In this document: one piece after another, positions 1 to 58,630 of the stretch
How the letters are laid out: every line of letters starts with the position of its first letter
Position numbering within the stretch: the stretch's first letter is position 1
Source of the DNA: Nitrospirota bacterium
Lineage (GTDB): Bacteria > Nitrospirota > Nitrospiria > 2-01-FULL-66-17
Length of the DNA: 58,630 nucleotides
Assembly: GCA_016201825.1 (NCBI GenBank)
Contig: JACQCD010000067.1
Location: 1-58,630 of the forward strand
Direction of reading: 5' to 3'
Notes under the pieces: model-generated
Databases searched by the model: none
Told to the model about the DNA's origin: nothing
The model's input: the letters and a program-made list of their open reading frames with translations, nothing else
Translations under genes and position numbers: made by a program

Positions 1-595
1 GACTTCACCGGTACCGTTTTTAGGGGGTGCCTTGACCCCTCCCGGGTATGCGATCGTCGAATACAGGGCATCCTGGGAGGTCGTTTTTTGTTCATCAACA
101 AACCATATTTCCTAAAACGGGTTTTTCTACAGCCTCAACGGCGGGCTTGAGTGGTCCGTGGTGCGACCGATGATCGAGGCCGCGTTGGCTTCCCTCCCGG
201 ATGTCCGGGTCCTGCTCTACGCCCCGCACCGAGAGGAAAAAGAGGACGGATTTATTTTCTCAGATCGAGACATGGGGGGCAGTGCTCAGATCGACGCCCG
301 GTGTGAGGAGCGCGGCGTCCGATGATGAAGGGGGTCGGGCTTGACCGGAGGAAGGGTGGCCCGAGGCGCTCGCCGCGTCCGGATTTCTATATCGGTGCAC
401 ATGCGGCGGTCAGCGGCCTGACACCTCTGACCCGCGACCCCGTACGATACCGCACGTATTTTCCCGCCCTGCACATCATCGCTCCAGCACGCGCCGGCTG
501 ACGGTCAAGAATTCTGATCAAGTTCCCAGACAACCGTGGCGTCAACATCGCCCGTGTCTTGATTTGCCTGATTTCTACTGCTATTCTGACGCCTC

Positions 596-1252
596 GTGCG
601 ACGGGACGGCTATCGTATGCGTATCACTGAGATCTTCCACAGTATCCAGGGCGAGTCGACCTACGCGGGGCTGCCGTGCGTGTTCGTGCGGGTCACCGGC
701 TGTCCCTTGCGATGCACGTGGTGCGACACGACGTATGCGTTTTATGAGGGGGAGGAGCTGAGCCTCGACGAGATCGTCCAGCGGGTCGCCGCGTATGGGT
801 GCCCGCTGGTGGAGATGACGGGCGGCGAGCCGCTCCATGACCCTGAGGCGGGGGTGCTCGTGACGCGGTTGCTCGATCTGGGCTATACCGTATTAGTCGA
901 AACGAGCGGGGCGATCGACATTGCGCCGTTGGATCAGCGCGCCGCCGTGATCATGGATCTGAAGTGCCCCGGTAGCGGTATGGCCGATCGCACGTTCTGG
1001 GACAACCTCGCCGCGCTCAAGCCGTCCGATGAAGTGAAGTTTGTGGTTAACGACCGCGCCGATTATCTCTGGGCGCGCGACGTGCTCGATCGCACGCACC
1101 TCGCCGACCGCCAGACCGTCCTGTTTGCTCCGGTGTTCGGCCGCCTCGACCCCAAGACGCTCGCGGCGTGGCTCTTGGAGGACGGTCTGCGGGCGCGCCT
1201 GCAACTGCAACTCCACAAATATATCTGGGACCCGGCCGCGCGTGGCGTGTGA
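596..1252 (+). CDS. queE: 7-carboxy-7-deazaguanine synthase (radical SAM); ATG at 617 is the likelier start
   Basis: MRITEIFHSIQGESTYAGLPCVFVRVTGCPLRCTWCDTTYAF: QueE N-terminus with the CxxxCxxC-type radical SAM cluster; MTGGEPL motif. Confidence 0.93.
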   Translation: MRRDGYRMRITEIFHSIQGESTYAGLPCVFVRVTGCPLRCTWCDTTYAFYEGEELSLDEIVQRVAAYGCPLVEMTGGEPLHDPEAGVLVTRLLDLGYTVLVETSGAIDIAPLDQRAAVIMDLKCPGSGMADRTFWDNLAALKPSDEVKFVVNDRADYLWARDVLDRTHLADRQTVLFAPVFGRLDPKTLAAWLLEDGLRARLQLQLHKYIWDPAARGV

Positions 1253-1309
1253 TCGCCGACGCGGCACGCGGCCCTTTCACGGCGGTGCCGAGCGCCGCAA
1301 GGATGAGGG

Positions 1310-2845
1310 ATGACGACACGTGTCGTGGTGAAGACCGGCTCGGTGCTTCGAGCCGCCGAGGATGGCGTGGTGCTGTTCCGTCACGCCGACGGAGGGGAGC
1401 CGCCGGCGTTCGCGGAGGTCGCCAAGGCGCTGGGACCGGCGTTTCGCCAGGCGCTGAAAGCGTGCGGCTTCGAGGGCAAGCCGGCCCACGTCGCCCTGGT
1501 CCACACGATGGGGCGGCTGCCGGCGCGGGTGGTCGTGGTGGCCGGCCTGGGGCCCCGAGAGTCGACGACGTCGGAACGGGTGCGGCAGGCCGCGGCTCGA
1601 GCCGCCCAGCGCGCGCGGGACGCGGGGTGCGAACGCTTGGCCTTCGACCTGAACGTGAAAGGGCTTGATCCGGGGGAGACCGCGCGGGCGTGCGCGGAAG
1701 GCGCCCTCCTCGGCCTCTACCGGTTTACCGGGTATAAGACCGAACGAGGGGACGATCGCCGGGAAGTTCGGCATCTGACCTTGCTCGCGACCGAGGGTGG
1801 GCTCGCGGCGGCTCGGGCTGGGGCGCGCCGTGGCGAGATCATCGCCGACGGCGTCAACCAGGCCCGGGAGTTGGGCAACCTGCCCTCTAACGCCGTGACC
1901 CCCACGCACATCGCCGAGCGCGCGCGGACGCTCGCGAGGGCTCATGGATTCGCCTGCGAAGTGATCGACCGCAAGGGTATGGAGCGGCTCAAGATGGGCG
2001 CGCTGTTGGGCGTGGCGCGCGGAAGCCTCGAACCGCCGAAGCTGATCATCCTTCGGTATGACGGGGCGCGACCACCACGAGGCCGGGCTGCCCGGTCGCG
2101 TCCGGCGGCCGTGAAGCCGATTGCCCTGGTGGGCAAGACGATCACGTTCGACAGCGGTGGCATCTCGCTCAAGCCCGCCGACAAGATGGAGCAGATGAAG
2201 AGCGACATGCTCGGGGGCGCGGGGGTGCTCGCCGCCATGGCGGCGGCGGCCCAGCTCGAGTTGCCGGTGTCGGTGGTCGGCCTGTTGCCCGCCACCGAGA
2301 ACATGCCGAGCGGCACCGCGATCAAGCCGGGCGACGTCGTGACCGCATTCTCCGGGACGACGATCGAGGTCGTCAACACCGACGCGGAAGGGCGCCTGGT
2401 GCTGGCGGACGCCCTGGCCTATGCCATCAAACGATACCAGCCGCGGGTCATCCTGGACGTCGCGACGTTGACGGGCGCGTGCTCGGTGGCGCTGGGCCAG
2501 CACGCGATCGGTCTGTTGGGCACCGATCCCGCGCTGATCGAGCGCGTCAAACGCTCGGCCGACGCGAGCGGAGAACGGGTGTGGCAATTGCCGCTGTGGG
2601 ATGACTACTATGAGCAGATCAAGAGCGACGTGGCCGACCTCAAAAACACGGGCGGACGACCAGCCGGGACGATTACCGCGGCGGCCTTCTTGAGCCGATT
2701 CGTGGGGTCAACCCCCTGGGCCCATCTCGACATCGCGGGCACGATGTGGAGTGACGAGACGAGGCATTACGTCTCGAAGGGCGCCACCGGGGCCGGCGTG
2801 CGCGTCCTCATCCAGTTCCTCATCGACGCGGCCGGCCGGGCATGA
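1310..2845 (+). CDS. pepA: Leucyl aminopeptidase (M17)
   Basis: NTDAEGRLVLADAL signature and GKTITFDSGGISLKP metal/active-site region. Confidence 0.95.
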   Translation: MTTRVVVKTGSVLRAAEDGVVLFRHADGGEPPAFAEVAKALGPAFRQALKACGFEGKPAHVALVHTMGRLPARVVVVAGLGPRESTTSERVRQAAARAAQRARDAGCERLAFDLNVKGLDPGETARACAEGALLGLYRFTGYKTERGDDRREVRHLTLLATEGGLAAARAGARRGEIIADGVNQARELGNLPSNAVTPTHIAERARTLARAHGFACEVIDRKGMERLKMGALLGVARGSLEPPKLIILRYDGARPPRGRAARSRPAAVKPIALVGKTITFDSGGISLKPADKMEQMKSDMLGGAGVLAAMAAAAQLELPVSVVGLLPATENMPSGTAIKPGDVVTAFSGTTIEVVNTDAEGRLVLADALAYAIKRYQPRVILDVATLTGACSVALGQHAIGLLGTDPALIERVKRSADASGERVWQLPLWDDYYEQIKSDVADLKNTGGRPAGTITAAAFLSRFVGSTPWAHLDIAGTMWSDETRHYVSKGATGAGVRVLIQFLIDAAGRA

Positions 2846-3915
2846 GCCTACAGGACAAGCTCGGGCAGCTCGTCATGGTCGGTTTCGACGGGACGACGCC
2901 GTCTCGCGAGGTGAAACGCCTGATTGCCACCACGCGGGTCGGCGGCGTCATTCTGTTTCGGCGGAACATCGACGATCCTCCCCAGGTCTGGGCTCTGACC
3001 CGTGCGCTCCAGCGGTTGGCCCCCAAGGCCCCGCTCTTCATCGCCGTCGATCAGGAGGGGGGCCGGGTCAGTCGACTCCCGCCTCCGTTCACGCAGTTTC
3101 CCCCCGCCGCGGTCTTGGGCAAGCGGAATTCGTTCGACCTCACCTATGGGGTCGGGGAAGCGATGGGGCGGGAAATGGCCGCGGTGGGAATCAACATGGA
3201 CATGGCGCCGGTCCTGGACGTGAATACCAATGCGGCGAATCCCGTCATCGGCGACCGCGCGTTCGGCGACAGCCCGATCGTGGTCGAGGAGCACGGGCTG
3301 GCGATGATCGTGGGGCTCCAGGACCGCCGCGTCATTGCCTGCGCGAAACACTTTCCGGGCCACGGCGCCACGTCGGCCGATTCCCATCTTGAGCTCCCCG
3401 AGGTCGCGGTCTCGTTGCGCCAGCTCGAGCGCATCCATCTCCGTCCGTTCGAGCACGCGATCGCCAACCGGCTGGCCGCCGTCATGACCGCGCACGTCCG
3501 TTACCCCGCACTCGATCCCGCGGCGCCCGCGACCTTGTCGAAGAAAACGCTTACCGGTCTCTTGCGGCGCGCCATGGGGTTCGAAGGGATCGTCATCACG
3601 GACGACCTGGAGATGAAGGCCATCTCGTCTCGGTACGATCCGCCGGCGGCCGCGCTCAAGGCCTTTCTTGCCGGGGCGGATATCCTCCTCTTCTGCCGAG
3701 ACACCGAGGCGGCTCGGCAGGCGATCGAGGCTCTGACCGAGGCGGTCAGGCGGGGCCGTCTCTCCGAAGCGCGGATCGATCTGTCGCTGGAACGGATCCT
3801 GCGGACGAAGGAGCGCTTTTTGCTGGGGCTCAAGCCGCCGAGCCGTGCCGCGCTCCACAACGTCATCGGCTGCGAGGCGCACCTGGGCCTCGTCCAACGG
3901 ATCTTGTCGTCGTAA
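2842..3915 (+). CDS. nagZ: Beta-N-acetylhexosaminidase (GH3)
   Basis: VDQEGGRVSRLPPPFTQFP, KHFPGHGATSADSH, VITDDLEM motifs; ATGA overlap with pepA stop. Confidence 0.93.
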   Translation: MSLQDKLGQLVMVGFDGTTPSREVKRLIATTRVGGVILFRRNIDDPPQVWALTRALQRLAPKAPLFIAVDQEGGRVSRLPPPFTQFPPAAVLGKRNSFDLTYGVGEAMGREMAAVGINMDMAPVLDVNTNAANPVIGDRAFGDSPIVVEEHGLAMIVGLQDRRVIACAKHFPGHGATSADSHLELPEVAVSLRQLERIHLRPFEHAIANRLAAVMTAHVRYPALDPAAPATLSKKTLTGLLRRAMGFEGIVITDDLEMKAISSRYDPPAAALKAFLAGADILLFCRDTEAARQAIEALTEAVRRGRLSEARIDLSLERILRTKERFLLGLKPPSRAALHNVIGCEAHLGLVQRILSS

Positions 3916-3955
3916 CCGATACGGGAAGAGAGAGCGTGCCGGAGGATGCTGCGAA

Positions 3956-3993
3956 CACTCGTCGCGTCCCCCGCGCGGGGGACGCGACGAGTG
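3956..3993. repeat. Perfect 38-bp palindrome between convergent nagZ and HTH gene (possible bidirectional terminator)
   Basis: CACTCGTCGCGTCCCCCGCGCGGGGGACGCGACGAGTG equals its own reverse complement. Confidence 0.85.
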
Positions 3994-3997
3994 CGGA

Positions 3998-4222
3998 TTA
4001 CTTACGCTTGGACGCCTTGCCGGTCAAGAGCCAATCCACGCTCACCTTGCCGTAATCGGCGATCCGCAAGAGCAGTTCGGGATTGGGCACGCGGCCTCGT
4101 TCGTAGCGGCTGATGTAGTTCTGTTTTTTCACGCCGATCAGTTTGGCGAACTCGGTTTGGGTCATCCCGCCGCGGATCTCCCGGATCCGCTGACCGACCT
4201 GCATGGGTGAATACTTCTGCAT
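3998..4222 (-). CDS. Small Xre-family helix-turn-helix regulator
   Basis: MQKYSPMQVGQRIREIRGGMTQTEFAKLIGVKKQNYISRYERGRVPNPELLLRIADYGKVSVDWLLTGKASKRK; in-frame ATG at 4222 inside the longer ORF 3998..4906. Confidence 0.85.
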   Translation of the reverse strand: MQKYSPMQVGQRIREIRGGMTQTEFAKLIGVKKQNYISRYERGRVPNPELLLRIADYGKVSVDWLLTGKASKRK

Positions 4223-4311
4223 TGCCGTCCTCCTCGTCAGTGACTCTATGCTCATCGCGTATATCAAACTGGAGAGCGCAATCGGAGTATACCGAAGCCC
4301 AGTTTGGGAAG

Positions 4312-5301
4312 TCAAGCTTCGCGCGGAGTATGCGGTGCCGCCCGAAGGGCGCGGCAGGCCGTATCCATGTCGGCCGGCAACGCGCTCGTGAACTCCAAAA
4401 AGCCGCCGGAGACCGGGTGGAGGAATCCTAATTGGTGCGCGTGCAGCATTTGTCGCGCCACCGGCACATCGGGCGGCGCAACGGCTCGTCGGCCGCCGTA
4501 GACCGGGTCTCCCAGGACCGGGTATCCCGCGTGCGCCATATGCACCCGGATCTGGTGAGTGCGACCCGTCTCGAGCGTGACCCCCACCAACGTCGCCGGT
4601 CCGAACCGTTCGACAACCTGGTAGTGGCTCACCGCCGATCTGGGACTGGTCGTCCGGGCCGAGATTTTCTTCCGATCCCAGAGATCTCGGCCGATGGCCA
4701 GGTCGATCGTTCCCCGCCGGGGCCGGACGTCGCCCGCGACCAGCGCCAAATACCGCCTCGTGATGCTGTGGACCTTGAACTGGCGCATGAGCCCGGTGTG
4801 GGCCGCGTCGTGTTTGGCGACGACCAGCAGGCCGGACGTGTCCTTGTCTAAGCGGTGAACGATTCCCGGCCGCTCGCGCCCGCCGATACCGCCCAGATCG
4901 CGGCAATGGTGGAGCAGCGCGTGCACCAGCGTTCCCGAATAATGGCCCGGAGCGGGATGGACGACGAGGCCGGCGGGTTTATCCAGCACGAGCAGGTCGG
5001 CATCCTCATAGACGATTGCGAGCGGAATCGGTTCCGGGCGGAGTTCGAGTCGGGTTGGAGGCGGGTGGCGGATGACGATGCGATCGGCCGGCCTGATGGT
5101 GTAACTCGCCTTCACCCGCCGGCCGTTGACGTCGATGACGCCGTCTTCCAGGCCTCGCTGAATGCGGGACCGGGAGAGCGGCAAGCCCTGGCGGGAGAGG
5201 AAGCGGTCGATCCGGTCAGGGGCCTCGCCTGCGGTGACCGTGATGACCGTGAGATCCGGCGCGGGGTCTTTCGGCTGCGATCGGTTGGGTTGCCTCGTCA
5301 T
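4312..5301 (-). CDS. rluD: Ribosomal large subunit pseudouridine synthase, RluD family
   Basis: S4-like N-terminus; RPGIVHRLDKDTSGLLVVAK; GRTHQIRVHMAHAGYPVLGDPVYG. Confidence 0.93.
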   Translation of the reverse strand: MTRQPNRSQPKDPAPDLTVITVTAGEAPDRIDRFLSRQGLPLSRSRIQRGLEDGVIDVNGRRVKASYTIRPADRIVIRHPPPTRLELRPEPIPLAIVYEDADLLVLDKPAGLVVHPAPGHYSGTLVHALLHHCRDLGGIGGRERPGIVHRLDKDTSGLLVVAKHDAAHTGLMRQFKVHSITRRYLALVAGDVRPRRGTIDLAIGRDLWDRKKISARTTSPRSAVSHYQVVERFGPATLVGVTLETGRTHQIRVHMAHAGYPVLGDPVYGGRRAVAPPDVPVARQMLHAHQLGFLHPVSGGFLEFTSALPADMDTACRALRAAPHTPREA

Positions 5302-5379
5302 GTGAGTGTGCGTGCCGCTGCCCCATGCAGCATCTGTCACGTTAGGTGTTCGGAAGGGGAGATCGCCCATGCCCCTCGC

Positions 5380-5892
5380 TTAGAGATTCCCGGCTGGGCG
5401 GGTGGCGGCGCCCTTATCGAACAGGAGGTGTCCGAGCAGCATCACCATGCCGATCGTGATCCCCGAGTCGGCGAGGTTGAAGACCGGCCAGTGATGGGTA
5501 CTCACGTAGACGTCGATGAAATCGATCACTTCCCCGAAGCGGACCCGGTCGATCAGATTCCCGAGCGCTCCGCCCAGGATGAGCGCGAGCGCCGTCAAGG
5601 TCCACCAGTCGCCGTGCGCCACGCGACGCAGGAAGGCGACCACCATCGCCAGCGCCGCCACCGAGATCAGCGTGAAGAACCAGAACCGGAACGTCGCGTT
5701 GGTGTCCGCGAACAGACTGAATGCCGCTCCAGGATTTCTGGTATACGTCAGGCTCAGCGACGGGAGCAACGGGATCGAGTCGTGCAATGCCATCGTGTGA
5801 CGGACGAGGGCCTTGGTCAACTGGTCCGCGATGACCAGGAGGCCGCTCATGAACGCGGCCGCGAGTGCCGATGTCCGGGACATGCCGATCAT
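5380..5892 (-). CDS. lspA: Lipoprotein signal peptidase (signal peptidase II)
   Basis: LTYTRNPGAAFSLF; GALGNLIDRVRFGEVIDFIDVY; FNLADSGITIG. Confidence 0.93.
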   Translation of the reverse strand: MIGMSRTSALAAAFMSGLLVIADQLTKALVRHTMALHDSIPLLPSLSLTYTRNPGAAFSLFADTNATFRFWFFTLISVAALAMVVAFLRRVAHGDWWTLTALALILGGALGNLIDRVRFGEVIDFIDVYVSTHHWPVFNLADSGITIGMVMLLGHLLFDKGAATRPAGNL

Positions 5893-5908
5893 GTCCGAGC
5901 GGCTGAGG

Positions 5909-8773
5909 TCATCCCTGGTCCAAGACCGTGACGCACCGGGCGCACAGCTCGGGATGGCGGCCGTCTCGGCCCACGTCGAGCCGATACGTCCAGCACCGGG
6001 CGCACTTGGCTCCTTCCGCGCGGGCCACCGCGACGGCGAGGTCCGCCGTGAGCGGCGCCACGTCGTGAGGTCGGTGTTCAAAGGGGGCCAGGTTCACCCC
6101 CGAGACGATGAAGACGGCGGCCAACTGCGGCGCGTGCTCACGAAGAAACGCGCCAAGCTCCTCGGACGCATACAGCGTGACGCGGGCTTCGAGGGAGGAG
6201 CCGATGGTCTTGTCGGCGCGGGCGCGTTCCAGCGCGCGGGTGACCTCGGTACGGATTTGAAAGAGGCGTTCCCACGCCGCCGCGCGTTCGTTGCTGAGCC
6301 TCCACCCCGGTTCGAGCGAGGGAAACCTGGCCAGATGCACGCTCGGCGCCGTCCGGGAGGTCTCCGGGAGATGACTCCACAATTCCTCGGCGGTAAACGA
6401 CAGGATCGGAGCCATCAGGCGGACCAGCGTCGAGAGCGTCTGGTCCAACACGTACTGCGCGGCCCGGCGATCGGACGACGTCCGTCCCGCGGTGTAGAGC
6501 CGGTCCTTCAGGACGTCCAGGTATACCGCGCTCAAATCAACGGCGCAGAAATTGTTGAGGGCGTGAAAGACCGCGTGGAACTCATACGCACCGTAGGCGT
6601 CACGGATTCGCTCGATGAGCCCCTGCAGACGGTGGAGCGCCCAACGATCAATCTCGTGGAGAGCGCTCGGATTGGCGGCATCGTGTCGGGGATCAAAATC
6701 CCCAAGGTTAGCCAGCAGGAATCGGCACGTGTTGCGGATCTTGCGGTAGGCCTCGATCAATTGGGACATGATCGCGGGCGAGATGCGGATGTCGTCGCGA
6801 TAGTCCTCCGCCGCGACCCACAGCCGCAGGATCTCCGCCCCGTGTTGTTTGATGACCTCCTGCGGCGCGATCACGTTGCCCGCCGACTTGGACATCTTCT
6901 TGCCCTCGCCGTCGACCACGAAGCCGTGGGTCAGGACCGACCGATAAGGCGCGTGGCCGTCGGTCAAGAGCGAAGTCAGCAGCGCGCTGTGAAACCAGCC
7001 GCGGTGCTGGTCGGAACCCTCCAGATAGAGATCGGCCGGCCACGCGAGTTCGGGCCGCGCCTTAAGCACCGCGGCGTGGCTCACACCCGACTCAAACCAC
7101 ACGTCCAGGATATCGCCCTCCTGCTGAAACCTGTGCCCCCCGCACGTCGCACAGGCCGTGCCCGCCGGGAGCAAATCATCGGCTGATCGGGAGAACCAGA
7201 TGTCGCTGCCGCCCTCTCGTTCCATCGAATCGGCGACGTGGTCGGCGATGGTCTTGCTGAAGAGGGGGTTGTGACAATCAAGGCAGGTAAAGGCGACGAT
7301 GGGCACGCCCCAAACCCGCTGCCGCGAGATGCACCAGTCTGGTCGGTTGGCCATCATCCCGTAGATGCGTTCGCGCCCCCACTTGGGCACCCACGCGACC
7401 TTGTCGATTTCCTCAATGGCCTTTCTCCGAAGGTCCGTGGCTTCCATCGAGATGAACCACTGCTCGGTGGCACGAAAGATCACGGGTTTCTTGCAGCGCC
7501 AGCAGTGGGGATAGGAGTGGCTGATCGTCGATTCGGCCAGCAGCCGGCCGCGGTTTTTGAGTAGATCGATGATTGCTTGATTCGCCTCAAACACCTTTTG
7601 GTGCGCGAAGGGTCCCGCGTCGTCGGTGAATCGTCCCTGATGATCGACCGGCGCGTACACCTCCAGGTTGTACTGAAGGCCAACCTGGTAGTCTTCTTGG
7701 CCATGACCGGGCGCGGTGTGAACACAGCCGGTGCCTTGGTCGAGTGTCACGTGCTCGCCGAGCACGATGGGTGACGGCTGATCGAGCCACGGGTGGCTGA
7801 ACTCCCAACCCTGCAATCTCGCCCCCTTGAACGTGTAGACGACAGACAGGTTCTGATAGGTCTCGGTGAGACCGGCGGTTTTCTGGAAGTCACCGATACG
7901 GTCCCGGGCAACAATATACGCCTCGTTCCCCGCTATCAGAACCGCGTATTCGAACTCTGGATGAAGGCAGATAGCACGATTTGCCACGAGCGTCCAGGGT
8001 GTCGTAGTCCACACGACTACGGAAAGTCGATTCGCCATGATCTGCTGAGCTCCAGCAGGGACATCGTTCCTGAAGCTCTGAAAGATGTCCTGGAGCTTTT
8101 CTTGACCGGCACCGCGCAGCGGAAACTTCACGTAGATCGACGGCGACGTATGATCGGCGTACTCCACTTCGGCTTCGGCGAGAGCTGTTTCGTCGAAGGG
8201 ACACCAGAGGACGGGCTTCTTGCCCTTGTACACCGCGCCGGTCTCGACGATCTTGCCGAATTCTCGAACGATGGCCGCTTCGTAGGCGGGGGTCATCGTG
8301 AGATATGGATGATCCCAGTCGCCGAGGACTCCGAGCCGTTTGAACTCCTCGCGTTGGATGGCGACGAATTTCTCCGCGTACTCTCGACACCGCTTGCGGA
8401 TCTCGATCTTGCTCATGCCCTGCTTCTTCGGTCCCAGGTCTTTGAGCACCTGGTGCTCGATCGGGAGGCCGTGGCAGTCCCAGCCTGGGACGTAGGGCGC
8501 GTCGTGGCCCGTCATCGTCTGAAACTTGATGATGATGTCTTTGAGGATCTTGTTCAGCGCGTGGCCGATGTGGATGTGTCCATTGGCGTAGGGAGGGCCG
8601 TCGTGCAGAATAAATCGCTCGTCCCCCCCACGGTCTCGGATCGTGCGGTACAAGCCGGCGGCCTCCCAACGCGCAAGCTGCGCGGGCTCCTGCTGGGCGA
8701 GATCGGCCTTCATCGGAAAGCGAGTCGCGGGGAGGTTCAGCGTATCCCGGTATGCCTTGGAGGAGTCGGACAT
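5909..8773 (-). CDS. ileS: Isoleucyl-tRNA synthetase
   Basis: HDGPPYANGHIHIGHALNKILKD; KMSKSAGN; C-terminal zinc motif KCARCWTYR...LCARC; start MSDSSKAYRDTLNLP at 8773. Confidence 0.96.
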   Translation of the reverse strand: MSDSSKAYRDTLNLPATRFPMKADLAQQEPAQLARWEAAGLYRTIRDRGGDERFILHDGPPYANGHIHIGHALNKILKDIIIKFQTMTGHDAPYVPGWDCHGLPIEHQVLKDLGPKKQGMSKIEIRKRCREYAEKFVAIQREEFKRLGVLGDWDHPYLTMTPAYEAAIVREFGKIVETGAVYKGKKPVLWCPFDETALAEAEVEYADHTSPSIYVKFPLRGAGQEKLQDIFQSFRNDVPAGAQQIMANRLSVVVWTTTPWTLVANRAICLHPEFEYAVLIAGNEAYIVARDRIGDFQKTAGLTETYQNLSVVYTFKGARLQGWEFSHPWLDQPSPIVLGEHVTLDQGTGCVHTAPGHGQEDYQVGLQYNLEVYAPVDHQGRFTDDAGPFAHQKVFEANQAIIDLLKNRGRLLAESTISHSYPHCWRCKKPVIFRATEQWFISMEATDLRRKAIEEIDKVAWVPKWGRERIYGMMANRPDWCISRQRVWGVPIVAFTCLDCHNPLFSKTIADHVADSMEREGGSDIWFSRSADDLLPAGTACATCGGHRFQQEGDILDVWFESGVSHAAVLKARPELAWPADLYLEGSDQHRGWFHSALLTSLLTDGHAPYRSVLTHGFVVDGEGKKMSKSAGNVIAPQEVIKQHGAEILRLWVAAEDYRDDIRISPAIMSQLIEAYRKIRNTCRFLLANLGDFDPRHDAANPSALHEIDRWALHRLQGLIERIRDAYGAYEFHAVFHALNNFCAVDLSAVYLDVLKDRLYTAGRTSSDRRAAQYVLDQTLSTLVRLMAPILSFTAEELWSHLPETSRTAPSVHLARFPSLEPGWRLSNERAAAWERLFQIRTEVTRALERARADKTIGSSLEARVTLYASEELGAFLREHAPQLAAVFIVSGVNLAPFEHRPHDVAPLTADLAVAVARAEGAKCARCWTYRLDVGRDGRHPELCARCVTVLDQG

Positions 8774-8804
8774 GCTTGATCCTAACAAGCGTGAAGCAGG
8801 GGTG

Positions 8805-9557
8805 TCAACGCCGGGTCGGCGGAGCGGAGGAGAAGACGGGTGGCGGAACCAGGCCGTCCATTGCGGCGCGCTCGGCCAATGCATACCGATCGGGAGTCCC
8901 GATGTCGATCCAGAAGGCGTCGGTCCGATAGCCGAACAGCGGCTCGCCCCGTTCCACCAGCGCAATGTAGGCGTCGGTGATCGGTGAAAAGACGCCGGCT
9001 GGGATGTCGGCGAACACGCGGGGGTCCACGACGTGGATGCCGGTGAACATCAGATCCTGCAAGGCGGGACCGGTCCAGGTTCCGCGGCCGAGAAAGCGGC
9101 GGATACGCCCGTCCGAGTCGAGCCCGATCGCTCCGTACGCCGCGACGTCTGAGTCGTGGCGCACGGCGAGCGTTGCGAGGGGGCGGCGCGCTTTGTGGGC
9201 TGCGATCAACGTGCGCGGGTCAAGCGTGGTGAGCACGTCGGCGTTGACGACCAGAAACGGCTCGTCGGCGAAAAAACGCTCGACGCGCTTGAGCCCCCCG
9301 CCCGTTCCCAGGATTTCGGGTTCGTCGGAATACGACACCTCCAAGCCGAAGCGGCTTCCGTCTCCGAGGGCTTCACGGATGCGCTCCCCGTGGTAATGAA
9401 GGTTGATCAGCACCTGCCTGATACCGGCCGAGGCGATCCAGGCGAGGGTGTAATGAATCAGCGGACGGCCGGCGATGGACAGGAGGGGCTTGGGAAGGCG
9501 GTCTGTGAGCGGGCGCAGGCGCGTGCCCAGCCCGGCCGCGAGGATCATCGCCTTCAC
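8805..9557 (-). CDS. Nucleotidyltransferase, MurU-like (N-acetylmuramate-1-P uridylyltransferase family)
   Basis: MKAMILAAGLGTRLRPLTDRLPKPLLSIAGRPLIHYTL; partner of the adjacent kinase-like gene. Confidence 0.8.
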   Translation of the reverse strand: MKAMILAAGLGTRLRPLTDRLPKPLLSIAGRPLIHYTLAWIASAGIRQVLINLHYHGERIREALGDGSRFGLEVSYSDEPEILGTGGGLKRVERFFADEPFLVVNADVLTTLDPRTLIAAHKARRPLATLAVRHDSDVAAYGAIGLDSDGRIRRFLGRGTWTGPALQDLMFTGIHVVDPRVFADIPAGVFSPITDAYIALVERGEPLFGYRTDAFWIDIGTPDRYALAERAAMDGLVPPPVFSSAPPTRR

Positions 9558-10645
9558 GCGAGCTCTGGAACGAGCGGGATCAGCAGATTTCGGAGGTCCG
9601 CCAGATCGGCGTATTTCTCAATGTTCCGTCGGACCGACCGCAGCGTCGGTGCGACATACGGAAGGTGTGTGGCGCGGCCCTTGACCTTCTCGATGTACAC
9701 GAACCGCCCTGCGGCTTTGAGATTACGCTGCAGGCTCGTCAAATCGAATAGGCGCCGGAACGCGGTTGGATCCTGGAGAGGTCCCTTTGCCACCGAGAGA
9801 TAATATGCGATGAGCCGGTCGACCAGCGGTTCCTCGAGCGTCACGTAGGAATCTCGCAGCAAGGACGCGAGATCGTAGGTCAGGGGCCCCACCAGCGCGT
9901 CCTGGAAATCGATCAGACGGATGCGTCCATCGGCGACCATCAGATTCCGACTGTGGTAATCGCGGTGAACCAGTACGGAGGGGGCCGATGCGATCTCTTC
10001 GGCGATTCGATCAAACGCCATCCGGATCTTGCGGCGCGGCTCCGGGGACACGGCCGCTTCATTGCGGGCTTCGACGCCGTATTCCAGGAAATGCTCGAAC
10101 TCCCAGACCAGAAGGGCGCGGTCGAACCGACGTCCGAACGCCAGGCATTGGGAAGGGGCGGTGTCCGTGGTATCGCCCTGCAGTTTGACCAGCTCGTCGA
10201 GCGCCGACCGATACAGGTTCTCGATTCGCTCGGTCGGCGCTCCCGCAATCGCGTCCCAGAGGGTGACGTCCCCAAGGTCCTCCAGGACAAGTCGACCGCT
10301 TTTCACATCATAATCGTAGATCCGAGGTACTCCGAGCCCTCGCGAACGCAGGTACCGCTGGATGTTCAAGAAGGGGAGCTCGGTGACCGGAAAGTCGGAT
10401 GCAGAGATCGCCTCTTCGGAACGCTTGAAAGCCTCGGGTTCCGCAAGCTCCATGAGGATGAGGGTGGCCGGCACGCTGCCTGCCCCCAATTGAATTCTGG
10501 AATACGTACGGTTCGACGCATCGCCTTTGAGGCGTTCGCATCCGTGGACCGGGGTCGAGAAACCAGAGCGCCGGATCAAATCGTTCAGTTCCCAACTGGT
10601 CCGGTCGGCTGTGTCGGGTGAGGGGGGGATGTGGGGTGTGCTCAT
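9554..10645 (-). CDS. Aminoglycoside-phosphotransferase-fold sugar kinase, AmgK-like
   Basis: VLVHRDYHSRNLMVADGRIRLIDFQDALVGPLTYDLASLLRDSY; ATGA overlap with the MurU-like gene. Confidence 0.8.
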   Translation of the reverse strand: MSTPHIPPSPDTADRTSWELNDLIRRSGFSTPVHGCERLKGDASNRTYSRIQLGAGSVPATLILMELAEPEAFKRSEEAISASDFPVTELPFLNIQRYLRSRGLGVPRIYDYDVKSGRLVLEDLGDVTLWDAIAGAPTERIENLYRSALDELVKLQGDTTDTAPSQCLAFGRRFDRALLVWEFEHFLEYGVEARNEAAVSPEPRRKIRMAFDRIAEEIASAPSVLVHRDYHSRNLMVADGRIRLIDFQDALVGPLTYDLASLLRDSYVTLEEPLVDRLIAYYLSVAKGPLQDPTAFRRLFDLTSLQRNLKAAGRFVYIEKVKGRATHLPYVAPTLRSVRRNIEKYADLADLRNLLIPLVPELA

Positions 10646-10852
10646 CGACGCGCCATTCTGCCATGCCCACCTCCCCCTGTCAAACCATTCGACGTCGCCA
10701 GGGAAGGATGTAAATTTGACTGCCCCGTGTCGAACATGCAACTAAGCTGTGTTCTTTTTGCTGCTAGTATCCTCTCCCCCGATGGTTTTTTCAGCCAGAT
10801 GGCACGGCACACCTTTTGCTTTTATCATAGACCTGAAATAGGGGAGAGTGTT

Positions 10853-11749
10853 ATGGATGGGTTTCAAGCGGCATCGCAGCAGACCATAGGGCGCGTCGTG
10901 TCGTGCGAGGGGATCGGGCTGCACTCGGGGCGCCAGGTTTCGATTCGGTTGTGTCCTGCCGAGCCCAACACCGGCATCCGATTCCTCCGACGCACTCAGA
11001 CCGGAGATGTCTGGATTGATGCTCGGATCGGCCAAGTGTCAGGGACGACATTGGCGACCAGCTTGGGCCGGGGAGAGAAGGTGGTGCACACGGTCGAGCA
11101 CCTCTTGGCCGCGGCCAGCGGATTGCGGCTCGATAACCTGGTCGTTGAACTGGATGCCGATGAAATTCCGATTATGGATGGGAGCGCCCGACCATTCGCC
11201 GACGCCTTGCTCGGAGCCGGAATCGCTTCCCAAGCGGCGCCTCGGTCGGTCTTTGTGGTGACAGCCCCCTTTGAGGTGCGTGACGGGGCGGGGTGGATCT
11301 CGGTGGTTCCCTCCTCCCGGTTAGAAGTCTACAATACGGTTGAATACGATCATCCGGCGATCGGCCGGCAGGTCTTCGGGTACATCGACGACGGACCATC
11401 CACGTTCGTGGAGTCCTTGGCGGGAGCCCGCACGTTCGGTTTCCTCCGGGATGTTGAGCGACTCAAAGCGGCCGGCTTGATTCAAGGGGGGAGTTTGGAT
11501 AATGCTGTGGTCGTGGGGGCAACCGGTGTTTTAAACGAGGAAGGGCTTCGGTGGGACGACGAGTTCGTGCGTCACAAAACGCTGGACCTTCTGGGCGATT
11601 TGGCGTTACTGGGCGGGACGATGAGGGGGCGAATCACGGCGTTCAAAGCGGGGCACGGGTTGCATTCAAAGTTTGTCGCGTACATGACAGCCCACCCTGA
11701 GGTGTGGCAAGTCCAGATCGCGGACTGTGAAGCGACGATATCTGCTTAG
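10853..11749 (+). CDS. lpxC: UDP-3-O-acyl-N-acetylglucosamine deacetylase
   Basis: QQTIGRVVSCEGIGLHSGRQVSIRL; VHTVEHLLAA; LDNAVVVG; HKTLDLLGDLALLG. Confidence 0.95.
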   Translation: MDGFQAASQQTIGRVVSCEGIGLHSGRQVSIRLCPAEPNTGIRFLRRTQTGDVWIDARIGQVSGTTLATSLGRGEKVVHTVEHLLAAASGLRLDNLVVELDADEIPIMDGSARPFADALLGAGIASQAAPRSVFVVTAPFEVRDGAGWISVVPSSRLEVYNTVEYDHPAIGRQVFGYIDDGPSTFVESLAGARTFGFLRDVERLKAAGLIQGGSLDNAVVVGATGVLNEEGLRWDDEFVRHKTLDLLGDLALLGGTMRGRITAFKAGHGLHSKFVAYMTAHPEVWQVQIADCEATISA

Positions 11750-11813
11750 CCGCCAGAGAGAATAAAACACCCACTAACATGGTTGCAGGGATGTGGGGAG
11801 ACTAGGACAAGCC

Positions 11814-11841
11814 CGGGGGTTCCTCGTGAGAGGAACCCCCG
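11814..11841. terminator. Hairpin between convergent lpxC and HARE-HTH locus
   Basis: CGGGGGTTCCTC-GTGA-GAGGAACCCCCG, 12-bp stem; short T-run on the + side only. Confidence 0.6.
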
Positions 11842-11858
11842 TTTCGCGTTGCCAAACG

Positions 11859-11906
11859 TTACTTCTTCTTTGCAGCCTTTTTCTTCGCAGGTTTTTTCGT
11901 CGCCAA
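11859..11906 (-). CDS. Putative 15-aa Lys/Ala-rich micro-ORF (TTG start)
   Basis: TTG GCG ACG AAA AAA CCT GCG AAG AAA AAG GCT GCA AAG AAG AAG TAA = (M)ATKKPAKKKAAKKK; purine-rich AAAGGGGGTGAGG upstream; in-frame TGA just upstream. Confidence 0.4.
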   Translation of the reverse strand: MATKKPAKKKAAKKK

Positions 11907-11925
11907 GCGTCCTCACCCCCTTTCG

Positions 11926-12468
11926 TCAGGTACCCCCTCCTGGGGTCACCGGTGTTTCTTCGACCAGCTCAAAGGTGTTCGGTGCCACTTTCCGAAAATG
12001 CTTATCACGCCGGAGGGAAATTGCGATTGAGGTAACCGGAGTTTTCCCTCGGATCCGGACGCCACCCTCTACCAGCTTTCGGTACATCTCCTTCGCGTGC
12101 ATCGGTGTTGCCGCTTCTTTCAGAAGCACCATGGCGGCCTGTGGGACACTCATGCCGAGATACTTGGTGCGTCCAAAGAGAATTTCCTGCGATTGGTCGG
12201 GAACGTCGAGAGACACTTTCCCCTTATCGCGTTCTCCCTCACCCGCTGGAGATTGTTTGGCGGCCACCCGAGCCTTTTCCTGCTCAACCCTATATAATGT
12301 TTCCGCCAACTCCAGGTACTTCTTGATCGTCTTAATTTCTTCATCCAGTCGATCGCGCTTCTTTTGGAGTTCCTGGAGCTTGATCTTGTAGGCGTTGATT
12401 CGCTGGTTGAGGCCAGCCAAGATGTCTTGTAACTCTTCCATATGTGTAAGATCCGTAGCATGCCACAC
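11926..12468 (-). CDS. Coiled-coil + HARE-HTH winged-helix domain protein
   Basis: Heptad-like N-terminus MEELQDILAGLNQRINAYKIKLQELQKKRDRLDEEIKTIKKYLELAETLY; C-terminal MSVPQAAMVLLKEAATPMHAKEMYRKLVEGGVRIRGKTPVTSIAISLRRDKHFRKVAPNTFELVE. Confidence 0.75.
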   Translation of the reverse strand: MWHATDLTHMEELQDILAGLNQRINAYKIKLQELQKKRDRLDEEIKTIKKYLELAETLYRVEQEKARVAAKQSPAGEGERDKGKVSLDVPDQSQEILFGRTKYLGMSVPQAAMVLLKEAATPMHAKEMYRKLVEGGVRIRGKTPVTSIAISLRRDKHFRKVAPNTFELVEETPVTPGGGT

Positions 12469-12493
12469 TCAGAAGACAGGATTCATTTACAAC

Positions 12494-12657
12494 GCTATGG
12501 ACTATAGCAAGGCTATAGTTTGTTGTCAAGCAAAAATCTGCCAGTACAGTTGTGTGTTTGCTATGAGCTGCCTGCACACCTATATGCTATGGTCTAGCAT
12601 AGCAGAAGGAATACCGCGTTATGAAAATGGTTTCTTTTAGTATGCGTATTTGCTATG
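12494..12657. promoter_or_regulatory. Divergent intergenic region with repeated GCTATR motifs (operator-like)
   Basis: GCTATGGACTATAGC (12494-12508), GCTATAG (12512), GCTATG (12560), GCTATGGTCTAGCATAGC (12586-12603), GCTATG (12652). Confidence 0.45.
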
Positions 12658-14969
12658 CGTCACTGAGTAAATGGAGTGTAAGGGCACTGCTCGTTGTGAT
12701 GGCCGGCTGCCAGGGCCAGATTGGCCAGAGTATCCCTCCGGCCGCTCCATCCGTCGGTAATCTTGCGTCGGTGACTCACCAGAGCCGTGTCACGCTCTCC
12801 GGAACAAAGCCTGAAGGAACGTCTCTCTCTATTAATGGCGAGGAAGTCGTGGCTCGCGATGCACTTGAGACTTGGAGCGCGGTGGTCACGCTTTCTTCGG
12901 ACGGGTTGCACACGTTTGAGATAGAGGCGCTCGACGAGCGGGGTCAGATCAGTCTTCCCTTCGTAGTCTCGATCCTCCGTGACACCTCCCCTCCAGCGGT
13001 ACCGACCGTCGATCTGGTCACGTCGCCAGCTTCGGCCAACCCGATCACGCTGACCGGCACCAAGGAAGCGGGAGCCCTGGTGCGGCTCAATGGTCGTCGG
13101 GTCATTCCGCCATCGACGGCCACAACCTGGAGTTACCAGGCGACCCTCGCGACTGGCCCCAACACCTTAACGGTGACGGTCGTCGACGCCGCGGGCAACG
13201 AAAGCGATCCGGCAACGGTGGCTGTGACGTTGACGCCGACATGTGCCGTGTCCCGGTCGGTGTTTCCTCTGGATCGGGCCGCGATCGTGTGGGGCGCGGC
13301 GTTCACGTGGCAGGCCCCGTCTGTCGCCCCTTCGGGGGGCTATCGGTTCGAACTGTCTGCTTCGCCGGCGTTTGATTCGGTCATTGACACGGTCGACACT
13401 TCGTTAGCGCTGTATGCGCCAACGACCCCCACTCCCCCTGCCGGAGTGTACTTTTGGCGCGTTGGCGCGATCGACAGTACCTGCGGCGTGTCGTATGGCC
13501 TGACGAGAATGGTTCTCATCGGGTCTACCACCGGTGACATCAACGGGGATAGATACGCCGATGCGTTGATCGGTGTGGTGGGTGACGATACGGTGGACCA
13601 CGATGCGGGCGCTGCCTACATTGACTATGGCGGCCCATCGCCGGAGGTTCAGCCGGATGTCATCCTTCCCGGCGAGCACCGTCTTGATGGGTTTGGGGGC
13701 TCGGTCGCGAAAGTGGGGGATATCGACGGCGATGGGTACGTCGACGTGCTGGTGGGAGCCTACTTATTCGATCGCGATTTCGATCAACAGGATCACGTGG
13801 GTCGCGCGTATCTGTTCTGGGGTGGGCCGAACATGTCGACTCGGCCTGGGCTGGTGTTCACCGGCGAATCCGATAATGGGGAGTTCGGAGTGTCGGTGGC
13901 GGGCATCGGCGATGTCAACGGCGACGGCTACCCCGATGTGGCGGTGGGCGCGTATAGAGCCACGGTGACGGCGGCATGCGGAGGGGGGACGGCGCGCCTC
14001 CCGGCGGTTGGGCGGGTCTATATCTATTTCGGTGGTCCGCGGGCGACGATGGATTCGAAGGCGGATGTTGTGCTGACGGGCGAGACGACCGTGACCCCGG
14101 GTGAGCCCACGAGTGCCTGTCGGCAGGGCGACGAGTTCGGTGGACGGGTGGCGGGCGTTGGGGATATCAACGGGGACGGCTACGACGATATCGTCGTAGG
14201 TGCCCGCAAATTCGACCTGAACACGGATCCCTCGGATCCCTCGGTCGGCCAAGACGCCGGACGGGCCTATGTGTTCTATGGCGGTCCGTGGCTGGTGGGT
14301 GTAGGGGCTGACCAAGCCGATGTTATTTTCACCGGTACGGCGACCGGTGATGAATTTGGAACGGCAGTTGCGGGTGCCGGAGATACGAATGGCGACGGCT
14401 TTGCGGATCTGGTCGTCGGCGCGCCGCTCCGAGACGAAGCAGGCGCCGAATCCGGGTCCGCGTACTGGTACTTTGGTAACGCCTCGCCATCCACTTCTCC
14501 CGCCTTCCGTCTCGATGGTCTGGCCGCCGGGGATAATTTCGGGTTTTCGGTCTCGTCAAGCGGTGACGTGAATGGCGATGGGTTCTCCGACCTCGTGGTG
14601 GGGGCGTATGTTCCTTTTGATCCTGCGGTCGCTCCCGAGAAGCAGCGTCTTGGGTCGGCCACGCTCTACCTAGGCGGGAGCCCTCCCAGCGGCGCTCCTG
14701 CCGCGAGCTTCGGGGCTGAAGCGGTCGGCGACGAATTCGGCATTGCTGTAGGGGGGCCGGGCGATGTGAACGGGGACGGCTACGACGACGTGATCGTCGG
14801 GGCCTACCGCAACGACGCGTGTTGTGGCAAAACAGGTGAGGGCGGCCGAGCCTACATCTTTCCCGGGGGATCCTCTCTCGTGTCAAGAGGCGCTGCCTCC
14901 GACCCGAAGAATGACTGGATCTTCACCGGTCGGAGCGCTGGGGACGGACTGGGGATTTCCGTCCGCTGA
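12621..14969 (+). CDS. FG-GAP repeat (integrin-alpha-like beta-propeller) lipoprotein with N-terminal Ig-like modules
   Basis: LLVVMAGCQGQ lipobox-like; seven D-x-N/D-G-D-x-x-x-D-x-x-x-G motifs (e.g. DVNGDGYPDVAVGAY, DINGDGYDDIVVGAR). Confidence 0.88.
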   Translation: MKMVSFSMRICYASLSKWSVRALLVVMAGCQGQIGQSIPPAAPSVGNLASVTHQSRVTLSGTKPEGTSLSINGEEVVARDALETWSAVVTLSSDGLHTFEIEALDERGQISLPFVVSILRDTSPPAVPTVDLVTSPASANPITLTGTKEAGALVRLNGRRVIPPSTATTWSYQATLATGPNTLTVTVVDAAGNESDPATVAVTLTPTCAVSRSVFPLDRAAIVWGAAFTWQAPSVAPSGGYRFELSASPAFDSVIDTVDTSLALYAPTTPTPPAGVYFWRVGAIDSTCGVSYGLTRMVLIGSTTGDINGDRYADALIGVVGDDTVDHDAGAAYIDYGGPSPEVQPDVILPGEHRLDGFGGSVAKVGDIDGDGYVDVLVGAYLFDRDFDQQDHVGRAYLFWGGPNMSTRPGLVFTGESDNGEFGVSVAGIGDVNGDGYPDVAVGAYRATVTAACGGGTARLPAVGRVYIYFGGPRATMDSKADVVLTGETTVTPGEPTSACRQGDEFGGRVAGVGDINGDGYDDIVVGARKFDLNTDPSDPSVGQDAGRAYVFYGGPWLVGVGADQADVIFTGTATGDEFGTAVAGAGDTNGDGFADLVVGAPLRDEAGAESGSAYWYFGNASPSTSPAFRLDGLAAGDNFGFSVSSSGDVNGDGFSDLVVGAYVPFDPAVAPEKQRLGSATLYLGGSPPSGAPAASFGAEAVGDEFGIAVGGPGDVNGDGYDDVIVGAYRNDACCGKTGEGGRAYIFPGGSSLVSRGAASDPKNDWIFTGRSAGDGLGISVR

Positions 14970-15001
14970 GGTGGGCATGGCCCCCACGCTCGAGGCGCCG
15001 G

Positions 15002-16564
15002 TCAGGCGCTGCGCCGTCTTAGCAAGTGCCAGACGAAGTGCGCCTCCTCGTTTCGCCACAGAGCCTGGAGCGCGCCATAACTGGCGGCGGATGCTCCGAT
15101 CCCTCCGGCGATCAGGATGGCCTTGGCCAACCAAGCGCCAGGCTCCGTCCAGATCGTCATCGCGCTGATCAGGCTCCCGATGACGGCGGTTGGGGCGCTG
15201 GCCGCCAAAGACTGAAACGCGGATCGCGCGATGCGGCGTCCGCCGAATCGTTCCAGTCGTCGGTGCAGCACGGTGAGCAAGACGAGAAAGTTGAGCGCCG
15301 ACGCGAGCGCCGTGGCGAGCGCAAGCCCGCCATGCCCGAGCGGTCCCATGAGGGCCAGGCTTGCGCCGATGTTGGCGGCGACGGCGAGAATGGCGGCGAT
15401 CACCGGCGTGGCCGTATCCTGCCTTGCATAGAAGACCGGGACCACGACGCGCACTCCCGCAAACGCCCAGAGCCCCACGGTATAGTACAACAACGCGCTC
15501 GCGGTTCCCGCGGTGTCGGCGGCCCCGAATCGTCCATGCTGGAAGATGAGGTGGACAATCGGGGTGCGAAGCATAATCAGGCCGATCATCGCCGGAAGCG
15601 AGATGAACAAGATGAGTCGAAGCCCGAACGACACGGTTTCGCGGAGAGCCTGAACCTCGCCCTTGGCGGCTTGAGAGGACAGGGTCGGAAGCAGGGCCGT
15701 TGAGAGGGCGACCCCGAACACGCCGAGCGGGAATTGGACTAAGCGCATCGCATAGTACAGATAGGTGACGCTCCCTTGTGCCAGATACGATGCGAGGAGT
15801 GTATTGATGAAGATGTTGACCTGAGACACCGAGAGTCCCGCGAGCGTTGGGAGGAGCAAGACTCCCATGCGTCGCAGGGCCGGATGGTCCGGTTGCCACG
15901 ACCATGCGAAGCCCATTCCGAGTCGGTGTAAGGCCGGGATCTGCACGGCGAGTTGGGCGACTCCTCCGAGGGAGACGCCCCAGGCAACGGCGGCCACCGG
16001 TTCGTCGAGGAACGGCGCCAGGAAGAACACCGTCGCGATGATGGAGAGATTGAACAAGGCGGGGGACAGAGCAGGCGCCGCGAATGCTCGAAGGGTATTG
16101 AGCACGCCCATCGCCAGCGCGGCCAAGCTGATCCAGAGGAGGTACGGGAACATCACCCGGGTGAGATGTGCGGTCAGCGCAGATTTTCCCGGGTCATCCC
16201 CGAAACCTGGCGCAATCACCGACACGATCGCGGGAGCAAAGAGGACTCCCAGCATCGTGATGGCCGATACCACGACCAGAATCAAACTGAACGCGGCCCG
16301 GGCGAGGCGCTGGGCCTCCTCGCGGGATTGGGTCGCGAGCGTGTGGGTGAAGACGGGGACGAAGGCGGCCGACATCGAGCCCTCGGCGAACAGCTCCCGG
16401 AGCAGGCTGGGAATCCGGTAGGCCACGTAGAACGCATCGGCGACATGACTGGCGCCGAACGCGCGCGCGACGACCATATCCCGGACGAAGCCGAGCACGC
16501 GGCTCAAGAGGGTTGCGGCTCCGATCACTCCGGCCGCTCGAGCGACTTGCCGTTCTTCTCCCAC
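15002..16564 (-). CDS. murJ: Lipid II flippase, MurJ/MviN family
   Basis: GAATLLSRVLGFVRDMVVARAFGASHVADAFYVAYRIPSLLRELFAEGSMSAAFVPVF. Confidence 0.95.
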   Translation of the reverse strand: MGEERQVARAAGVIGAATLLSRVLGFVRDMVVARAFGASHVADAFYVAYRIPSLLRELFAEGSMSAAFVPVFTHTLATQSREEAQRLARAAFSLILVVVSAITMLGVLFAPAIVSVIAPGFGDDPGKSALTAHLTRVMFPYLLWISLAALAMGVLNTLRAFAAPALSPALFNLSIIATVFFLAPFLDEPVAAVAWGVSLGGVAQLAVQIPALHRLGMGFAWSWQPDHPALRRMGVLLLPTLAGLSVSQVNIFINTLLASYLAQGSVTYLYYAMRLVQFPLGVFGVALSTALLPTLSSQAAKGEVQALRETVSFGLRLILFISLPAMIGLIMLRTPIVHLIFQHGRFGAADTAGTASALLYYTVGLWAFAGVRVVVPVFYARQDTATPVIAAILAVAANIGASLALMGPLGHGGLALATALASALNFLVLLTVLHRRLERFGGRRIARSAFQSLAASAPTAVIGSLISAMTIWTEPGAWLAKAILIAGGIGASAASYGALQALWRNEEAHFVWHLLRRRSA

Positions 16565-16704
16565 CTTACCGAGCGGGCGGAGCGCAGCCCCGCGGCGTGG
16601 GTGGAAGCCGACGGTGTCGGTCGCGGGGCCGGGTGCTTGACTTCACCTCGTGCGTCATGCTAAGAAACACTTTCTTTTCCAACACATGGTGAGGAGGATG
16701 GCTC

Positions 16705-16983
16705 GTGGGTGTACACGCATCAGCAATCAAAAAGGACCGCCAGGCACTTCGCCGCAGGGAACGAAATCGGGCGATGTTGGCGGCCATCAAAACGGTTGTG
16801 AAGAAAGTTCGGAGTGCGGTCGGGGCCAAGAATGCCGCGTCGGCCACGCAGGCGTTGGCTGAGGCGGTTCCGGCGCTCTCGAAAGCCGCCGCGAAGAAGT
16901 TGATCCACAAGAATAAGGCCTCACGGCTGATTTCCCGCTTGACCCGTCACTCCAACCGCTTGTCGTCTTCCGCGTCGAAGTAA
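16705..16983 (+). CDS. rpsT: 30S ribosomal protein S20
   Basis: ASAIKKDRQALRRRERNRAMLAAIKTVVKKV...KKLIHKNKASRLISRLTRH. Confidence 0.93.
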   Translation: MGVHASAIKKDRQALRRRERNRAMLAAIKTVVKKVRSAVGAKNAASATQALAEAVPALSKAAAKKLIHKNKASRLISRLTRHSNRLSSSASK

Positions 16984-18042
16984 CAGGCCGGGCCACCACG
17001 CGCCGGTCACGGTCCGCCCCGAGGGCGGAGTCACCGCGCCGGGGGCTTTCGGGCGGTCGCCTTGTCGGCACAAGGCGATCACCAATCGTTCTAGCGCAAG
17101 GGCTCCCGTGAGTGCCCCTCCCTTGAGCGCCGCATCGGTTTCCAGACACCACGTCAGACCCGCGACGAGCTCGAGCGGCTCCCGATGTTTCGATGCCTCG
17201 ATCAAGCGGTCCACCGCAAATGGCGGTACCTCGAGGGCCTGCGCCATCCGATTGGCCGGAAGACGCTCATCGGCCAGGGCCACACACCGGATCATCTTCC
17301 GCCACTGCCCGATCAAGATCGACAACAACAGGAGGGGAGCCTCGTCGCGGAGCAGCCTTGCTAAGGTGTCCAGCGCCGGAGCGGTTCGGCCCATCGCCAC
17401 GAGGTGAGCCCACTCGAACACCGAGGCAGCGACCCCACGTGGTGAGATGGTGTCCAGGTGCTCCATCCCAAGGGGCCCTGGGGTGGCCCCTCGGCTGAGG
17501 GCGACCTTCTCGAGGTCATGGCTCAGTGCGCGAAGACTGCCCCCTGACCGTTCTTGAAGATAGGCGAGCGCCTCGTCCGTCAACGTCACGCCGCGCGCCG
17601 CGGCTTGGCGGATCAGCCACTCTCGGAGTGCGCGATTGGAGAGCGCCTCGCAGGCGACCACCACGGCGTGCCGCAACAGCGCTTGGACCACGGTCTTTCG
17701 CCGGTCCGGTTTGGTCATGACGAAGACCAGGACGGTGGTCGGTGCGGGCAACGTACAGTAGGCGACGAGCGCGTCGGATGACCCCAGGCGGTCCGCGTCC
17801 CGAACAACGATCAAGCGGCGTGGCGCAAACGCGGGGAGGGTTTCAGCCATCGCGACGACCGACGGGGCGGTGATGTCGCCACCGGTATAGAGGTGGGTAT
17901 TCAGCACGTCGCCCGGAGGGACCACATGACGGCGAAATGCCGCCACCGCTTCATCGACGAGCCAGGATTCTTCACCCGTGAGGACGTAGAGCGGATCGAT
18001 CCGTCCGGCTTCGAGTCGCCGCGCCAGCTCGGGCGGTGTCAT
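16921..18042 (-). CDS. holA: DNA polymerase III subunit delta
   Basis: LYVLTGEESWLVDEAVAAFRRHVVPPGD; TLPAFAPRRLIVVRDAD; LSHDLEKVAL. Confidence 0.88.
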   Translation of the reverse strand: MTPPELARRLEAGRIDPLYVLTGEESWLVDEAVAAFRRHVVPPGDVLNTHLYTGGDITAPSVVAMAETLPAFAPRRLIVVRDADRLGSSDALVAYCTLPAPTTVLVFVMTKPDRRKTVVQALLRHAVVVACEALSNRALREWLIRQAAARGVTLTDEALAYLQERSGGSLRALSHDLEKVALSRGATPGPLGMEHLDTISPRGVAASVFEWAHLVAMGRTAPALDTLARLLRDEAPLLLLSILIGQWRKMIRCVALADERLPANRMAQALEVPPFAVDRLIEASKHREPLELVAGLTWCLETDAALKGGALTGALALERLVIALCRQGDRPKAPGAVTPPSGRTVTGAWWPGLLLRRGRRQAVGVTGQAGNQP

Positions 18043-18609
18043 GGGCTGGCCTCGGGAGGAGCCGACATCTTGGACGGTGTGGGCTGGTCCGTCGGACCGG
18101 ATTGGGGCGCGAAACGCTGCAACCTGACTAAGCGGGCGATCAAGTCCTGGGCGAGCATGTCTGCGGCTTCTTCCAGCGCCCGATTCTTGGCCGACCGGAT
18201 CTGAAGGCTGTCTCCGATCTCGGTGTATTCCGAGGTACCGGTCACGGTTTCTTGCAAGGCTGGTCCGGACATGGCCTGGCTATGTCGGTCGGTCGCGACC
18301 TGGGCGGTGATCGTGACGCGCTGTTCCAGCACGTGGTTTGACCGATCGAATGAAACCGGTGTCACCCCGAGACCGGTCACGATGCCTCGAACGACGAGAT
18401 CAGCCGTTCCAGGTCGATTGACGAGGCGCCATGGGCCGGTGTCGACCAGCCGCGATTTGACGTGTTTGGTCACCAGCGCGTCCAGGAAGGGCTCGAACGT
18501 GCGATTGTCGAAGAGGGGCACGGCGACCGTCGGCGCGTGTCCCGCACGCGTGGCGACGGTTGTGTACCCGCACCCCCCCGCCGCAAGAACCAACACGGCC
18601 AGCGCAACC

Positions 18610-18623
<14 letters not shown>
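18039..18623 (-). CDS. lptE: LPS-assembly lipoprotein LptE
   Basis: Lipobox [29 protein letters not shown]; located between leuS and holA. Confidence 0.85.
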
Positions 18624-21159
<2,536 letters not shown>

Positions 21160-21342
21160 TGCGGTGGGACGAAGCCTTTACATAACACAGTCTCGCGCAC
21201 TGCGGCAAGGCCGCCGAAGGGATGCTGCGCCACCCGAAAGGAGGGGGAGGATTTACAGTCCGCGCCTTTGGCGCGGTGCGGGTTGCGCGTGCCGTGGCCG
21301 ATGGGGTACAGTACAATCTCGATCCGGAGTCCCTCGGACGCC

Positions 21343-21678
21343 ATGACGCGACTGCACACGCCAACTGAAATCGCCAAGGTCGGAGAGACCGCCATCCGCA
21401 TCAAGTGGGAAGATGAGCACGAAGGGTCCTACACCACGAGATACCTGAGAGCCAGTTGCCAGTGCGCGGCCTGTGTGGATGAGTGGACGGGGGAAAAGCG
21501 AGTGTCGATGGACAGTATTCCCTCGGACATTCGCGCGTTGAAGATCGCTCCGGTGGGCCAGTATGCGATCCACATCGACTGGAGCGATGGGCACTCGACG
21601 GGGATTTACGCGTTCGACGTCCTCCGAAAATTGTGTCCATGTTCAGGCTGTCTGGCGTTGCCGCTCTCAGCTTTCTGA
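21343..21678 (+). CDS. DUF971 / gamma-butyrobetaine hydroxylase-like N-terminal domain protein
   Basis: IRIKWEDEHEGSYTTRYLRASCQCAACVDEWTGE...IDWSDGHSTGIYAFDVLRKLCPC. Confidence 0.85.
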   Translation: MTRLHTPTEIAKVGETAIRIKWEDEHEGSYTTRYLRASCQCAACVDEWTGEKRVSMDSIPSDIRALKIAPVGQYAIHIDWSDGHSTGIYAFDVLRKLCPCSGCLALPLSAF

Positions 21679-21708
21679 GAGGCAAGGCCTGGCAAAAGGA
21701 TCTTCAAT

Positions 21709-21963
21709 ATGATGGATGAATGGGAAGCGGGAAAGCAACGGCTGGCAGAGCTCGTTCGGACGATGAACCCGGACGCGACCGTGGTCATTCCGACGCGGCC
21801 GACCTCGGGAACCTTTTTGGTCGCGCTGGCTCGAGGCAAGGCGAAGAAGTTCGTCTCGGTGTCCGAGGACGACCTCATCGATCTTGTGGATGACCATGCG
21901 ATCGAAGCCGAGGTGTCGACGAAGCTCAAGGACGCGCTGGACGGACTGTCGGTGCCGGGATAA
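21709..21963 (+). CDS. Small conserved-looking hypothetical protein
   Basis: 84-aa ORF between co-directional genes; no recognised family. Confidence 0.6.
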   Translation: MMDEWEAGKQRLAELVRTMNPDATVVIPTRPTSGTFLVALARGKAKKFVSVSEDDLIDLVDDHAIEAEVSTKLKDALDGLSVPG

Positions 21964-22026
21964 TCGACGGGGAAATGCCCCGGCGGCTGGCGTTCTCAAC
22001 GCCGACCGGGTTTTCGATCGAAGGAG

Positions 22027-22392
22027 ATGGCTATGTTCAAGCTCTTCAACCGATACGATCAAACCCCCGGCGGGGTCAACGTGGCGGCGCCCGAGGTCAA
22101 GGAGCGGCTCGACCGGGGAGACAAGATTACGCTCCTGGACGTCCGCGAACCGTGGGAGTGGGATACGGCCCGCATTGACGGCGCGAAGCTGATCCCGCTT
22201 CGGGAACTCGAAACTCGCAAGGCCGAGTTAAGCGCAGACGACGAGATCGTCGTCTATTGCCACATGGGGGTCCGGAGTCTTAAGGCGATCCATTACCTCC
22301 AGCAGCACGGCTTCACCAACCTGAAGAATCTTTCCGGTGGGATCGAGGCGTGGTCGATGACGGCCGATCCGTCCGTCCCCCGCTACCGGTAA
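22027..22392 (+). CDS. Rhodanese-domain sulfurtransferase
   Basis: ITLLDVREPWEWDTARIDGAKLIPLREL; IVVYCHMGVRSLKAIHYL. Confidence 0.92.
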   Translation: MAMFKLFNRYDQTPGGVNVAAPEVKERLDRGDKITLLDVREPWEWDTARIDGAKLIPLRELETRKAELSADDEIVVYCHMGVRSLKAIHYLQQHGFTNLKNLSGGIEAWSMTADPSVPRYR

Positions 22393-22396
22393 GCCC

Positions 22397-22780
22397 GTGG
22401 CGCGTCCGACGCGCTTTGCGACGGTGGCCATGCTCGACGCTGTGCCGCCCGGCACGGCGAGGGCGGTCTGGGCGGATGGAGTTCCGCTGGCGCTCTTTAA
22501 CCTGGGCGGCGAGGTCTATGCGCTTGACAACGTCTGTCCCCACGCCGGTGGACCGTTGGTCGGTGGCGCTCGCGCCGGACCGTGCGCGGGAATCGTCGTG
22601 TGTCCGTGGCACGGGTGGCGGTTCGACGTGCGCACGGGGGAGTCTCCCGATCTGCCTGGCGAGCGGGTGCGCACGCTCTCGGTCTGCCTGAAAGACGGGG
22701 CGATCCAGGTGGCGGTCGAGGTCCCACCCGCAGGTTCCGATCCGACTGCTCGACCCTCAACACCCCCGGGTCAATCATGA
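22397..22780 (+). CDS. Rieske [2Fe-2S] ferredoxin-like protein
   Basis: DNVCPHAGGPLVGG...GIVVCPWHGWRFDVRTG (CxH...CxxH). Confidence 0.9.
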   Translation: MARPTRFATVAMLDAVPPGTARAVWADGVPLALFNLGGEVYALDNVCPHAGGPLVGGARAGPCAGIVVCPWHGWRFDVRTGESPDLPGERVRTLSVCLKDGAIQVAVEVPPAGSDPTARPSTPPGQS

Positions 22781-22829
22781 GCCGAGAGGCGAACCGGTTC
22801 GTGCAGCGTCTTCGGGGCGAGAACGCAGG

Positions 22830-23585
22830 ATGATCCTCGCCGGGAAAACCGCCGTGGTGACCGGAGGTGGAAGCGGCATCGGGGCGGCGGTGGCGCGTGC
22901 ACTGGCGCGGGAGGGGGCGGCCGTGCTGGTGTGCGGGCGCCGGATCGCCCCCCTGCAATGGGTTCGTGACGAGATCGTGCGCGAAGGCGGAACCGCGATC
23001 GCTCTCGCGGCCGACCTCACCCAGGAGGCGGATCTCAACCGCGTGGTCCGCGAAACGGATCGTCAATGGGGCCGACTGGACGTGCTGGTTAATAATGCGG
23101 GCATCCTGGGTGTCCGCGCCCCTATCGCGGAATATCCGTTGAAGGTCTGGGATGACGTGCTGGATGTGAATCTGCGCACGGTCTTTCGCGTGACCAAAGC
23201 CCTACTGCCCCTGATGACCCGTGGCGGATCGATCATCAATGTCAGTTCTGGCGTGGGGCGCGCTGGTCGCGCGGGGTGGGGCGCCTACGCGGTGTCGAAG
23301 TTCGGCGTGGAGGGATTGTCGCAGGTCCTGGCCGACGAACTGCGCGAGCGCGGCATTCGCGTCAACACCCTCAATCCCGGTGGTACGCGCACGGCCATGC
23401 GGGCGACGGCATATCCTGATGAAGATCCAACGACGCTGCCGACGGCAGACGCGATCGCTCCGGTGTTCGTCTTTCTGGCTTCGGAGGAGGCGAAGGGGGT
23501 CACCGGGCGCGCGATCGATGCCCGCGAGTGGCTGGTTGGGGGCCGCGAAGGCCTCTTGAAGCGTCATCGACGGCCGGCCTTATGA
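22830..23585 (+). CDS. SDR-family oxidoreductase
   Basis: VTGGGSGIGAAVARAL; NNAGI; YAVSKFG. Confidence 0.92.
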   Translation: MILAGKTAVVTGGGSGIGAAVARALAREGAAVLVCGRRIAPLQWVRDEIVREGGTAIALAADLTQEADLNRVVRETDRQWGRLDVLVNNAGILGVRAPIAEYPLKVWDDVLDVNLRTVFRVTKALLPLMTRGGSIINVSSGVGRAGRAGWGAYAVSKFGVEGLSQVLADELRERGIRVNTLNPGGTRTAMRATAYPDEDPTTLPTADAIAPVFVFLASEEAKGVTGRAIDAREWLVGGREGLLKRHRRPAL

Positions 23586-24400
23586 CCGACGTGTTACGCC
23601 GTCTCATGGACAACATGGCACGTTTGCGCGGCCCCCAGGGTTGTCCATGGAATCGTGAGCAAACCCATATTTCGCTCGTTCCCTACCTCATTGAAGAAGC
23701 CCACGAGGTCGTTGACGCGATCGAGCAGGGCCATTCCGCCTCGCTCAAAGAGGAACTGGGAGATCTCCTGTTGCAAGTCGTGTTTCACGCGCAGATCGCG
23801 ACCGAGGAGGGGAAGTTCACCATCGAAGACGTCTTCAATGGATGCGCGGAGAAGTTAGAGCGCCGCCATCCCCATGTCTTTGGGCCGACGTCCGATCGCG
23901 TCACGACGGTGCAAGAGGTTGCCGCACGCTGGGAAACCATCAAGCAGGAAGAGCGGGGTGGAGCGGTTGGCCCTTCACTCCTGGAGAGGGTTCCTCGGGG
24001 ACTACCGGTGTTGGCCACGGCGCATCAGGTGCAATCGCGGGCGGCGCGGGTGGGATTTGACTGGACGCGTCGGGACGATGTGTTCTTGAAGCTTCAGGAG
24101 GAGCTCGGCGAGCTTCAAGAGGCGCTGCGGGGCGCCGACCGTGGTCGGGTCCGTGACGAACTGGGAGACCTCTTGTTTACCGTCGTCAACCTTGCCCGGC
24201 TGCTGAAGATCGACGCCGAATCGGCGCTCCGCGGGACCGTCTCGCGATTCTCGGCTCGGTTTGCCCACATGGAGCGAGCAGCGGGCAACGAATCTCTACG
24301 GGAGATGTCCCCCGGGGAACTTGACCGCCTGTGGGAGGCTGCGAAGGCTGACGAAGCGCCGCCTCCGTCATCCGGTCGAGCGGGGGATGGCCTCGAGTAG
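23582..24400 (+). CDS. mazG: Nucleoside triphosphate pyrophosphohydrolase
   Basis: LRGPQGCPWNREQTHISLVPYLIEEAHEVVDAI; EELGDLLLQVVFHAQIA; ATGA overlap with SDR stop. Confidence 0.93.
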   Translation: MTDVLRRLMDNMARLRGPQGCPWNREQTHISLVPYLIEEAHEVVDAIEQGHSASLKEELGDLLLQVVFHAQIATEEGKFTIEDVFNGCAEKLERRHPHVFGPTSDRVTTVQEVAARWETIKQEERGGAVGPSLLERVPRGLPVLATAHQVQSRAARVGFDWTRRDDVFLKLQEELGELQEALRGADRGRVRDELGDLLFTVVNLARLLKIDAESALRGTVSRFSARFAHMERAAGNESLREMSPGELDRLWEAAKADEAPPPSSGRAGDGLE

Positions 24401-24549
24401 GGTGGCCCGGTCGAACACGATCGGCCGGGCCTCGGCCGTGCGGCGCGAAGGGAGTGGCCCCGCAGACGGGCGATCGCGCTCAAAGGATGCCAGTTCTTGC
24501 AATCCGTCGATCCACCTCCTATACTCGTGAGCGAGTGTACAGGTCGTCC

Positions 24550-25654
24550 ATGCCCACCTTCGTCTGTCGAATCGGTAGTGCCGACGGAACGGTGTTGGAA
24601 GAGCGGTTGGAGGCGGAGAGTGAGGCGGACGCCAGACACCGCCTTGACCGTCGAGGAGCTGCTCGTCCTCATCAAGGCCGGCCTTCCCATGATGAAAGCG
24701 CTCGACGTGTTGGCGGGACGAGCGGGGCATCACGTGTTTCAGGCGGTGCTTGCTGATGTTCGAGAGCAGGTCCGCGGCGGGTCGTCGCTCGCGGACGCGA
24801 TGGCCAAGCACCCGCGGGATTTCCCCGAACTGTACGTCGCGTCCCTGCGTGCGGGCGAGCGGAGCGGGAACGTGGTTGAAATGCTTGTTCGATACCAAGT
24901 CTTTATGAAACGCATGCTCGCCGTTCGGAAAAAAGTCATCAGCGCGCTGTCCTATCCGACTTTTCTCTTGAGCGTCGGGGCGGGGGTGATCGTGTTTCTG
25001 CTGGCCTTTGTGATGCCCACCTTCCTCGATGTGTATCGCGAAGCCCAATCCGAGTTACCCGCCGCCACGCGTTGGTTGATGGCGCTGGTGGATTTTATGA
25101 AACACTGGGCGGTGCTGCTGGGAGTGGGGCTGGTGGCGGCCGCGGTGACCTTCCGATTGTGGTCCGGGACGGAAAACGGCCGGCGCGGGACGGATCGCCT
25201 CGTGCTGTACCTCCCGTTGGTGGGGCCGATCGTCCGCACCCACTATACGATCAGCATCGCGCGAACCTTGGCCACGATTTTGACGGGAGGGATCCCGTTG
25301 GTGTCGGCCCTTCGGATGGTCGCCGATTCGACGCCGAACCGGGTGATCGCCGACCATCTCCGCGGGGTCATTGAGCGGGTCAAGACCGGCAGCGGTGTGG
25401 CCGCCGCGTTTGGGGTGGGGGGCTTCATGCCCCGCATGACGCTCGAGATGATCGCGGTAGGCGAGACCACCGGAGCACTCGAAGAGATGCTCAACCAGGT
25501 GGGGGAATTTCATGAAGAGGAGCTGGATCGGAGCCTGACGCGGATCACGACGTGGGTCGAGCCCGTATTGCTGCTGCTCATGGGGGGGCTGGTGGCCGGT
25601 GTCGTGATCACGATGTATCTGCCGATCTTCAACCTCGCTGGGACGATCAAATAG
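24550..25654 (+). CDS. GspF/PilC-family inner-membrane platform protein, copy 1; N-terminus appears deleted/frameshifted
   Basis: Frame from 24550 reads MPTFVCRIGSADGTVLEERLEAESEADARHRLDRRG; the next frame continues LTVEELLVLIKAGLPMMKALDVLAG...LEPVLLLLMGGLVAGVVITMYLPIFNL; alternative ATG at 24689. Confidence 0.75.
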
Positions 25655-25656
25655 GA

Positions 25657-27378
25657 ATGAGGACGTTCCTCACCAAGAAACGCTTGGGCGATATTCTCGT
25701 CGAGCATGGGGTCCTCACGCCCGAGATCGTCATCGCGGCGGCTTCGACGGCGATGCAGGAGCGGCGCTGGATGGGCGCGGTCCTGGTCGAACAGGGGGTT
25801 CTGGACGAGGAACAACTGGCCAAAGCGTTGGCCGAGCAGTGGCGGCTGCCGTATTACTCGCTCTCGGGGTTTCACGTCGATCCCGGTTTTTTTAAGACGA
25901 TTCCGGTCGAGCTGATGTACCGGTATCCCTTCGTGCCCTACGAAGACCGAGACGGTGTGCTGACGATCGTCCTGGCCGATCCCACCAATCTTCCCCTGTT
26001 GGACGAGCTCGAGCTGGTGTTGCACCGCGAGCTGCGGTTCGGCATCGGGAGCCGATCGGCGATTCTCGAGTCGCTCAAGAAGAGCGAAGGCTCTTCCCAG
26101 GTCCTCAAGCGCATCGAGGCTGACTTCCGCCCCGTCCTGATCAAAGAGGACGACCGCGGCGAGGAAGTCCTGTCGGTGGAGAAGATCTCCAAGGATGCAA
26201 GTCCGGTCGTCCAGCTGGTGGATACGATGATCTTGAACGCGCTCCAGAAGCGGGCGAGCGATATCCATATTGAAGTGAATGAGCGCGGCGTGTCGGTGAA
26301 ATACCGGATCGACGGCGTCCTCTATCCCGCGATGGAGCCGTTGGATCTCAAGTTCCACGCGCCCATGATCTCTCGGATCAAGGTGATGTCCGAACTGGAT
26401 ATCGCCGAGAAGCGTGTCCCGCAGGACGGTCGCTTCAAGCTGCGGCTGGACAAAAAGAAAGTCGATTTCCGCGTGTCAATCTTGCCCGGTATCTTCGGCG
26501 AAACGGTCGTCATACGGATTCTGGACAAGGAGTATATTACCGCCGGCGTCAACCAGTTGCGGCTTGATCGCCTGGGGTTTAATCCGGAGGATCTGCGTCG
26601 ATTTCGCCGATCGATCATCGAACCGTACGGGATGGTGTTGGTGACCGGGCCCACCGGGAGCGGAAAGACCACCACTCTGTATGCGGCGATTGAGGAGATC
26701 AACACGCAGGAGGATAAGATCATCACGATCGAAGACCCGGTCGAATACCAGCTTCACCAGGTAGTGCAGATTCCGGTGAACGAAAAGAAGGGGCTCACAT
26801 TTGCCAAAGGATTGCGCTCGATCCTGCGTCACGACCCCGACAAGATCATGGTCGGGGAAATCCGGGACGCTGAAACGGCACAGATCGCCATCCAATCCGC
26901 GTTGACCGGACACCTCGTCTTCACCACGGTGCATGCCAACAACGCGTTTGACGTGATCGGTCGATTCGTCAATATGGGGATCGAGCCGTACAACTTTGTC
27001 TCGTCCCTGAACTGCATCTTGGCGCAGCGCCTCGTGCGGGCGATCTGTGAGGCGTGTCGGGAGCCGGCCGAGATCACGCGTGAACTCTGTGAAGCGTCCG
27101 GCTTGAACTACGATGAGTATCGGAACGCGCCCTTTTCTCAGGGGCACGGTTGTCCCGAATGTCACGGCACGGGATTTAGGGGGCGCAGGGCCATCACCGA
27201 GTTCCTGGACTTGTCCGATTCGATTCGAGAGATGATCTTGGACCGGAGGCCGCCGTCGGAAATTCGGAAAGCGGCCATCAAGGAGGGGCTCACCACGCTT
27301 CGCCAGGCTGGGGTGGAGAAGGTGGTCAGAGGCGAAACGACGCTGCGTGAAATCAACCGAGTCACGTTCATCGAGTGA
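25657..27378 (+). CDS. GspE/PilB-family assembly ATPase, copy 1
   Basis: N-terminal MshEN-like RLGDILVEHGVLT; Walker A GPTGSGKTTTLYAA; HDPDKIMVGEIRDAETA; CEAC/CPEC zinc motif. Confidence 0.93.
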   Translation: MRTFLTKKRLGDILVEHGVLTPEIVIAAASTAMQERRWMGAVLVEQGVLDEEQLAKALAEQWRLPYYSLSGFHVDPGFFKTIPVELMYRYPFVPYEDRDGVLTIVLADPTNLPLLDELELVLHRELRFGIGSRSAILESLKKSEGSSQVLKRIEADFRPVLIKEDDRGEEVLSVEKISKDASPVVQLVDTMILNALQKRASDIHIEVNERGVSVKYRIDGVLYPAMEPLDLKFHAPMISRIKVMSELDIAEKRVPQDGRFKLRLDKKKVDFRVSILPGIFGETVVIRILDKEYITAGVNQLRLDRLGFNPEDLRRFRRSIIEPYGMVLVTGPTGSGKTTTLYAAIEEINTQEDKIITIEDPVEYQLHQVVQIPVNEKKGLTFAKGLRSILRHDPDKIMVGEIRDAETAQIAIQSALTGHLVFTTVHANNAFDVIGRFVNMGIEPYNFVSSLNCILAQRLVRAICEACREPAEITRELCEASGLNYDEYRNAPFSQGHGCPECHGTGFRGRRAITEFLDLSDSIREMILDRRPPSEIRKAAIKEGLTTLRQAGVEKVVRGETTLREINRVTFIE

Positions 27379-28328
27379 GCGCAGTGATCACACGGTGGGG
27401 ACAAGGGACTCGATATGGCCTGGAGATTGCGCCCGATCTATTGACGCTCGTCCGTATCCGCGGTCGTGGCCGGCGCCGGGTCATGACCGGGTGGTGGACC
27501 CACCCCCTGCCCCCGGGGTTGCTCAGGCTGTCGCCGATCGAGCCGAACATTACCGACCAGGCCGAGTTCGGACGAGCGATCAGCGCCGTGCTCCAAGGGA
27601 ACCGGGTAGGTCCCGTGTCGGTTGCGTTGCCGGATCCCGTCGCCCGCGTCGTGCTCTTCGATGTGGCGCGTCTGCCCTCCCAGGCCAATGATCTTATCCA
27701 GTTGGTGCGCTGGCACCTCGAGAAAACATTTTCCGTCGAGCTGCCGTCCGCCCACTTCGTTCATCAGCGGTTTCGGCGATCAGACGGCGAACCAGGCCAC
27801 CGCATGCTTGCCTCGTCGATCGATCAAAGAGTGCTCACTCAATATGAGCAGGTGTTACTTCAAGCGGGGCTCGAACCTCGCGTGATCGATCTGGCCACTT
27901 TTCACCGCTTTAATCTTTATCGGCTCCAGATGGCCCACCTGGCGAAGCCCGAACACCACTTCATGTTTCTCGCCGTCACCGGAGCCTCGTTGACGGTGAT
28001 GATTTTCGAAAGCGGGACGCCAGCGTACGTGCGCATCAAAGGAACCAGGAAACCGCTGGTCGGTCCGGAGGCGGTCTACCGCATTCTGGACGAAGTCGAG
28101 CTCTCGTTGAATGCGTATGGAAAAGAAAAAGACCTGTCGCGGGTGACCCACCTCTTTGTGTCGGCGGTCGGCGCGTCCGATGAGTTGCCCGATCGACTGG
28201 CCGCACGCTTTCATCTGACGGCAAGGGTGTTGGGAGCAGAAGATGTCCTCCTCGACGGGATGGAGGCCATCCCCCCCCCAGAGCTGGCTTCCGGGGCGGG
28301 AGCGCTGGGGGCCGCCGTAGAGCGCTGA
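27375..28328 (+). CDS. PilM-like actin-fold pilus assembly protein, copy 1
   Basis: Actin-fold PilM-like sequence directly downstream of GspE and upstream of PilN/PilO-like genes. Confidence 0.65.
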   Translation: MSAVITRWGQGTRYGLEIAPDLLTLVRIRGRGRRRVMTGWWTHPLPPGLLRLSPIEPNITDQAEFGRAISAVLQGNRVGPVSVALPDPVARVVLFDVARLPSQANDLIQLVRWHLEKTFSVELPSAHFVHQRFRRSDGEPGHRMLASSIDQRVLTQYEQVLLQAGLEPRVIDLATFHRFNLYRLQMAHLAKPEHHFMFLAVTGASLTVMIFESGTPAYVRIKGTRKPLVGPEAVYRILDEVELSLNAYGKEKDLSRVTHLFVSAVGASDELPDRLAARFHLTARVLGAEDVLLDGMEAIPPPELASGAGALGAAVER

Positions 28329-28333
28329 GAGCC

Positions 28334-28915
28334 ATGGCCATCGTGATCGCCAAGGAACCTGAACCGTTTCGGACCAACTTTTCGTCCGGGGGATACGCAC
28401 GAGCCCGCTGGATCGCCGCCGCTCTCTATGCGATCTCCGTTGTTGTGCTCCTCGTCTCAGGGGTCAATGTGTGGCGGGCGCTCGACGATCGCCAGGAGGC
28501 GGCGGCCATGCGAGAAAGCCTGGCCCGGGTCCAGCAGCAGTCGGCTCGGTTTCGCGCGGACCTGCGCGCGTTCGGACTCTCCGCCGACGATCCTCAGGCG
28601 GTGAGCGAGCTCACCAGGCGGGTTGCCGATCTCAACGAGATCCTCGAACACAAGACCTTTTCGTGGACGACGTTGTTGAATGACCTTGAGGCTGCCGTGC
28701 CGCGCAACGTGTCGATCAGCAGCATTCATCCGGACATCAAGAGCCGGGTGATCGCGCTCCAGGGTGTGGCGCTGACGTTGCAGGATCTGGCGAAGTTGAT
28801 GATCGCGCTGGAACAAAGCGGTCATTTTATGGACGTGTTTCTCCAACAACAGAAGACGACGGACAACAACTGGGTAGAGTTCCGTATTCAATGTGCGTAT
28901 CGGAGGACGGGATGA
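28334..28915 (+). CDS. PilN-like inner-membrane protein, copy 1
   Basis: Single N-terminal TM plus coiled coil; VPRNVSISSIHPDIKSRVIALQGVALTLQDLAKLM. Confidence 0.7.
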   Translation: MAIVIAKEPEPFRTNFSSGGYARARWIAAALYAISVVVLLVSGVNVWRALDDRQEAAAMRESLARVQQQSARFRADLRAFGLSADDPQAVSELTRRVADLNEILEHKTFSWTTLLNDLEAAVPRNVSISSIHPDIKSRVIALQGVALTLQDLAKLMIALEQSGHFMDVFLQQQKTTDNNWVEFRIQCAYRRTG

Positions 28916-29430
28916 CGATGAGCCCCATCATCCGACGATATGGAGCGGGAGGCGTGCTGCTCCTGCTGGCCATCGCGATGAACATGGTCGTCTATGCGGG
29001 AATGCTTCGACCGGGCCAGGCGATGCTGACCGCGACCGAAGCCCAGTGGCGGACAGAGCGAGAGTCGATCAGTCGGTATAACACGTACCGGAAAGCGTAT
29101 CTCGACATGAAGACCGTGATGGAGAAGGCCACGGCTCGGCAGGACCTTCCCCAGGTCATCACCACCCTGGCCAGTCTGGCGAAAGGGCGAGGGTTAACTA
29201 TTCCTTCAGTAGATTACCAGCCTGAACGGATTGAGTCTAAAGATTTCCAAAAAGTCGGATTGACGTTCGCTCTTTCCGGTCCCTACGGTCAAGTTCGACG
29301 ATTCCTCGATGATTTGGAGCGCAGCAGCCCATTTTTCACCATTGAGGGGCTCACCTTGACCCGTGCCAAGAAAGAGGAGTCCCAACTCGAGGTTCAACTC
29401 AGAGTCGCCGCCTACCTGAGGGTCTCGTGA
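28912..29430 (+). CDS. PilO-like inner-membrane protein, copy 1
   Basis: N-terminal TM; VGLTFALSGPYGQVRRFLDDLERSSPFFTIEGLTLTR typical of PilO/GspM fold. Confidence 0.75.
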   Translation: MTMSPIIRRYGAGGVLLLLAIAMNMVVYAGMLRPGQAMLTATEAQWRTERESISRYNTYRKAYLDMKTVMEKATARQDLPQVITTLASLAKGRGLTIPSVDYQPERIESKDFQKVGLTFALSGPYGQVRRFLDDLERSSPFFTIEGLTLTRAKKEESQLEVQLRVAAYLRVS

Positions 29431-29981
29431 CGAATCAGAAGTTGACGCTCCTCGTGGTCTTGGTCGCCCTGTGGGTGGGACTCCTTGCTTATCGGATCGT
29501 CACCCATGAACCGCCGAAGACCGCGCCGCTCACCTACGTGAAGGGCGCCGCCTCTCGCTTGACCGCGAAAAAGGGACAACCCGAGTTGCGCGTGAAGGTT
29601 GAGTTTCTCAACCCGTCACGCGTACCCGTCGAATCACCCAGAAATATTTTTGCCCCGGTCCAGGTGTACGTGCCGCCTCCGCCGCCTGCCCCCCCGCCCC
29701 CCCCGCCGCCTGCCCCCCCGCCCCCCCCGCCGCCGCCGTCCCCGGAGGAACTCGCTGCCCAGCGCGCACGAAGCGAGCTGGCGCAGTATAAGTATCTCGG
29801 GTACGTGGCGGGCGGTGGACACGAACGGGCCTTTCTGTCCCGCGGCAAAGATCTCTTTACCGTTGCTCGAGGGGAGTCGTTGGTCGGAGGAATCATCCTC
29901 AAGGACGTGACGCCGTCGTATGTCATCCTGCTGGAGCCTCAAGCCCGCATTGAAGTAACCGTCGCCCTCAGCGGAACCTAA
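29427..29981 (+). CDS. PilP/GspC-like periplasmic protein with poly-proline linker
   Basis: N-terminal TM, (PPPPPA)n linker, C-terminal YLGYVAGGGHERAFLSRGKDLFTVARGESLVGGIILKDVTPSYVIL. Confidence 0.75.
   Translation: MTNQKLTLLVVLVALWVGLLAYRIVTHEPPKTAPLTYVKGAASRLTAKKGQPELRVKVEFLNPSRVPVESPRNIFAPVQVYVPPPPPAPPPPPPPAPPPPPPPPSPEELAAQRARSELAQYKYLGYVAGGGHERAFLSRGKDLFTVARGESLVGGIILKDVTPSYVILLEPQARIEVTVALSGT
29668..29740 (+). repeat. Low-complexity CCGCCTGCCCCCCCGCCCCCCCC direct repeat (poly-Pro/Ala linker)
   Basis: Tandem copy visible in the sequence; encodes VPPPPPAPPPPPPPAPPPPPPPPSP. Confidence 0.85.
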
Positions 29982-30085
29982 TAGGGCCCCCACTTTTTTC
30001 AGCCAGCTCGTCTTCCTTCTTGCGGCTTTTCCACCCTCTGCTATAGTTTTTTCATGTTGGTTGCCTGCAAAGTCCTGTAAGGCCG

Positions 30086-31780
30086 ATGTCCCTCCCCCAG
30101 CAGAAGCGCAAAATGCTCGGCGAGATGTTGATCGCCGAAGGCCTGCTGACCGCGGAACAACTCGATCACGCCTTGGCCGAGCAACGTCGTCACGGCGGGC
30201 GTATCGGGGCGATCCTCAAAGGTCTGGGATATGTGACCGAAGAGGGCATCATCAAAACACTGGGCCGCCAAACCGGTATTCCCCATCAGACCCTCTCCAC
30301 AATCATTATCGATGCTGATGTCATCAAGTTAGTTCCCGAACTGCTCGCTCGCCGCCACCAAGCGATCCCCCTCTATAAGAAGGGGGAGACGCTGACCCTG
30401 GCGATGGTCGATCCGCTCAACGTGGTGGCGGTGGATGATATCGCCCGTGTCACCGGCTTGGAGATCCAGCCCGTGGTCAGTACCGAGCAAGATGTCATGC
30501 GGGCGATCGAACGCCAGTATGGGATGAGCTCGACGATTGAGGAGGCGGTCAAGAATCTCGAACCCTACGATGACCGGCAGGACGCTCAATCGGTCCAGAT
30601 GGAGCGATTGGCCGAAGAGACGCCGGTCGTCAAGTTCGTCGCAACGATCATCACCCAGGCTGTCCACGAGGGGGCCAGCGATATCCACATCGAACCGGAC
30701 CCCGAAGTGCTCCGCGTGCGCCACCGGGTTGATGGATTGTTACGGGAGATTACTACCGCTCCGAAGGGCCTCCAAGGGGGGGTGTTATCTCGGATCAAGA
30801 TTATGGCCGGCATGGATATCTCGGAAAAACGAGCGCCCCAGGACGGCCGGATCGAGATGAAGGTCGGCGAGCGCGATATTGATCTCCGGGTCTCCACGCT
30901 CCCGACGATCCATGGCGAGAAAGTCGTTCTCAGGATTCTGGATAAGCGGCAGAGCGTGATTAAACTCTCGGAGTTGGGGTTTCCCCCGTCGATGTACGAC
31001 GTCGTCCATCGGTTGGTGGAGCGGCCCCACGGTTTGTTTTTGGTCACCGGCCCGACCGGGGGCGGGAAAACCACCACGCTCTGCGCAGCACTGAACACCA
31101 TCAATACGATGGCGCGCCACATCGTGACGATCGAGGACCCCGTTGAATATCAGATGAAGATCATTTCGCAGGTTCAGGTCAACCCCAAGGCCGGGGTCAC
31201 GTTCGCCAACGGGTTGCGGTCGATCCTCCGCCAAGACCCCGACGTGATCATGGTGGGCGAAATCAGAGACCGCGAGACCGCGACCATCGCCATCCAAGCC
31301 GCGTTAACCGGTCACCTCGTTCTCTCCACCCTCCATACGAACGATGCTCCCAGTGCCGTTGCGCGATTAATTGATATCGGGGTCGAACCATTCCTCATCG
31401 CCTCGTCTCTTCTAGGCGTCATCGCTCAACGCCTGGTGCGAAAAGTGTGTCTCACGTGCCAGAAACCAGAGGAGCTTCCTCAGAACGTGTTGAAGGGCCT
31501 CGTTCTTGAAGCGAGCACCGTCAAGCCCATGAAGGGGGTCGGATGCACCGGGTGTCGGAACACCGGATACAGCGGGCGGATTGGGATCTTTGAGTTGTTG
31601 ACGACCAACGACGCCCTTCGCGAACTGATCGTCGACAGAGCGTCAGCCTCTCGGATGAAGGCGGAGGCACTGCGGGCCGGCTATGTTCCGCTGCGGCAAG
31701 CTGGATTGGCCAAGGTTGCGGTCGGGCTGACCACCTTGGAGGAAGTCTATCGAGTCACTCAAGAAGTCGACGGGGAGTGA
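30086..31780 (+). CDS. GspE/PilB-family assembly ATPase, copy 2
   Basis: MshEN-like N-terminus; Walker A GPTGGGKTTTLCAAL; RQDPDVIMVGEIRDRETA; CLTC/CTGC zinc motif. Confidence 0.93.
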   Translation: MSLPQQKRKMLGEMLIAEGLLTAEQLDHALAEQRRHGGRIGAILKGLGYVTEEGIIKTLGRQTGIPHQTLSTIIIDADVIKLVPELLARRHQAIPLYKKGETLTLAMVDPLNVVAVDDIARVTGLEIQPVVSTEQDVMRAIERQYGMSSTIEEAVKNLEPYDDRQDAQSVQMERLAEETPVVKFVATIITQAVHEGASDIHIEPDPEVLRVRHRVDGLLREITTAPKGLQGGVLSRIKIMAGMDISEKRAPQDGRIEMKVGERDIDLRVSTLPTIHGEKVVLRILDKRQSVIKLSELGFPPSMYDVVHRLVERPHGLFLVTGPTGGGKTTTLCAALNTINTMARHIVTIEDPVEYQMKIISQVQVNPKAGVTFANGLRSILRQDPDVIMVGEIRDRETATIAIQAALTGHLVLSTLHTNDAPSAVARLIDIGVEPFLIASSLLGVIAQRLVRKVCLTCQKPEELPQNVLKGLVLEASTVKPMKGVGCTGCRNTGYSGRIGIFELLTTNDALRELIVDRASASRMKAEALRAGYVPLRQAGLAKVAVGLTTLEEVYRVTQEVDGE

Positions 31781-31883
31781 CGAAAAATGACCGGGATAGG
31801 AAATGGAAACCACACCGATGAGGAATAGAGCGGCTCGGGCGGGTTCTATTGGAGGAAGACGGCAACGATATTGAGGGAAATGG

Positions 31884-33170
31884 ATGGTCGAGTTGGAGTT
31901 CCAACATGGCACACGCTTTGCCTATGTCGTCAGCCCAATGACCGTTTATCGCTATAAGGCTCGTGATTCGAATGGAATCCTCATGACCGGGGTCATGGAA
32001 TCCTCTGGACGCGAAGCGGCCGCCCTCCAGCTGGATCAACTGGGTTACCTTCCTATTCGGATCGAGGAAACCAAGGGGTGGGATTGGCGGGAGTCCATCA
32101 AGGCGTTCGAGACCTTCACGACCCGCATCAGCGCCGAAGATCTCATCATCTTGACACGCCAGATGGCGACGCTGATCACAGCGGGACTCTCTTTTGTCTC
32201 GGTGTTCGACGCGTTGGTCGAACAGACCATGAATCCAAAACTCAAGGGTATTCTCATCCAAGTTCGGCAAGATGTAGAAGGTGGGATGGCATTCTCCGAT
32301 GCGCTGGCTAAACACCCGGCTGTTTTTGACCACTTGTATGTCAGCATGATCAGAGCAGGGGAGACGGCTGGTGTGTTGGACGAGATGTTGGATCGTTTGG
32401 CGTTTTTGGCCGAGCACGATGCGGAGACCCGGGCGAGGATCAATGCAGCGACCAGGTACCCCAAGATTGTTCTGGTGGCGCTGGCGGTGGCGTTCGGTAT
32501 CTTGGTGACATTCGTCATCCCCCGGTTCACTATTCTGTATGACAATTTTCATGCCACCCTTCCTTTTCCGACACGCATGTTGATTGGTCTCAATAATCTC
32601 GTTCACTCCCATGGCCTTGTTGTGCTCATTATGCTGATAGGTATTATCTTTGGTGCTCGCGCGTATCTTAAGACACCCGTCGGCCATGCTTGGTGGGATA
32701 CGATGCAGCTTAGACTGCCGATCTTCGGACCGTTGCTTCTCAAGTCAGCATTGTCGAGGTTTGCGCGCGTGTTCGGCACCTTGAACCGATGTGGACTGCC
32801 TGCCTTGGAAGCACTCGATATTGTCTCCAAAACAGTGGGTAACGTCGCCTTGTCCCGGGCCATTGACACCATCGGCGAGGGTGCACGTCAGGGGCGAGGC
32901 CTTGTGCAGCCGATGAAGGCCAGCAAGCTGTTCCCTGCTGGTGTAGTCCAAATGATTTCGATCGGTGAGGAAACCGGACAATTGGAGCCGATGCTTATGA
33001 AAGTGTCCGAGTACTACGACCGGGAAGTCGACTATGCGATTAAGAACCTCTCGGCCTCGCTCGAACCGATGTTGCTGGTTGTGATTGGTGGCGCCGTACT
33101 GTTTTTGGCCTTGGCGATCTTTCTTCCCTGGTGGAACCTCATTAACGTCTTCAAAGGGGGCGGAGGTTAA
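31884..33170 (+). CDS. GspF/PilC-family inner-membrane platform protein, copy 2 (intact); start uncertain
   Basis: VYRYKARDSNGILMTGVMESSGREAAALQLDQLGYLPIRI...ILTRQMATLITAGLSFVSVFDAL; the true start may be the ATG near 31939 (MTVYRYKARDS). Confidence 0.9.
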   Translation: MVELEFQHGTRFAYVVSPMTVYRYKARDSNGILMTGVMESSGREAAALQLDQLGYLPIRIEETKGWDWRESIKAFETFTTRISAEDLIILTRQMATLITAGLSFVSVFDALVEQTMNPKLKGILIQVRQDVEGGMAFSDALAKHPAVFDHLYVSMIRAGETAGVLDEMLDRLAFLAEHDAETRARINAATRYPKIVLVALAVAFGILVTFVIPRFTILYDNFHATLPFPTRMLIGLNNLVHSHGLVVLIMLIGIIFGARAYLKTPVGHAWWDTMQLRLPIFGPLLLKSALSRFARVFGTLNRCGLPALEALDIVSKTVGNVALSRAIDTIGEGARQGRGLVQPMKASKLFPAGVVQMISIGEETGQLEPMLMKVSEYYDREVDYAIKNLSASLEPMLLVVIGGAVLFLALAIFLPWWNLINVFKGGGG

Positions 33171-33177
33171 TGGCGCG

Positions 33178-33570
33178 GTGCTCTGGCGAGAGGAGCATGG
33201 GCGGACGGCTTTTGACGCACTGGTGGCCTGTACTCTCGTGGCAGGCTTCTTGATCGTGATGATGGCCTACTTCGAGCATGCGATTCGAGAGGCGAGGGAA
33301 ACTGCCCTCAAGATGGGCCTCGCCAACATTCGGATGTCCGTTAGGTTGTTCCACGCACTGAACGAACGGAACCCTGGGAATATCACGGACCTGCTGACCC
33401 AAAAGCTTCTCTTTCCAACAAGCGAGGGCACGTTCTTTAGCGATAGCTACCTCCAGGCACAAGCCTTGGACAATCAGGGTTATCCGGTCGATCCGTTTGG
33501 CCACCGGTACCGCTATGGCCAGGAACGTGGGAGTGTGTCGTCTACTACGAAAGGATACGAACAGTGGTAA
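33178..33570 (+). CDS. Non-canonical pseudopilin-like protein
   Basis: N-terminal hydrophobic helix GRTAFDALVACTLVAGFLIVMMAYFEHAIREARE; GspG-like DPFGHRYRYG near the C-terminus. Confidence 0.55.
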   Translation: MLWREEHGRTAFDALVACTLVAGFLIVMMAYFEHAIREARETALKMGLANIRMSVRLFHALNERNPGNITDLLTQKLLFPTSEGTFFSDSYLQAQALDNQGYPVDPFGHRYRYGQERGSVSSTTKGYEQW

Positions 33571-33667
33571 ATGTTCGTGAGGCGTGTGGGTATGTTGTGA
33601 GCAAGCAAGGGGCATCAGCGAAGGCATTCATCGTGTCTGGTCAACCAAACAACAGGAGGGCGTCGAA

Positions 33668-34108
33668 ATGAAGCTAGTCAAGGACCAATCTGGTTTTACG
33701 ATGATCGAATTGGTGGTGGTGATTGTGATCCTAGGTATCTTGGCGGCGTTTGCGGTTCCGCAATTCGCTAACCTCCGCACGGAAGCCCGAGTTGCGGCGG
33801 TCAACGCCATGGCCGGTGGTCTACGAGGCGCTGTGGCAGTCGCGCGGGCGAAGTACCAGGTGGTAAATAGCTTGGCAGCGACGACCGTTGACATGGATGG
33901 GGTTTCCGTAACTGTTTCGGCCGCAACGGGCATTCCCCGCAGCGCGACCGGAGGTATCAATCTGGCCATCGCGGACTATAGTGGGTTTACCTACACGACG
34001 GGTGCTCCTACGGCGACCTTTTGGCCGGCCAGTGGGGGAAGCGCGACGTGCGACGTGACCTATACTGATGTCACCGGTGCTGTAGGCACAAATATAGGCG
34101 GTTGTTAG
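33668..34108 (+). CDS. Type IV pilin (tandem copy 1)
   Basis: MKLVKDQSGFTMIELVVVIVILGILAAFAVPQFANL class III/IV prepilin signal; C-terminal Cys pair. Confidence 0.92.
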   Translation: MKLVKDQSGFTMIELVVVIVILGILAAFAVPQFANLRTEARVAAVNAMAGGLRGAVAVARAKYQVVNSLAATTVDMDGVSVTVSAATGIPRSATGGINLAIADYSGFTYTTGAPTATFWPASGGSATCDVTYTDVTGAVGTNIGGC

Positions 34109-34237
34109 TCGGGGGGGGCAAAACGCCGAGTTGCCACGGGCATGGGTTCCTCAGTGCAACCACGCAATCCCTTAAGTCCCCATTCTCAAAAGTGGACAGG
34201 AAGAAAAGGCGTCTATCTAAAAAAGGAGGATGTTAGA

Positions 34238-34678
34238 ATGCGAGTACTTAAGAGCCAATCGGGTTTTACCATGATCGAGCTGGTGGTGGTGATCGTTATC
34301 CTGGGGATCTTGGCGGCGTTTGCGGTTCCGCAGTTTGCCAATCTTCGTTCCGAGGCACGGACTGCAGCCGTCAATGGCATCGCTGCTGGCCTTCGAGCCG
34401 CTGTGGCGGTGGCGAAGGCGAAGTACCAGGTCGTGAATAACATGGCGCTAACGACCGTCGACATGGACGGGAACTCGGTCACCGTCACGGCTGCTACGGG
34501 CGTTCCCCGCAGCGCGACCGGAGGTATCAATGTGGCCATTGCGGACTATAGTGGGTTTACCTACACGACGGGTGCTCCTACGTCGACCTTTTGGCCGACC
34601 AGTGGGGGAAGCGCGACGTGCGGGGTGACTTATACTGATGTTACTGGTGCTTTGGTTGTGGACACAAGCACCTGTTAG
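34238..34678 (+). CDS. Type IV pilin (tandem copy 2)
   Basis: MRVLKSQSGFTMIELVVVIVILGILAAFAVPQFANL; same length as copy 1, offset exactly 570 nt. Confidence 0.92.
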   Translation: MRVLKSQSGFTMIELVVVIVILGILAAFAVPQFANLRSEARTAAVNGIAAGLRAAVAVAKAKYQVVNNMALTTVDMDGNSVTVTAATGVPRSATGGINVAIADYSGFTYTTGAPTSTFWPTSGGSATCGVTYTDVTGALVVDTSTC

Positions 34679-34776
34679 CGGGACGCGAACAAATAGCTGT
34701 GAGGAGAGGCAGGCCGGAGGAAGTCGTGCCTGCCTTTTCTCTTCGAGGCGGAGGCGATACGGGTTCAAAGAAGGAT

Positions 34777-35304
34777 ATGAGAAAGGCCACGGTGGCAGCC
34801 AATCTCAGGAGCGTCAGAGGGTTCACGCTGATCGAGCTTGTTGTCATCATCGTGATTGTCGTCCTTCTGGCGGCGGCCGCGGTTCCTCGTCTGGCCAACA
34901 TGACCGGTATGAAGGCGTCGGCGAGCGCACGAAGGCTTCAGTCGGATATGGCATATGCCCAGAATCTGTCCATGTCCCAGAATCAACGATTCAGAATCGT
35001 TTTCCTTTCTACGACGTCGTACGAAGTCAGAGACCAATCCGGAGTGCTGGCAACGAACCCTGATGGGGGAGCAGGCTTTGTTGTGACGACGGACGCTGGG
35101 ATCACGCTGAGCTGGCTTCTCAACGCCGATGCAGCGATCAATAGGGGAGTCGAGTTCGACGGCTTGGGTCGCCCATACCTGTACGCGGGCATCACGCCGT
35201 CAATTACGGACCTGGTGAATGGAACTGTCACGGTGACTGGCGGGCCTCCCCCCCCCCAAACCGTCACGGTGCAGCCCCAGACCGGACGGGTGAGCACACC
35301 GTAG
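34777..35304 (+). CDS. GspH/FimT-like minor pseudopilin
   Basis: VRGFTLIELVVIIVIVVLLAAAAVPRL prepilin motif; RLQSDMAYAQNLSMSQNQRFRIVF. Confidence 0.85.
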   Translation: MRKATVAANLRSVRGFTLIELVVIIVIVVLLAAAAVPRLANMTGMKASASARRLQSDMAYAQNLSMSQNQRFRIVFLSTTSYEVRDQSGVLATNPDGGAGFVVTTDAGITLSWLLNADAAINRGVEFDGLGRPYLYAGITPSITDLVNGTVTVTGGPPPPQTVTVQPQTGRVSTP

Positions 35305-35358
35305 GCGATCGCGGGCTTTGCCCCGATATCACAAAAGATGGTTTGAGGGCTTGGTTTG

Positions 35359-35805
35359 ATGCAGGAACGGGGCTTCACACTCATCGAGACGGTGATCGTG
35401 GTGGTCGTCATCGGTTTGGCGTTTGGGATTTTGGTCCCATTCGCGGTGAGCCTCAGAAATAGCCCCTCGCCTGTGTTAACCGAACTGGGGGTTGCTTTGG
35501 CTCAGGAAAAAATCGAGCAGATTATTGCGGATCGCCGGGATACGGGTATTCCGAGAGGTTTTGTGTACGCGACGACTCCGGCGAATTATCAGGCGGAGTC
35601 GTCGGCGGTCGTGGGATTCGACGGCTTCACGCGCTCGGTGGCGATCGCCTGTGTGACCACAGCGGATTTTAAGGCGGCTGGCGCGGCTCCCAGTCCCTCA
35701 TGCGCGGTCAGCGCCGGGCAAACCGATTACGCCCGCGTCACCGTCTCAGTGAGTCACTCTACCTTTGGCAGTCTCACCGTGGAGGCGTTGCTCGCGAATT
35801 ATTGA
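35359..35805 (+). CDS. PilV/GspI-like minor pseudopilin
   Basis: MQERGFTLIETVIVVVVIGLAFGILVPF. Confidence 0.8.
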   Translation: MQERGFTLIETVIVVVVIGLAFGILVPFAVSLRNSPSPVLTELGVALAQEKIEQIIADRRDTGIPRGFVYATTPANYQAESSAVVGFDGFTRSVAIACVTTADFKAAGAAPSPSCAVSAGQTDYARVTVSVSHSTFGSLTVEALLANY

Positions 35806-35842
35806 GGCCGAAGACTGAGCGCGTTTAAATCGGAATGAGGCG

Positions 35843-36373
35843 ATGTCCAACTGGCATCTTAAAAACGTAAGGCATGGAGCGCTTGTGTTTAATCGACGGC
35901 AGGCCGGATTCACTTTTATCGAGTTGGTCATCACGATCGTGCTTGTCGGAATCATCTCAACAATCGGCTCGCTGCTCATCATGCAAGGGACGAAGGAGTA
36001 TATCGCCCAGGACGTGAGGGCCGGCCTTGCGAACCAGGGGCGACTGGGGATCGAGCGAATGGCACGAGAAATTCGGGCTATCCGAAGTCGAACGGCGGCG
36101 GACATTCCCGTGTGGGGCGCCGGGACCTTGCAGTTCACCGATGTGACAGGAGCTGCCATTACCTACACGGTCGGTGCCGGGGCATTGACAAGGAATGGGA
36201 CGGTTCTCGCTTCGGACGTCTCAGGCCTGGCATTTTCATACCTTCAAAATGACGGCGTCACGGCAGCCACCGCCGCCACCAACATCTGGATCATCCAGAT
36301 CAATCTCACCGTGACCAGATCCGGTGAGACGCAAACCCTTCGCATCCGTGTTCACCCCAGGAGTTTTACGTGA
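35843..36373 (+). CDS. PilW/GspJ-like minor pseudopilin
   Basis: RQAGFTFIELVITIVLVGIISTIGSLLI; RLGIERMAREIRAIRS. Confidence 0.85.
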   Translation: MSNWHLKNVRHGALVFNRRQAGFTFIELVITIVLVGIISTIGSLLIMQGTKEYIAQDVRAGLANQGRLGIERMAREIRAIRSRTAADIPVWGAGTLQFTDVTGAAITYTVGAGALTRNGTVLASDVSGLAFSYLQNDGVTAATAATNIWIIQINLTVTRSGETQTLRIRVHPRSFT

Positions 36374-38262
36374 GACCCTGGCTGAGGCGTATTCTGAGTT
36401 CCGAGCGTGGCGCGTCGCTCATTGTCGCGATTTTCCTGATCGTCATTGTGGGGTTCTTCGGTACGATAATGGGCTCGTTGATCAGCACGCAGAATTTCAC
36501 TGCCCTGAACGAGGTGCGGTCCACCCAGGCATTGTACGTGGCCGACGGTGGCCTTGAGCGGGCCCTGTACGCATATCGGAACGGCACTCCGTGCAATACG
36601 CTTGCATACGCTGCCGTTCCGTTAGGCTCTGGAAACTTTACGACCACCGGAACGCTGTACAATCCTACGTCCACCACGCTCTCGGCTCCTGGTATTACGG
36701 ACTTCGCAACCGATATTCCTGTGGCGCCCACCGTGGGATATGCTCCTCACGGGCGGATCAGAATCGAATCGGAGGAGATCACGTACGCGGCGTTCGTCGG
36801 CAACACCTTCACCGGCGCACGACGTGGGGTGGCGGGGACCGCCCGCGCCTCTCATCTACCCGGGGTGGCCGTATCCCAGAACGAGTGCGTGGTGCGATCA
36901 ATCGGAAATATTCCGGGCGCAGTAGGGACCGGTCAGCGGGTAGTAGAGATGGCCGAAGGTGGGGTCAGTACGCGGCAGGGAAGCTTTACCAAACAAAATG
37001 GGTTAGGTAATCAAGTCATTACCGGAGTAGGCTTCCGTCCCAAGGCCGTGCTTTTTTATTGGACGCGCCACACGGCCGTCCCGCCTGCCGTCTCGCCTTT
37101 TGCGCCTCAGAATTCTCGGAATAATTTGGGAGTCGGGTTTGCGAGCGGTCCGGCCAATGTCGGTGCGGTTTCGGTAACGGCGCGAGACAGACGAAACAGT
37201 TCGGATGACGGGCGGATGCGATCGGCCACCTATCCGATCATTTTCCTGACCGGTGGAGGTGGAGGAGGGCAGCCGACCGTGGTGGCGAGAGCGCAGTTGG
37301 CCTCGCTGGACGCAGATGGGTTTACCATCAACTGGACGACCAACACGGATGCCAATCCGTATATTGTCCATTATGTGGCTCTGGGAGGTGATATTACCAA
37401 TGCCATGGCCAGCACCTTCAACTTAACGACCGCCGCTGGTAATCAAGCGGTGGCCGGTCTAGGCTTTCGGCCCGACTTCGTCATGTTCCTGTGGAGCTTC
37501 ACTGAGGCTGTGGATACGACCGGGGTTGGGAACACTGAGATCGGCGTAGGCTTTGCGGCTGGTCCGGCATCCAGGGCGGCGATGGTGTATTCGGGACGAG
37601 ATGCAATTGGATCCAATCTCGATAAAAGATGGTGGCAGCGAACGGACTCGGCGATCTTACTTTTTGACCCGGCCCCCGTTGGCCCACCCTTGACGCCGAG
37701 CCAAGACGCTATTGCAGACTTTGTGTCGATGGATGCAGACGGTTTTACCGTAAACAAATCAGATCCGCCTGCAGCAGCCACTCCCATCTTCTTTCTAGCT
37801 CTCAGAGGCGGTCGTCACAGCGTAGGAGCGTTTAATCAAGCCACCGTGGTGGGCAATCAGAGTATCGCCGGAGTCGGCTTCAAGCCGGAACAATTGTTTA
37901 TGGCGAGCTTCAACCTGTCAGCGACCAACGTAATTTCCTCGCTGGGAGGTATCTCGTACGGTGCCGCTCAGTTTCCCGCGACCAGAGGGAGTGTTTGGCT
38001 CCAAGATCGAACCGACAACGATCCGTCGGATGCCAATATGTACACGGCGACCACCGATGCGATGACGATGGCCAATGGGACTGCTGTAGGCTTTGCAGAC
38101 GGAAACCCCGTCGTTCAGGCTCAGGCTGGCCTCGCTTCGTTTGGAAGCGATGGGTTTACGTTGAACTGGACGACGGCGTCGGTTCCATCCCGGCAGGTTC
38201 TCTATTGGGCGATTGGCCCCAACGTGGCGGTCAGTAGGGTTGATTGGCAAGGGTTGTACTGA
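36370..38262 (+). CDS. PilX-like protein fused to three ~135-aa repeats (putative pilus-tip adhesin)
   Basis: PilX-type N-terminus ERGASLIVAIFLIVIVGFFGTIMGSLI...ALYVADGGLERALYAYRNG; repeats GNQVITGVGFRPKAVLF / GNQAVAGLGFRPDFVMF / GNQSIAGVGFKPEQLFM. Confidence 0.8.
   Translation: MRPWLRRILSSERGASLIVAIFLIVIVGFFGTIMGSLISTQNFTALNEVRSTQALYVADGGLERALYAYRNGTPCNTLAYAAVPLGSGNFTTTGTLYNPTSTTLSAPGITDFATDIPVAPTVGYAPHGRIRIESEEITYAAFVGNTFTGARRGVAGTARASHLPGVAVSQNECVVRSIGNIPGAVGTGQRVVEMAEGGVSTRQGSFTKQNGLGNQVITGVGFRPKAVLFYWTRHTAVPPAVSPFAPQNSRNNLGVGFASGPANVGAVSVTARDRRNSSDDGRMRSATYPIIFLTGGGGGGQPTVVARAQLASLDADGFTINWTTNTDANPYIVHYVALGGDITNAMASTFNLTTAAGNQAVAGLGFRPDFVMFLWSFTEAVDTTGVGNTEIGVGFAAGPASRAAMVYSGRDAIGSNLDKRWWQRTDSAILLFDPAPVGPPLTPSQDAIADFVSMDADGFTVNKSDPPAAATPIFFLALRGGRHSVGAFNQATVVGNQSIAGVGFKPEQLFMASFNLSATNVISSLGGISYGAAQFPATRGSVWLQDRTDNDPSDANMYTATTDAMTMANGTAVGFADGNPVVQAQAGLASFGSDGFTLNWTTASVPSRQVLYWAIGPNVAVSRVDWQGLY
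36981..38225 (+). repeat. Three divergent tandem protein repeats (approx. 36981-37395, 37411-37810, 37831-38225)
   Basis: Each starts GNQ-x-[IV]-x-G-[VL]-GF-[RK]-P and ends with a ...DGFT[IVL]N... strand. Confidence 0.8.
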
Positions 38263-38421
38263 GACCGGAGTTGTTCCGGCTATCGGTCGTCGCTCATCTG
38301 TTCCGCATCAACCTTCCCGCTCCCCGATCTTTCCTGGACGATGGTCTCTAGCCGTCTTGACAGCGCGCAACCGCGGGATACACTTCCTCAGGGTGTAGAA
38401 AACTAAATCTAGAAGAACACG

Positions 38422-38691
38422 ATGAAAACCAGCGAACTCCTCCAGCGTATTGACATTCCCCGGCACAAACTCTACTACCTCGAACAGAAGGGCTACGTGA
38501 GCCCGCAACGAATCCCAATGGGAGATCTTGAAGCTCGGGAGTTTTCCGAGGCCGATGTGCGGCTGGTCCAAGCGATTTGGAAGTATCTCAAACAGGGGTT
38601 TAAGCACAAGGTGGCTTACCAAAAGGCGTTGGGCGAGTCGGACAACCGTCCCTCGGCGAACCACCGGGCACGGCGGAGGAAGGTGGCGTGA
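38422..38691 (+). CDS. Stand-alone MerR-type winged-helix DNA-binding protein
   Basis: MKTSELLQRIDIPRHKLYYLEQKGYVSPQRIPMGDLEAREFSEADVRLVQAIWKYLKQGFKHKVAYQKA; no effector domain. Confidence 0.8.
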   Translation: MKTSELLQRIDIPRHKLYYLEQKGYVSPQRIPMGDLEAREFSEADVRLVQAIWKYLKQGFKHKVAYQKALGESDNRPSANHRARRRKVA

Positions 38692-39710
38692 GGTTCTTCG
38701 GGGCCCGGCGTTCGATCGTTGGGTGCGACTTGGGGCGTGGTGCGGTCAAGCTGGTGCAACTCGCTCAGAAATCGGGTGGGTGGAAAGTGGTCCACGCCCA
38801 ACTTCAAGAGCTCACCCCCGAGTCGCGTGATGACGAGGAATGGCCAAGTCCTCAAGCCATTCAATCCGCCATGCAGGCTCGATGGGTTGCCGATCAGTCC
38901 GTTGCGGTGAGTCTGCAGAGTCGGCCTGCGGTGGTCCGCCACATCGAACTCCCCCCGATCCCGGCTCATGAATTGTCCGAAGCGCTGCGATGGGAAGCCA
39001 AGAAGGTGACGTCTTTAGGGGACGGTGAAGCCATCGTGGACTATCTGGCTGGGGAGCCGTCGGATCGCAAGGTGCCGGTCACCATGGTTGTGGCCGAGCG
39101 GGCCGGGGTCGACAGGGAATTCCAGCAATATCGACGTTCGGGACTCCAGGTTTCCGCCATGGAGATCAACCCTGTTGCGTTCTATCATGCGGTCCACCGG
39201 CTTGGACAGGACCAAACCGGAGCAGGGTGCGTCGCCCTGGTCGATATCGGGGCCGGTCGAATGGACATCAGTATTGCGAAGCACGGGACTCTCCGGTTCT
39301 CCCGGAGTATCTCGTTGGGGGGCAATGCCCTTACGCAGAGCCTCGTGGAGAAATTCGGTGTTGACGTGAGTCAGGCTGATGCCCTGAAGCGAGAACAGGG
39401 GCTATCCGGGAAGGCGAAAGTGCTGGAAGCGCTGGGTCCGGAGGTCGACCGCCTGATCGTTGAAATCCAGCGCTCCATCGATTACTACCGCGCGCAATCA
39501 CACGACGGCGCCCTTGAACGCATGCTGTTGGCGGGAGGGACTCCGTTAATGCCGGGGTTCGTCGAGTATATTTCCTCGTTCTTCGACGCGAAAGTCAGCT
39601 TATTTAACCCCTTCGAAGGGATGGATTGCGGAACCGTTGGGTCGGATCTGGAGCCGGTCGCTCCCCGGTACGCGTCAAGCGTGGGGTTGGCGTTACGAGG
39701 ACGTGCGTGA
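38688..39710 (+). CDS. pilM: Type IV pilus assembly protein PilM
   Basis: RRSIVGCDLGRGAVKLVQL; ALVDIGAGRMDISI; SIDYYRAQSHDGALERMLLAGGTPLMPGF. Confidence 0.92.
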   Translation: MRFFGARRSIVGCDLGRGAVKLVQLAQKSGGWKVVHAQLQELTPESRDDEEWPSPQAIQSAMQARWVADQSVAVSLQSRPAVVRHIELPPIPAHELSEALRWEAKKVTSLGDGEAIVDYLAGEPSDRKVPVTMVVAERAGVDREFQQYRRSGLQVSAMEINPVAFYHAVHRLGQDQTGAGCVALVDIGAGRMDISIAKHGTLRFSRSISLGGNALTQSLVEKFGVDVSQADALKREQGLSGKAKVLEALGPEVDRLIVEIQRSIDYYRAQSHDGALERMLLAGGTPLMPGFVEYISSFFDAKVSLFNPFEGMDCGTVGSDLEPVAPRYASSVGLALRGRA

Positions 39711-40294
39711 AGAACACGATCAACCTGCTCGACGATCTACTGCGAGACGGCAGGCCTCAGCCCGGCAAATGGTTCCTGTTTGCGGCCGCCGGTGTTGGGA
39801 TCCTTGCACCGTTCCTTGTCTGGGGGCTTCAGGTTTGGGCTGCCGGACGTCTCGATCCGCAGATCGTCCAGATGAGATCCACTCGCGACCACCTTACGCA
39901 GGAGGTGGCGCAGCGCCGGCAGGTCCTTCAAGAGAGCGATGCGCGGCAGGCGCGCCTCACGGAAGAACGGATTCAGACCGCCGGCATCCCCTGGTCGGAA
40001 GTCTTACGCGAATTAAGCCTCGTTGTTCCGGATGGTGTGTGGCTGACCCAGTTCGAAGAGATCGCCCCGCAGGAGAACACGACAGACATCGCCGTTCGAA
40101 TTCAGGGAGTGGCGGCATCTCAGGGAGGAGTGGCCGAGTTGCTCGTACGCCTCGAGACAGCACATCACCTTGCCCAGCCGCAACTCGTCTATTCTCAACG
40201 AAACAGTGGTGTGTCCGGTCGCCTGAACTTTGAGGTCCACTGCATCATCGTGCGGGCCTCATTCTCTGACCAACCACAGCCGGGACCAGGGTAA
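39707..40294 (+). CDS. pilN: Type IV pilus assembly protein PilN
   Basis: INLLDDLLRDGR; TM helix; VPDGVWLTQFEEI; GTGA overlap with pilM stop. Confidence 0.88.
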   Translation: MKNTINLLDDLLRDGRPQPGKWFLFAAAGVGILAPFLVWGLQVWAAGRLDPQIVQMRSTRDHLTQEVAQRRQVLQESDARQARLTEERIQTAGIPWSEVLRELSLVVPDGVWLTQFEEIAPQENTTDIAVRIQGVAASQGGVAELLVRLETAHHLAQPQLVYSQRNSGVSGRLNFEVHCIIVRASFSDQPQPGPG

Positions 40295-40875
40295 TGGAGT
40301 GGCCGTGGCTCATCCGAGTCTCCTCGTGGCGTCCCAGTCGCCGCGAGCAGTTGGTGGTGGCACTGGCGGTTGCAGCCGGCATCGTGTTCTTGGGGTTGTT
40401 ACTCGATGTGCCGTCGGTCAAACGAGTCAAAACGCTTGAAACCGAGCGACGTGCCCTGGAAAGAGAGATCGCGACGCTGCAAAGCGAACTCAGCCGATCC
40501 GGTGTTCAAGGCGATGTGACGAGTCCAACGGAACTTCATAGGGACACGGCGAACGAGGACATCCGTTTCTCTACCCTTCTCAGCGATCTGGCGGCGCTCG
40601 CTGAACGGAGTGCCGTCGATTTTATCGCGGTGCGACCGATCGCTGTCCCAGGAAAGACCGGCGCTCTTGAGGTTGAACTGAATGCCCCCTTTCGAGTGCT
40701 TGGCGCCTATCTCAACGCGTTGGAGCAGTCCCGCTGGAGGCTGACCATTAACAATATTCGCCTCGGGCGAGACTCGGAACACGCCACCCTGGTCTCAGCC
40801 CGGTTTACGGTGGCTAGTCCCACAGTTCTTCTGGGATTGGCGACAGGTGTTTCGGAAAGCCAGCGACGACCGTGA
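40294..40875 (+). CDS. pilO: Type IV pilus assembly protein PilO
   Basis: Single N-terminal TM, coiled coil, VELNAPFRVLGAYLNALEQSRWRLTINNIRL. Confidence 0.85.
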   Translation: MEWPWLIRVSSWRPSRREQLVVALAVAAGIVFLGLLLDVPSVKRVKTLETERRALEREIATLQSELSRSGVQGDVTSPTELHRDTANEDIRFSTLLSDLAALAERSAVDFIAVRPIAVPGKTGALEVELNAPFRVLGAYLNALEQSRWRLTINNIRLGRDSEHATLVSARFTVASPTVLLGLATGVSESQRRP

Positions 40876-41267
40876 AGATTGGACTGCATAGAGAGCGCCT
40901 GTATCGGGCCATTTTGGTAGCCACCCTGATAGGGGTGGGCACGTTTGTCCCGGTGTTCCCATTTAATAATAATGAGGTGTTCCCGGCTCCTCCATCAAGC
41001 GACGATCTTGCGCGGTGGGGGAAAGATCCGTTCAATCGTCCACCCGATCCGGTATCTGCTGAGGCTGGTTCCTCCGGTTCCTTCGTGGAGCTACGAGGTG
41101 TGATCGCTGGGCCGACCGGGGTGGTCGCTATTCTCAACCATGACATTGTAAGGGTTGGGGATCGTGTTAATGGAGAGATCGTTGTTGATATTACCCCGAG
41201 TGCCGTTGTGTTGAAACGGGGACAGCAAGTGCGTCGGGTGGTCATTCGTTCGTTCGCCCTCCCGTAA
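40872..41267 (+). CDS. PilP-like protein
   Basis: RWGKDPFNRPPDP...VELRGVIAGPTGVVAILNHDIVRVGDRVNGEIVVDITPSAVVLKRGQQVRRV. Confidence 0.75.
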   Translation: MKIGLHRERLYRAILVATLIGVGTFVPVFPFNNNEVFPAPPSSDDLARWGKDPFNRPPDPVSAEAGSSGSFVELRGVIAGPTGVVAILNHDIVRVGDRVNGEIVVDITPSAVVLKRGQQVRRVVIRSFALP

Positions 41268-41279
41268 GGAGAGAAGGTT

Positions 41280-42650
41280 ATGGCGCAGCGAGGGTGGTGG
41301 GTCGTCCTCTGTTTTTGGTTGAGCGTGGCCGTATGGAGCATCCCGGTTGGCGCGCAGGATCAAGGACAGATTTCTGTCCAACGAAGTGCTGCCGGGGGCA
41401 ATCGGTATTCGATGGAGTTCCGGGATGCCGAGCTCAAGGATGTGCTCCGGGCAATTGGCCAAGAACGTCGCTTAAATCTGGTCATCAGCGATGAGGTGGC
41501 GGGCAAACTGACCCTCAGTTTTCAAGATGTGGCGCTCCCGGAGGCGCTCGATGCGATATTAAGGATGGGTAACCTGGTTAAAGTCCAAGAAGGACCCATC
41601 ACGCGCATTATAAAGTCTCCATTCAGTGATGGTGAAGGCCAGCTCGTAACCCGAATGCTGTCGATTCAGTTTGCCAGCGCAAAAGATCTCAGCGAATCCG
41701 TCAAGAGCCTGATCAGCAAGAAGGGAAGCGTCACCACTGATTCCCGGACCAACACCCTGATCATCCGCGATTTACCGGAAAGCATCGAGAGAATTTCCCA
41801 ACTTGTCAGGCAGTTGGACTCTAAAACGCCTCAAGTCATGATTGAAGCTCGAATCGTCGAGGCCAATACCAACTTCACTCGTGAACTCGGAGTGCAGTGG
41901 GGCGGACTGCGAACGACTCAGGGCGGCAATCTGCTCACAACCCTCCACGGAGGGGCGACGAAAAAGCTGTCAACGGACACCGTTGCCCAAGCCTTGACCG
42001 GGGGTATCGGTCTCAGCGGGGGGCCATTTGCCGTCAATTTGCCGGCCAACGTCGGACCTGGGCACGGCGGATCATTTGGCATCACCTTCGGAAATCTCGC
42101 TGATACTCTTCGCTTGGACCTCCAGCTTTCAGCTCTGGAAGATACGGGTAAGGGGAAGATTCTGTCGACACCGCGAATTCTGGCGTTAGACAACAAAGAA
42201 GCAAAGATCTCGAGTGGAACGGAAATTCTCATACCCGTGACCTCGATCGTCACTGCCGGGGCAACGACCGGCGGTGGGAGTGCCGCAGGGCAGACCGGTG
42301 TGACCACGATTAACGCCAAACTTGAATTGAGCGTGACGCCTCATGTGACGCCGACCGGAGAAATCGTTCTACACGTTGTTGCAGACAAAAAGGACCCCGA
42401 CTATACTCGGGCAGTTCTGGGTATCCCTCCGCTGACGACACGGACGGCTGAAACCGACCTCTTGGCAAAAAATGGTGAGACCGTCGTCATTGGAGGCATC
42501 TATACGAAGAGCGAGCAAGTCGATGAGAGCGGCGTGCCGTTGCTCTCAAAAATCCCGTTCCTTGGATGGCTTTTTAAAACCCGGTCGACGATTGAAAGCC
42601 AGAACGAGCTTCTCATATTTATTACGCCAACGATTCAACAGGGACTATAA
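41280..42650 (+). CDS. pilQ: Type IV pilus secretin PilQ
   Basis: SMEFRDAELKDVLRAIGQERRLNLVISDEVAGKLTLSF; PQVMIEARIVEANTNFTRELGVQWGG; ETVVIGGIYTKSEQVDESGVPLLSKIPFLGWLFK. Confidence 0.95.
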   Translation: MAQRGWWVVLCFWLSVAVWSIPVGAQDQGQISVQRSAAGGNRYSMEFRDAELKDVLRAIGQERRLNLVISDEVAGKLTLSFQDVALPEALDAILRMGNLVKVQEGPITRIIKSPFSDGEGQLVTRMLSIQFASAKDLSESVKSLISKKGSVTTDSRTNTLIIRDLPESIERISQLVRQLDSKTPQVMIEARIVEANTNFTRELGVQWGGLRTTQGGNLLTTLHGGATKKLSTDTVAQALTGGIGLSGGPFAVNLPANVGPGHGGSFGITFGNLADTLRLDLQLSALEDTGKGKILSTPRILALDNKEAKISSGTEILIPVTSIVTAGATTGGGSAAGQTGVTTINAKLELSVTPHVTPTGEIVLHVVADKKDPDYTRAVLGIPPLTTRTAETDLLAKNGETVVIGGIYTKSEQVDESGVPLLSKIPFLGWLFKTRSTIESQNELLIFITPTIQQGL

Positions 42651-42739
42651 AAGGGAGTGATTCTCTGGGGTCTTCATACAGGGGCCCGGCGGATTCGTCC
42701 GCACTTGATTCCACGGTCCGAGTTTCCTATGCTCTGGGC

Positions 42740-43087
42740 ATGGACCCATTCGCCACTCCTTCTCCCCGGTCACCGATTGTGGTGCTCATGACTTTTTCCT
42801 CTTCCGAGGAGGCCAGCCGTATTGCTGCAGTGCTCGTCGAGGAGCGTCTTGTCGCCTGCGTGAACCTCGTTCCGGCGGTTCGATCTTTCTTTGTCTGGGA
42901 CAACGCGTTACAAGACGTTCAAGAGGTCCTTGGGGTGGCGAAAACGATCCGTAGTCGGCTTGATGCCGTGGTCTCCCGCGTCAAATCTCTCCATAGCTAT
43001 TCGGTGCCGGAGGTTATTGGCCTGCCTATTCTGGGCGGATCTGAAAGTTATCTCCAGTGGGTCCTAAGCGAGGTCTTTGATGAATGA
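42740..43087 (+). CDS. cutA: Divalent-cation tolerance protein CutA
   Basis: EEASRIAAVLVEERLVACVNLVPAVRSFFVWDNALQD; HSYSVPEVIGLPI. Confidence 0.92.
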   Translation: MDPFATPSPRSPIVVLMTFSSSEEASRIAAVLVEERLVACVNLVPAVRSFFVWDNALQDVQEVLGVAKTIRSRLDAVVSRVKSLHSYSVPEVIGLPILGGSESYLQWVLSEVFDE

Positions 43088-43093
43088 AATAAG

Positions 43094-43116
43094 CATATAA
43101 TTCAATAGTTTATATG
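43094..43116. promoter_or_regulatory. Inverted repeat CATATAA-N9-TTATATG upstream of a sigma70-like -35
   Basis: Perfect 7-bp arms directly visible; adjacent to TTGACA (43124). Confidence 0.45.
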
Positions 43117-43123
43117 TTATTTC

Positions 43124-43152
43124 TTGACAGCCTAGCGACGCTGTGTTAGGCT
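43124..43152 (+). promoter_or_regulatory. Sigma70-like promoter TTGACA-N17-TAGGCT upstream of the M23 peptidase gene
   Basis: Consensus -35 with 17-nt spacing and weak -10. Confidence 0.45.
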
Positions 43153-43207
43153 CTGCCCCGACTTTTTCGGGTGTGTAGGTTGTGTAGTTCAGGGGGAGGA
43201 GGACCGT

Positions 43208-44194
43208 ATGGACGACAGGAATCGGGAATCGTACACGGTAATGATCCTGCCGAACCCTACGTCAAAGACCTACCGGTTCAGTGTCAGTAAGAAAAACGTG
43301 AAGATTTTCCTATCGATAGCTTGTGCGGCCGTGATTTTTTTGCTTGTGTTTGTGGTGCAGTATTTCTATATGGTGGGTAATATCTGGGAACTGACGTCGC
43401 TCCGGCAGGAAACCACCGCCCAGAAATCGAAAATAGAGTTCTTTGCCCAGAGCGTAGATGGCTTGAAGCGCCAGATGGAGCGGCTCAAAGAGTTTGACGT
43501 CAAACTAAGGATGATTACGGATCTCAACGTTCCAGCGAACGCGAGCAAGTATCTGGGGGTTGGTGGGGAAACGGACACCGAAGGGCAGGTTCCCGCCTTG
43601 AGCGCGGGCCCTGAGGGTGGTGAGGGTGGTACAGAAGTGCCGGTCGAGGCGCCCGATGTCTTGGGAACGCCACCGAACCATCAAGAGGCGCTGGTGAGAA
43701 GTCTTGAGGAGGACCTCAGCACTCTCCAGATCAATGTTGTCCGGCAGGAACAAAGCTACCAAGAGTTGACTCAGGCCATCGAGCACCGCCGTAACCGATG
43801 GGCGTCCACTCCATCAATCTGGCCAGTAAAAGGGTGGATGACGTCGGGATTCGGGCGTCGGATTTCGCCGTTCACGGGTGAACCGGCCATGCACCGTGGT
43901 GTTGATATTTCGGTGCCAGAGAACACACCCATGGTTGCGTCGGCCAATGGCGTTGTCATTCGTGCAGGTTGGGACGGAGGGTTGGGGAACGCGATCAAGA
44001 TCGACCACGGGTTTGGCTATGCCACGACGTACGGTCATCTGGCAAAAATTCAGGTACGAGTTGGCCAGCGTGTCAAACGAGGACAAGTCATCGGCTTGGT
44101 CGGGAACACCGGTTTGAGCACGGGCCCGCATTTGCACTATGAAGTCGTCGTCAATTTGACCCCTACAAATCCCCTTCGGTACATTTTAAATTAG
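43208..44194 (+). CDS. M23-family murein peptidase with N-terminal TM and coiled coil
   Basis: MTSGFGRRISPFTGEPAMHRGVDISVPENTPMVASANGVV...YGHLAKIQVRVGQRVKRGQVIGLVGNTGLSTGPHLHYEV. Confidence 0.93.
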   Translation: MDDRNRESYTVMILPNPTSKTYRFSVSKKNVKIFLSIACAAVIFLLVFVVQYFYMVGNIWELTSLRQETTAQKSKIEFFAQSVDGLKRQMERLKEFDVKLRMITDLNVPANASKYLGVGGETDTEGQVPALSAGPEGGEGGTEVPVEAPDVLGTPPNHQEALVRSLEEDLSTLQINVVRQEQSYQELTQAIEHRRNRWASTPSIWPVKGWMTSGFGRRISPFTGEPAMHRGVDISVPENTPMVASANGVVIRAGWDGGLGNAIKIDHGFGYATTYGHLAKIQVRVGQRVKRGQVIGLVGNTGLSTGPHLHYEVVVNLTPTNPLRYILN

Positions 44195-44214
44195 CACGGC
44201 CGGTGTTCCCGATG

Positions 44215-44260
44215 AACACGGACCCCCAGCGGCCAGTCGGCCGCTGGGGGTCCGTGTTTT
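44215..44260 (+). terminator. Strong intrinsic terminator, 20-bp perfect stem, 4-nt loop, T-run
   Basis: AACACGGACCCCCAGCGGCC-AGTC-GGCCGCTGGGGGTCCGTGTTTT. Confidence 0.9.
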
Positions 44261-44298
44261 AGGGGATGGCGTCGCCTGTGATCCGGTGTGATATGTTG

Positions 44299-44307
44299 TG
44301 ATATAAT
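44299..44307 (+). promoter_or_regulatory. Extended -10 promoter (TGA-TATAAT) upstream of secA
   Basis: TG-N-TATAAT at 44299-44307, 29 nt before the secA ATG. Confidence 0.45.
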
Positions 44308-44335
44308 ATCGGCGCTATCATAAGAAGGGGTATCT

Positions 44336-46966
44336 ATGATCGGTATCATTAGGAAGATTGTTGGAAGCAAAAATGACCGCGAGTTGAAGAGGTTGGCGCC
44401 CCTTGTCGACCGAATCAATGCGGTGGAATCCTCCGTTCAAGTGGTGCCTGACGAGGCCCTTGTGGGCAAGACCGTCGAGTTTCGTGCTCGGCTTCAGAGC
44501 GGCGAACAGGTGGACGATCTCTTGCCTGAGGCCTTTGCAGTGGTGCGTGAAGCGTCGCGCCGGGTCTTGGGGATGCGCCACTTTGATGTGCAATTAATCG
44601 GCGGGATCGCGCTCCACGAAGGCAAGATCGCCGAGATGAGGACCGGGGAGGGGAAGACCTTAGTGGCCACCCTTCCGGTATACCTCAATGCGTTGAACGG
44701 CAAAGGGGTCCATGTTGTCACCGTCAACGATTATCTCGCCAAGCGAGACAGCCAATGGATGGGAGAGCTGTATCGATTTCTCGGGCTTACGGTGGGGGTG
44801 ATCCAGCACGATCTGGATGACGCCGCGCGACAAGCGGCCTACTCGAGCGACGTCACGTACGGAACCAATAACGAGTTCGGATTCGATTATCTTCGGGACA
44901 ACATGAAATTCGACCCTCGCCAATTTGTCCAGCGCCCACTAGGATTTGCCATCGTCGACGAGGTCGATAGCATTCTGATCGATGAAGCACGGACTCCTCT
45001 GATTATCTCAGGACCGGCTGAAGACTCTACCGAGCTCTACTACAAAATCAACAAGGCGATTCCCTACCTTAAAGCGGACGTCGATTACGCCATCGAAGAG
45101 AAGACGAAAACTGCAGCGCTGACCGAAGAAGGCAACGCGAAAATCGAACGGTTTTTAGGCGTTGAGAATCTATACGATCTCGGCAATATGTCGCTTGTCC
45201 ACCACGTCCATCAGGCATTGAAGGCGCATTCGCTGTATAAGCGAGATGTGGATTATGTGGTCAAGGATGGCGAAGTCCTCATTGTGGACGAGTTTACCGG
45301 TCGTCTCATGCCGGGGCGGCGGTGGAGCGATGGTCTGCACCAGGCGGTTGAAGCGAAGGAAGGGGTGAGGATTGCGAATGAGAATCAGACGCTGGCCACG
45401 ATCACCTTCCAGAACTTTTTCCGAATGTACAAGAAGCTGAGCGGGATGACGGGAACTGCCGATACCGAAGCCGCCGAATTTGCCAAGATTTATAATCTCG
45501 ATGTGATGGTGGTTCCTCCAAATCGCCAGATGGTTCGTGAAGATGCTCCCGACGTTGTGTACCGGACTGAACGGGAGAAGTTTGCGGCGATCGCTGAAGA
45601 AATAGTGGATTGTCACCAGAGGGGCCAGCCGGTCTTGGTGGGAACGATTTCGATTGAGAAATCCGAACGGTTGTCGGCGTTGCTCAAAAAGCAGGGGATT
45701 AAGCATGCGGTGCTCAATGCGAAGTTTCATGAAAAAGAGGCCGAAATCATCGCGCAGGCCGGCCGCAAAGACGCAGTGACCATTGCCACGAACATGGCCG
45801 GCCGCGGGACCGATATTCTGTTGGGAGGTAACCCGGACTTTCTCTTTAAGCAGTGGCTGGCCCGGGAGCCCGATATGGCGGAACCCGGCGCTGAAGTCCA
45901 GAGGCGCGAGGCTCGGGAGCGGTTTAGGGCCGAGTGTGAGGCCGAGAAGCGAGAGGTGATTGCGGCGGGGGGGCTCCACATCATCGGCACCGAGCGGCAC
46001 GAGAGCCGGCGCATCGATAACCAATTACGCGGGCGGGCGGGGCGACAGGGTGATCCCGGGTCGTCCCGGTTCTATCTCTCGCTCGAAGATGATCTCTTGC
46101 GGATCTTCGGGGCCGAACGCATTTCCGGATTGATGCAGCGACTGGGGATGGAGGAAGGGGTTCCGATCGAGCACCGCATGGTCACGCGCGCCATTGAGAC
46201 CGCCCAGAAGAAGGTCGAGGCTCACAACTTCGATATCCGGAAGCAGTTGCTCGAATATGACGATGTGATGAACAAGCAGCGGGAGGTGATCTACGAGCAG
46301 CGCCGACAGGTGCTGAGTGGAGCGCCGTTCGTCGACGACATCAACGGGATGATCGAGGACGTGATCGATTCCCTGGTGGCTCAATATTGCAGTGCGGCCA
46401 GCTATACCGAGGCATGGGACCTGAAAGGGCTGACCGAGGCACTCAACACCCAGTTCTCTTTGACCTTCGAGTCAAACGCCTGGCAGGGCGTTGGGATAGA
46501 CGCCGTCAAAGAAGGCATCCGCCAGGAGGTGCGCCAGGCGTACGAACGGAAGGAAAAGGAATTCGGGTCGACCGTGTTGCGCGAGTTGGAGAAGGCGGTG
46601 ATGCTCCGGGTGATCGATACCCATTGGAAAGATCACCTCTTGACCATGGATTACCTCAAGGAAGGCATCGGGCTTCGAGGATACGGCCAAAAGGATCCGC
46701 TGATCGAGTACAAGCGGGAAGGGTTCGACCTGTTCGCCGGTATGATTGACCGGATGAAATTCGATGCGATCGGACATCTGTTCCGGATCCAGGCCATCCG
46801 ACAAGAACCGGTCGTCCGCCCCTCCCCCCCCCCGATCTTCAGCGTCCCTGGACTGGCCCCCCAGGCGGCTCCGTCGTCCGGGCATCGAGACAAGGAGCGA
46901 ATCGGCCGAAACGACCTTTGCCCCTGCGGCAGCGGGAAGAAATACAAGAAGTGCCACGGCGGCTGA
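44336..46966 (+). CDS. secA: Preprotein translocase subunit SecA
   Basis: [34 protein letters not shown]-terminal zinc motif [18 protein letters not shown]. Confidence 0.97.
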
Positions 46967-47016
46967 CGGGTTCTCCCTCCTCGAAGGCTGGCGCGAAACC
47001 GCTACCGCGGCTTCAG

Positions 47017-48147
47017 GTGGAGGTTGTCTCGCTTCGCTCCCAACTCCGGGAAAAGGCCAAGCAATTGGCCTTTTTTATTAATACCGGCAAGGCGCTGACC
47101 TCCACCCTCGAACTCGATAAGGTGCTGGACATCATCGTGGAACGGGCCAATCGCTTGATACCCTGTGAGCGCTGGTCTCTGCTGCTTGTTAATGAGGGGG
47201 AAGGCCGACGGGAACTCATCGTCCGGCTGGCCAAAGATGGGCGGCGTGGTTCCGCAAAACCTCGTCCGATTGCCTGGGGGCAGGGCCCGGCGGGTTGGGT
47301 TGCGCAGCAGGCCAAGCCGCTGCTGATCGAGGATCGGCAGATCCCTCTGCCCCCGGCACTCCGAAACTGGAAATGTCCCCGGTCCGGGTTCCGTTCGTTG
47401 CTTGCGGTGCCTATCACGAATAAACGGAAGATCTTGGGGGTGTTGGAGATGATCAACCGGGCGGACGGCCGCCCGTTCGACGCCACCGATCGAGATCTGT
47501 TGCTTCAGCTAATGGGGCAGGCCGCCATCGCGATCGAGCGGTCACAGCTGTACCAACGTATGAACGAACTGACCGTGACCGACGACCTCACGAAGCTCTC
47601 CAACTTCCGTCACTTGAACCAAGCTCTGGACGTCGAGATCCGACGGTGCGTCCGTTATGGGTCCGTGCTCTCCCTGATTTTCTTGGATCTGGATTACTTC
47701 AAAGTGGTGAACGATCGCTACGGCCATCTCATGGGCAGTCGGGTGTTGGTGGAGGTGGCCGAGCTCTTGATCCGGAATCTTCGCGATGTGGATATCATTT
47801 CACGGTACGGCGGCGACGAGTTCGTCGTGGTGTTACCCGAAACGGGTTTGCGCACCACGCAGGTTATTACCAAGCGCTTGCATCGAGCGTTCCACCGCCA
47901 TGAGTTTTTGAGTGAGGAAGGCCTGAAGCTCAGCCTGACGGCCAGTTTCGGTATTGCGGGTTTTCCCGATCACGCGCGCAATAAGAAGGATCTGATCCGC
48001 CTGGCTGACCAAGCGATGTACGAGGCGAAATACGGCGGCCGTGACCGTATTTGTATGGCACGACGTCGGGCGACGAGAGACCAGGGCGGCCAGGTTCGTT
48101 CCCACTCCTTCCCTGTTTCCCCGCTCAAAAGGGCTGTCCAGCCGTAA
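47017..48147 (+). CDS. GAF-GGDEF diguanylate cyclase (start uncertain; ORF opens at 46918)
   Basis: GAF domain; RDVDIISRYGGDEFVVVLPET (RxxD I-site + GGDEF). Confidence 0.9.
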   Translation: MEVVSLRSQLREKAKQLAFFINTGKALTSTLELDKVLDIIVERANRLIPCERWSLLLVNEGEGRRELIVRLAKDGRRGSAKPRPIAWGQGPAGWVAQQAKPLLIEDRQIPLPPALRNWKCPRSGFRSLLAVPITNKRKILGVLEMINRADGRPFDATDRDLLLQLMGQAAIAIERSQLYQRMNELTVTDDLTKLSNFRHLNQALDVEIRRCVRYGSVLSLIFLDLDYFKVVNDRYGHLMGSRVLVEVAELLIRNLRDVDIISRYGGDEFVVVLPETGLRTTQVITKRLHRAFHRHEFLSEEGLKLSLTASFGIAGFPDHARNKKDLIRLADQAMYEAKYGGRDRICMARRRATRDQGGQVRSHSFPVSPLKRAVQP

Positions 48148-50752
48148 GGTAAAAGTGGGGAGCCTGCTCTTTGGGTTTTAGGCTCTCTTCAACATGAATG
48201 GGAAAGGCGACGTCGAACCGAGTGACCACGGGATACAGGCCGAGAAAGTCGTGGGTCAGCCGCAGTCCAACCCCCACGTCGGTTCGGTAACGGCTGTATG
48301 AGGACACCGTCCCGATGTCCGCAAAGGCGGCTGCTTGGAGCCGCCGGAGGACGGTGATGCCCCCCAGATTGGTTTCGAGCTCGCGAATGAGCGGATAGCG
48401 GTATTCCAGCGACCCCAGAACGATAGACTCCCCGGACAGGTTCGTCGGGGAATACCCGCGCATCCCTCCGCTGCCTCCCAGATCGTATCGACGTTCCTCA
48501 TGCAATCCCCCCAATGATTGGCCCACCACGGCGCGACCCGCGACCTCGTGAAGCGTTGCGACCGGCCACTGTCGATGAATGTCAAGACGGAGCTTGATGG
48601 CGTGAGGATGGGGGCTGCCGACCACTTTCTGAGCGAGATCGGTCGTAAATGTCGAATACGGGATGTTCCCGAAGACCAGCCGCTGGATGTCGGCTGAATA
48701 GATCAGGGGGGTTTTGGCGTTGGAAACGGTGTGTGTGAGGTGAAGAGCTGTGAACGGTGCGGTCGACGCACTGGTGGCCAGCGGGATATTCTGCTTGCTA
48801 TAGGAGACGGCCAAGCTGAGCGACTGACGCGTTAAGTAGGACAGGATGTCGCTGTCATAGCTGTGGCCGAATCCGGCTGTCGCGGCCGTTGATGTGTCGC
48901 TTTTGGAGTAACTGAAACGCAGAATATTGTCTTCATCGTACAGACGCTGGAAATACGCGCTGAAATCGTAACTCAAGTTCTTTGTTTGGAGATCGTAACT
49001 AAAACCGGGGAAATTCTCCAAGATGAATTTGATGGCGGGCGGTTGCCGGTCGTTGAATCGCTGAGGATCGCTGGTTTTATGATCGGGGTCGAGGTGCACG
49101 ACCGTGACCGGTGACGGCGTGACGAAGGTCTCCTGGTACGAAGGTTCGTAGGAGAGCCAGGTGGTGGTCAGCGGTGGGCCCCTGCGCTGGCGGAGCCGAA
49201 TGGCCACCGGCTCGATCCCTTCGCCGGTCCTGGTGATGGCGAGCGTGGTGTGATAGCCGTCGGGTCTGCGTTCCTCCGTCACGGAAGCGATGGCGTAGTC
49301 GGTCGAGGGATTGACCGACAGCCATTGCCGATAGAACCATTCAAGGTCGCGATTGGTGGTCTCTTGAGCGACCTCGCGAAACGGTCTCGGCGTGTGTTGC
49401 GTCACCAGCTCTACGTAATCGTGCAAGAGGTTGTCAATCGTCGGCTGTCCCAAGAGGGCCGTCAGCTTGAAGAGCATCGTCGAGCCGTCGGGGCGCCGGT
49501 TGTTGAAGAGCGCGATATCTTCTCGTGGAATGATGGGGGTGGCCTCTTTGAAGTAGACCTGTCGGAGTGGGAGTTTCTTGGAATAGAGGATCTGGTCCAC
49601 GAGTGGATAAAACGAGAACGGTTTGAGCAGCCGCAGCAGATTGGGGGGATGTCGATAGCGATCTTTCATGTACAGTTGCGAGCCGGCTTCGGCAAGTCCT
49701 TCCAGGACCCATGCCTCCTCGTCAGGGAGCCGGGCTCGCCACAGCGCAAAGAGCAGACTCTTGATGAGTTCCGCCTCGTGGTATTTCTGCAACGGCCAGA
49801 AGACCTGAAACAGTCGGGTGCTGACCAGGCTGACGCCTTCGTGAGGCGACACGAGATTCTGATGTAAGTAGGCTGCGGCAAGCACCACCTCGGGGATCGG
49901 GGCGTTTCCGTATTCCCGGCGGTAAAACGCGAGCCCGTGGCGCAGCGTCTCCATGATCTTGGCCACGTATCGGCGGTCGGGGGGAAGGAAGAAATACCTG
50001 AGGCGAGTGGGGCCATCCTGTTCGACGCGCTCGAGGTACGACGGGCTGAATGCGAGCGCGACGGTGGTTGATCGCTCGGACCGATGGATCCACGTCGTTG
50101 TCTCGCTCTGGGGATCGCCCGGCTCCGCCTCCGCGCCGGCGACGGTCATGCCTCGCGGCGTGGTGATCCTCACGAGGAATTGGGCCGGATCGGGCAACAT
50201 GTCAACGGCCCACTCGCCTTCGCGGAAGGCAGGCACGTAGGGATACCATCCGCCTTGTACCACCGTCACGCCGTGAAACTGCCCGAACACGCCGAATTTC
50301 TCCGGAATCACGGTGGTGAACCCGACCCGAAGGCGGATCGATCGTTCCGGAGGCAGGGGCTGGGGCAGAAACACCCGCGCGAGCATGTGCGGTCCGGCGC
50401 CATCGACGATCCCGAACTGCAGGGCGCCGCCGTCGTCCGTTTCGACGGTCGTGAGCGTGATCGATCCTGGATTGAACTCGCGGGGGTAGATCGCTTCAGA
50501 CTGGGTCCGATCGAGGGCCGGGTCGGGTTCGCGGTAGAGATTGGGATAGAGAATCAGCAGCACATCGCCGAGCTTGTCCTCCGAATGGTTGGTGACGGTC
50601 AGCAGGATGACGCCGCTGAGCGTGTGGCTGGCTGGCGAAAACGCGACGTTCATGTCATAGCGGACATCGAGCGGCGCAGCGGTGACGGGAGCCGCTGCCC
50701 ATAGAAAAAGGGCGGCCGCGTAAGCGACCCGCCCCCACCTGGACCGTTTCAT
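48125..50752 (-). CDS. M1-peptidase-like (degenerate) N-terminal region fused to Omp85/D15-type beta-barrel
   Basis: YHEAELIKSLLFALWRARLPDEEAWVLEGLAEAG resembles the M1 zinc region without HExxH; C-terminal LGGSGGMRGYSPTNLSGESIVLGSLEYRYPL and AAFADIGTV... typical of surface-antigen barrels. Confidence 0.8.
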   Translation of the reverse strand: MKRSRWGRVAYAAALFLWAAAPVTAAPLDVRYDMNVAFSPASHTLSGVILLTVTNHSEDKLGDVLLILYPNLYREPDPALDRTQSEAIYPREFNPGSITLTTVETDDGGALQFGIVDGAGPHMLARVFLPQPLPPERSIRLRVGFTTVIPEKFGVFGQFHGVTVVQGGWYPYVPAFREGEWAVDMLPDPAQFLVRITTPRGMTVAGAEAEPGDPQSETTTWIHRSERSTTVALAFSPSYLERVEQDGPTRLRYFFLPPDRRYVAKIMETLRHGLAFYRREYGNAPIPEVVLAAAYLHQNLVSPHEGVSLVSTRLFQVFWPLQKYHEAELIKSLLFALWRARLPDEEAWVLEGLAEAGSQLYMKDRYRHPPNLLRLLKPFSFYPLVDQILYSKKLPLRQVYFKEATPIIPREDIALFNNRRPDGSTMLFKLTALLGQPTIDNLLHDYVELVTQHTPRPFREVAQETTNRDLEWFYRQWLSVNPSTDYAIASVTEERRPDGYHTTLAITRTGEGIEPVAIRLRQRRGPPLTTTWLSYEPSYQETFVTPSPVTVVHLDPDHKTSDPQRFNDRQPPAIKFILENFPGFSYDLQTKNLSYDFSAYFQRLYDEDNILRFSYSKSDTSTAATAGFGHSYDSDILSYLTRQSLSLAVSYSKQNIPLATSASTAPFTALHLTHTVSNAKTPLIYSADIQRLVFGNIPYSTFTTDLAQKVVGSPHPHAIKLRLDIHRQWPVATLHEVAGRAVVGQSLGGLHEERRYDLGGSGGMRGYSPTNLSGESIVLGSLEYRYPLIRELETNLGGITVLRRLQAAAFADIGTVSSYSRYRTDVGVGLRLTHDFLGLYPVVTRFDVAFPIHVEESLKPKEQAPHFYLTAGQPF

Positions 50753-50841
50753 GGCGAAAGTATACCAGCAAGTGGTGGGGGCGGTCGATGCGTGCGGAAG
50801 GCACCTTGCGCGGCGCCGACGCCTTCTGCTAGAGTGGGCCC

Positions 50842-52065
50842 ATGGAGCCTATCGTGACGGCGTTTGGAGCGGGAGCCTCGGTGGAGGCGGACACCGTGTT
50901 GGCGGCGAAAGACGCATGCAGCCAGGCGGCGAAAGACTGCACGGGACCGGTTGATTTGGCGGTGGTCTTTGTGTCGCCCCACCATGCCGAGCACCTGGAC
51001 GAGGTCGCCGTCGTTGTGAACGAATGCTTTGCACCCCGTGTTTTGCTGGGATGCACCGGTGAGGGCATTATCGGGGGGGACCAGGAGATCGAACGACAGC
51101 CCGCGGTGACGGTCTGGGTCGCTCGGATGCCAGGGGTGGCCCTCACCCCGTTCCACGTGTCGTTCCACCAGACGGCGGATGGGCTGAGGGTGGAAGGGTG
51201 GCCGGACCAGATGTCCGCTGAGCCGACACCGGTGTTCGTGCTCCTGGCTGAGCCGTTTTCCACTCCGGGCACGGAATTTCTGTCGTTTCTCGAACAACGC
51301 GTTCCCGGAGCGCTCGCCGTGGGTGGTATGGCGAGTGGCGGACGCGGTCCGGGCCAAAATCGGCTGTTGCTCGACGGGGTCGTCGTTGAAGAGGGTGTCG
51401 TGGGCGTCGCGTTGACCGGGGATGTGCGGGTGGTCACCGTCGTGTCGCAGGGATGTCGGCCCATCGGGGAGCGGTTTCTGATCACGAAAGCGGAGGAGAA
51501 CATCATTTATGAGCTGGGCGGCCGCCCGGCGTTCACGTGCCTGCAGGAGATGTATGCGGCGTTGTCGCCCGAGGAGCAGGAGATGGCGCGGCGAGGACTC
51601 CACCTGGGGGTGACGATCAACGAGGCCCAAGCCGAGTTTGACCGGGGCGATTTCTTGGTGCGAGGGTTGGTAGGAGTCGATCAAAACGAGGGAAGCCTCG
51701 CAATCGGCGACCTGGTGAACGAGGGGCAGACGGTTCAGTTTCACCTGCGCGATCGCGAAACGGCCAGCGAAGATTTTCGTTGCTTGCTCGAGACGCAGAA
51801 GCTGCAGTTGGCGGGTGCGCGGCCGGAAGCGGCGCTGTTGTTTAGCTGCAATGGACGGGGGCGCCGGCTCTTCGGTCGGCCGCATCATGATGTGACCGCC
51901 GTGCGCGCGCATTTCGGGGAGCTTCCGGTTTCGGGGTTTTTCGCCCAAGGGGAGATCGGACCGGTGGGAGGAGAGAACTTCCTCCACGGCTTCACGGCGA
52001 GCGTGGCCATCTTTTGCCGTCCCCTCGACCGCTCGAGCGCGGCGGGGAATCGGAATGTCCCGTGA
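50842..52065 (+). CDS. FIST-domain (FIST_N/FIST_C) sensory protein
   Basis: VLLGCTGEGIIGGDQEIERQPAVTVWVARMPG; GGMASGG; ALLFSCNGRGRRLFGRPHHDVTAVRAHFGELPVSGFFAQGEIGPVGGENFLHGFTAS. Confidence 0.9.
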   Translation: MEPIVTAFGAGASVEADTVLAAKDACSQAAKDCTGPVDLAVVFVSPHHAEHLDEVAVVVNECFAPRVLLGCTGEGIIGGDQEIERQPAVTVWVARMPGVALTPFHVSFHQTADGLRVEGWPDQMSAEPTPVFVLLAEPFSTPGTEFLSFLEQRVPGALAVGGMASGGRGPGQNRLLLDGVVVEEGVVGVALTGDVRVVTVVSQGCRPIGERFLITKAEENIIYELGGRPAFTCLQEMYAALSPEEQEMARRGLHLGVTINEAQAEFDRGDFLVRGLVGVDQNEGSLAIGDLVNEGQTVQFHLRDRETASEDFRCLLETQKLQLAGARPEAALLFSCNGRGRRLFGRPHHDVTAVRAHFGELPVSGFFAQGEIGPVGGENFLHGFTASVAIFCRPLDRSSAAGNRNVP

Positions 52066-52550
52066 GGCCCTGGCGACCTCCTGAACGTGGGAGAGGGCCG
52101 GCCCCATCGGGCCCTCGCCCACCGCGCCAGGGCGCCGGGAAGCGGCGCCCGCCCGATGCCGCCGGCGGCCGCAGCGGCCCGCGGTCGGCGCTGACGAAGT
52201 CCATCGATGCCTTTGAACTGTTCTGCGCGTATCACCTGGGGATCGGGCCGGACAAACGCTACGCGCACGCCAACATCCACGATGTCGCCCGGCGGTTCGG
52301 GGCGGACGCTGGAGTGATCCGGCAAGCGCTTCAGGAGCATGGGATGGACCCCGAAGCGATGATGAACCGGGATTTCGATCTCGCGATGGCGCAACTCGAC
52401 ATCCAGGTGGCGCCGGAAGGCATCGACCGGGTCGAATTGGCCAAAGATCTGTATGCGCAGTTCCGGTCCGCGGCCCACAAGCCGCGTGATTGGCGCCGCC
52501 TGTTGGCGGAAGACGAGCGGGAAAACGCCAAAACGTTCGGCCGCCGATGA
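52062..52550 (+). CDS. Hypothetical protein, disordered Pro/Arg/Gly-rich N-terminus plus helical domain
   Basis: GTGA overlap with FIST gene; SALTKSIDAFELFCAYHLGIGPDKRYAHANIHDVARRFGADAGVIRQALQEHGMDPEAMMNRDFDLAMAQLDIQVAPEGIDRVELAKDLYAQF. Confidence 0.7.
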   Translation: MRPWRPPERGRGPAPSGPRPPRQGAGKRRPPDAAGGRSGPRSALTKSIDAFELFCAYHLGIGPDKRYAHANIHDVARRFGADAGVIRQALQEHGMDPEAMMNRDFDLAMAQLDIQVAPEGIDRVELAKDLYAQFRSAAHKPRDWRRLLAEDERENAKTFGRR

Positions 52551-52789
52551 CGAGGGAGGGACAATCTGACGTGAAGCCGAGTCGAACCGGTCGGCGCAGT
52601 TCCAAAGCTCCGGCCGCTCAGAAACCGCCCGCGGGGCGCAACCCCTCTTCGAAGCCCGGTCCCGCACTGGTCCAGCACCGGACCGGGTTTGTCCCGTCGC
52701 TGACCGGCGGGAAGACGACGATGGCGTCTCGCGCGCCTCGCGGCTCCCGCAGCCCCAAAACGCCGAAAGCCGGTCACGCCAAGCGATAG
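52547..52789 (+). CDS. Putative small basic disordered protein
   Basis: ATGA overlap with the preceding gene; MTREGQSDVKPSRTGRRSSKAPAAQKPPAGRNPSSKPG... Confidence 0.45.
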   Translation: MTREGQSDVKPSRTGRRSSKAPAAQKPPAGRNPSSKPGPALVQHRTGFVPSLTGGKTTMASRAPRGSRSPKTPKAGHAKR

Positions 52790-54297
52790 ATCGCGCCAAA
52801 TTTCCCTTCCAGATAGGTCATGAAATGCTCCGGGTTGAGCGGCTCCCCGGTGATCCGTCGGAGCAGGGCATCCGAAGAGTGCGTTCGGCCCCAGCGGTGA
52901 ATGCGGTCGCGCAGCCAGCTCACCAGCGGGTCGAGCCGGCCTCCCTCGATGAGGGTGGGAAGATCGGCGAGGTCGCGCTGAGCCTGCTGCCAGAACTGCG
53001 CGGCGTAGAGATTGCCGAGGGTGTAGGTGGGGAAGTATCCGAACGCCCCGTGCGCCCAATGGATGTCTTGAAGCACTCCTTCGCCGTCGTCCCGCGGCGT
53101 GACGCCCAGCGTTCCGTGCATGGCCTCGTTCCACGCTTGAGGTAAATCCGCCGGACTGAGCTGCCCCGCGATGAGCTGCTGTTCGAGCTCATACCGGACA
53201 ATGATGTGAAAATTGTAGGTCAACTCGTCCGCCTCCACCCGGATCAGCGAGGGCTTGACGGTGTTGATCGCGGCGTGGAACTCCTCCAGCGAGACGCGGG
53301 CCAGCGGCCCGGGGAAGGCTTGGCGCAACAGGGGGTAGAAATGTCGCCACAATTCGATCGATCGCCCCACGCAATTTTCCCAGAGTCGAGATTGGCTCTC
53401 GTGCATCCCGAGCGAGACGGCCTCGCCCAGCGGCGTCCCGTAGTAGGCGGGGTCGAGGCCCTGGTCGTAGAGGCCGTGGCCTCCTTCGTGCAAACAACTA
53501 AAGAGCGACGACGTGACGTCCTCCGCCGAGACCCGGGTCGTGACCCGCACGTCGGTCGGGTGGAAGCCGGTGGTGAACGGATGCGCCGACTGGTCGAGCC
53601 GGCCGTGGTCGAAACGGTATCCCATCGCGGAGAGTAGGAGCGACCCGAAGGCCAGTTGGCGCTGCGCGTCATAGGGGCCGGCGGGGAGCGGGGCGGGACG
53701 GACGGGCGAGTCCATGATCCGAGCCAAGAGGGCCGAGAGCGCGGTCTTCAGCTCCGCGAAGAGCGGGGTGAGACGGGATGCGGTCATCCCGGGCTCGAAG
53801 GCGTCCACCAGCGCGTCGTAGGCCGTTTCGGAATACCCCAGGTACGCCGCCTCCTCGCGTTTGAGCGTGACGATCGCGGTCAGGTGGGGAAGGAAGAGCG
53901 CGTAATCCCGTTTCTCCCGCGCGCCCAGCCAGGCCTCGTGCGCGAGCGCGCAGGTTCTCTCCAGATGCGAGACGAACGGCGTGGGCAGCCGCTTCGCGCG
54001 ACGGTAGTCCCGCAGGACCTCGCGGAGCACTGCGCGTGCAGGCGCGTCGGCCTCCGGGTCGAGTATCGTTCCGTTGTCGACGTCGATCCAACGCCAGAGC
54101 AGCTCCTCCATCTCAGGAGCGGTGAACCGTTCGTGTGCCAACCCCTGGACGGTGGCAAGGACCTCGGCCCGCGCGCCGCTCCCGCCGCGCGGCATGTACG
54201 TCTCCTGATCCCACGAGAGGACCGACGAGGCGCTCTGCAGATGCGCGATCTGGGTCAAATAGGCGGTCAGCGGGTGGAGGTCAGCGAGCGTGAGCAC
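52774..54297 (-). CDS. M32-family carboxypeptidase (Taq type)
   Basis: SSVLSWDQETYMPRGG; zinc motif LHEGGHGLYDQGL; GMHESQSRLWENCVGRS. Confidence 0.95.
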   Translation of the reverse strand: MLTLADLHPLTAYLTQIAHLQSASSVLSWDQETYMPRGGSGARAEVLATVQGLAHERFTAPEMEELLWRWIDVDNGTILDPEADAPARAVLREVLRDYRRAKRLPTPFVSHLERTCALAHEAWLGAREKRDYALFLPHLTAIVTLKREEAAYLGYSETAYDALVDAFEPGMTASRLTPLFAELKTALSALLARIMDSPVRPAPLPAGPYDAQRQLAFGSLLLSAMGYRFDHGRLDQSAHPFTTGFHPTDVRVTTRVSAEDVTSSLFSCLHEGGHGLYDQGLDPAYYGTPLGEAVSLGMHESQSRLWENCVGRSIELWRHFYPLLRQAFPGPLARVSLEEFHAAINTVKPSLIRVEADELTYNFHIIVRYELEQQLIAGQLSPADLPQAWNEAMHGTLGVTPRDDGEGVLQDIHWAHGAFGYFPTYTLGNLYAAQFWQQAQRDLADLPTLIEGGRLDPLVSWLRDRIHRWGRTHSSDALLRRITGEPLNPEHFMTYLEGKFGAIYRLA

Positions 54298-54316
54298 GGG
54301 GGTCTCCTTCGGGGTC

Positions 54317-55000
54317 TCAGCGTGGAGCCGGTTTCACGAGCAGCGGGCGGAGCACCGGCCAGATCCGCTCAACGACGATTCCGTACCCTTCCGATGTGGG
54401 GTGGAGGCCGTCGGCCTGGGTGAGGCCGGCCACGCCGGCGACTCCCTCGAGGAAAAAGGGGATCAAGGGCGTGTGGTACCGGCGGGCGAGATCGGGAAAG
54501 ACGGAGGCAAACGCGTGGCCGTACTCGGGCCCGTAATTGGGCGGCACACGCATTCCCGCCAACACGACGGTCACTCCCGCGGCCTGAAACCGTTCGATGA
54601 TCCGCGCGAGGTTGGCTCGGGTCATCGTGGGCGAGAGCCCCCGCAGGCCGTCGTTCGCGCCGAGTTCCACGATCGCGATGTCGGGCCGGCTCTGCAGCGC
54701 CCAGTCCACCCGGCGCAAGCCCCCGGCGGTCGTCTCGCCGCTGACCCCCGCGTTGATCACCCGATACGCGTACTCGTCCTTGCGCAGGCGCCGCTCCAAG
54801 CGGGCCGGGTAGGCCTCATCGACCGGTACCCCCAATCCCGCGGTCAGACTGTCACCAAAGGCGAGGATCGTGTTCATGACGGGCGGGGCGTCGGCGGCAA
54901 ACACGAACGGAGGGAAGAGGGCCACCGCGCAGGATACCGCTACCGCGCACCACGCGACGGCGACGTGGCTCGCCTGAGGCCCAACCGGCTCGGCTCGCAC
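54317..55000 (-). CDS. GDSL/TesA-like arylesterase with N-terminal signal sequence (GTG start at 55000 inferred)
   Basis: MNTILAFGDSLTAGLGVP; NAGVSGETTAGG; VELGANDGLRG; DGLHPTSEGY. Confidence 0.9.
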   Translation of the reverse strand: MRAEPVGPQASHVAVAWCAVAVSCAVALFPPFVFAADAPPVMNTILAFGDSLTAGLGVPVDEAYPARLERRLRKDEYAYRVINAGVSGETTAGGLRRVDWALQSRPDIAIVELGANDGLRGLSPTMTRANLARIIERFQAAGVTVVLAGMRVPPNYGPEYGHAFASVFPDLARRYHTPLIPFFLEGVAGVAGLTQADGLHPTSEGYGIVVERIWPVLRPLLVKPAPR

Positions 55001-55055
55001 GGGGTTCAGTGTATAATGAGAACCCCATGAACCGCAACGGTCCTCGAACAAGGGG

Positions 55056-55739
55056 ATGATCGCGCTCCGGCACGTCGTCATGCGTCTAACGGCCGGGGGG
55101 CGTTCGATCACCATTCTCGACGATCTCACTCTCGAGATTCCCTCCAAGCAGTTTGTCGCGGTCGTCGGTCCCTCGGGAAGCGGGAAGTCCACCCTGCTCG
55201 CCCTGATCGCGGGGCTGGACGCGCCGACCGCCGGGACGATCGCGCTCGACGGCGTGGACCTCGGCGGCCTGGATGAAGATGCGCTCGCCGGGTTGCGGCT
55301 GGAGAAGATCGGGGTCGTCTTCCAGGCGTTTCACTTGATTCCCACGCTGACCGCGCTCGAAAACGTCGCCGTGCCGCTGGAGTTGGCCGGCGATCCGGAT
55401 CCCCTCGGTCGGGCGCGCGAGTTGCTGGACGAGGTGGACCTCGCCGCACGAGCGGATCATTATCCCGTCCAGCTTTCCGGCGGTGAGCAGCAGCGGGTCG
55501 CCCTGGCGAGGGCCTGCGCGAGGCGGCCCCCGCTGCTGCTGGCTGACGAACCCACCGGCAATCTTGACGCCGCGACCGGCGCCCACGTGATGGCGCTCTT
55601 GCGTCGGATGCACCGGGACTACGGCAGCACCCTGGTGCTGGTGACCCACGACGCGGGGCTCGCCGCATCGGCCGACCGCATCGTGACGCTGCGCGACGGG
55701 CACATCGTGTCCGATACCGGCGGGACCGGAGACGGGTGA
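55056..55739 (+). CDS. ABC transporter ATPase, YbbA/LolD type
   Basis: [52 protein letters not shown]. Confidence 0.95.
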
Positions 55740-58264
55740 TGCCGCGTCGCCGCCGATCGCCGTTTGCGCTGCGGATGGCGATCCGGGATCTCGGCGCCGG
55801 CTCACGCCATTTCGTGGCGGTGCTCGCCGCGATCGGCCTGGGAGTGGGCGCGGTGGTCGCCGTGGGCACGACGGCCGACGCGGTCCGTCGGACGGTCGCG
55901 CGCGAGGCACGCAGTCTCCTGGCGGCGGACGTCGAGATCAAAGCGTCGCGGGCATTGTCCGATCGCGCCGCCTCGGTCGTCGATGCGCTTCCAACCCGCG
56001 GCGTCGCCCTGACCCGCGTGACGGAGTTGATCGCAATGGCGGCGTCGCCGCAAGCATCGCTCTTGGTCGAGCTCAAGGCGGTGGAGGACGGGTACCCCTT
56101 TTATGGCCGTCTTGAGACGGAGCCGGTGGATGCTTTGTCCGGTCTGCCGACGGGGCCGACGTATGGTGCCGTGGTCCAAGACGCGTTCCTCATCCGCACC
56201 GGTCTTCGGCCGGGCGATCGATTCACGATCGGGCGCGCCGAGTTCGTCGCGGCCGCGGTCTTGCGCGGTGAGCCGGATCGGGCAGCCGGGGCCTTCAGCC
56301 TCGGTCCCCGCGTACTCATTGCGCGGAGCGCATTGGATGCCACCGGGCTCATCCAGCCGGGGAGCCGCGTCCGGTATCGGGTGTTGCTGCGCGTTCCCGA
56401 GGGGATGGGCGCCGAAGCGCTCCGCGACGAGCTGCGGACGGCGCTCGCCGACGAGCCGGTCGAGATCACCGCGTACCCCGACGCGCAGCCTCAACTGAGG
56501 CGGTCGCTCGATCGGCTCGCGACGTATCTGGGCCTCGTGGGGCTGACGGCGCTCCTGATCGGCGGCGTGGGGGTGGCGGGAAGCATCCGGGCCCACCTCG
56601 CCGAGCACTGGCAGACGATCGCCTTGCTCAAGTGCCTGGGCGCGCGCTCGGCCGTGATCCTGCGCGTCTATCTCTTGGAAACGATCGCGCTCGGTCTCGG
56701 TGGAAGCTTCCTCGGCGTGCTCGTCGGGACCGGGAGCCACCTTGTCCTGCGCGGCGTGGCCGCGTCAGTGGTGGGGCTCGATCTGGGCGGCGTTCCCAGC
56801 CCGTGGCCTGTTGTGCGGGGGCTGGCGATCGGGGTGACGGCGGCGCTGTTGTTCGCGCTCTGGCCGCTGCTCCAGGTGGCACGGCAGTCTCCCGCGTCGA
56901 TCTTCCGGCGCGAGGTCGCGCCCTCACGCACCACCTCCCGCGCCTCGTGGACGGTGGCCGTCGTGTTGGGCTTGGGGTTGAGCGCGCTGGCGTGGTGGCA
57001 AGCCGGAGCGTGGAGGATGGCCGCGCTCTTTGCGGGCGCGGTGGTCGCGGCCGTGACGCTGCTGGGCGGCGCGGCCTGGGCGGTCGCGCGCGTGGCGCGC
57101 GCGGTACCTCGCCCACGCCGTTTGGCGTGGCGTCGCGGCGTCGCGAGTCTGTACCGACCGGGGGCGCGGACGACGGCGATCGTGGTCTCGCTCGGGGTGG
57201 GGGTGATGGTGGTGCTCGGGGTGACGCTGGTGGAGCACGCCGTGCGCGCCGAACTCGTCGGCCAACTCCCCGTCGATGCGCCGAGCGTGTTCTTCATCGA
57301 CATTCAACCGGACCAGCGGGACGCGTTCGCGTCGCTGCTGGCGTCCCGGTCCGTCACGGTGGAGCTGACGCCGATCGTGAGGTCGCGGCTGGCGTCCCTC
57401 AACGGCGCGTCGATCGGGTCAGAGGGGCCGCCCGGCACCAAGCCGGAAGACCGCTGGTATTTCACGCGAGAATACGTGCTGACGTTCCGCGACGATCTTC
57501 CCCGCGACAACACGGTGGTGGCGGGGACGTGGTGGGATCAGGCCCCCCACGAGACGAGTGTGTCGGTCGAGCAGGAAGCGGCGCGCCACCTCGGGGTGGC
57601 CGTCGGGTCGACGATGGTCTTCGATGTCCAAGGCGTACTCGTGACGGCGCGCGTGGCGAACCTGCGCTCGGTCAATTGGAATAATCGCTCGACCAATTTC
57701 TTCGTCATCTTCGCCCCGGGGGTGATCGAAGCGGCGCCCGTGACCTACGTCGGCGCCGCGCGGACGCCCGCCGTCGACGAGATCCCGCTGCAGCAAGCCG
57801 TGGTCGCCGCGTTCCCCAACGTGACGGCCATTCAAGTTCGCGATGTCTTGGCGTCGGCGGCTCGGGTGATCGATCGCATCACGCTGGCGATTCGCGCGGT
57901 GGCGGCCTTCACCGTGCTTGCGGGCTTCGTCGTCCTCGCGGGGGCGCTGGCGGCCACGCGGGAGGCCCGCCTGCGCGAGGCGATGATGTTCAAGGCGCTC
58001 GGCGCGACACGTCGTACGATCGCGCGTGCGTTTGCGATCGAGTTCGCCGTGCTGGGCGTGGTGGCCGGTGTCGTGGGCACCGCGCTCGCCACGGCGCTCG
58101 CGTGGGCCGTGCTCCGGTTCATCATCGAGATCCCGTGGCGCTGGGACGCCGTTCCGCTCCTTGCGGCGGTTGCGCTGACCGCCGCGGCCACGGTCGCGGT
58201 CGGGGTCGCGAGCACCCACCGACTGATCGGCAGGCGCCCGTTCCCCGTTCTGCGGGGCGAGTAG
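55736..58264 (+). CDS. ABC transporter permease, YbbP/FtsX type
   Basis: Multiple TM FtsX-like segments; IALLKCLGARSAVILRVYLLETIALGL; LREAMMFKALGATRRTIARAFAIEFAVLGVVAG; ATGA overlap with ATPase gene. Confidence 0.92.
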   Translation: MMPRRRRSPFALRMAIRDLGAGSRHFVAVLAAIGLGVGAVVAVGTTADAVRRTVAREARSLLAADVEIKASRALSDRAASVVDALPTRGVALTRVTELIAMAASPQASLLVELKAVEDGYPFYGRLETEPVDALSGLPTGPTYGAVVQDAFLIRTGLRPGDRFTIGRAEFVAAAVLRGEPDRAAGAFSLGPRVLIARSALDATGLIQPGSRVRYRVLLRVPEGMGAEALRDELRTALADEPVEITAYPDAQPQLRRSLDRLATYLGLVGLTALLIGGVGVAGSIRAHLAEHWQTIALLKCLGARSAVILRVYLLETIALGLGGSFLGVLVGTGSHLVLRGVAASVVGLDLGGVPSPWPVVRGLAIGVTAALLFALWPLLQVARQSPASIFRREVAPSRTTSRASWTVAVVLGLGLSALAWWQAGAWRMAALFAGAVVAAVTLLGGAAWAVARVARAVPRPRRLAWRRGVASLYRPGARTTAIVVSLGVGVMVVLGVTLVEHAVRAELVGQLPVDAPSVFFIDIQPDQRDAFASLLASRSVTVELTPIVRSRLASLNGASIGSEGPPGTKPEDRWYFTREYVLTFRDDLPRDNTVVAGTWWDQAPHETSVSVEQEAARHLGVAVGSTMVFDVQGVLVTARVANLRSVNWNNRSTNFFVIFAPGVIEAAPVTYVGAARTPAVDEIPLQQAVVAAFPNVTAIQVRDVLASAARVIDRITLAIRAVAAFTVLAGFVVLAGALAATREARLREAMMFKALGATRRTIARAFAIEFAVLGVVAGVVGTALATALAWAVLRFIIEIPWRWDAVPLLAAVALTAAATVAVGVASTHRLIGRRPFPVLRGE

Positions 58265-58290
58265 GCCCTCGTCACCCGCGGAGTTGTTCC

Positions 58291-58320
58291 TTGACCCTTG
58301 CACCTGCAAGGGGCTAAGCT
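58291..58320 (+). promoter_or_regulatory. MerR-type operator-like promoter: TTGACC-18 nt-TAAGCT with perfect dyad CCCTTGCA-CC-TGCAAGGG in the spacer
   Basis: Dyad at 58295-58312 spans the -35/-10 spacer. Confidence 0.5.
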
Positions 58321-58377
58321 GGGCCTCTCCGTATACCTAAGAGGGCCTGGCGCTTGTTTGAGATCCATCCCAATCCT

Positions 58378-58396
58378 GCAACCCGTTCAGGGTTGC
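58378..58396. repeat. Hairpin GCAACCC-GTTCA-GGGTTGC in the hsdM leader
   Basis: Perfect 7-bp stem, 5-nt loop. Confidence 0.6.
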
Positions 58397-58420
58397 GGCA
58401 CCTACGTGTACTGAGGAACA

Positions 58421-58630
58421 ATGGCCGCGAAATCAAAACAACGGAAGCAGACCAGTAACGGCGGCAACCTGGGCTTCGAGGCCAAGCTCTGGCAGATGGC
58501 CGACGGGCTGCGCAACAACATGGACGCGGCGGAGTACAAACACGTTGTCCTCGGCCTGATCTTCCTCAAGTACATCTCCGACGCGTTCGAGGCCAAACAC
58601 GCGGAACTCCAAGCCGAAGAGAAACAGGGC
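58421..58630 (+). CDS. hsdM: Type I restriction-modification methyltransferase HsdM, N-terminus (truncated by window end)
   Basis: [70 protein letters not shown]. Confidence 0.9.

Follow-up and report, generated by a model that had tools for sequence, protein, structure and literature searches.

In the window (the whole 58,630-nt stretch of Nitrospirota DNA analysed here), the minor pilin encoded last in the set of a type IVa pilus operon consists of a conserved pilin stem, a linker of about 8 residues, a complete protein of three modules whose nearest relatives are phage proteins, and a short conserved tail. Judged from sequence comparisons and predicted structures, this 630-aa protein is probably a modular tip pilin that displays a phage-derived binding cassette.

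The pilus operon and the pilin stem

ORF calling and translation place the gene at 36370–38262 on the forward strand, with a GTG start codon that overlaps the PilW stop by 4 nt and an AGGAG box 8 nt upstream. It is embedded in an operon of the order PilB-PilC-pilins-minor pilins-(MerR-like)-PilM-N-O-P-Q (Table 1). Because PilM and PilQ pass their curated cut-offs (TIGR01175, 154 bits at a cut-off of 133, and TIGR02515, 351 bits at a cut-off of 284) and PilB carries a c-di-GMP-binding N-terminal domain (NF053729, 59 bits, above the cut-off of 38), the operon is assigned to a type IVa pilus. The source is a 2.8-Mb draft genome, estimated to be 89% complete, in which three PilT-type ATPases score over cut-off. 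The two major-type pilin genes (33584–34678) are tandem near-duplicates, and in most of the Nitrospirota loci that were read, the K pilin and PilM genes are separated by a small, conserved MerR-like HTH gene. A set of GspF-, GspE/PilB- and PilM/GspL-like genes at 24497–28328, directly upstream of this operon, suggests a separate secretion or pilus machine.

Table 1. Features of the pilus operon and of related loci. Positions refer to the window unless a locus is named.
Feature	Position	Strand	Basis
PilB extension ATPase with N-terminal MshE-type c-di-GMP-binding domain	30086–31780	+	NCBIfam TIGR02538, 621 bits (cut-off 676)
PilC platform protein	31884–33170	+	PilC/GspF matches of ~345 bits, under their cut-offs
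Two tandem major-type pilins, both GFTMIELV with Glu5	33584–34108, 34142–34678	+	Pfam N_methyl, E 1e-8 and 4e-8
FimT/GspH-like minor pilin, Glu5	34699–35304	+	N_methyl over cut-off; GspH E 6e-4
PilV/GspI-like minor pilin, Glu5	35356–35805	+	N_methyl over cut-off
PilW/GspJ-like minor pilin, Glu5	35843–36373	+	N_methyl over cut-off
Conserved K-type pilin stem, about aa 1–194 (to 198)	36370–36951	+	Alignment, AF2 helix, translation
Module R1, beta-sandwich, aa 202–345	36973–37404	+	AF2 pLDDT 88, pTM 0.82, 10 strands
Module R2, aa 346–484	37405–37821	+	Full-length model, most pLDDT blocks over 90
Module R3, aa 485–618	37822–38223	+	pLDDT mostly 72–96, one block 48
Tail VDWQGLY, W-x-[EG] class	38239–38259	+	Tail count on stems
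MerR-like HTH gene, marks the syntenic position	38422–38691	+	Pfam MerR_1 E 1e-5; synteny
PilM, PilN, PilO, PilP, PilQ	38688–42650	+	PilM and PilQ by models; N, O and P by position and synteny
Separate secreted-looking ~600-aa genes, ends [WYT]-x-E-x-F	L125:5191–6915, L134:2367–4223(-), L121:7977–9770, L131:1664–3754(-)		

A preliminary description, made from the sequence alone, had called the protein a PilX-like minor pilin closing the minor-pilin set. Both statements hold, as it is of the K type (PilX/GspK-like), with a class III leader and no Glu5, and stands last in the H-I-J-K order, with PilV, PilW and PilX correctly placed. The order FimT-PilV-PilW-stem is found in the window and in most of the relatives read. 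The leader is MRPWLRRILSSERG, and the hydrophobic alpha1 that follows begins ASLIV (junction MRPWLRRILSSERG/ASLIVAIFLIVIVGFFG; mature residues A1-S2-L3-I4-V5; helix modelled over aa 12–70). None of the aligned stems has Glu5, which is present in FimT, PilV, PilW and the pilins. The proposed PilX_N-type segment (PF14341) gives a match below threshold in the 630-aa protein itself (E 0.03; 14.7 bits, cut-off 25.5); more distant pilins that the same stem profile detected match it better, and L130 passes at 41.4 bits.

In the full-length AF2 model, a long helix at the N-terminus is followed by a stem head of poor resolution and by the three modules; in the head, where the alignment is only two sequences deep, pLDDT is 30–50. 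This small head carries the motif GRIRIESEEITY...RGVAGT...H. In the form IxxEEIxY...FTGAxRGxxGTxxxxH (stem aa 123–176), the head motif gives a weak match to the phage virion structural family phrog_4406.

The three modules and their phage relatives

The three divergent repeats of ~135 aa that had been read from the sequence are real. They are 134–144 aa long and match each other in pairwise blastp with E = 3e-16, 3e-14 and 2e-9, and their local-alignment scores (162, 156 and 116) lie far above shuffled means of ~32 (sd ~6; 500 shuffles), which rules out chance or artefact. In the motif originally given for them, GNQ varies across relatives; the well-conserved core consists of G-x-GF-x-P close to the start of the repeat and D-x-DGFT towards its end. 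A single repeat modelled in AF2 with 86 alignment rows folds into a ten-strand beta-sandwich (mean pLDDT 88, pTM 0.82), and R1 and R2 are mostly over 90 pLDDT in the full-length model. The orthologues in L003/G283 and G031 likewise have three repeats. Each repeat is 58–68% identical to its counterparts in the other pilins compared with about 30–33% to its neighbours within the protein, indicating that the triplication is old.

The modules are an unnamed, undescribed beta-sandwich family. No family in Pfam, NCBIfam, PHROGs or the PDB covers them, in agreement with the earlier remark that the repeat is unlike named pilus proteins, and searches of these databases with the 630-aa protein returned sub-threshold or spurious matches only. 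The cytoplasmic enzyme domain against which the preliminary description wanted the modules checked did not appear, as they have no enzyme-like match in the same four databases. DUF7483 (PF24299) matched weakly (E 0.003) in one of the 86 aligned modules, with no pilin module singled out. Foldseek with a module against the PDB, a check likewise proposed at the outset, gave no convincing solved structure; the candidates (spike, galectin and the tailspike 6e1r, TM 0.33) were too weak to assign a fold class. Profile matches in the PDB to designed WD40 proteins (7bie etc.) were discarded because their scores add up eight partial matches to VTGVGFxP of ~9 bits each; an H-type-lectin identity was dropped because no such match appeared anywhere.

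The repeat is not peculiar to this protein but a widespread phage module: a profile of nine repeats identified 39 viral loci in IMG/VR, on environmental phage contigs. In most intact phage cases the ORF comprises the three-module unit and little else (409–442 aa), starting 3–6 residues before module 1; other copies form the N-terminal third, or an internal part, of virion proteins of 1200–1300 aa. In several loci the neighbourhood is clearly that of a phage, often with tail genes. In L036, a tape measure gene, Dit (PHROG E 3e-25) and a 109-aa ORF precede the unit, in L041 it adjoins a tail-fibre protein gene, in L047 it comes after a tape-measure match, and in L062 the contig also encodes a major head protein. 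L063 and L059 each have a single module, at the C-terminus: in L063 the N-terminal part gives a match to phage tail proteins (E 2e-10), and in L059 the module follows a collagen shaft and tail-fibre PHROGs are matched. Foldseek against viral models detected two phage proteins with probability 1.00 and E ~1e-5 (BFVD A0A516MN50 and A0A6J5R113). A three-module unit also opens a secreted-looking protein of ~1,400 aa beside a CxxCH-rich (multihaem-like) gene in genome G190 (L015; C46, ~99.2–100.4 kb).

By hmmsearch and a register test, the phage unit contains three homologous modules in register with those of the pilin unit: 51 of 85 were in register, compared with 28 expected and a maximum of 45 in 10,000 permutations. 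The three repeats are one inherited unit and not a local tandem duplication, and as phage and pilin units have their modules in the same order, capture or transfer of the unit as a whole is probable. An unrooted tree of 34 units places the three pilin units in one clade (100/100), apart from 29 phage units. Since the pilin units form one shallow clade among diverse phage units, transfer from phage to bacterium appears to be the simpler direction. A single-sequence tblastn search with the whole 630-aa protein found nothing among GenBank phages and plasmids, and a phage copy used as query matched one uncultured phage group at 28% identity. Copies of the module are present in five of 396 genomes of the phylum, and only three pilins with the phage-type unit were found. 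An origin from a prophage in the source genome was rejected, as this genome has no second copy of the module.

Passengers and tail on a common stem

The stem was detected in 26 of 58 relatives searched, where it carries at least the following passengers, or none. The phage-type unit follows it in the window, G031 and G283; a passenger of GWAVG repeats in G001 (same genus), G004, G006, G008, G011, G015 and G029; a beta class that we term HL in G013, G017, G035, G036, G042 and G050; and a further beta class in G025, G116 and a second G283 gene, which blast places in the HL cluster on account of C-terminal parts in common. G061, G084 and G225 have singleton passengers, and passenger-free stems occur in G002 and G020, among others. 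The position between PilW and the MerR and PilM genes is common to G031, G017, G036, G001, G004, G006, G029, G011, G025, G002 and G020; at the corresponding locus the same-genus genome G001 has GWAVG repeats, not the phage-type unit. Relatives thus differ in what the common stem carries at this locus, and it seems that specificity is altered by exchanging the passenger. Comparison by hhalign revealed no relation between the phage-type and HL passengers, and a search for viral relatives of the HL passenger found none. In G283, two stem genes in tandem (L003 7543–7950 / L115 7514–8976) are almost identical in their alpha1 segments; the phage-unit gene of this genome looks frame-disrupted at its start, and its tail lacks Trp.

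The history of the stem was followed in a tree trimmed before the passenger, which supersedes a first tree whose untrimmed stem ends included passenger residues. A clade of the three phage-unit stems was rejected (AU p 0.0036), a result that rests on three rows and weakened to p 0.079 with a less tightly trimmed alignment. The G031 stem groups with HL stems of its own family, and the G283 stem with others of its own group. This conflict between stem and passenger trees is good, but not overwhelming, evidence that passengers have been exchanged.

Behind the passenger, the proteins share a short tail. The pattern W-x-[EG] plus 1–4 residues ends 16 of 18 complete passenger-bearing stems (e.g., DWREVY, DWIERFQ and SWKEVIQ) compared with none of 18 passenger-free stems (Fisher 4e-8, with rows that are not independent), and 23 of 488 random ORFs. 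The two exceptions, SQREVYP and MMNEVF, are both from G283. At the DNA level the tail pattern occurs once in the source genome, at the 630-aa gene. In G002, G036, G020 and G012, a separate ORF of ~600 aa after a passenger-free stem ends in WQEQFR, YREEFR, YREDFR or TREDFP. The restriction to passenger-bearing stems and the similar ends of these separate ORFs make it unlikely that the tail is just the last strand of the pilin fold; that it is a docking or sorting signal is our guess.

Proposed tip display, alternative explanations and known systems

Modular pilins are widespread, with more than 1,200 proteins in 264 architectures (PMC8179133, PMC9934059). The tip complex is capped by K subunits, which lack Glu5, and the tip is the only place that can accommodate bulky modular pilins (PMC9934059). 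The 630-aa protein has the extra C-terminal domain foreign to type IV pilus biology by which Raynaud 2021 defines a modular pilin, as its modules are related to phage tail-region proteins; the definition also includes a direct function of the extra module, such as adhesion, which here would be the proposed binding. The earlier proposal of a tip-displayed binding module fits a K-type pilin that is last in the H-I-J-K order, lacks Glu5 and has a bulky C-terminal beta module with relatives in phage tails. In such a model, prepilin peptidase would cleave after Gly14 and the stem would pack with PilV and PilW, priming and capping the pilus, and the three beta-sandwich modules would stick out from its tip. 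Their role there may be the one that they would have in phage tails, to bind a ligand on a surface; probable ligands are a glycan or envelope component of another cell, or a mineral or EPS surface, although no solved structure matches the module and so points to a ligand by homology. PilT retraction would then pull on the contact between module and ligand, and specificity would be altered by exchanging the passenger between an unchanged stem and tail.

The preliminary description had named the absence of pilY1 from the rest of the genome as a check. The check failed, as two PilY1-type genes (PF05567; 1487 and 1302 aa) are present on contigs C70 and C51, in other pilin cassettes, and the C70 gene adjoins PilW and a 190-aa PilX. 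Because they belong to other minor-pilin sets, they leave a tip role possible for the pilin studied here. The PilY1 proteins could be the main adhesins. Their presence also bears on an explanation that we consider unlikely, namely that the modules stiffen the tip, or serve to present a separate partner (for instance PilY1 or a secreted adhesin of small size), without binding a ligand themselves. Some phage copies lie N-terminally or internally in virion proteins of 1200–1300 aa, so that the module may be a shaft or adaptor, and the separate ~600-aa secreted proteins with a similar tail after passenger-free stems suggest docked partners. However, single modules end tail-fibre-like proteins at the C-terminus, the usual site of receptor-binding parts, and the substitution of unrelated passengers at one locus suits a change of specificity better than a fixed structural part.

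Alternatively, the displayed phage module could act as a decoy that occupies receptors on the own or sibling cells and blocks superinfection by phages with this module. Tree shape points to a phage origin of the module, and the distribution of the pilin copies, which occur in distant Nitrospirota but have been lost from close relatives or replaced there, would suit a defence-like trait; yet identity between the units and the phage copies found is only about 30%, a phage of these bacteria is not known here, and other passengers at the locus showed no phage link (for the HL class, no viral relative), which makes this very improbable. We give the least credence to a type II secretion-like or export minor pilin whose modules act on or carry a secreted substrate. 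Type II K subunits also lack Glu5 and have an inserted domain, and the window contains the neighbouring GspF-, GspE- and PilM/GspL-like set at 24497–28328, but PilM and PilQ exceed curated type IV pilus cut-offs, the PilB model is the best for the ATPase, GspD and GspE models stay below theirs, and the modules lack an enzyme-like match.

The tip pilin with a phage-derived binding cassette, which we prefer, may be part of a more general arrangement, of which we are less convinced and which we regard as somewhat doubtful: a plug-in site in which the fixed K-pilin stem and the W-x-E tail flank a cassette replaced by recombination between bacteria, including complete phage receptor-binding proteins, with the tail as a signal for docking or surface sorting that tip adhesins share whether they are fused to the stem or not. 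If this is true, pilus specificity would be re-set with phage parts.

The adhesive pilins PilB and PilC of Streptococcus sanguinis (PMC8179133) follow the same grafting principle, as PilB (vWA) and PilC (lectin) likewise join a pilin stem to an unrelated bulky C-terminal module that fits at the tip only (PMC8179133, PMC9934059). In contrast to them, the protein studied here has a phage-type unnamed module, three of which form one unit, the passengers at its locus vary in close relatives, and a W-x-E tail follows the passenger; moreover, S. sanguinis is a monoderm without PilY1, whereas the source bacterium is a diderm with PilY1 elsewhere. PilX and GspK share the operon position, the class III leader, the lack of Glu5 and a PilX_N-like alpha1, but GspK has an extra alpha-domain inserted in the pilin sheet, whereas the 630-aa protein has an unrelated, beta-rich addition at the C-terminus. 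The likeness to PilC/PilY1 (PF05567) is one of proposed role, that of an adhesin presented at the tip in which a constant carrier bears effector domains that can be exchanged; PilC/PilY1 is a separate secreted protein with a propeller, in contrast to the pilin fusion, in which a search for the PF05567 propeller gave no match. The three-module proteins of phages (IMG/VR loci L026–L062) are about 30–39% identical per module in the same order, but they begin at the start codon or sit within tail or fibre proteins, and none has the pilin stem or W-x-E tail. In the Kil/Tad pili of Myxococcus, a large minor pilin likewise customises the tip with its C-terminal domain (PMC12075869); these are Tad (type IVc) pili with several paralogous tip sets per genome and unrelated domains, whereas here passengers are swapped between genomes at one locus.

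In the open-access literature we found no paper on phage tail modules on minor pilins, which by itself does not prove that there is none. Modular pilins are known in principle; new are the unnamed phage-type three-module passenger, a stem whose passengers are exchanged at a single locus, and the common C-terminal tail. These observations address the question of how modules reach pilins and how tip specificity changes. One chromosomal position with one stem and several unrelated passengers across related genomes provides a natural series for asking whether the passenger alone sets binding specificity, and one of these passengers can be traced to complete phage proteins with the module order intact. 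Bacterial adhesion would thereby be tied to a reservoir of phage tail modules, and it appears that pilus tips are refitted through the exchange of entire binding units, of which some apparently come from phages.

What the first reader, a model, noticed from the sequence alone, without database searches (positions are those of the whole stretch)
48125..50752. Pseudo-M1-peptidase fused to an Omp85-type barrel
The N-terminal ~550 aa resemble an M1 aminopeptidase, but the zinc motif HExxH is HEAEL (49766-49780) while the downstream E-G-L-A-E segment is kept (WVLEGLAEAG), so catalysis is probably lost. The C-terminus has the Omp85/D15 hallmark GGMRGY (48452-48466) and barrel strands. A surface-antigen barrel with a catalytically dead peptidase as its periplasmic or extracellular domain, in place of POTRA repeats, suggests a binding or chaperone role in outer-membrane secretion or assembly.
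Basis: partly seen in the sequence, partly recalled or inferred. Interest (0 to 1): 0.75.

Follow-up and report, generated by a model that had tools for sequence, protein, structure and literature searches.

The report
Dead aminopeptidase fused to Omp85 barrel
An uncultured Nitrospirota bacterium makes an outer-membrane barrel protein that carries, in place of the usual POTRA domains, a whole aminopeptidase-shaped domain that has lost its active site; relatives in at least three phyla share this build and the same loss, so the domain was probably kept to bind something rather than to cut it.

Summary
ORF 48125-50752(-), 875 aa, has a signal peptide, an M1-aminopeptidase-fold region (about aa 27-560) and an Omp85-type barrel (about aa 561-875). 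HHalign against intact M1 peptidases gives 98.9% probability over 480 columns. Foldseek on an AlphaFold2 model (pLDDT 85) returns M1 aminopeptidases for the whole chain and TamA/BamA for the barrel alone. No POTRA is found. Two corrections: the barrel is predicted to have 14 strands, not 16, and the HEAEL loss is not local. In 53 diverse barrel-fused homologs (Nitrospirota, Planctomycetota/PVC, Myxococcota and others) none has HExxH at the active site, whereas all 14 barrel-less M1 relatives examined do. First His H325 is nearly invariant; the second His is always replaced. Both halves are under similar purifying selection. The same genome also has BamA, TamA-TamB, and a separate Omp85 protein with an intact HEYAH peptidase-like segment and a PD40 propeller. 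No description of a pseudo-M1-Omp85 architecture turned up in the papers consulted. Best reading: a POTRA-less Omp85 subfamily with a periplasmic pseudopeptidase acting as a binding or docking module. The fold and the loss are well supported; what it binds and transports is inferred.

The parts
48125..50752 (-). Whole gene, 875-aa pseudo-M1-Omp85 fusion, including stop codon
   Evidence: homologs of the same architecture
50675..50752 (-). Sec-type signal peptide, about aa 1-26 (basic start, hydrophobic helix, AxA-like end; no lipobox Cys)
   Evidence: sequence; AlphaFold2 helix 5-19
50012..50674 (-). M1 N-terminal all-beta (saddle) domain, aa 27-247
   Evidence: HHalign to intact M1; model; Foldseek
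50237..50254 (-). GGWYPY motif, aa 167-172, near-invariant in the Nitrospirota and nearest PVC members
   Evidence: variable in some Planctomycetota and Myxococcota members
49310..50011 (-). M1 catalytic-like domain without active site, aa 248-481
49766..49780 (-). Degenerate zinc motif HEAEL, aa 325-329
   Evidence: position 329 is L, V or I in the 19 members of A1
49682..49702 (-). EGLAEAG, aa 351-357, with the would-be third zinc ligand E351
   Evidence: E351 is Q in one A1 member and is lost in several Myxococcota/Planctomycetota members
49073..49309 (-). All-beta domain between the catalytic-like domain and the barrel (M1 domain III-like), aa 482-560; not a POTRA
   Evidence: only strands at aa 484-554; aligned within the M1 match
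48128..49072 (-). Omp85 barrel, aa 561-875, 14 predicted strands, C-terminal Phe
   Evidence: Pfam Omp85 590-875 E 7e-11; barrel-only model; Foldseek to TamA/BamA E 8e-9
48452..48469 (-). GGMRGY, Omp85 loop-6 motif, aa 762-767
   Evidence: the RG pair is kept in nearly all members shown, the aromatic is not

Best explanation
The protein is a member of a conserved Omp85 subfamily in which an inactive M1-aminopeptidase-fold module replaces the POTRA domains. It is exported by Sec and inserted in the outer membrane by its barrel. The pseudopeptidase most likely sits in the periplasm directly before the barrel, since the predicted barrel has an even number of strands and Omp85 barrels have both ends on the periplasmic side. 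There it most likely uses the former peptide-binding groove or nearby surfaces to dock a peptide or protein client, or a partner, and to position it at the barrel, much as POTRA domains do for BamA/TamA. Shown: ORF, domain make-up by homology and predicted fold, absence of HExxH across the family members examined, purifying selection on both parts. Inferred: periplasmic side, client binding, transport or assembly role.
For: M1 homology over the whole N-terminal region: HHalign prob 98.9, E 3.5e-17, 480 columns. Full-length AlphaFold2 model pLDDT 84.9, pTM 0.79, with IRAP/ERAP1/PepN as top Foldseek hits. Barrel: Pfam Omp85 and Foldseek to TamA/BamA. Zinc motif absent from 53 of 53 fused members (the one HExxH string, in L090, lies at residue 52 of its open frame, outside the domain) and present in 14 of 14 barrel-less relatives, 8 of which were fetched from hits of the same family profile. 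In A1 the catalytic-like part is as conserved as the barrel (mean pairwise identity 0.41 and 0.42). dN/dS is 0.17-0.31 for the M1-like part and 0.18-0.26 for the barrel, though dS above 1 makes these rough. Among relatives searched, families f1, f3, f6, f9, f11 and f13 had a match in every listed genome. Own genome has separate BamA-, TamA- and TamB-type hits, so this protein is additional. Published parallels: the PlpD patatin domain resides in the periplasm (PMC11116518), and Tma108, an M1 member treated as a pseudopeptidase, appears to bind nascent chains through its substrate pocket (PMC11266112).
Against: No experiment bears on topology, client or function. The neighbourhood does not point to a pathway: SecA and a GAF-GGDEF gene lie convergently downstream in several relatives, and upstream genes differ. 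The conserved His, Glu, Asp and Glu of the Nitrospirota members (H325, E351, D386, E411) leave room for an unusual metal site in that clade. Monophyly of the fused clade has low tree support (0.168).
Confidence: 0.55

Rival explanations
1. Type Vd-like autotransporter: the M1-like domain is a passenger carried through the barrel to the surface, where it acts as an adhesin or receptor.
For: The patatin domain of PlpD was long thought to be translocated by its barrel (PMC11116518). The order enzyme-like domain then barrel is the same.
Against: Experiment placed the PlpD patatin domain in the periplasm (PMC11116518). The window model has about 530 folded residues and a small 14-strand barrel. No cleavage site was looked for.
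Confidence: 0.17
2. Still an enzyme: an atypical metal or metal-free active site in the M1-like domain.
For: In the 19 members of A1, H325, W348, D386, R397 and E411 are invariant and E351 is kept in 18.
Against: The second zinc His is L, V or I in all A1 members, and E326 varies (D, R, A). E351 is lost in several members of other phyla while H325 mostly stays, which fits a structural role better.
Confidence: 0.1
3. Outer-membrane anchor for a pseudopeptidase that regulates or scaffolds periplasmic proteases, with the barrel serving as anchor only.
For: A review states that pseudopeptidases act by protein-protein interaction, sometimes regulating active relatives (PMC11266112). The same genome has two barrel-less M1 proteins over the Pfam cut-off.
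Against: The Omp85 RG loop motif and barrel are conserved like the rest, which a pure anchor would not need.
Confidence: 0.15

Closest known systems
Omp85 superfamily (BamA, TamA)
   Same: Same barrel fold and RGY loop motif; barrel-only Foldseek hits are TamA and BamA
   Different: No POTRA; 14 instead of 16 predicted strands; barrel profile scores only 12 bits against the own-genome TamA but 46-60 bits against HExxH-PD40-Omp85 barrels
PlpD (patatin-Omp85)
   Same: Enzyme-fold domain N-terminal to an Omp85 barrel, domain in the periplasm (PMC11116518)
   Different: PlpD has a patatin-like domain, and Omp85 proteins are described there as having at least one POTRA and 16 strands; here a pseudo-M1, no POTRA, 14 predicted strands
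Omp85 subfamilies of Heinz and Lithgow 2014 (Metallo, noNterm, Lipo and others)
   Same: Non-POTRA Omp85 architectures
   Different: In the passages read, Metallo is defined by PF00149; the words peptidase and Nitrospira have no match in the main text
M1 aminopeptidases and the pseudopeptidase Tma108
   Same: M1 fold, possible use of the substrate pocket for binding
   Different: Tma108 keeps HExxH in the review's table; here the motif is lost, and the domain is tied to a membrane barrel
HEYAH peptidase-PD40-Omp85 protein of the same genome (L071)
   Same: Peptidase-like segment fused to an Omp85 barrel; this kind of protein has the nearest barrel by profile among those compared
   Different: Intact HEYAH, a PD40 propeller in between, and no M1 Pfam hit

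Membership tests
Omp85 superfamily | Omp85 barrel homology | tested here: met
   Pfam PF01103 E 7e-11, above cut-off; Foldseek to TamA/BamA, best E 8e-9
Omp85 superfamily | RGY/F loop-6 motif | tested here: met
   GGMRGY aa 762-767; R765 and G766 invariant in A1
Omp85 superfamily | 16-strand barrel | tested here: not met
   14 strands in the full-length and barrel-only models; predictions only, not a solved structure
Omp85 superfamily | At least one POTRA domain | tested here: not met
   No POTRA hit in Pfam; segment before the barrel is all-beta and belongs to the M1 match
M1 peptidase family (fold) | Homology over the M1 core | tested here: met
   HHalign prob 98.9; Foldseek top hits M1
M1 peptidase (active enzyme) | HExxH followed by Glu zinc site | tested here: not met
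   HEAEL here; absent from all 53 fused members examined
Patatin-Omp85 (PlpD type) | Patatin-like domain | tested here: not met
   No patatin hit in Pfam
Metallo Omp85 (Heinz and Lithgow) | PF00149 domain | tested here: not met
   No such hit in Pfam
Omp85 transporters/insertases | Protein assembly or translocation activity | not testable with these tools
   needs bench work

The most novel reading that the evidence does not exclude
A previously undescribed, multi-phylum class of POTRA-less Omp85 proteins with 14-strand barrels, in which a pseudo-aminopeptidase recognises peptide or protein clients in the periplasm and hands them to the barrel, so that a dead protease has taken over the substrate-recognition job of POTRA domains.
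Probability: 0.3. Interest if true: 0.8.

Novelty: new variant of a known kind. Interest (0 to 1): 0.58.

Why it matters
In the Omp85 literature consulted, POTRA domains are treated as a hallmark of the superfamily. A conserved subfamily that does without them, and carries a pseudopeptidase instead, would be a natural test of what the periplasmic part must do. It also adds, to a review list in which M1 is represented by Tma108, a bacterial M1 pseudopeptidase lineage in which loss of the active site goes together with fusion to a barrel. The sharp split (0 of 53 fused, 14 of 14 barrel-less) makes a testable claim about how enzymes turn into binding modules.

Tried and rejected
Single-sequence Pfam and PDB searches did not show the M1 part of this protein; only profile and fold methods did. 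A PDB hit to nitric oxide synthase 1 at E 0.16 was judged chance. Neighbouring genes were examined for a pathway: convergent SecA and GAF-GGDEF, and in some genomes divergent complex I genes, which look like conserved location rather than function. The idea that HEAEL is a local mutation or assembly error was rejected because no family member examined has HExxH. A surface-antigen reading in the immunological sense has no support. Literature searches for M1-Omp85 fusions, Omp85 with pseudoenzymes and Omp85 with gluzincins gave nothing relevant; a Manganitrophaceae genomics paper does not mention it.

Full report
What is there. The ORF 48125-50752 on the minus strand encodes 875 aa. It begins with a Sec-type signal peptide (sequence). 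Pfam recognises only the Omp85 domain, aa 590-875, E 7e-11; single-sequence searches do not see the M1 part. Among 19 relatives, 5 match Peptidase_M1 weakly, best E 0.0048.

Evidence for the M1 fold. A profile of the family aligned with five Nitrospirota M1 peptidases that have intact HExxH gave HHalign probability 98.9, E 3.5e-17, 480 columns, query consensus 28-568. An AlphaFold2 model built with 22 sequences has mean pLDDT 84.9 and pTM 0.79. Its top Foldseek hits in the PDB are insulin-regulated aminopeptidase, ERAP1 and PepN, E about 1e-20 to 1e-17, TM about 0.4 over the whole chain. The low whole-chain TM reflects at least in part that the barrel is unmatched (my inference). Secondary structure runs beta saddle (29-246), mixed catalytic-like part (249-480), beta part (484-554), then barrel.

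Evidence for the barrel. Modelled alone it has pLDDT 84.6 and 14 strands, as in the full model: nine strands before the RGY loop and five after. From general knowledge BamA has 16, so two N-terminal strands appear to be missing. Foldseek on the barrel alone returns TamA and BamA, best E 8e-9, TM about 0.5. No POTRA was found by Pfam, and the segment before the barrel is all-beta.

The active site. HEAEL (aa 325-329) and E351 sit where HExxH and the third ligand sit in intact relatives. The spacing from H to E is 26 residues here and 22 in the intact Nitrospirota relative L027. In the 19 members of alignment A1, H325 and W348 are invariant, E351 is kept in 18, position 326 is E, D, R or A, and position 329 is only L, V or I. 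Across further members from Planctomycetota and Myxococcota H325 mostly persists while E351 is lost in several. I therefore read H325 as structural.

Fused against barrel-less. I collected 53 barrel-fused members and 14 barrel-less M1 relatives. None of the fused members has HExxH in the domain; the only string match, in L090, is at residue 52 of its open frame, upstream of the domain. All 14 barrel-less proteins have it. Eight of the 14 came from hits of the same profile, so an intact motif does not hide a relative from this search; a strongly diverged active fusion could still be missed. In a FastTree tree the fused members form one group, but the node support is 0.168, so a single origin is not established.

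Selection and spread. Mean pairwise identity in A1 is 0.37 (saddle), 0.41 (catalytic-like), 0.39 (beta part) and 0.42 (barrel). dN/dS between three close members is 0.17-0.31 for the M1-like part and 0.18-0.26 for the barrel; dS exceeds 1, so these are rough. In the search of 99 relatives every listed genome of families f1, f3, f6, f9, f11 and f13 matches, while family f2 shows only short, weak matches. Named relatives are Nitrospirota MAGs (Manganitrophaceae, Troglogloeales and a RIFCSPHIGHO2 genome that is the nearest, 69% identity), with more distant ones labelled PVC group, Planctomycetota, Deltaproteobacteria and Myxococcota. Profile searches around a Myxococcota and a Planctomycetota genome found many more; many rows there are partial matches to barrel or saddle only.

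Context. Downstream, convergent and overlapping by 23 bases, is a GAF-GGDEF gene, then SecA; FIST and an M32 peptidase lie on the other side. In several related genomes SecA and GGDEF are kept next to the gene, and upstream genes vary, in some a SAM methyltransferase and complex I subunits. I take this as conserved location, not a pathway. The genome has four Omp85 hits: this one, two strong ones of which one lies beside TamB (so TamA) and the other is taken as BamA, and a HEYAH-PD40-Omp85 protein.

How it probably works. The protein is exported, its barrel inserts with the terminal Phe typical of barrel proteins, and the pseudopeptidase lies in the periplasm where POTRA domains would be. The former peptide groove, or another surface, is likely to bind a client or partner. 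This rests on analogy: the PlpD patatin domain is periplasmic (PMC11116518), and Tma108 appears to use an M1 pocket for nascent chains (PMC11266112). No client is known.

Novelty. The Omp85 classification paper describes ten subfamilies; in the passages read none is M1-based, and the word peptidase does not occur in its main text. The pseudo-metallopeptidase review lists Tma108 for M1 and has no match for Omp85. Searches covered only open-licence papers, and I read only parts of the papers cited, so absence of a description is not proof of novelty. I file it as a new variant of a known kind.

Noticed in passing
L071:2068-4980 (G000 contig 72, same genome): 970-aa protein with an intact HEYAH...WMIEGLA segment, a PD40 propeller and an Omp85 barrel; four further loci (L079-L082) with a matching barrel also keep HEY[AT]H. 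A putatively active peptidase-Omp85 architecture that may deserve its own look.
   Followed up: partly
L073:650-2968 (G000 contig 65): 773-aa barrel-less M1 protein with HEILH; a candidate intact counterpart in the same genome.
   Followed up: partly
window 48125-48147: The 3' ends of this gene and of the convergent GAF-GGDEF gene (46918-48147) overlap by 23 bases.
   Followed up: no
L075 (G301), L038 (G052), L051 (G415): Some homologs appear split or have a low-scoring gap between M1-like part and barrel (in L038 two ORFs); frameshift, assembly error or real divergence not separated.
   Followed up: no
L030 and L007 (G019): One Manganitrophus-group genome carries two copies of the family, and the second copy has HRMRI in place of HE at the motif.
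   Followed up: no
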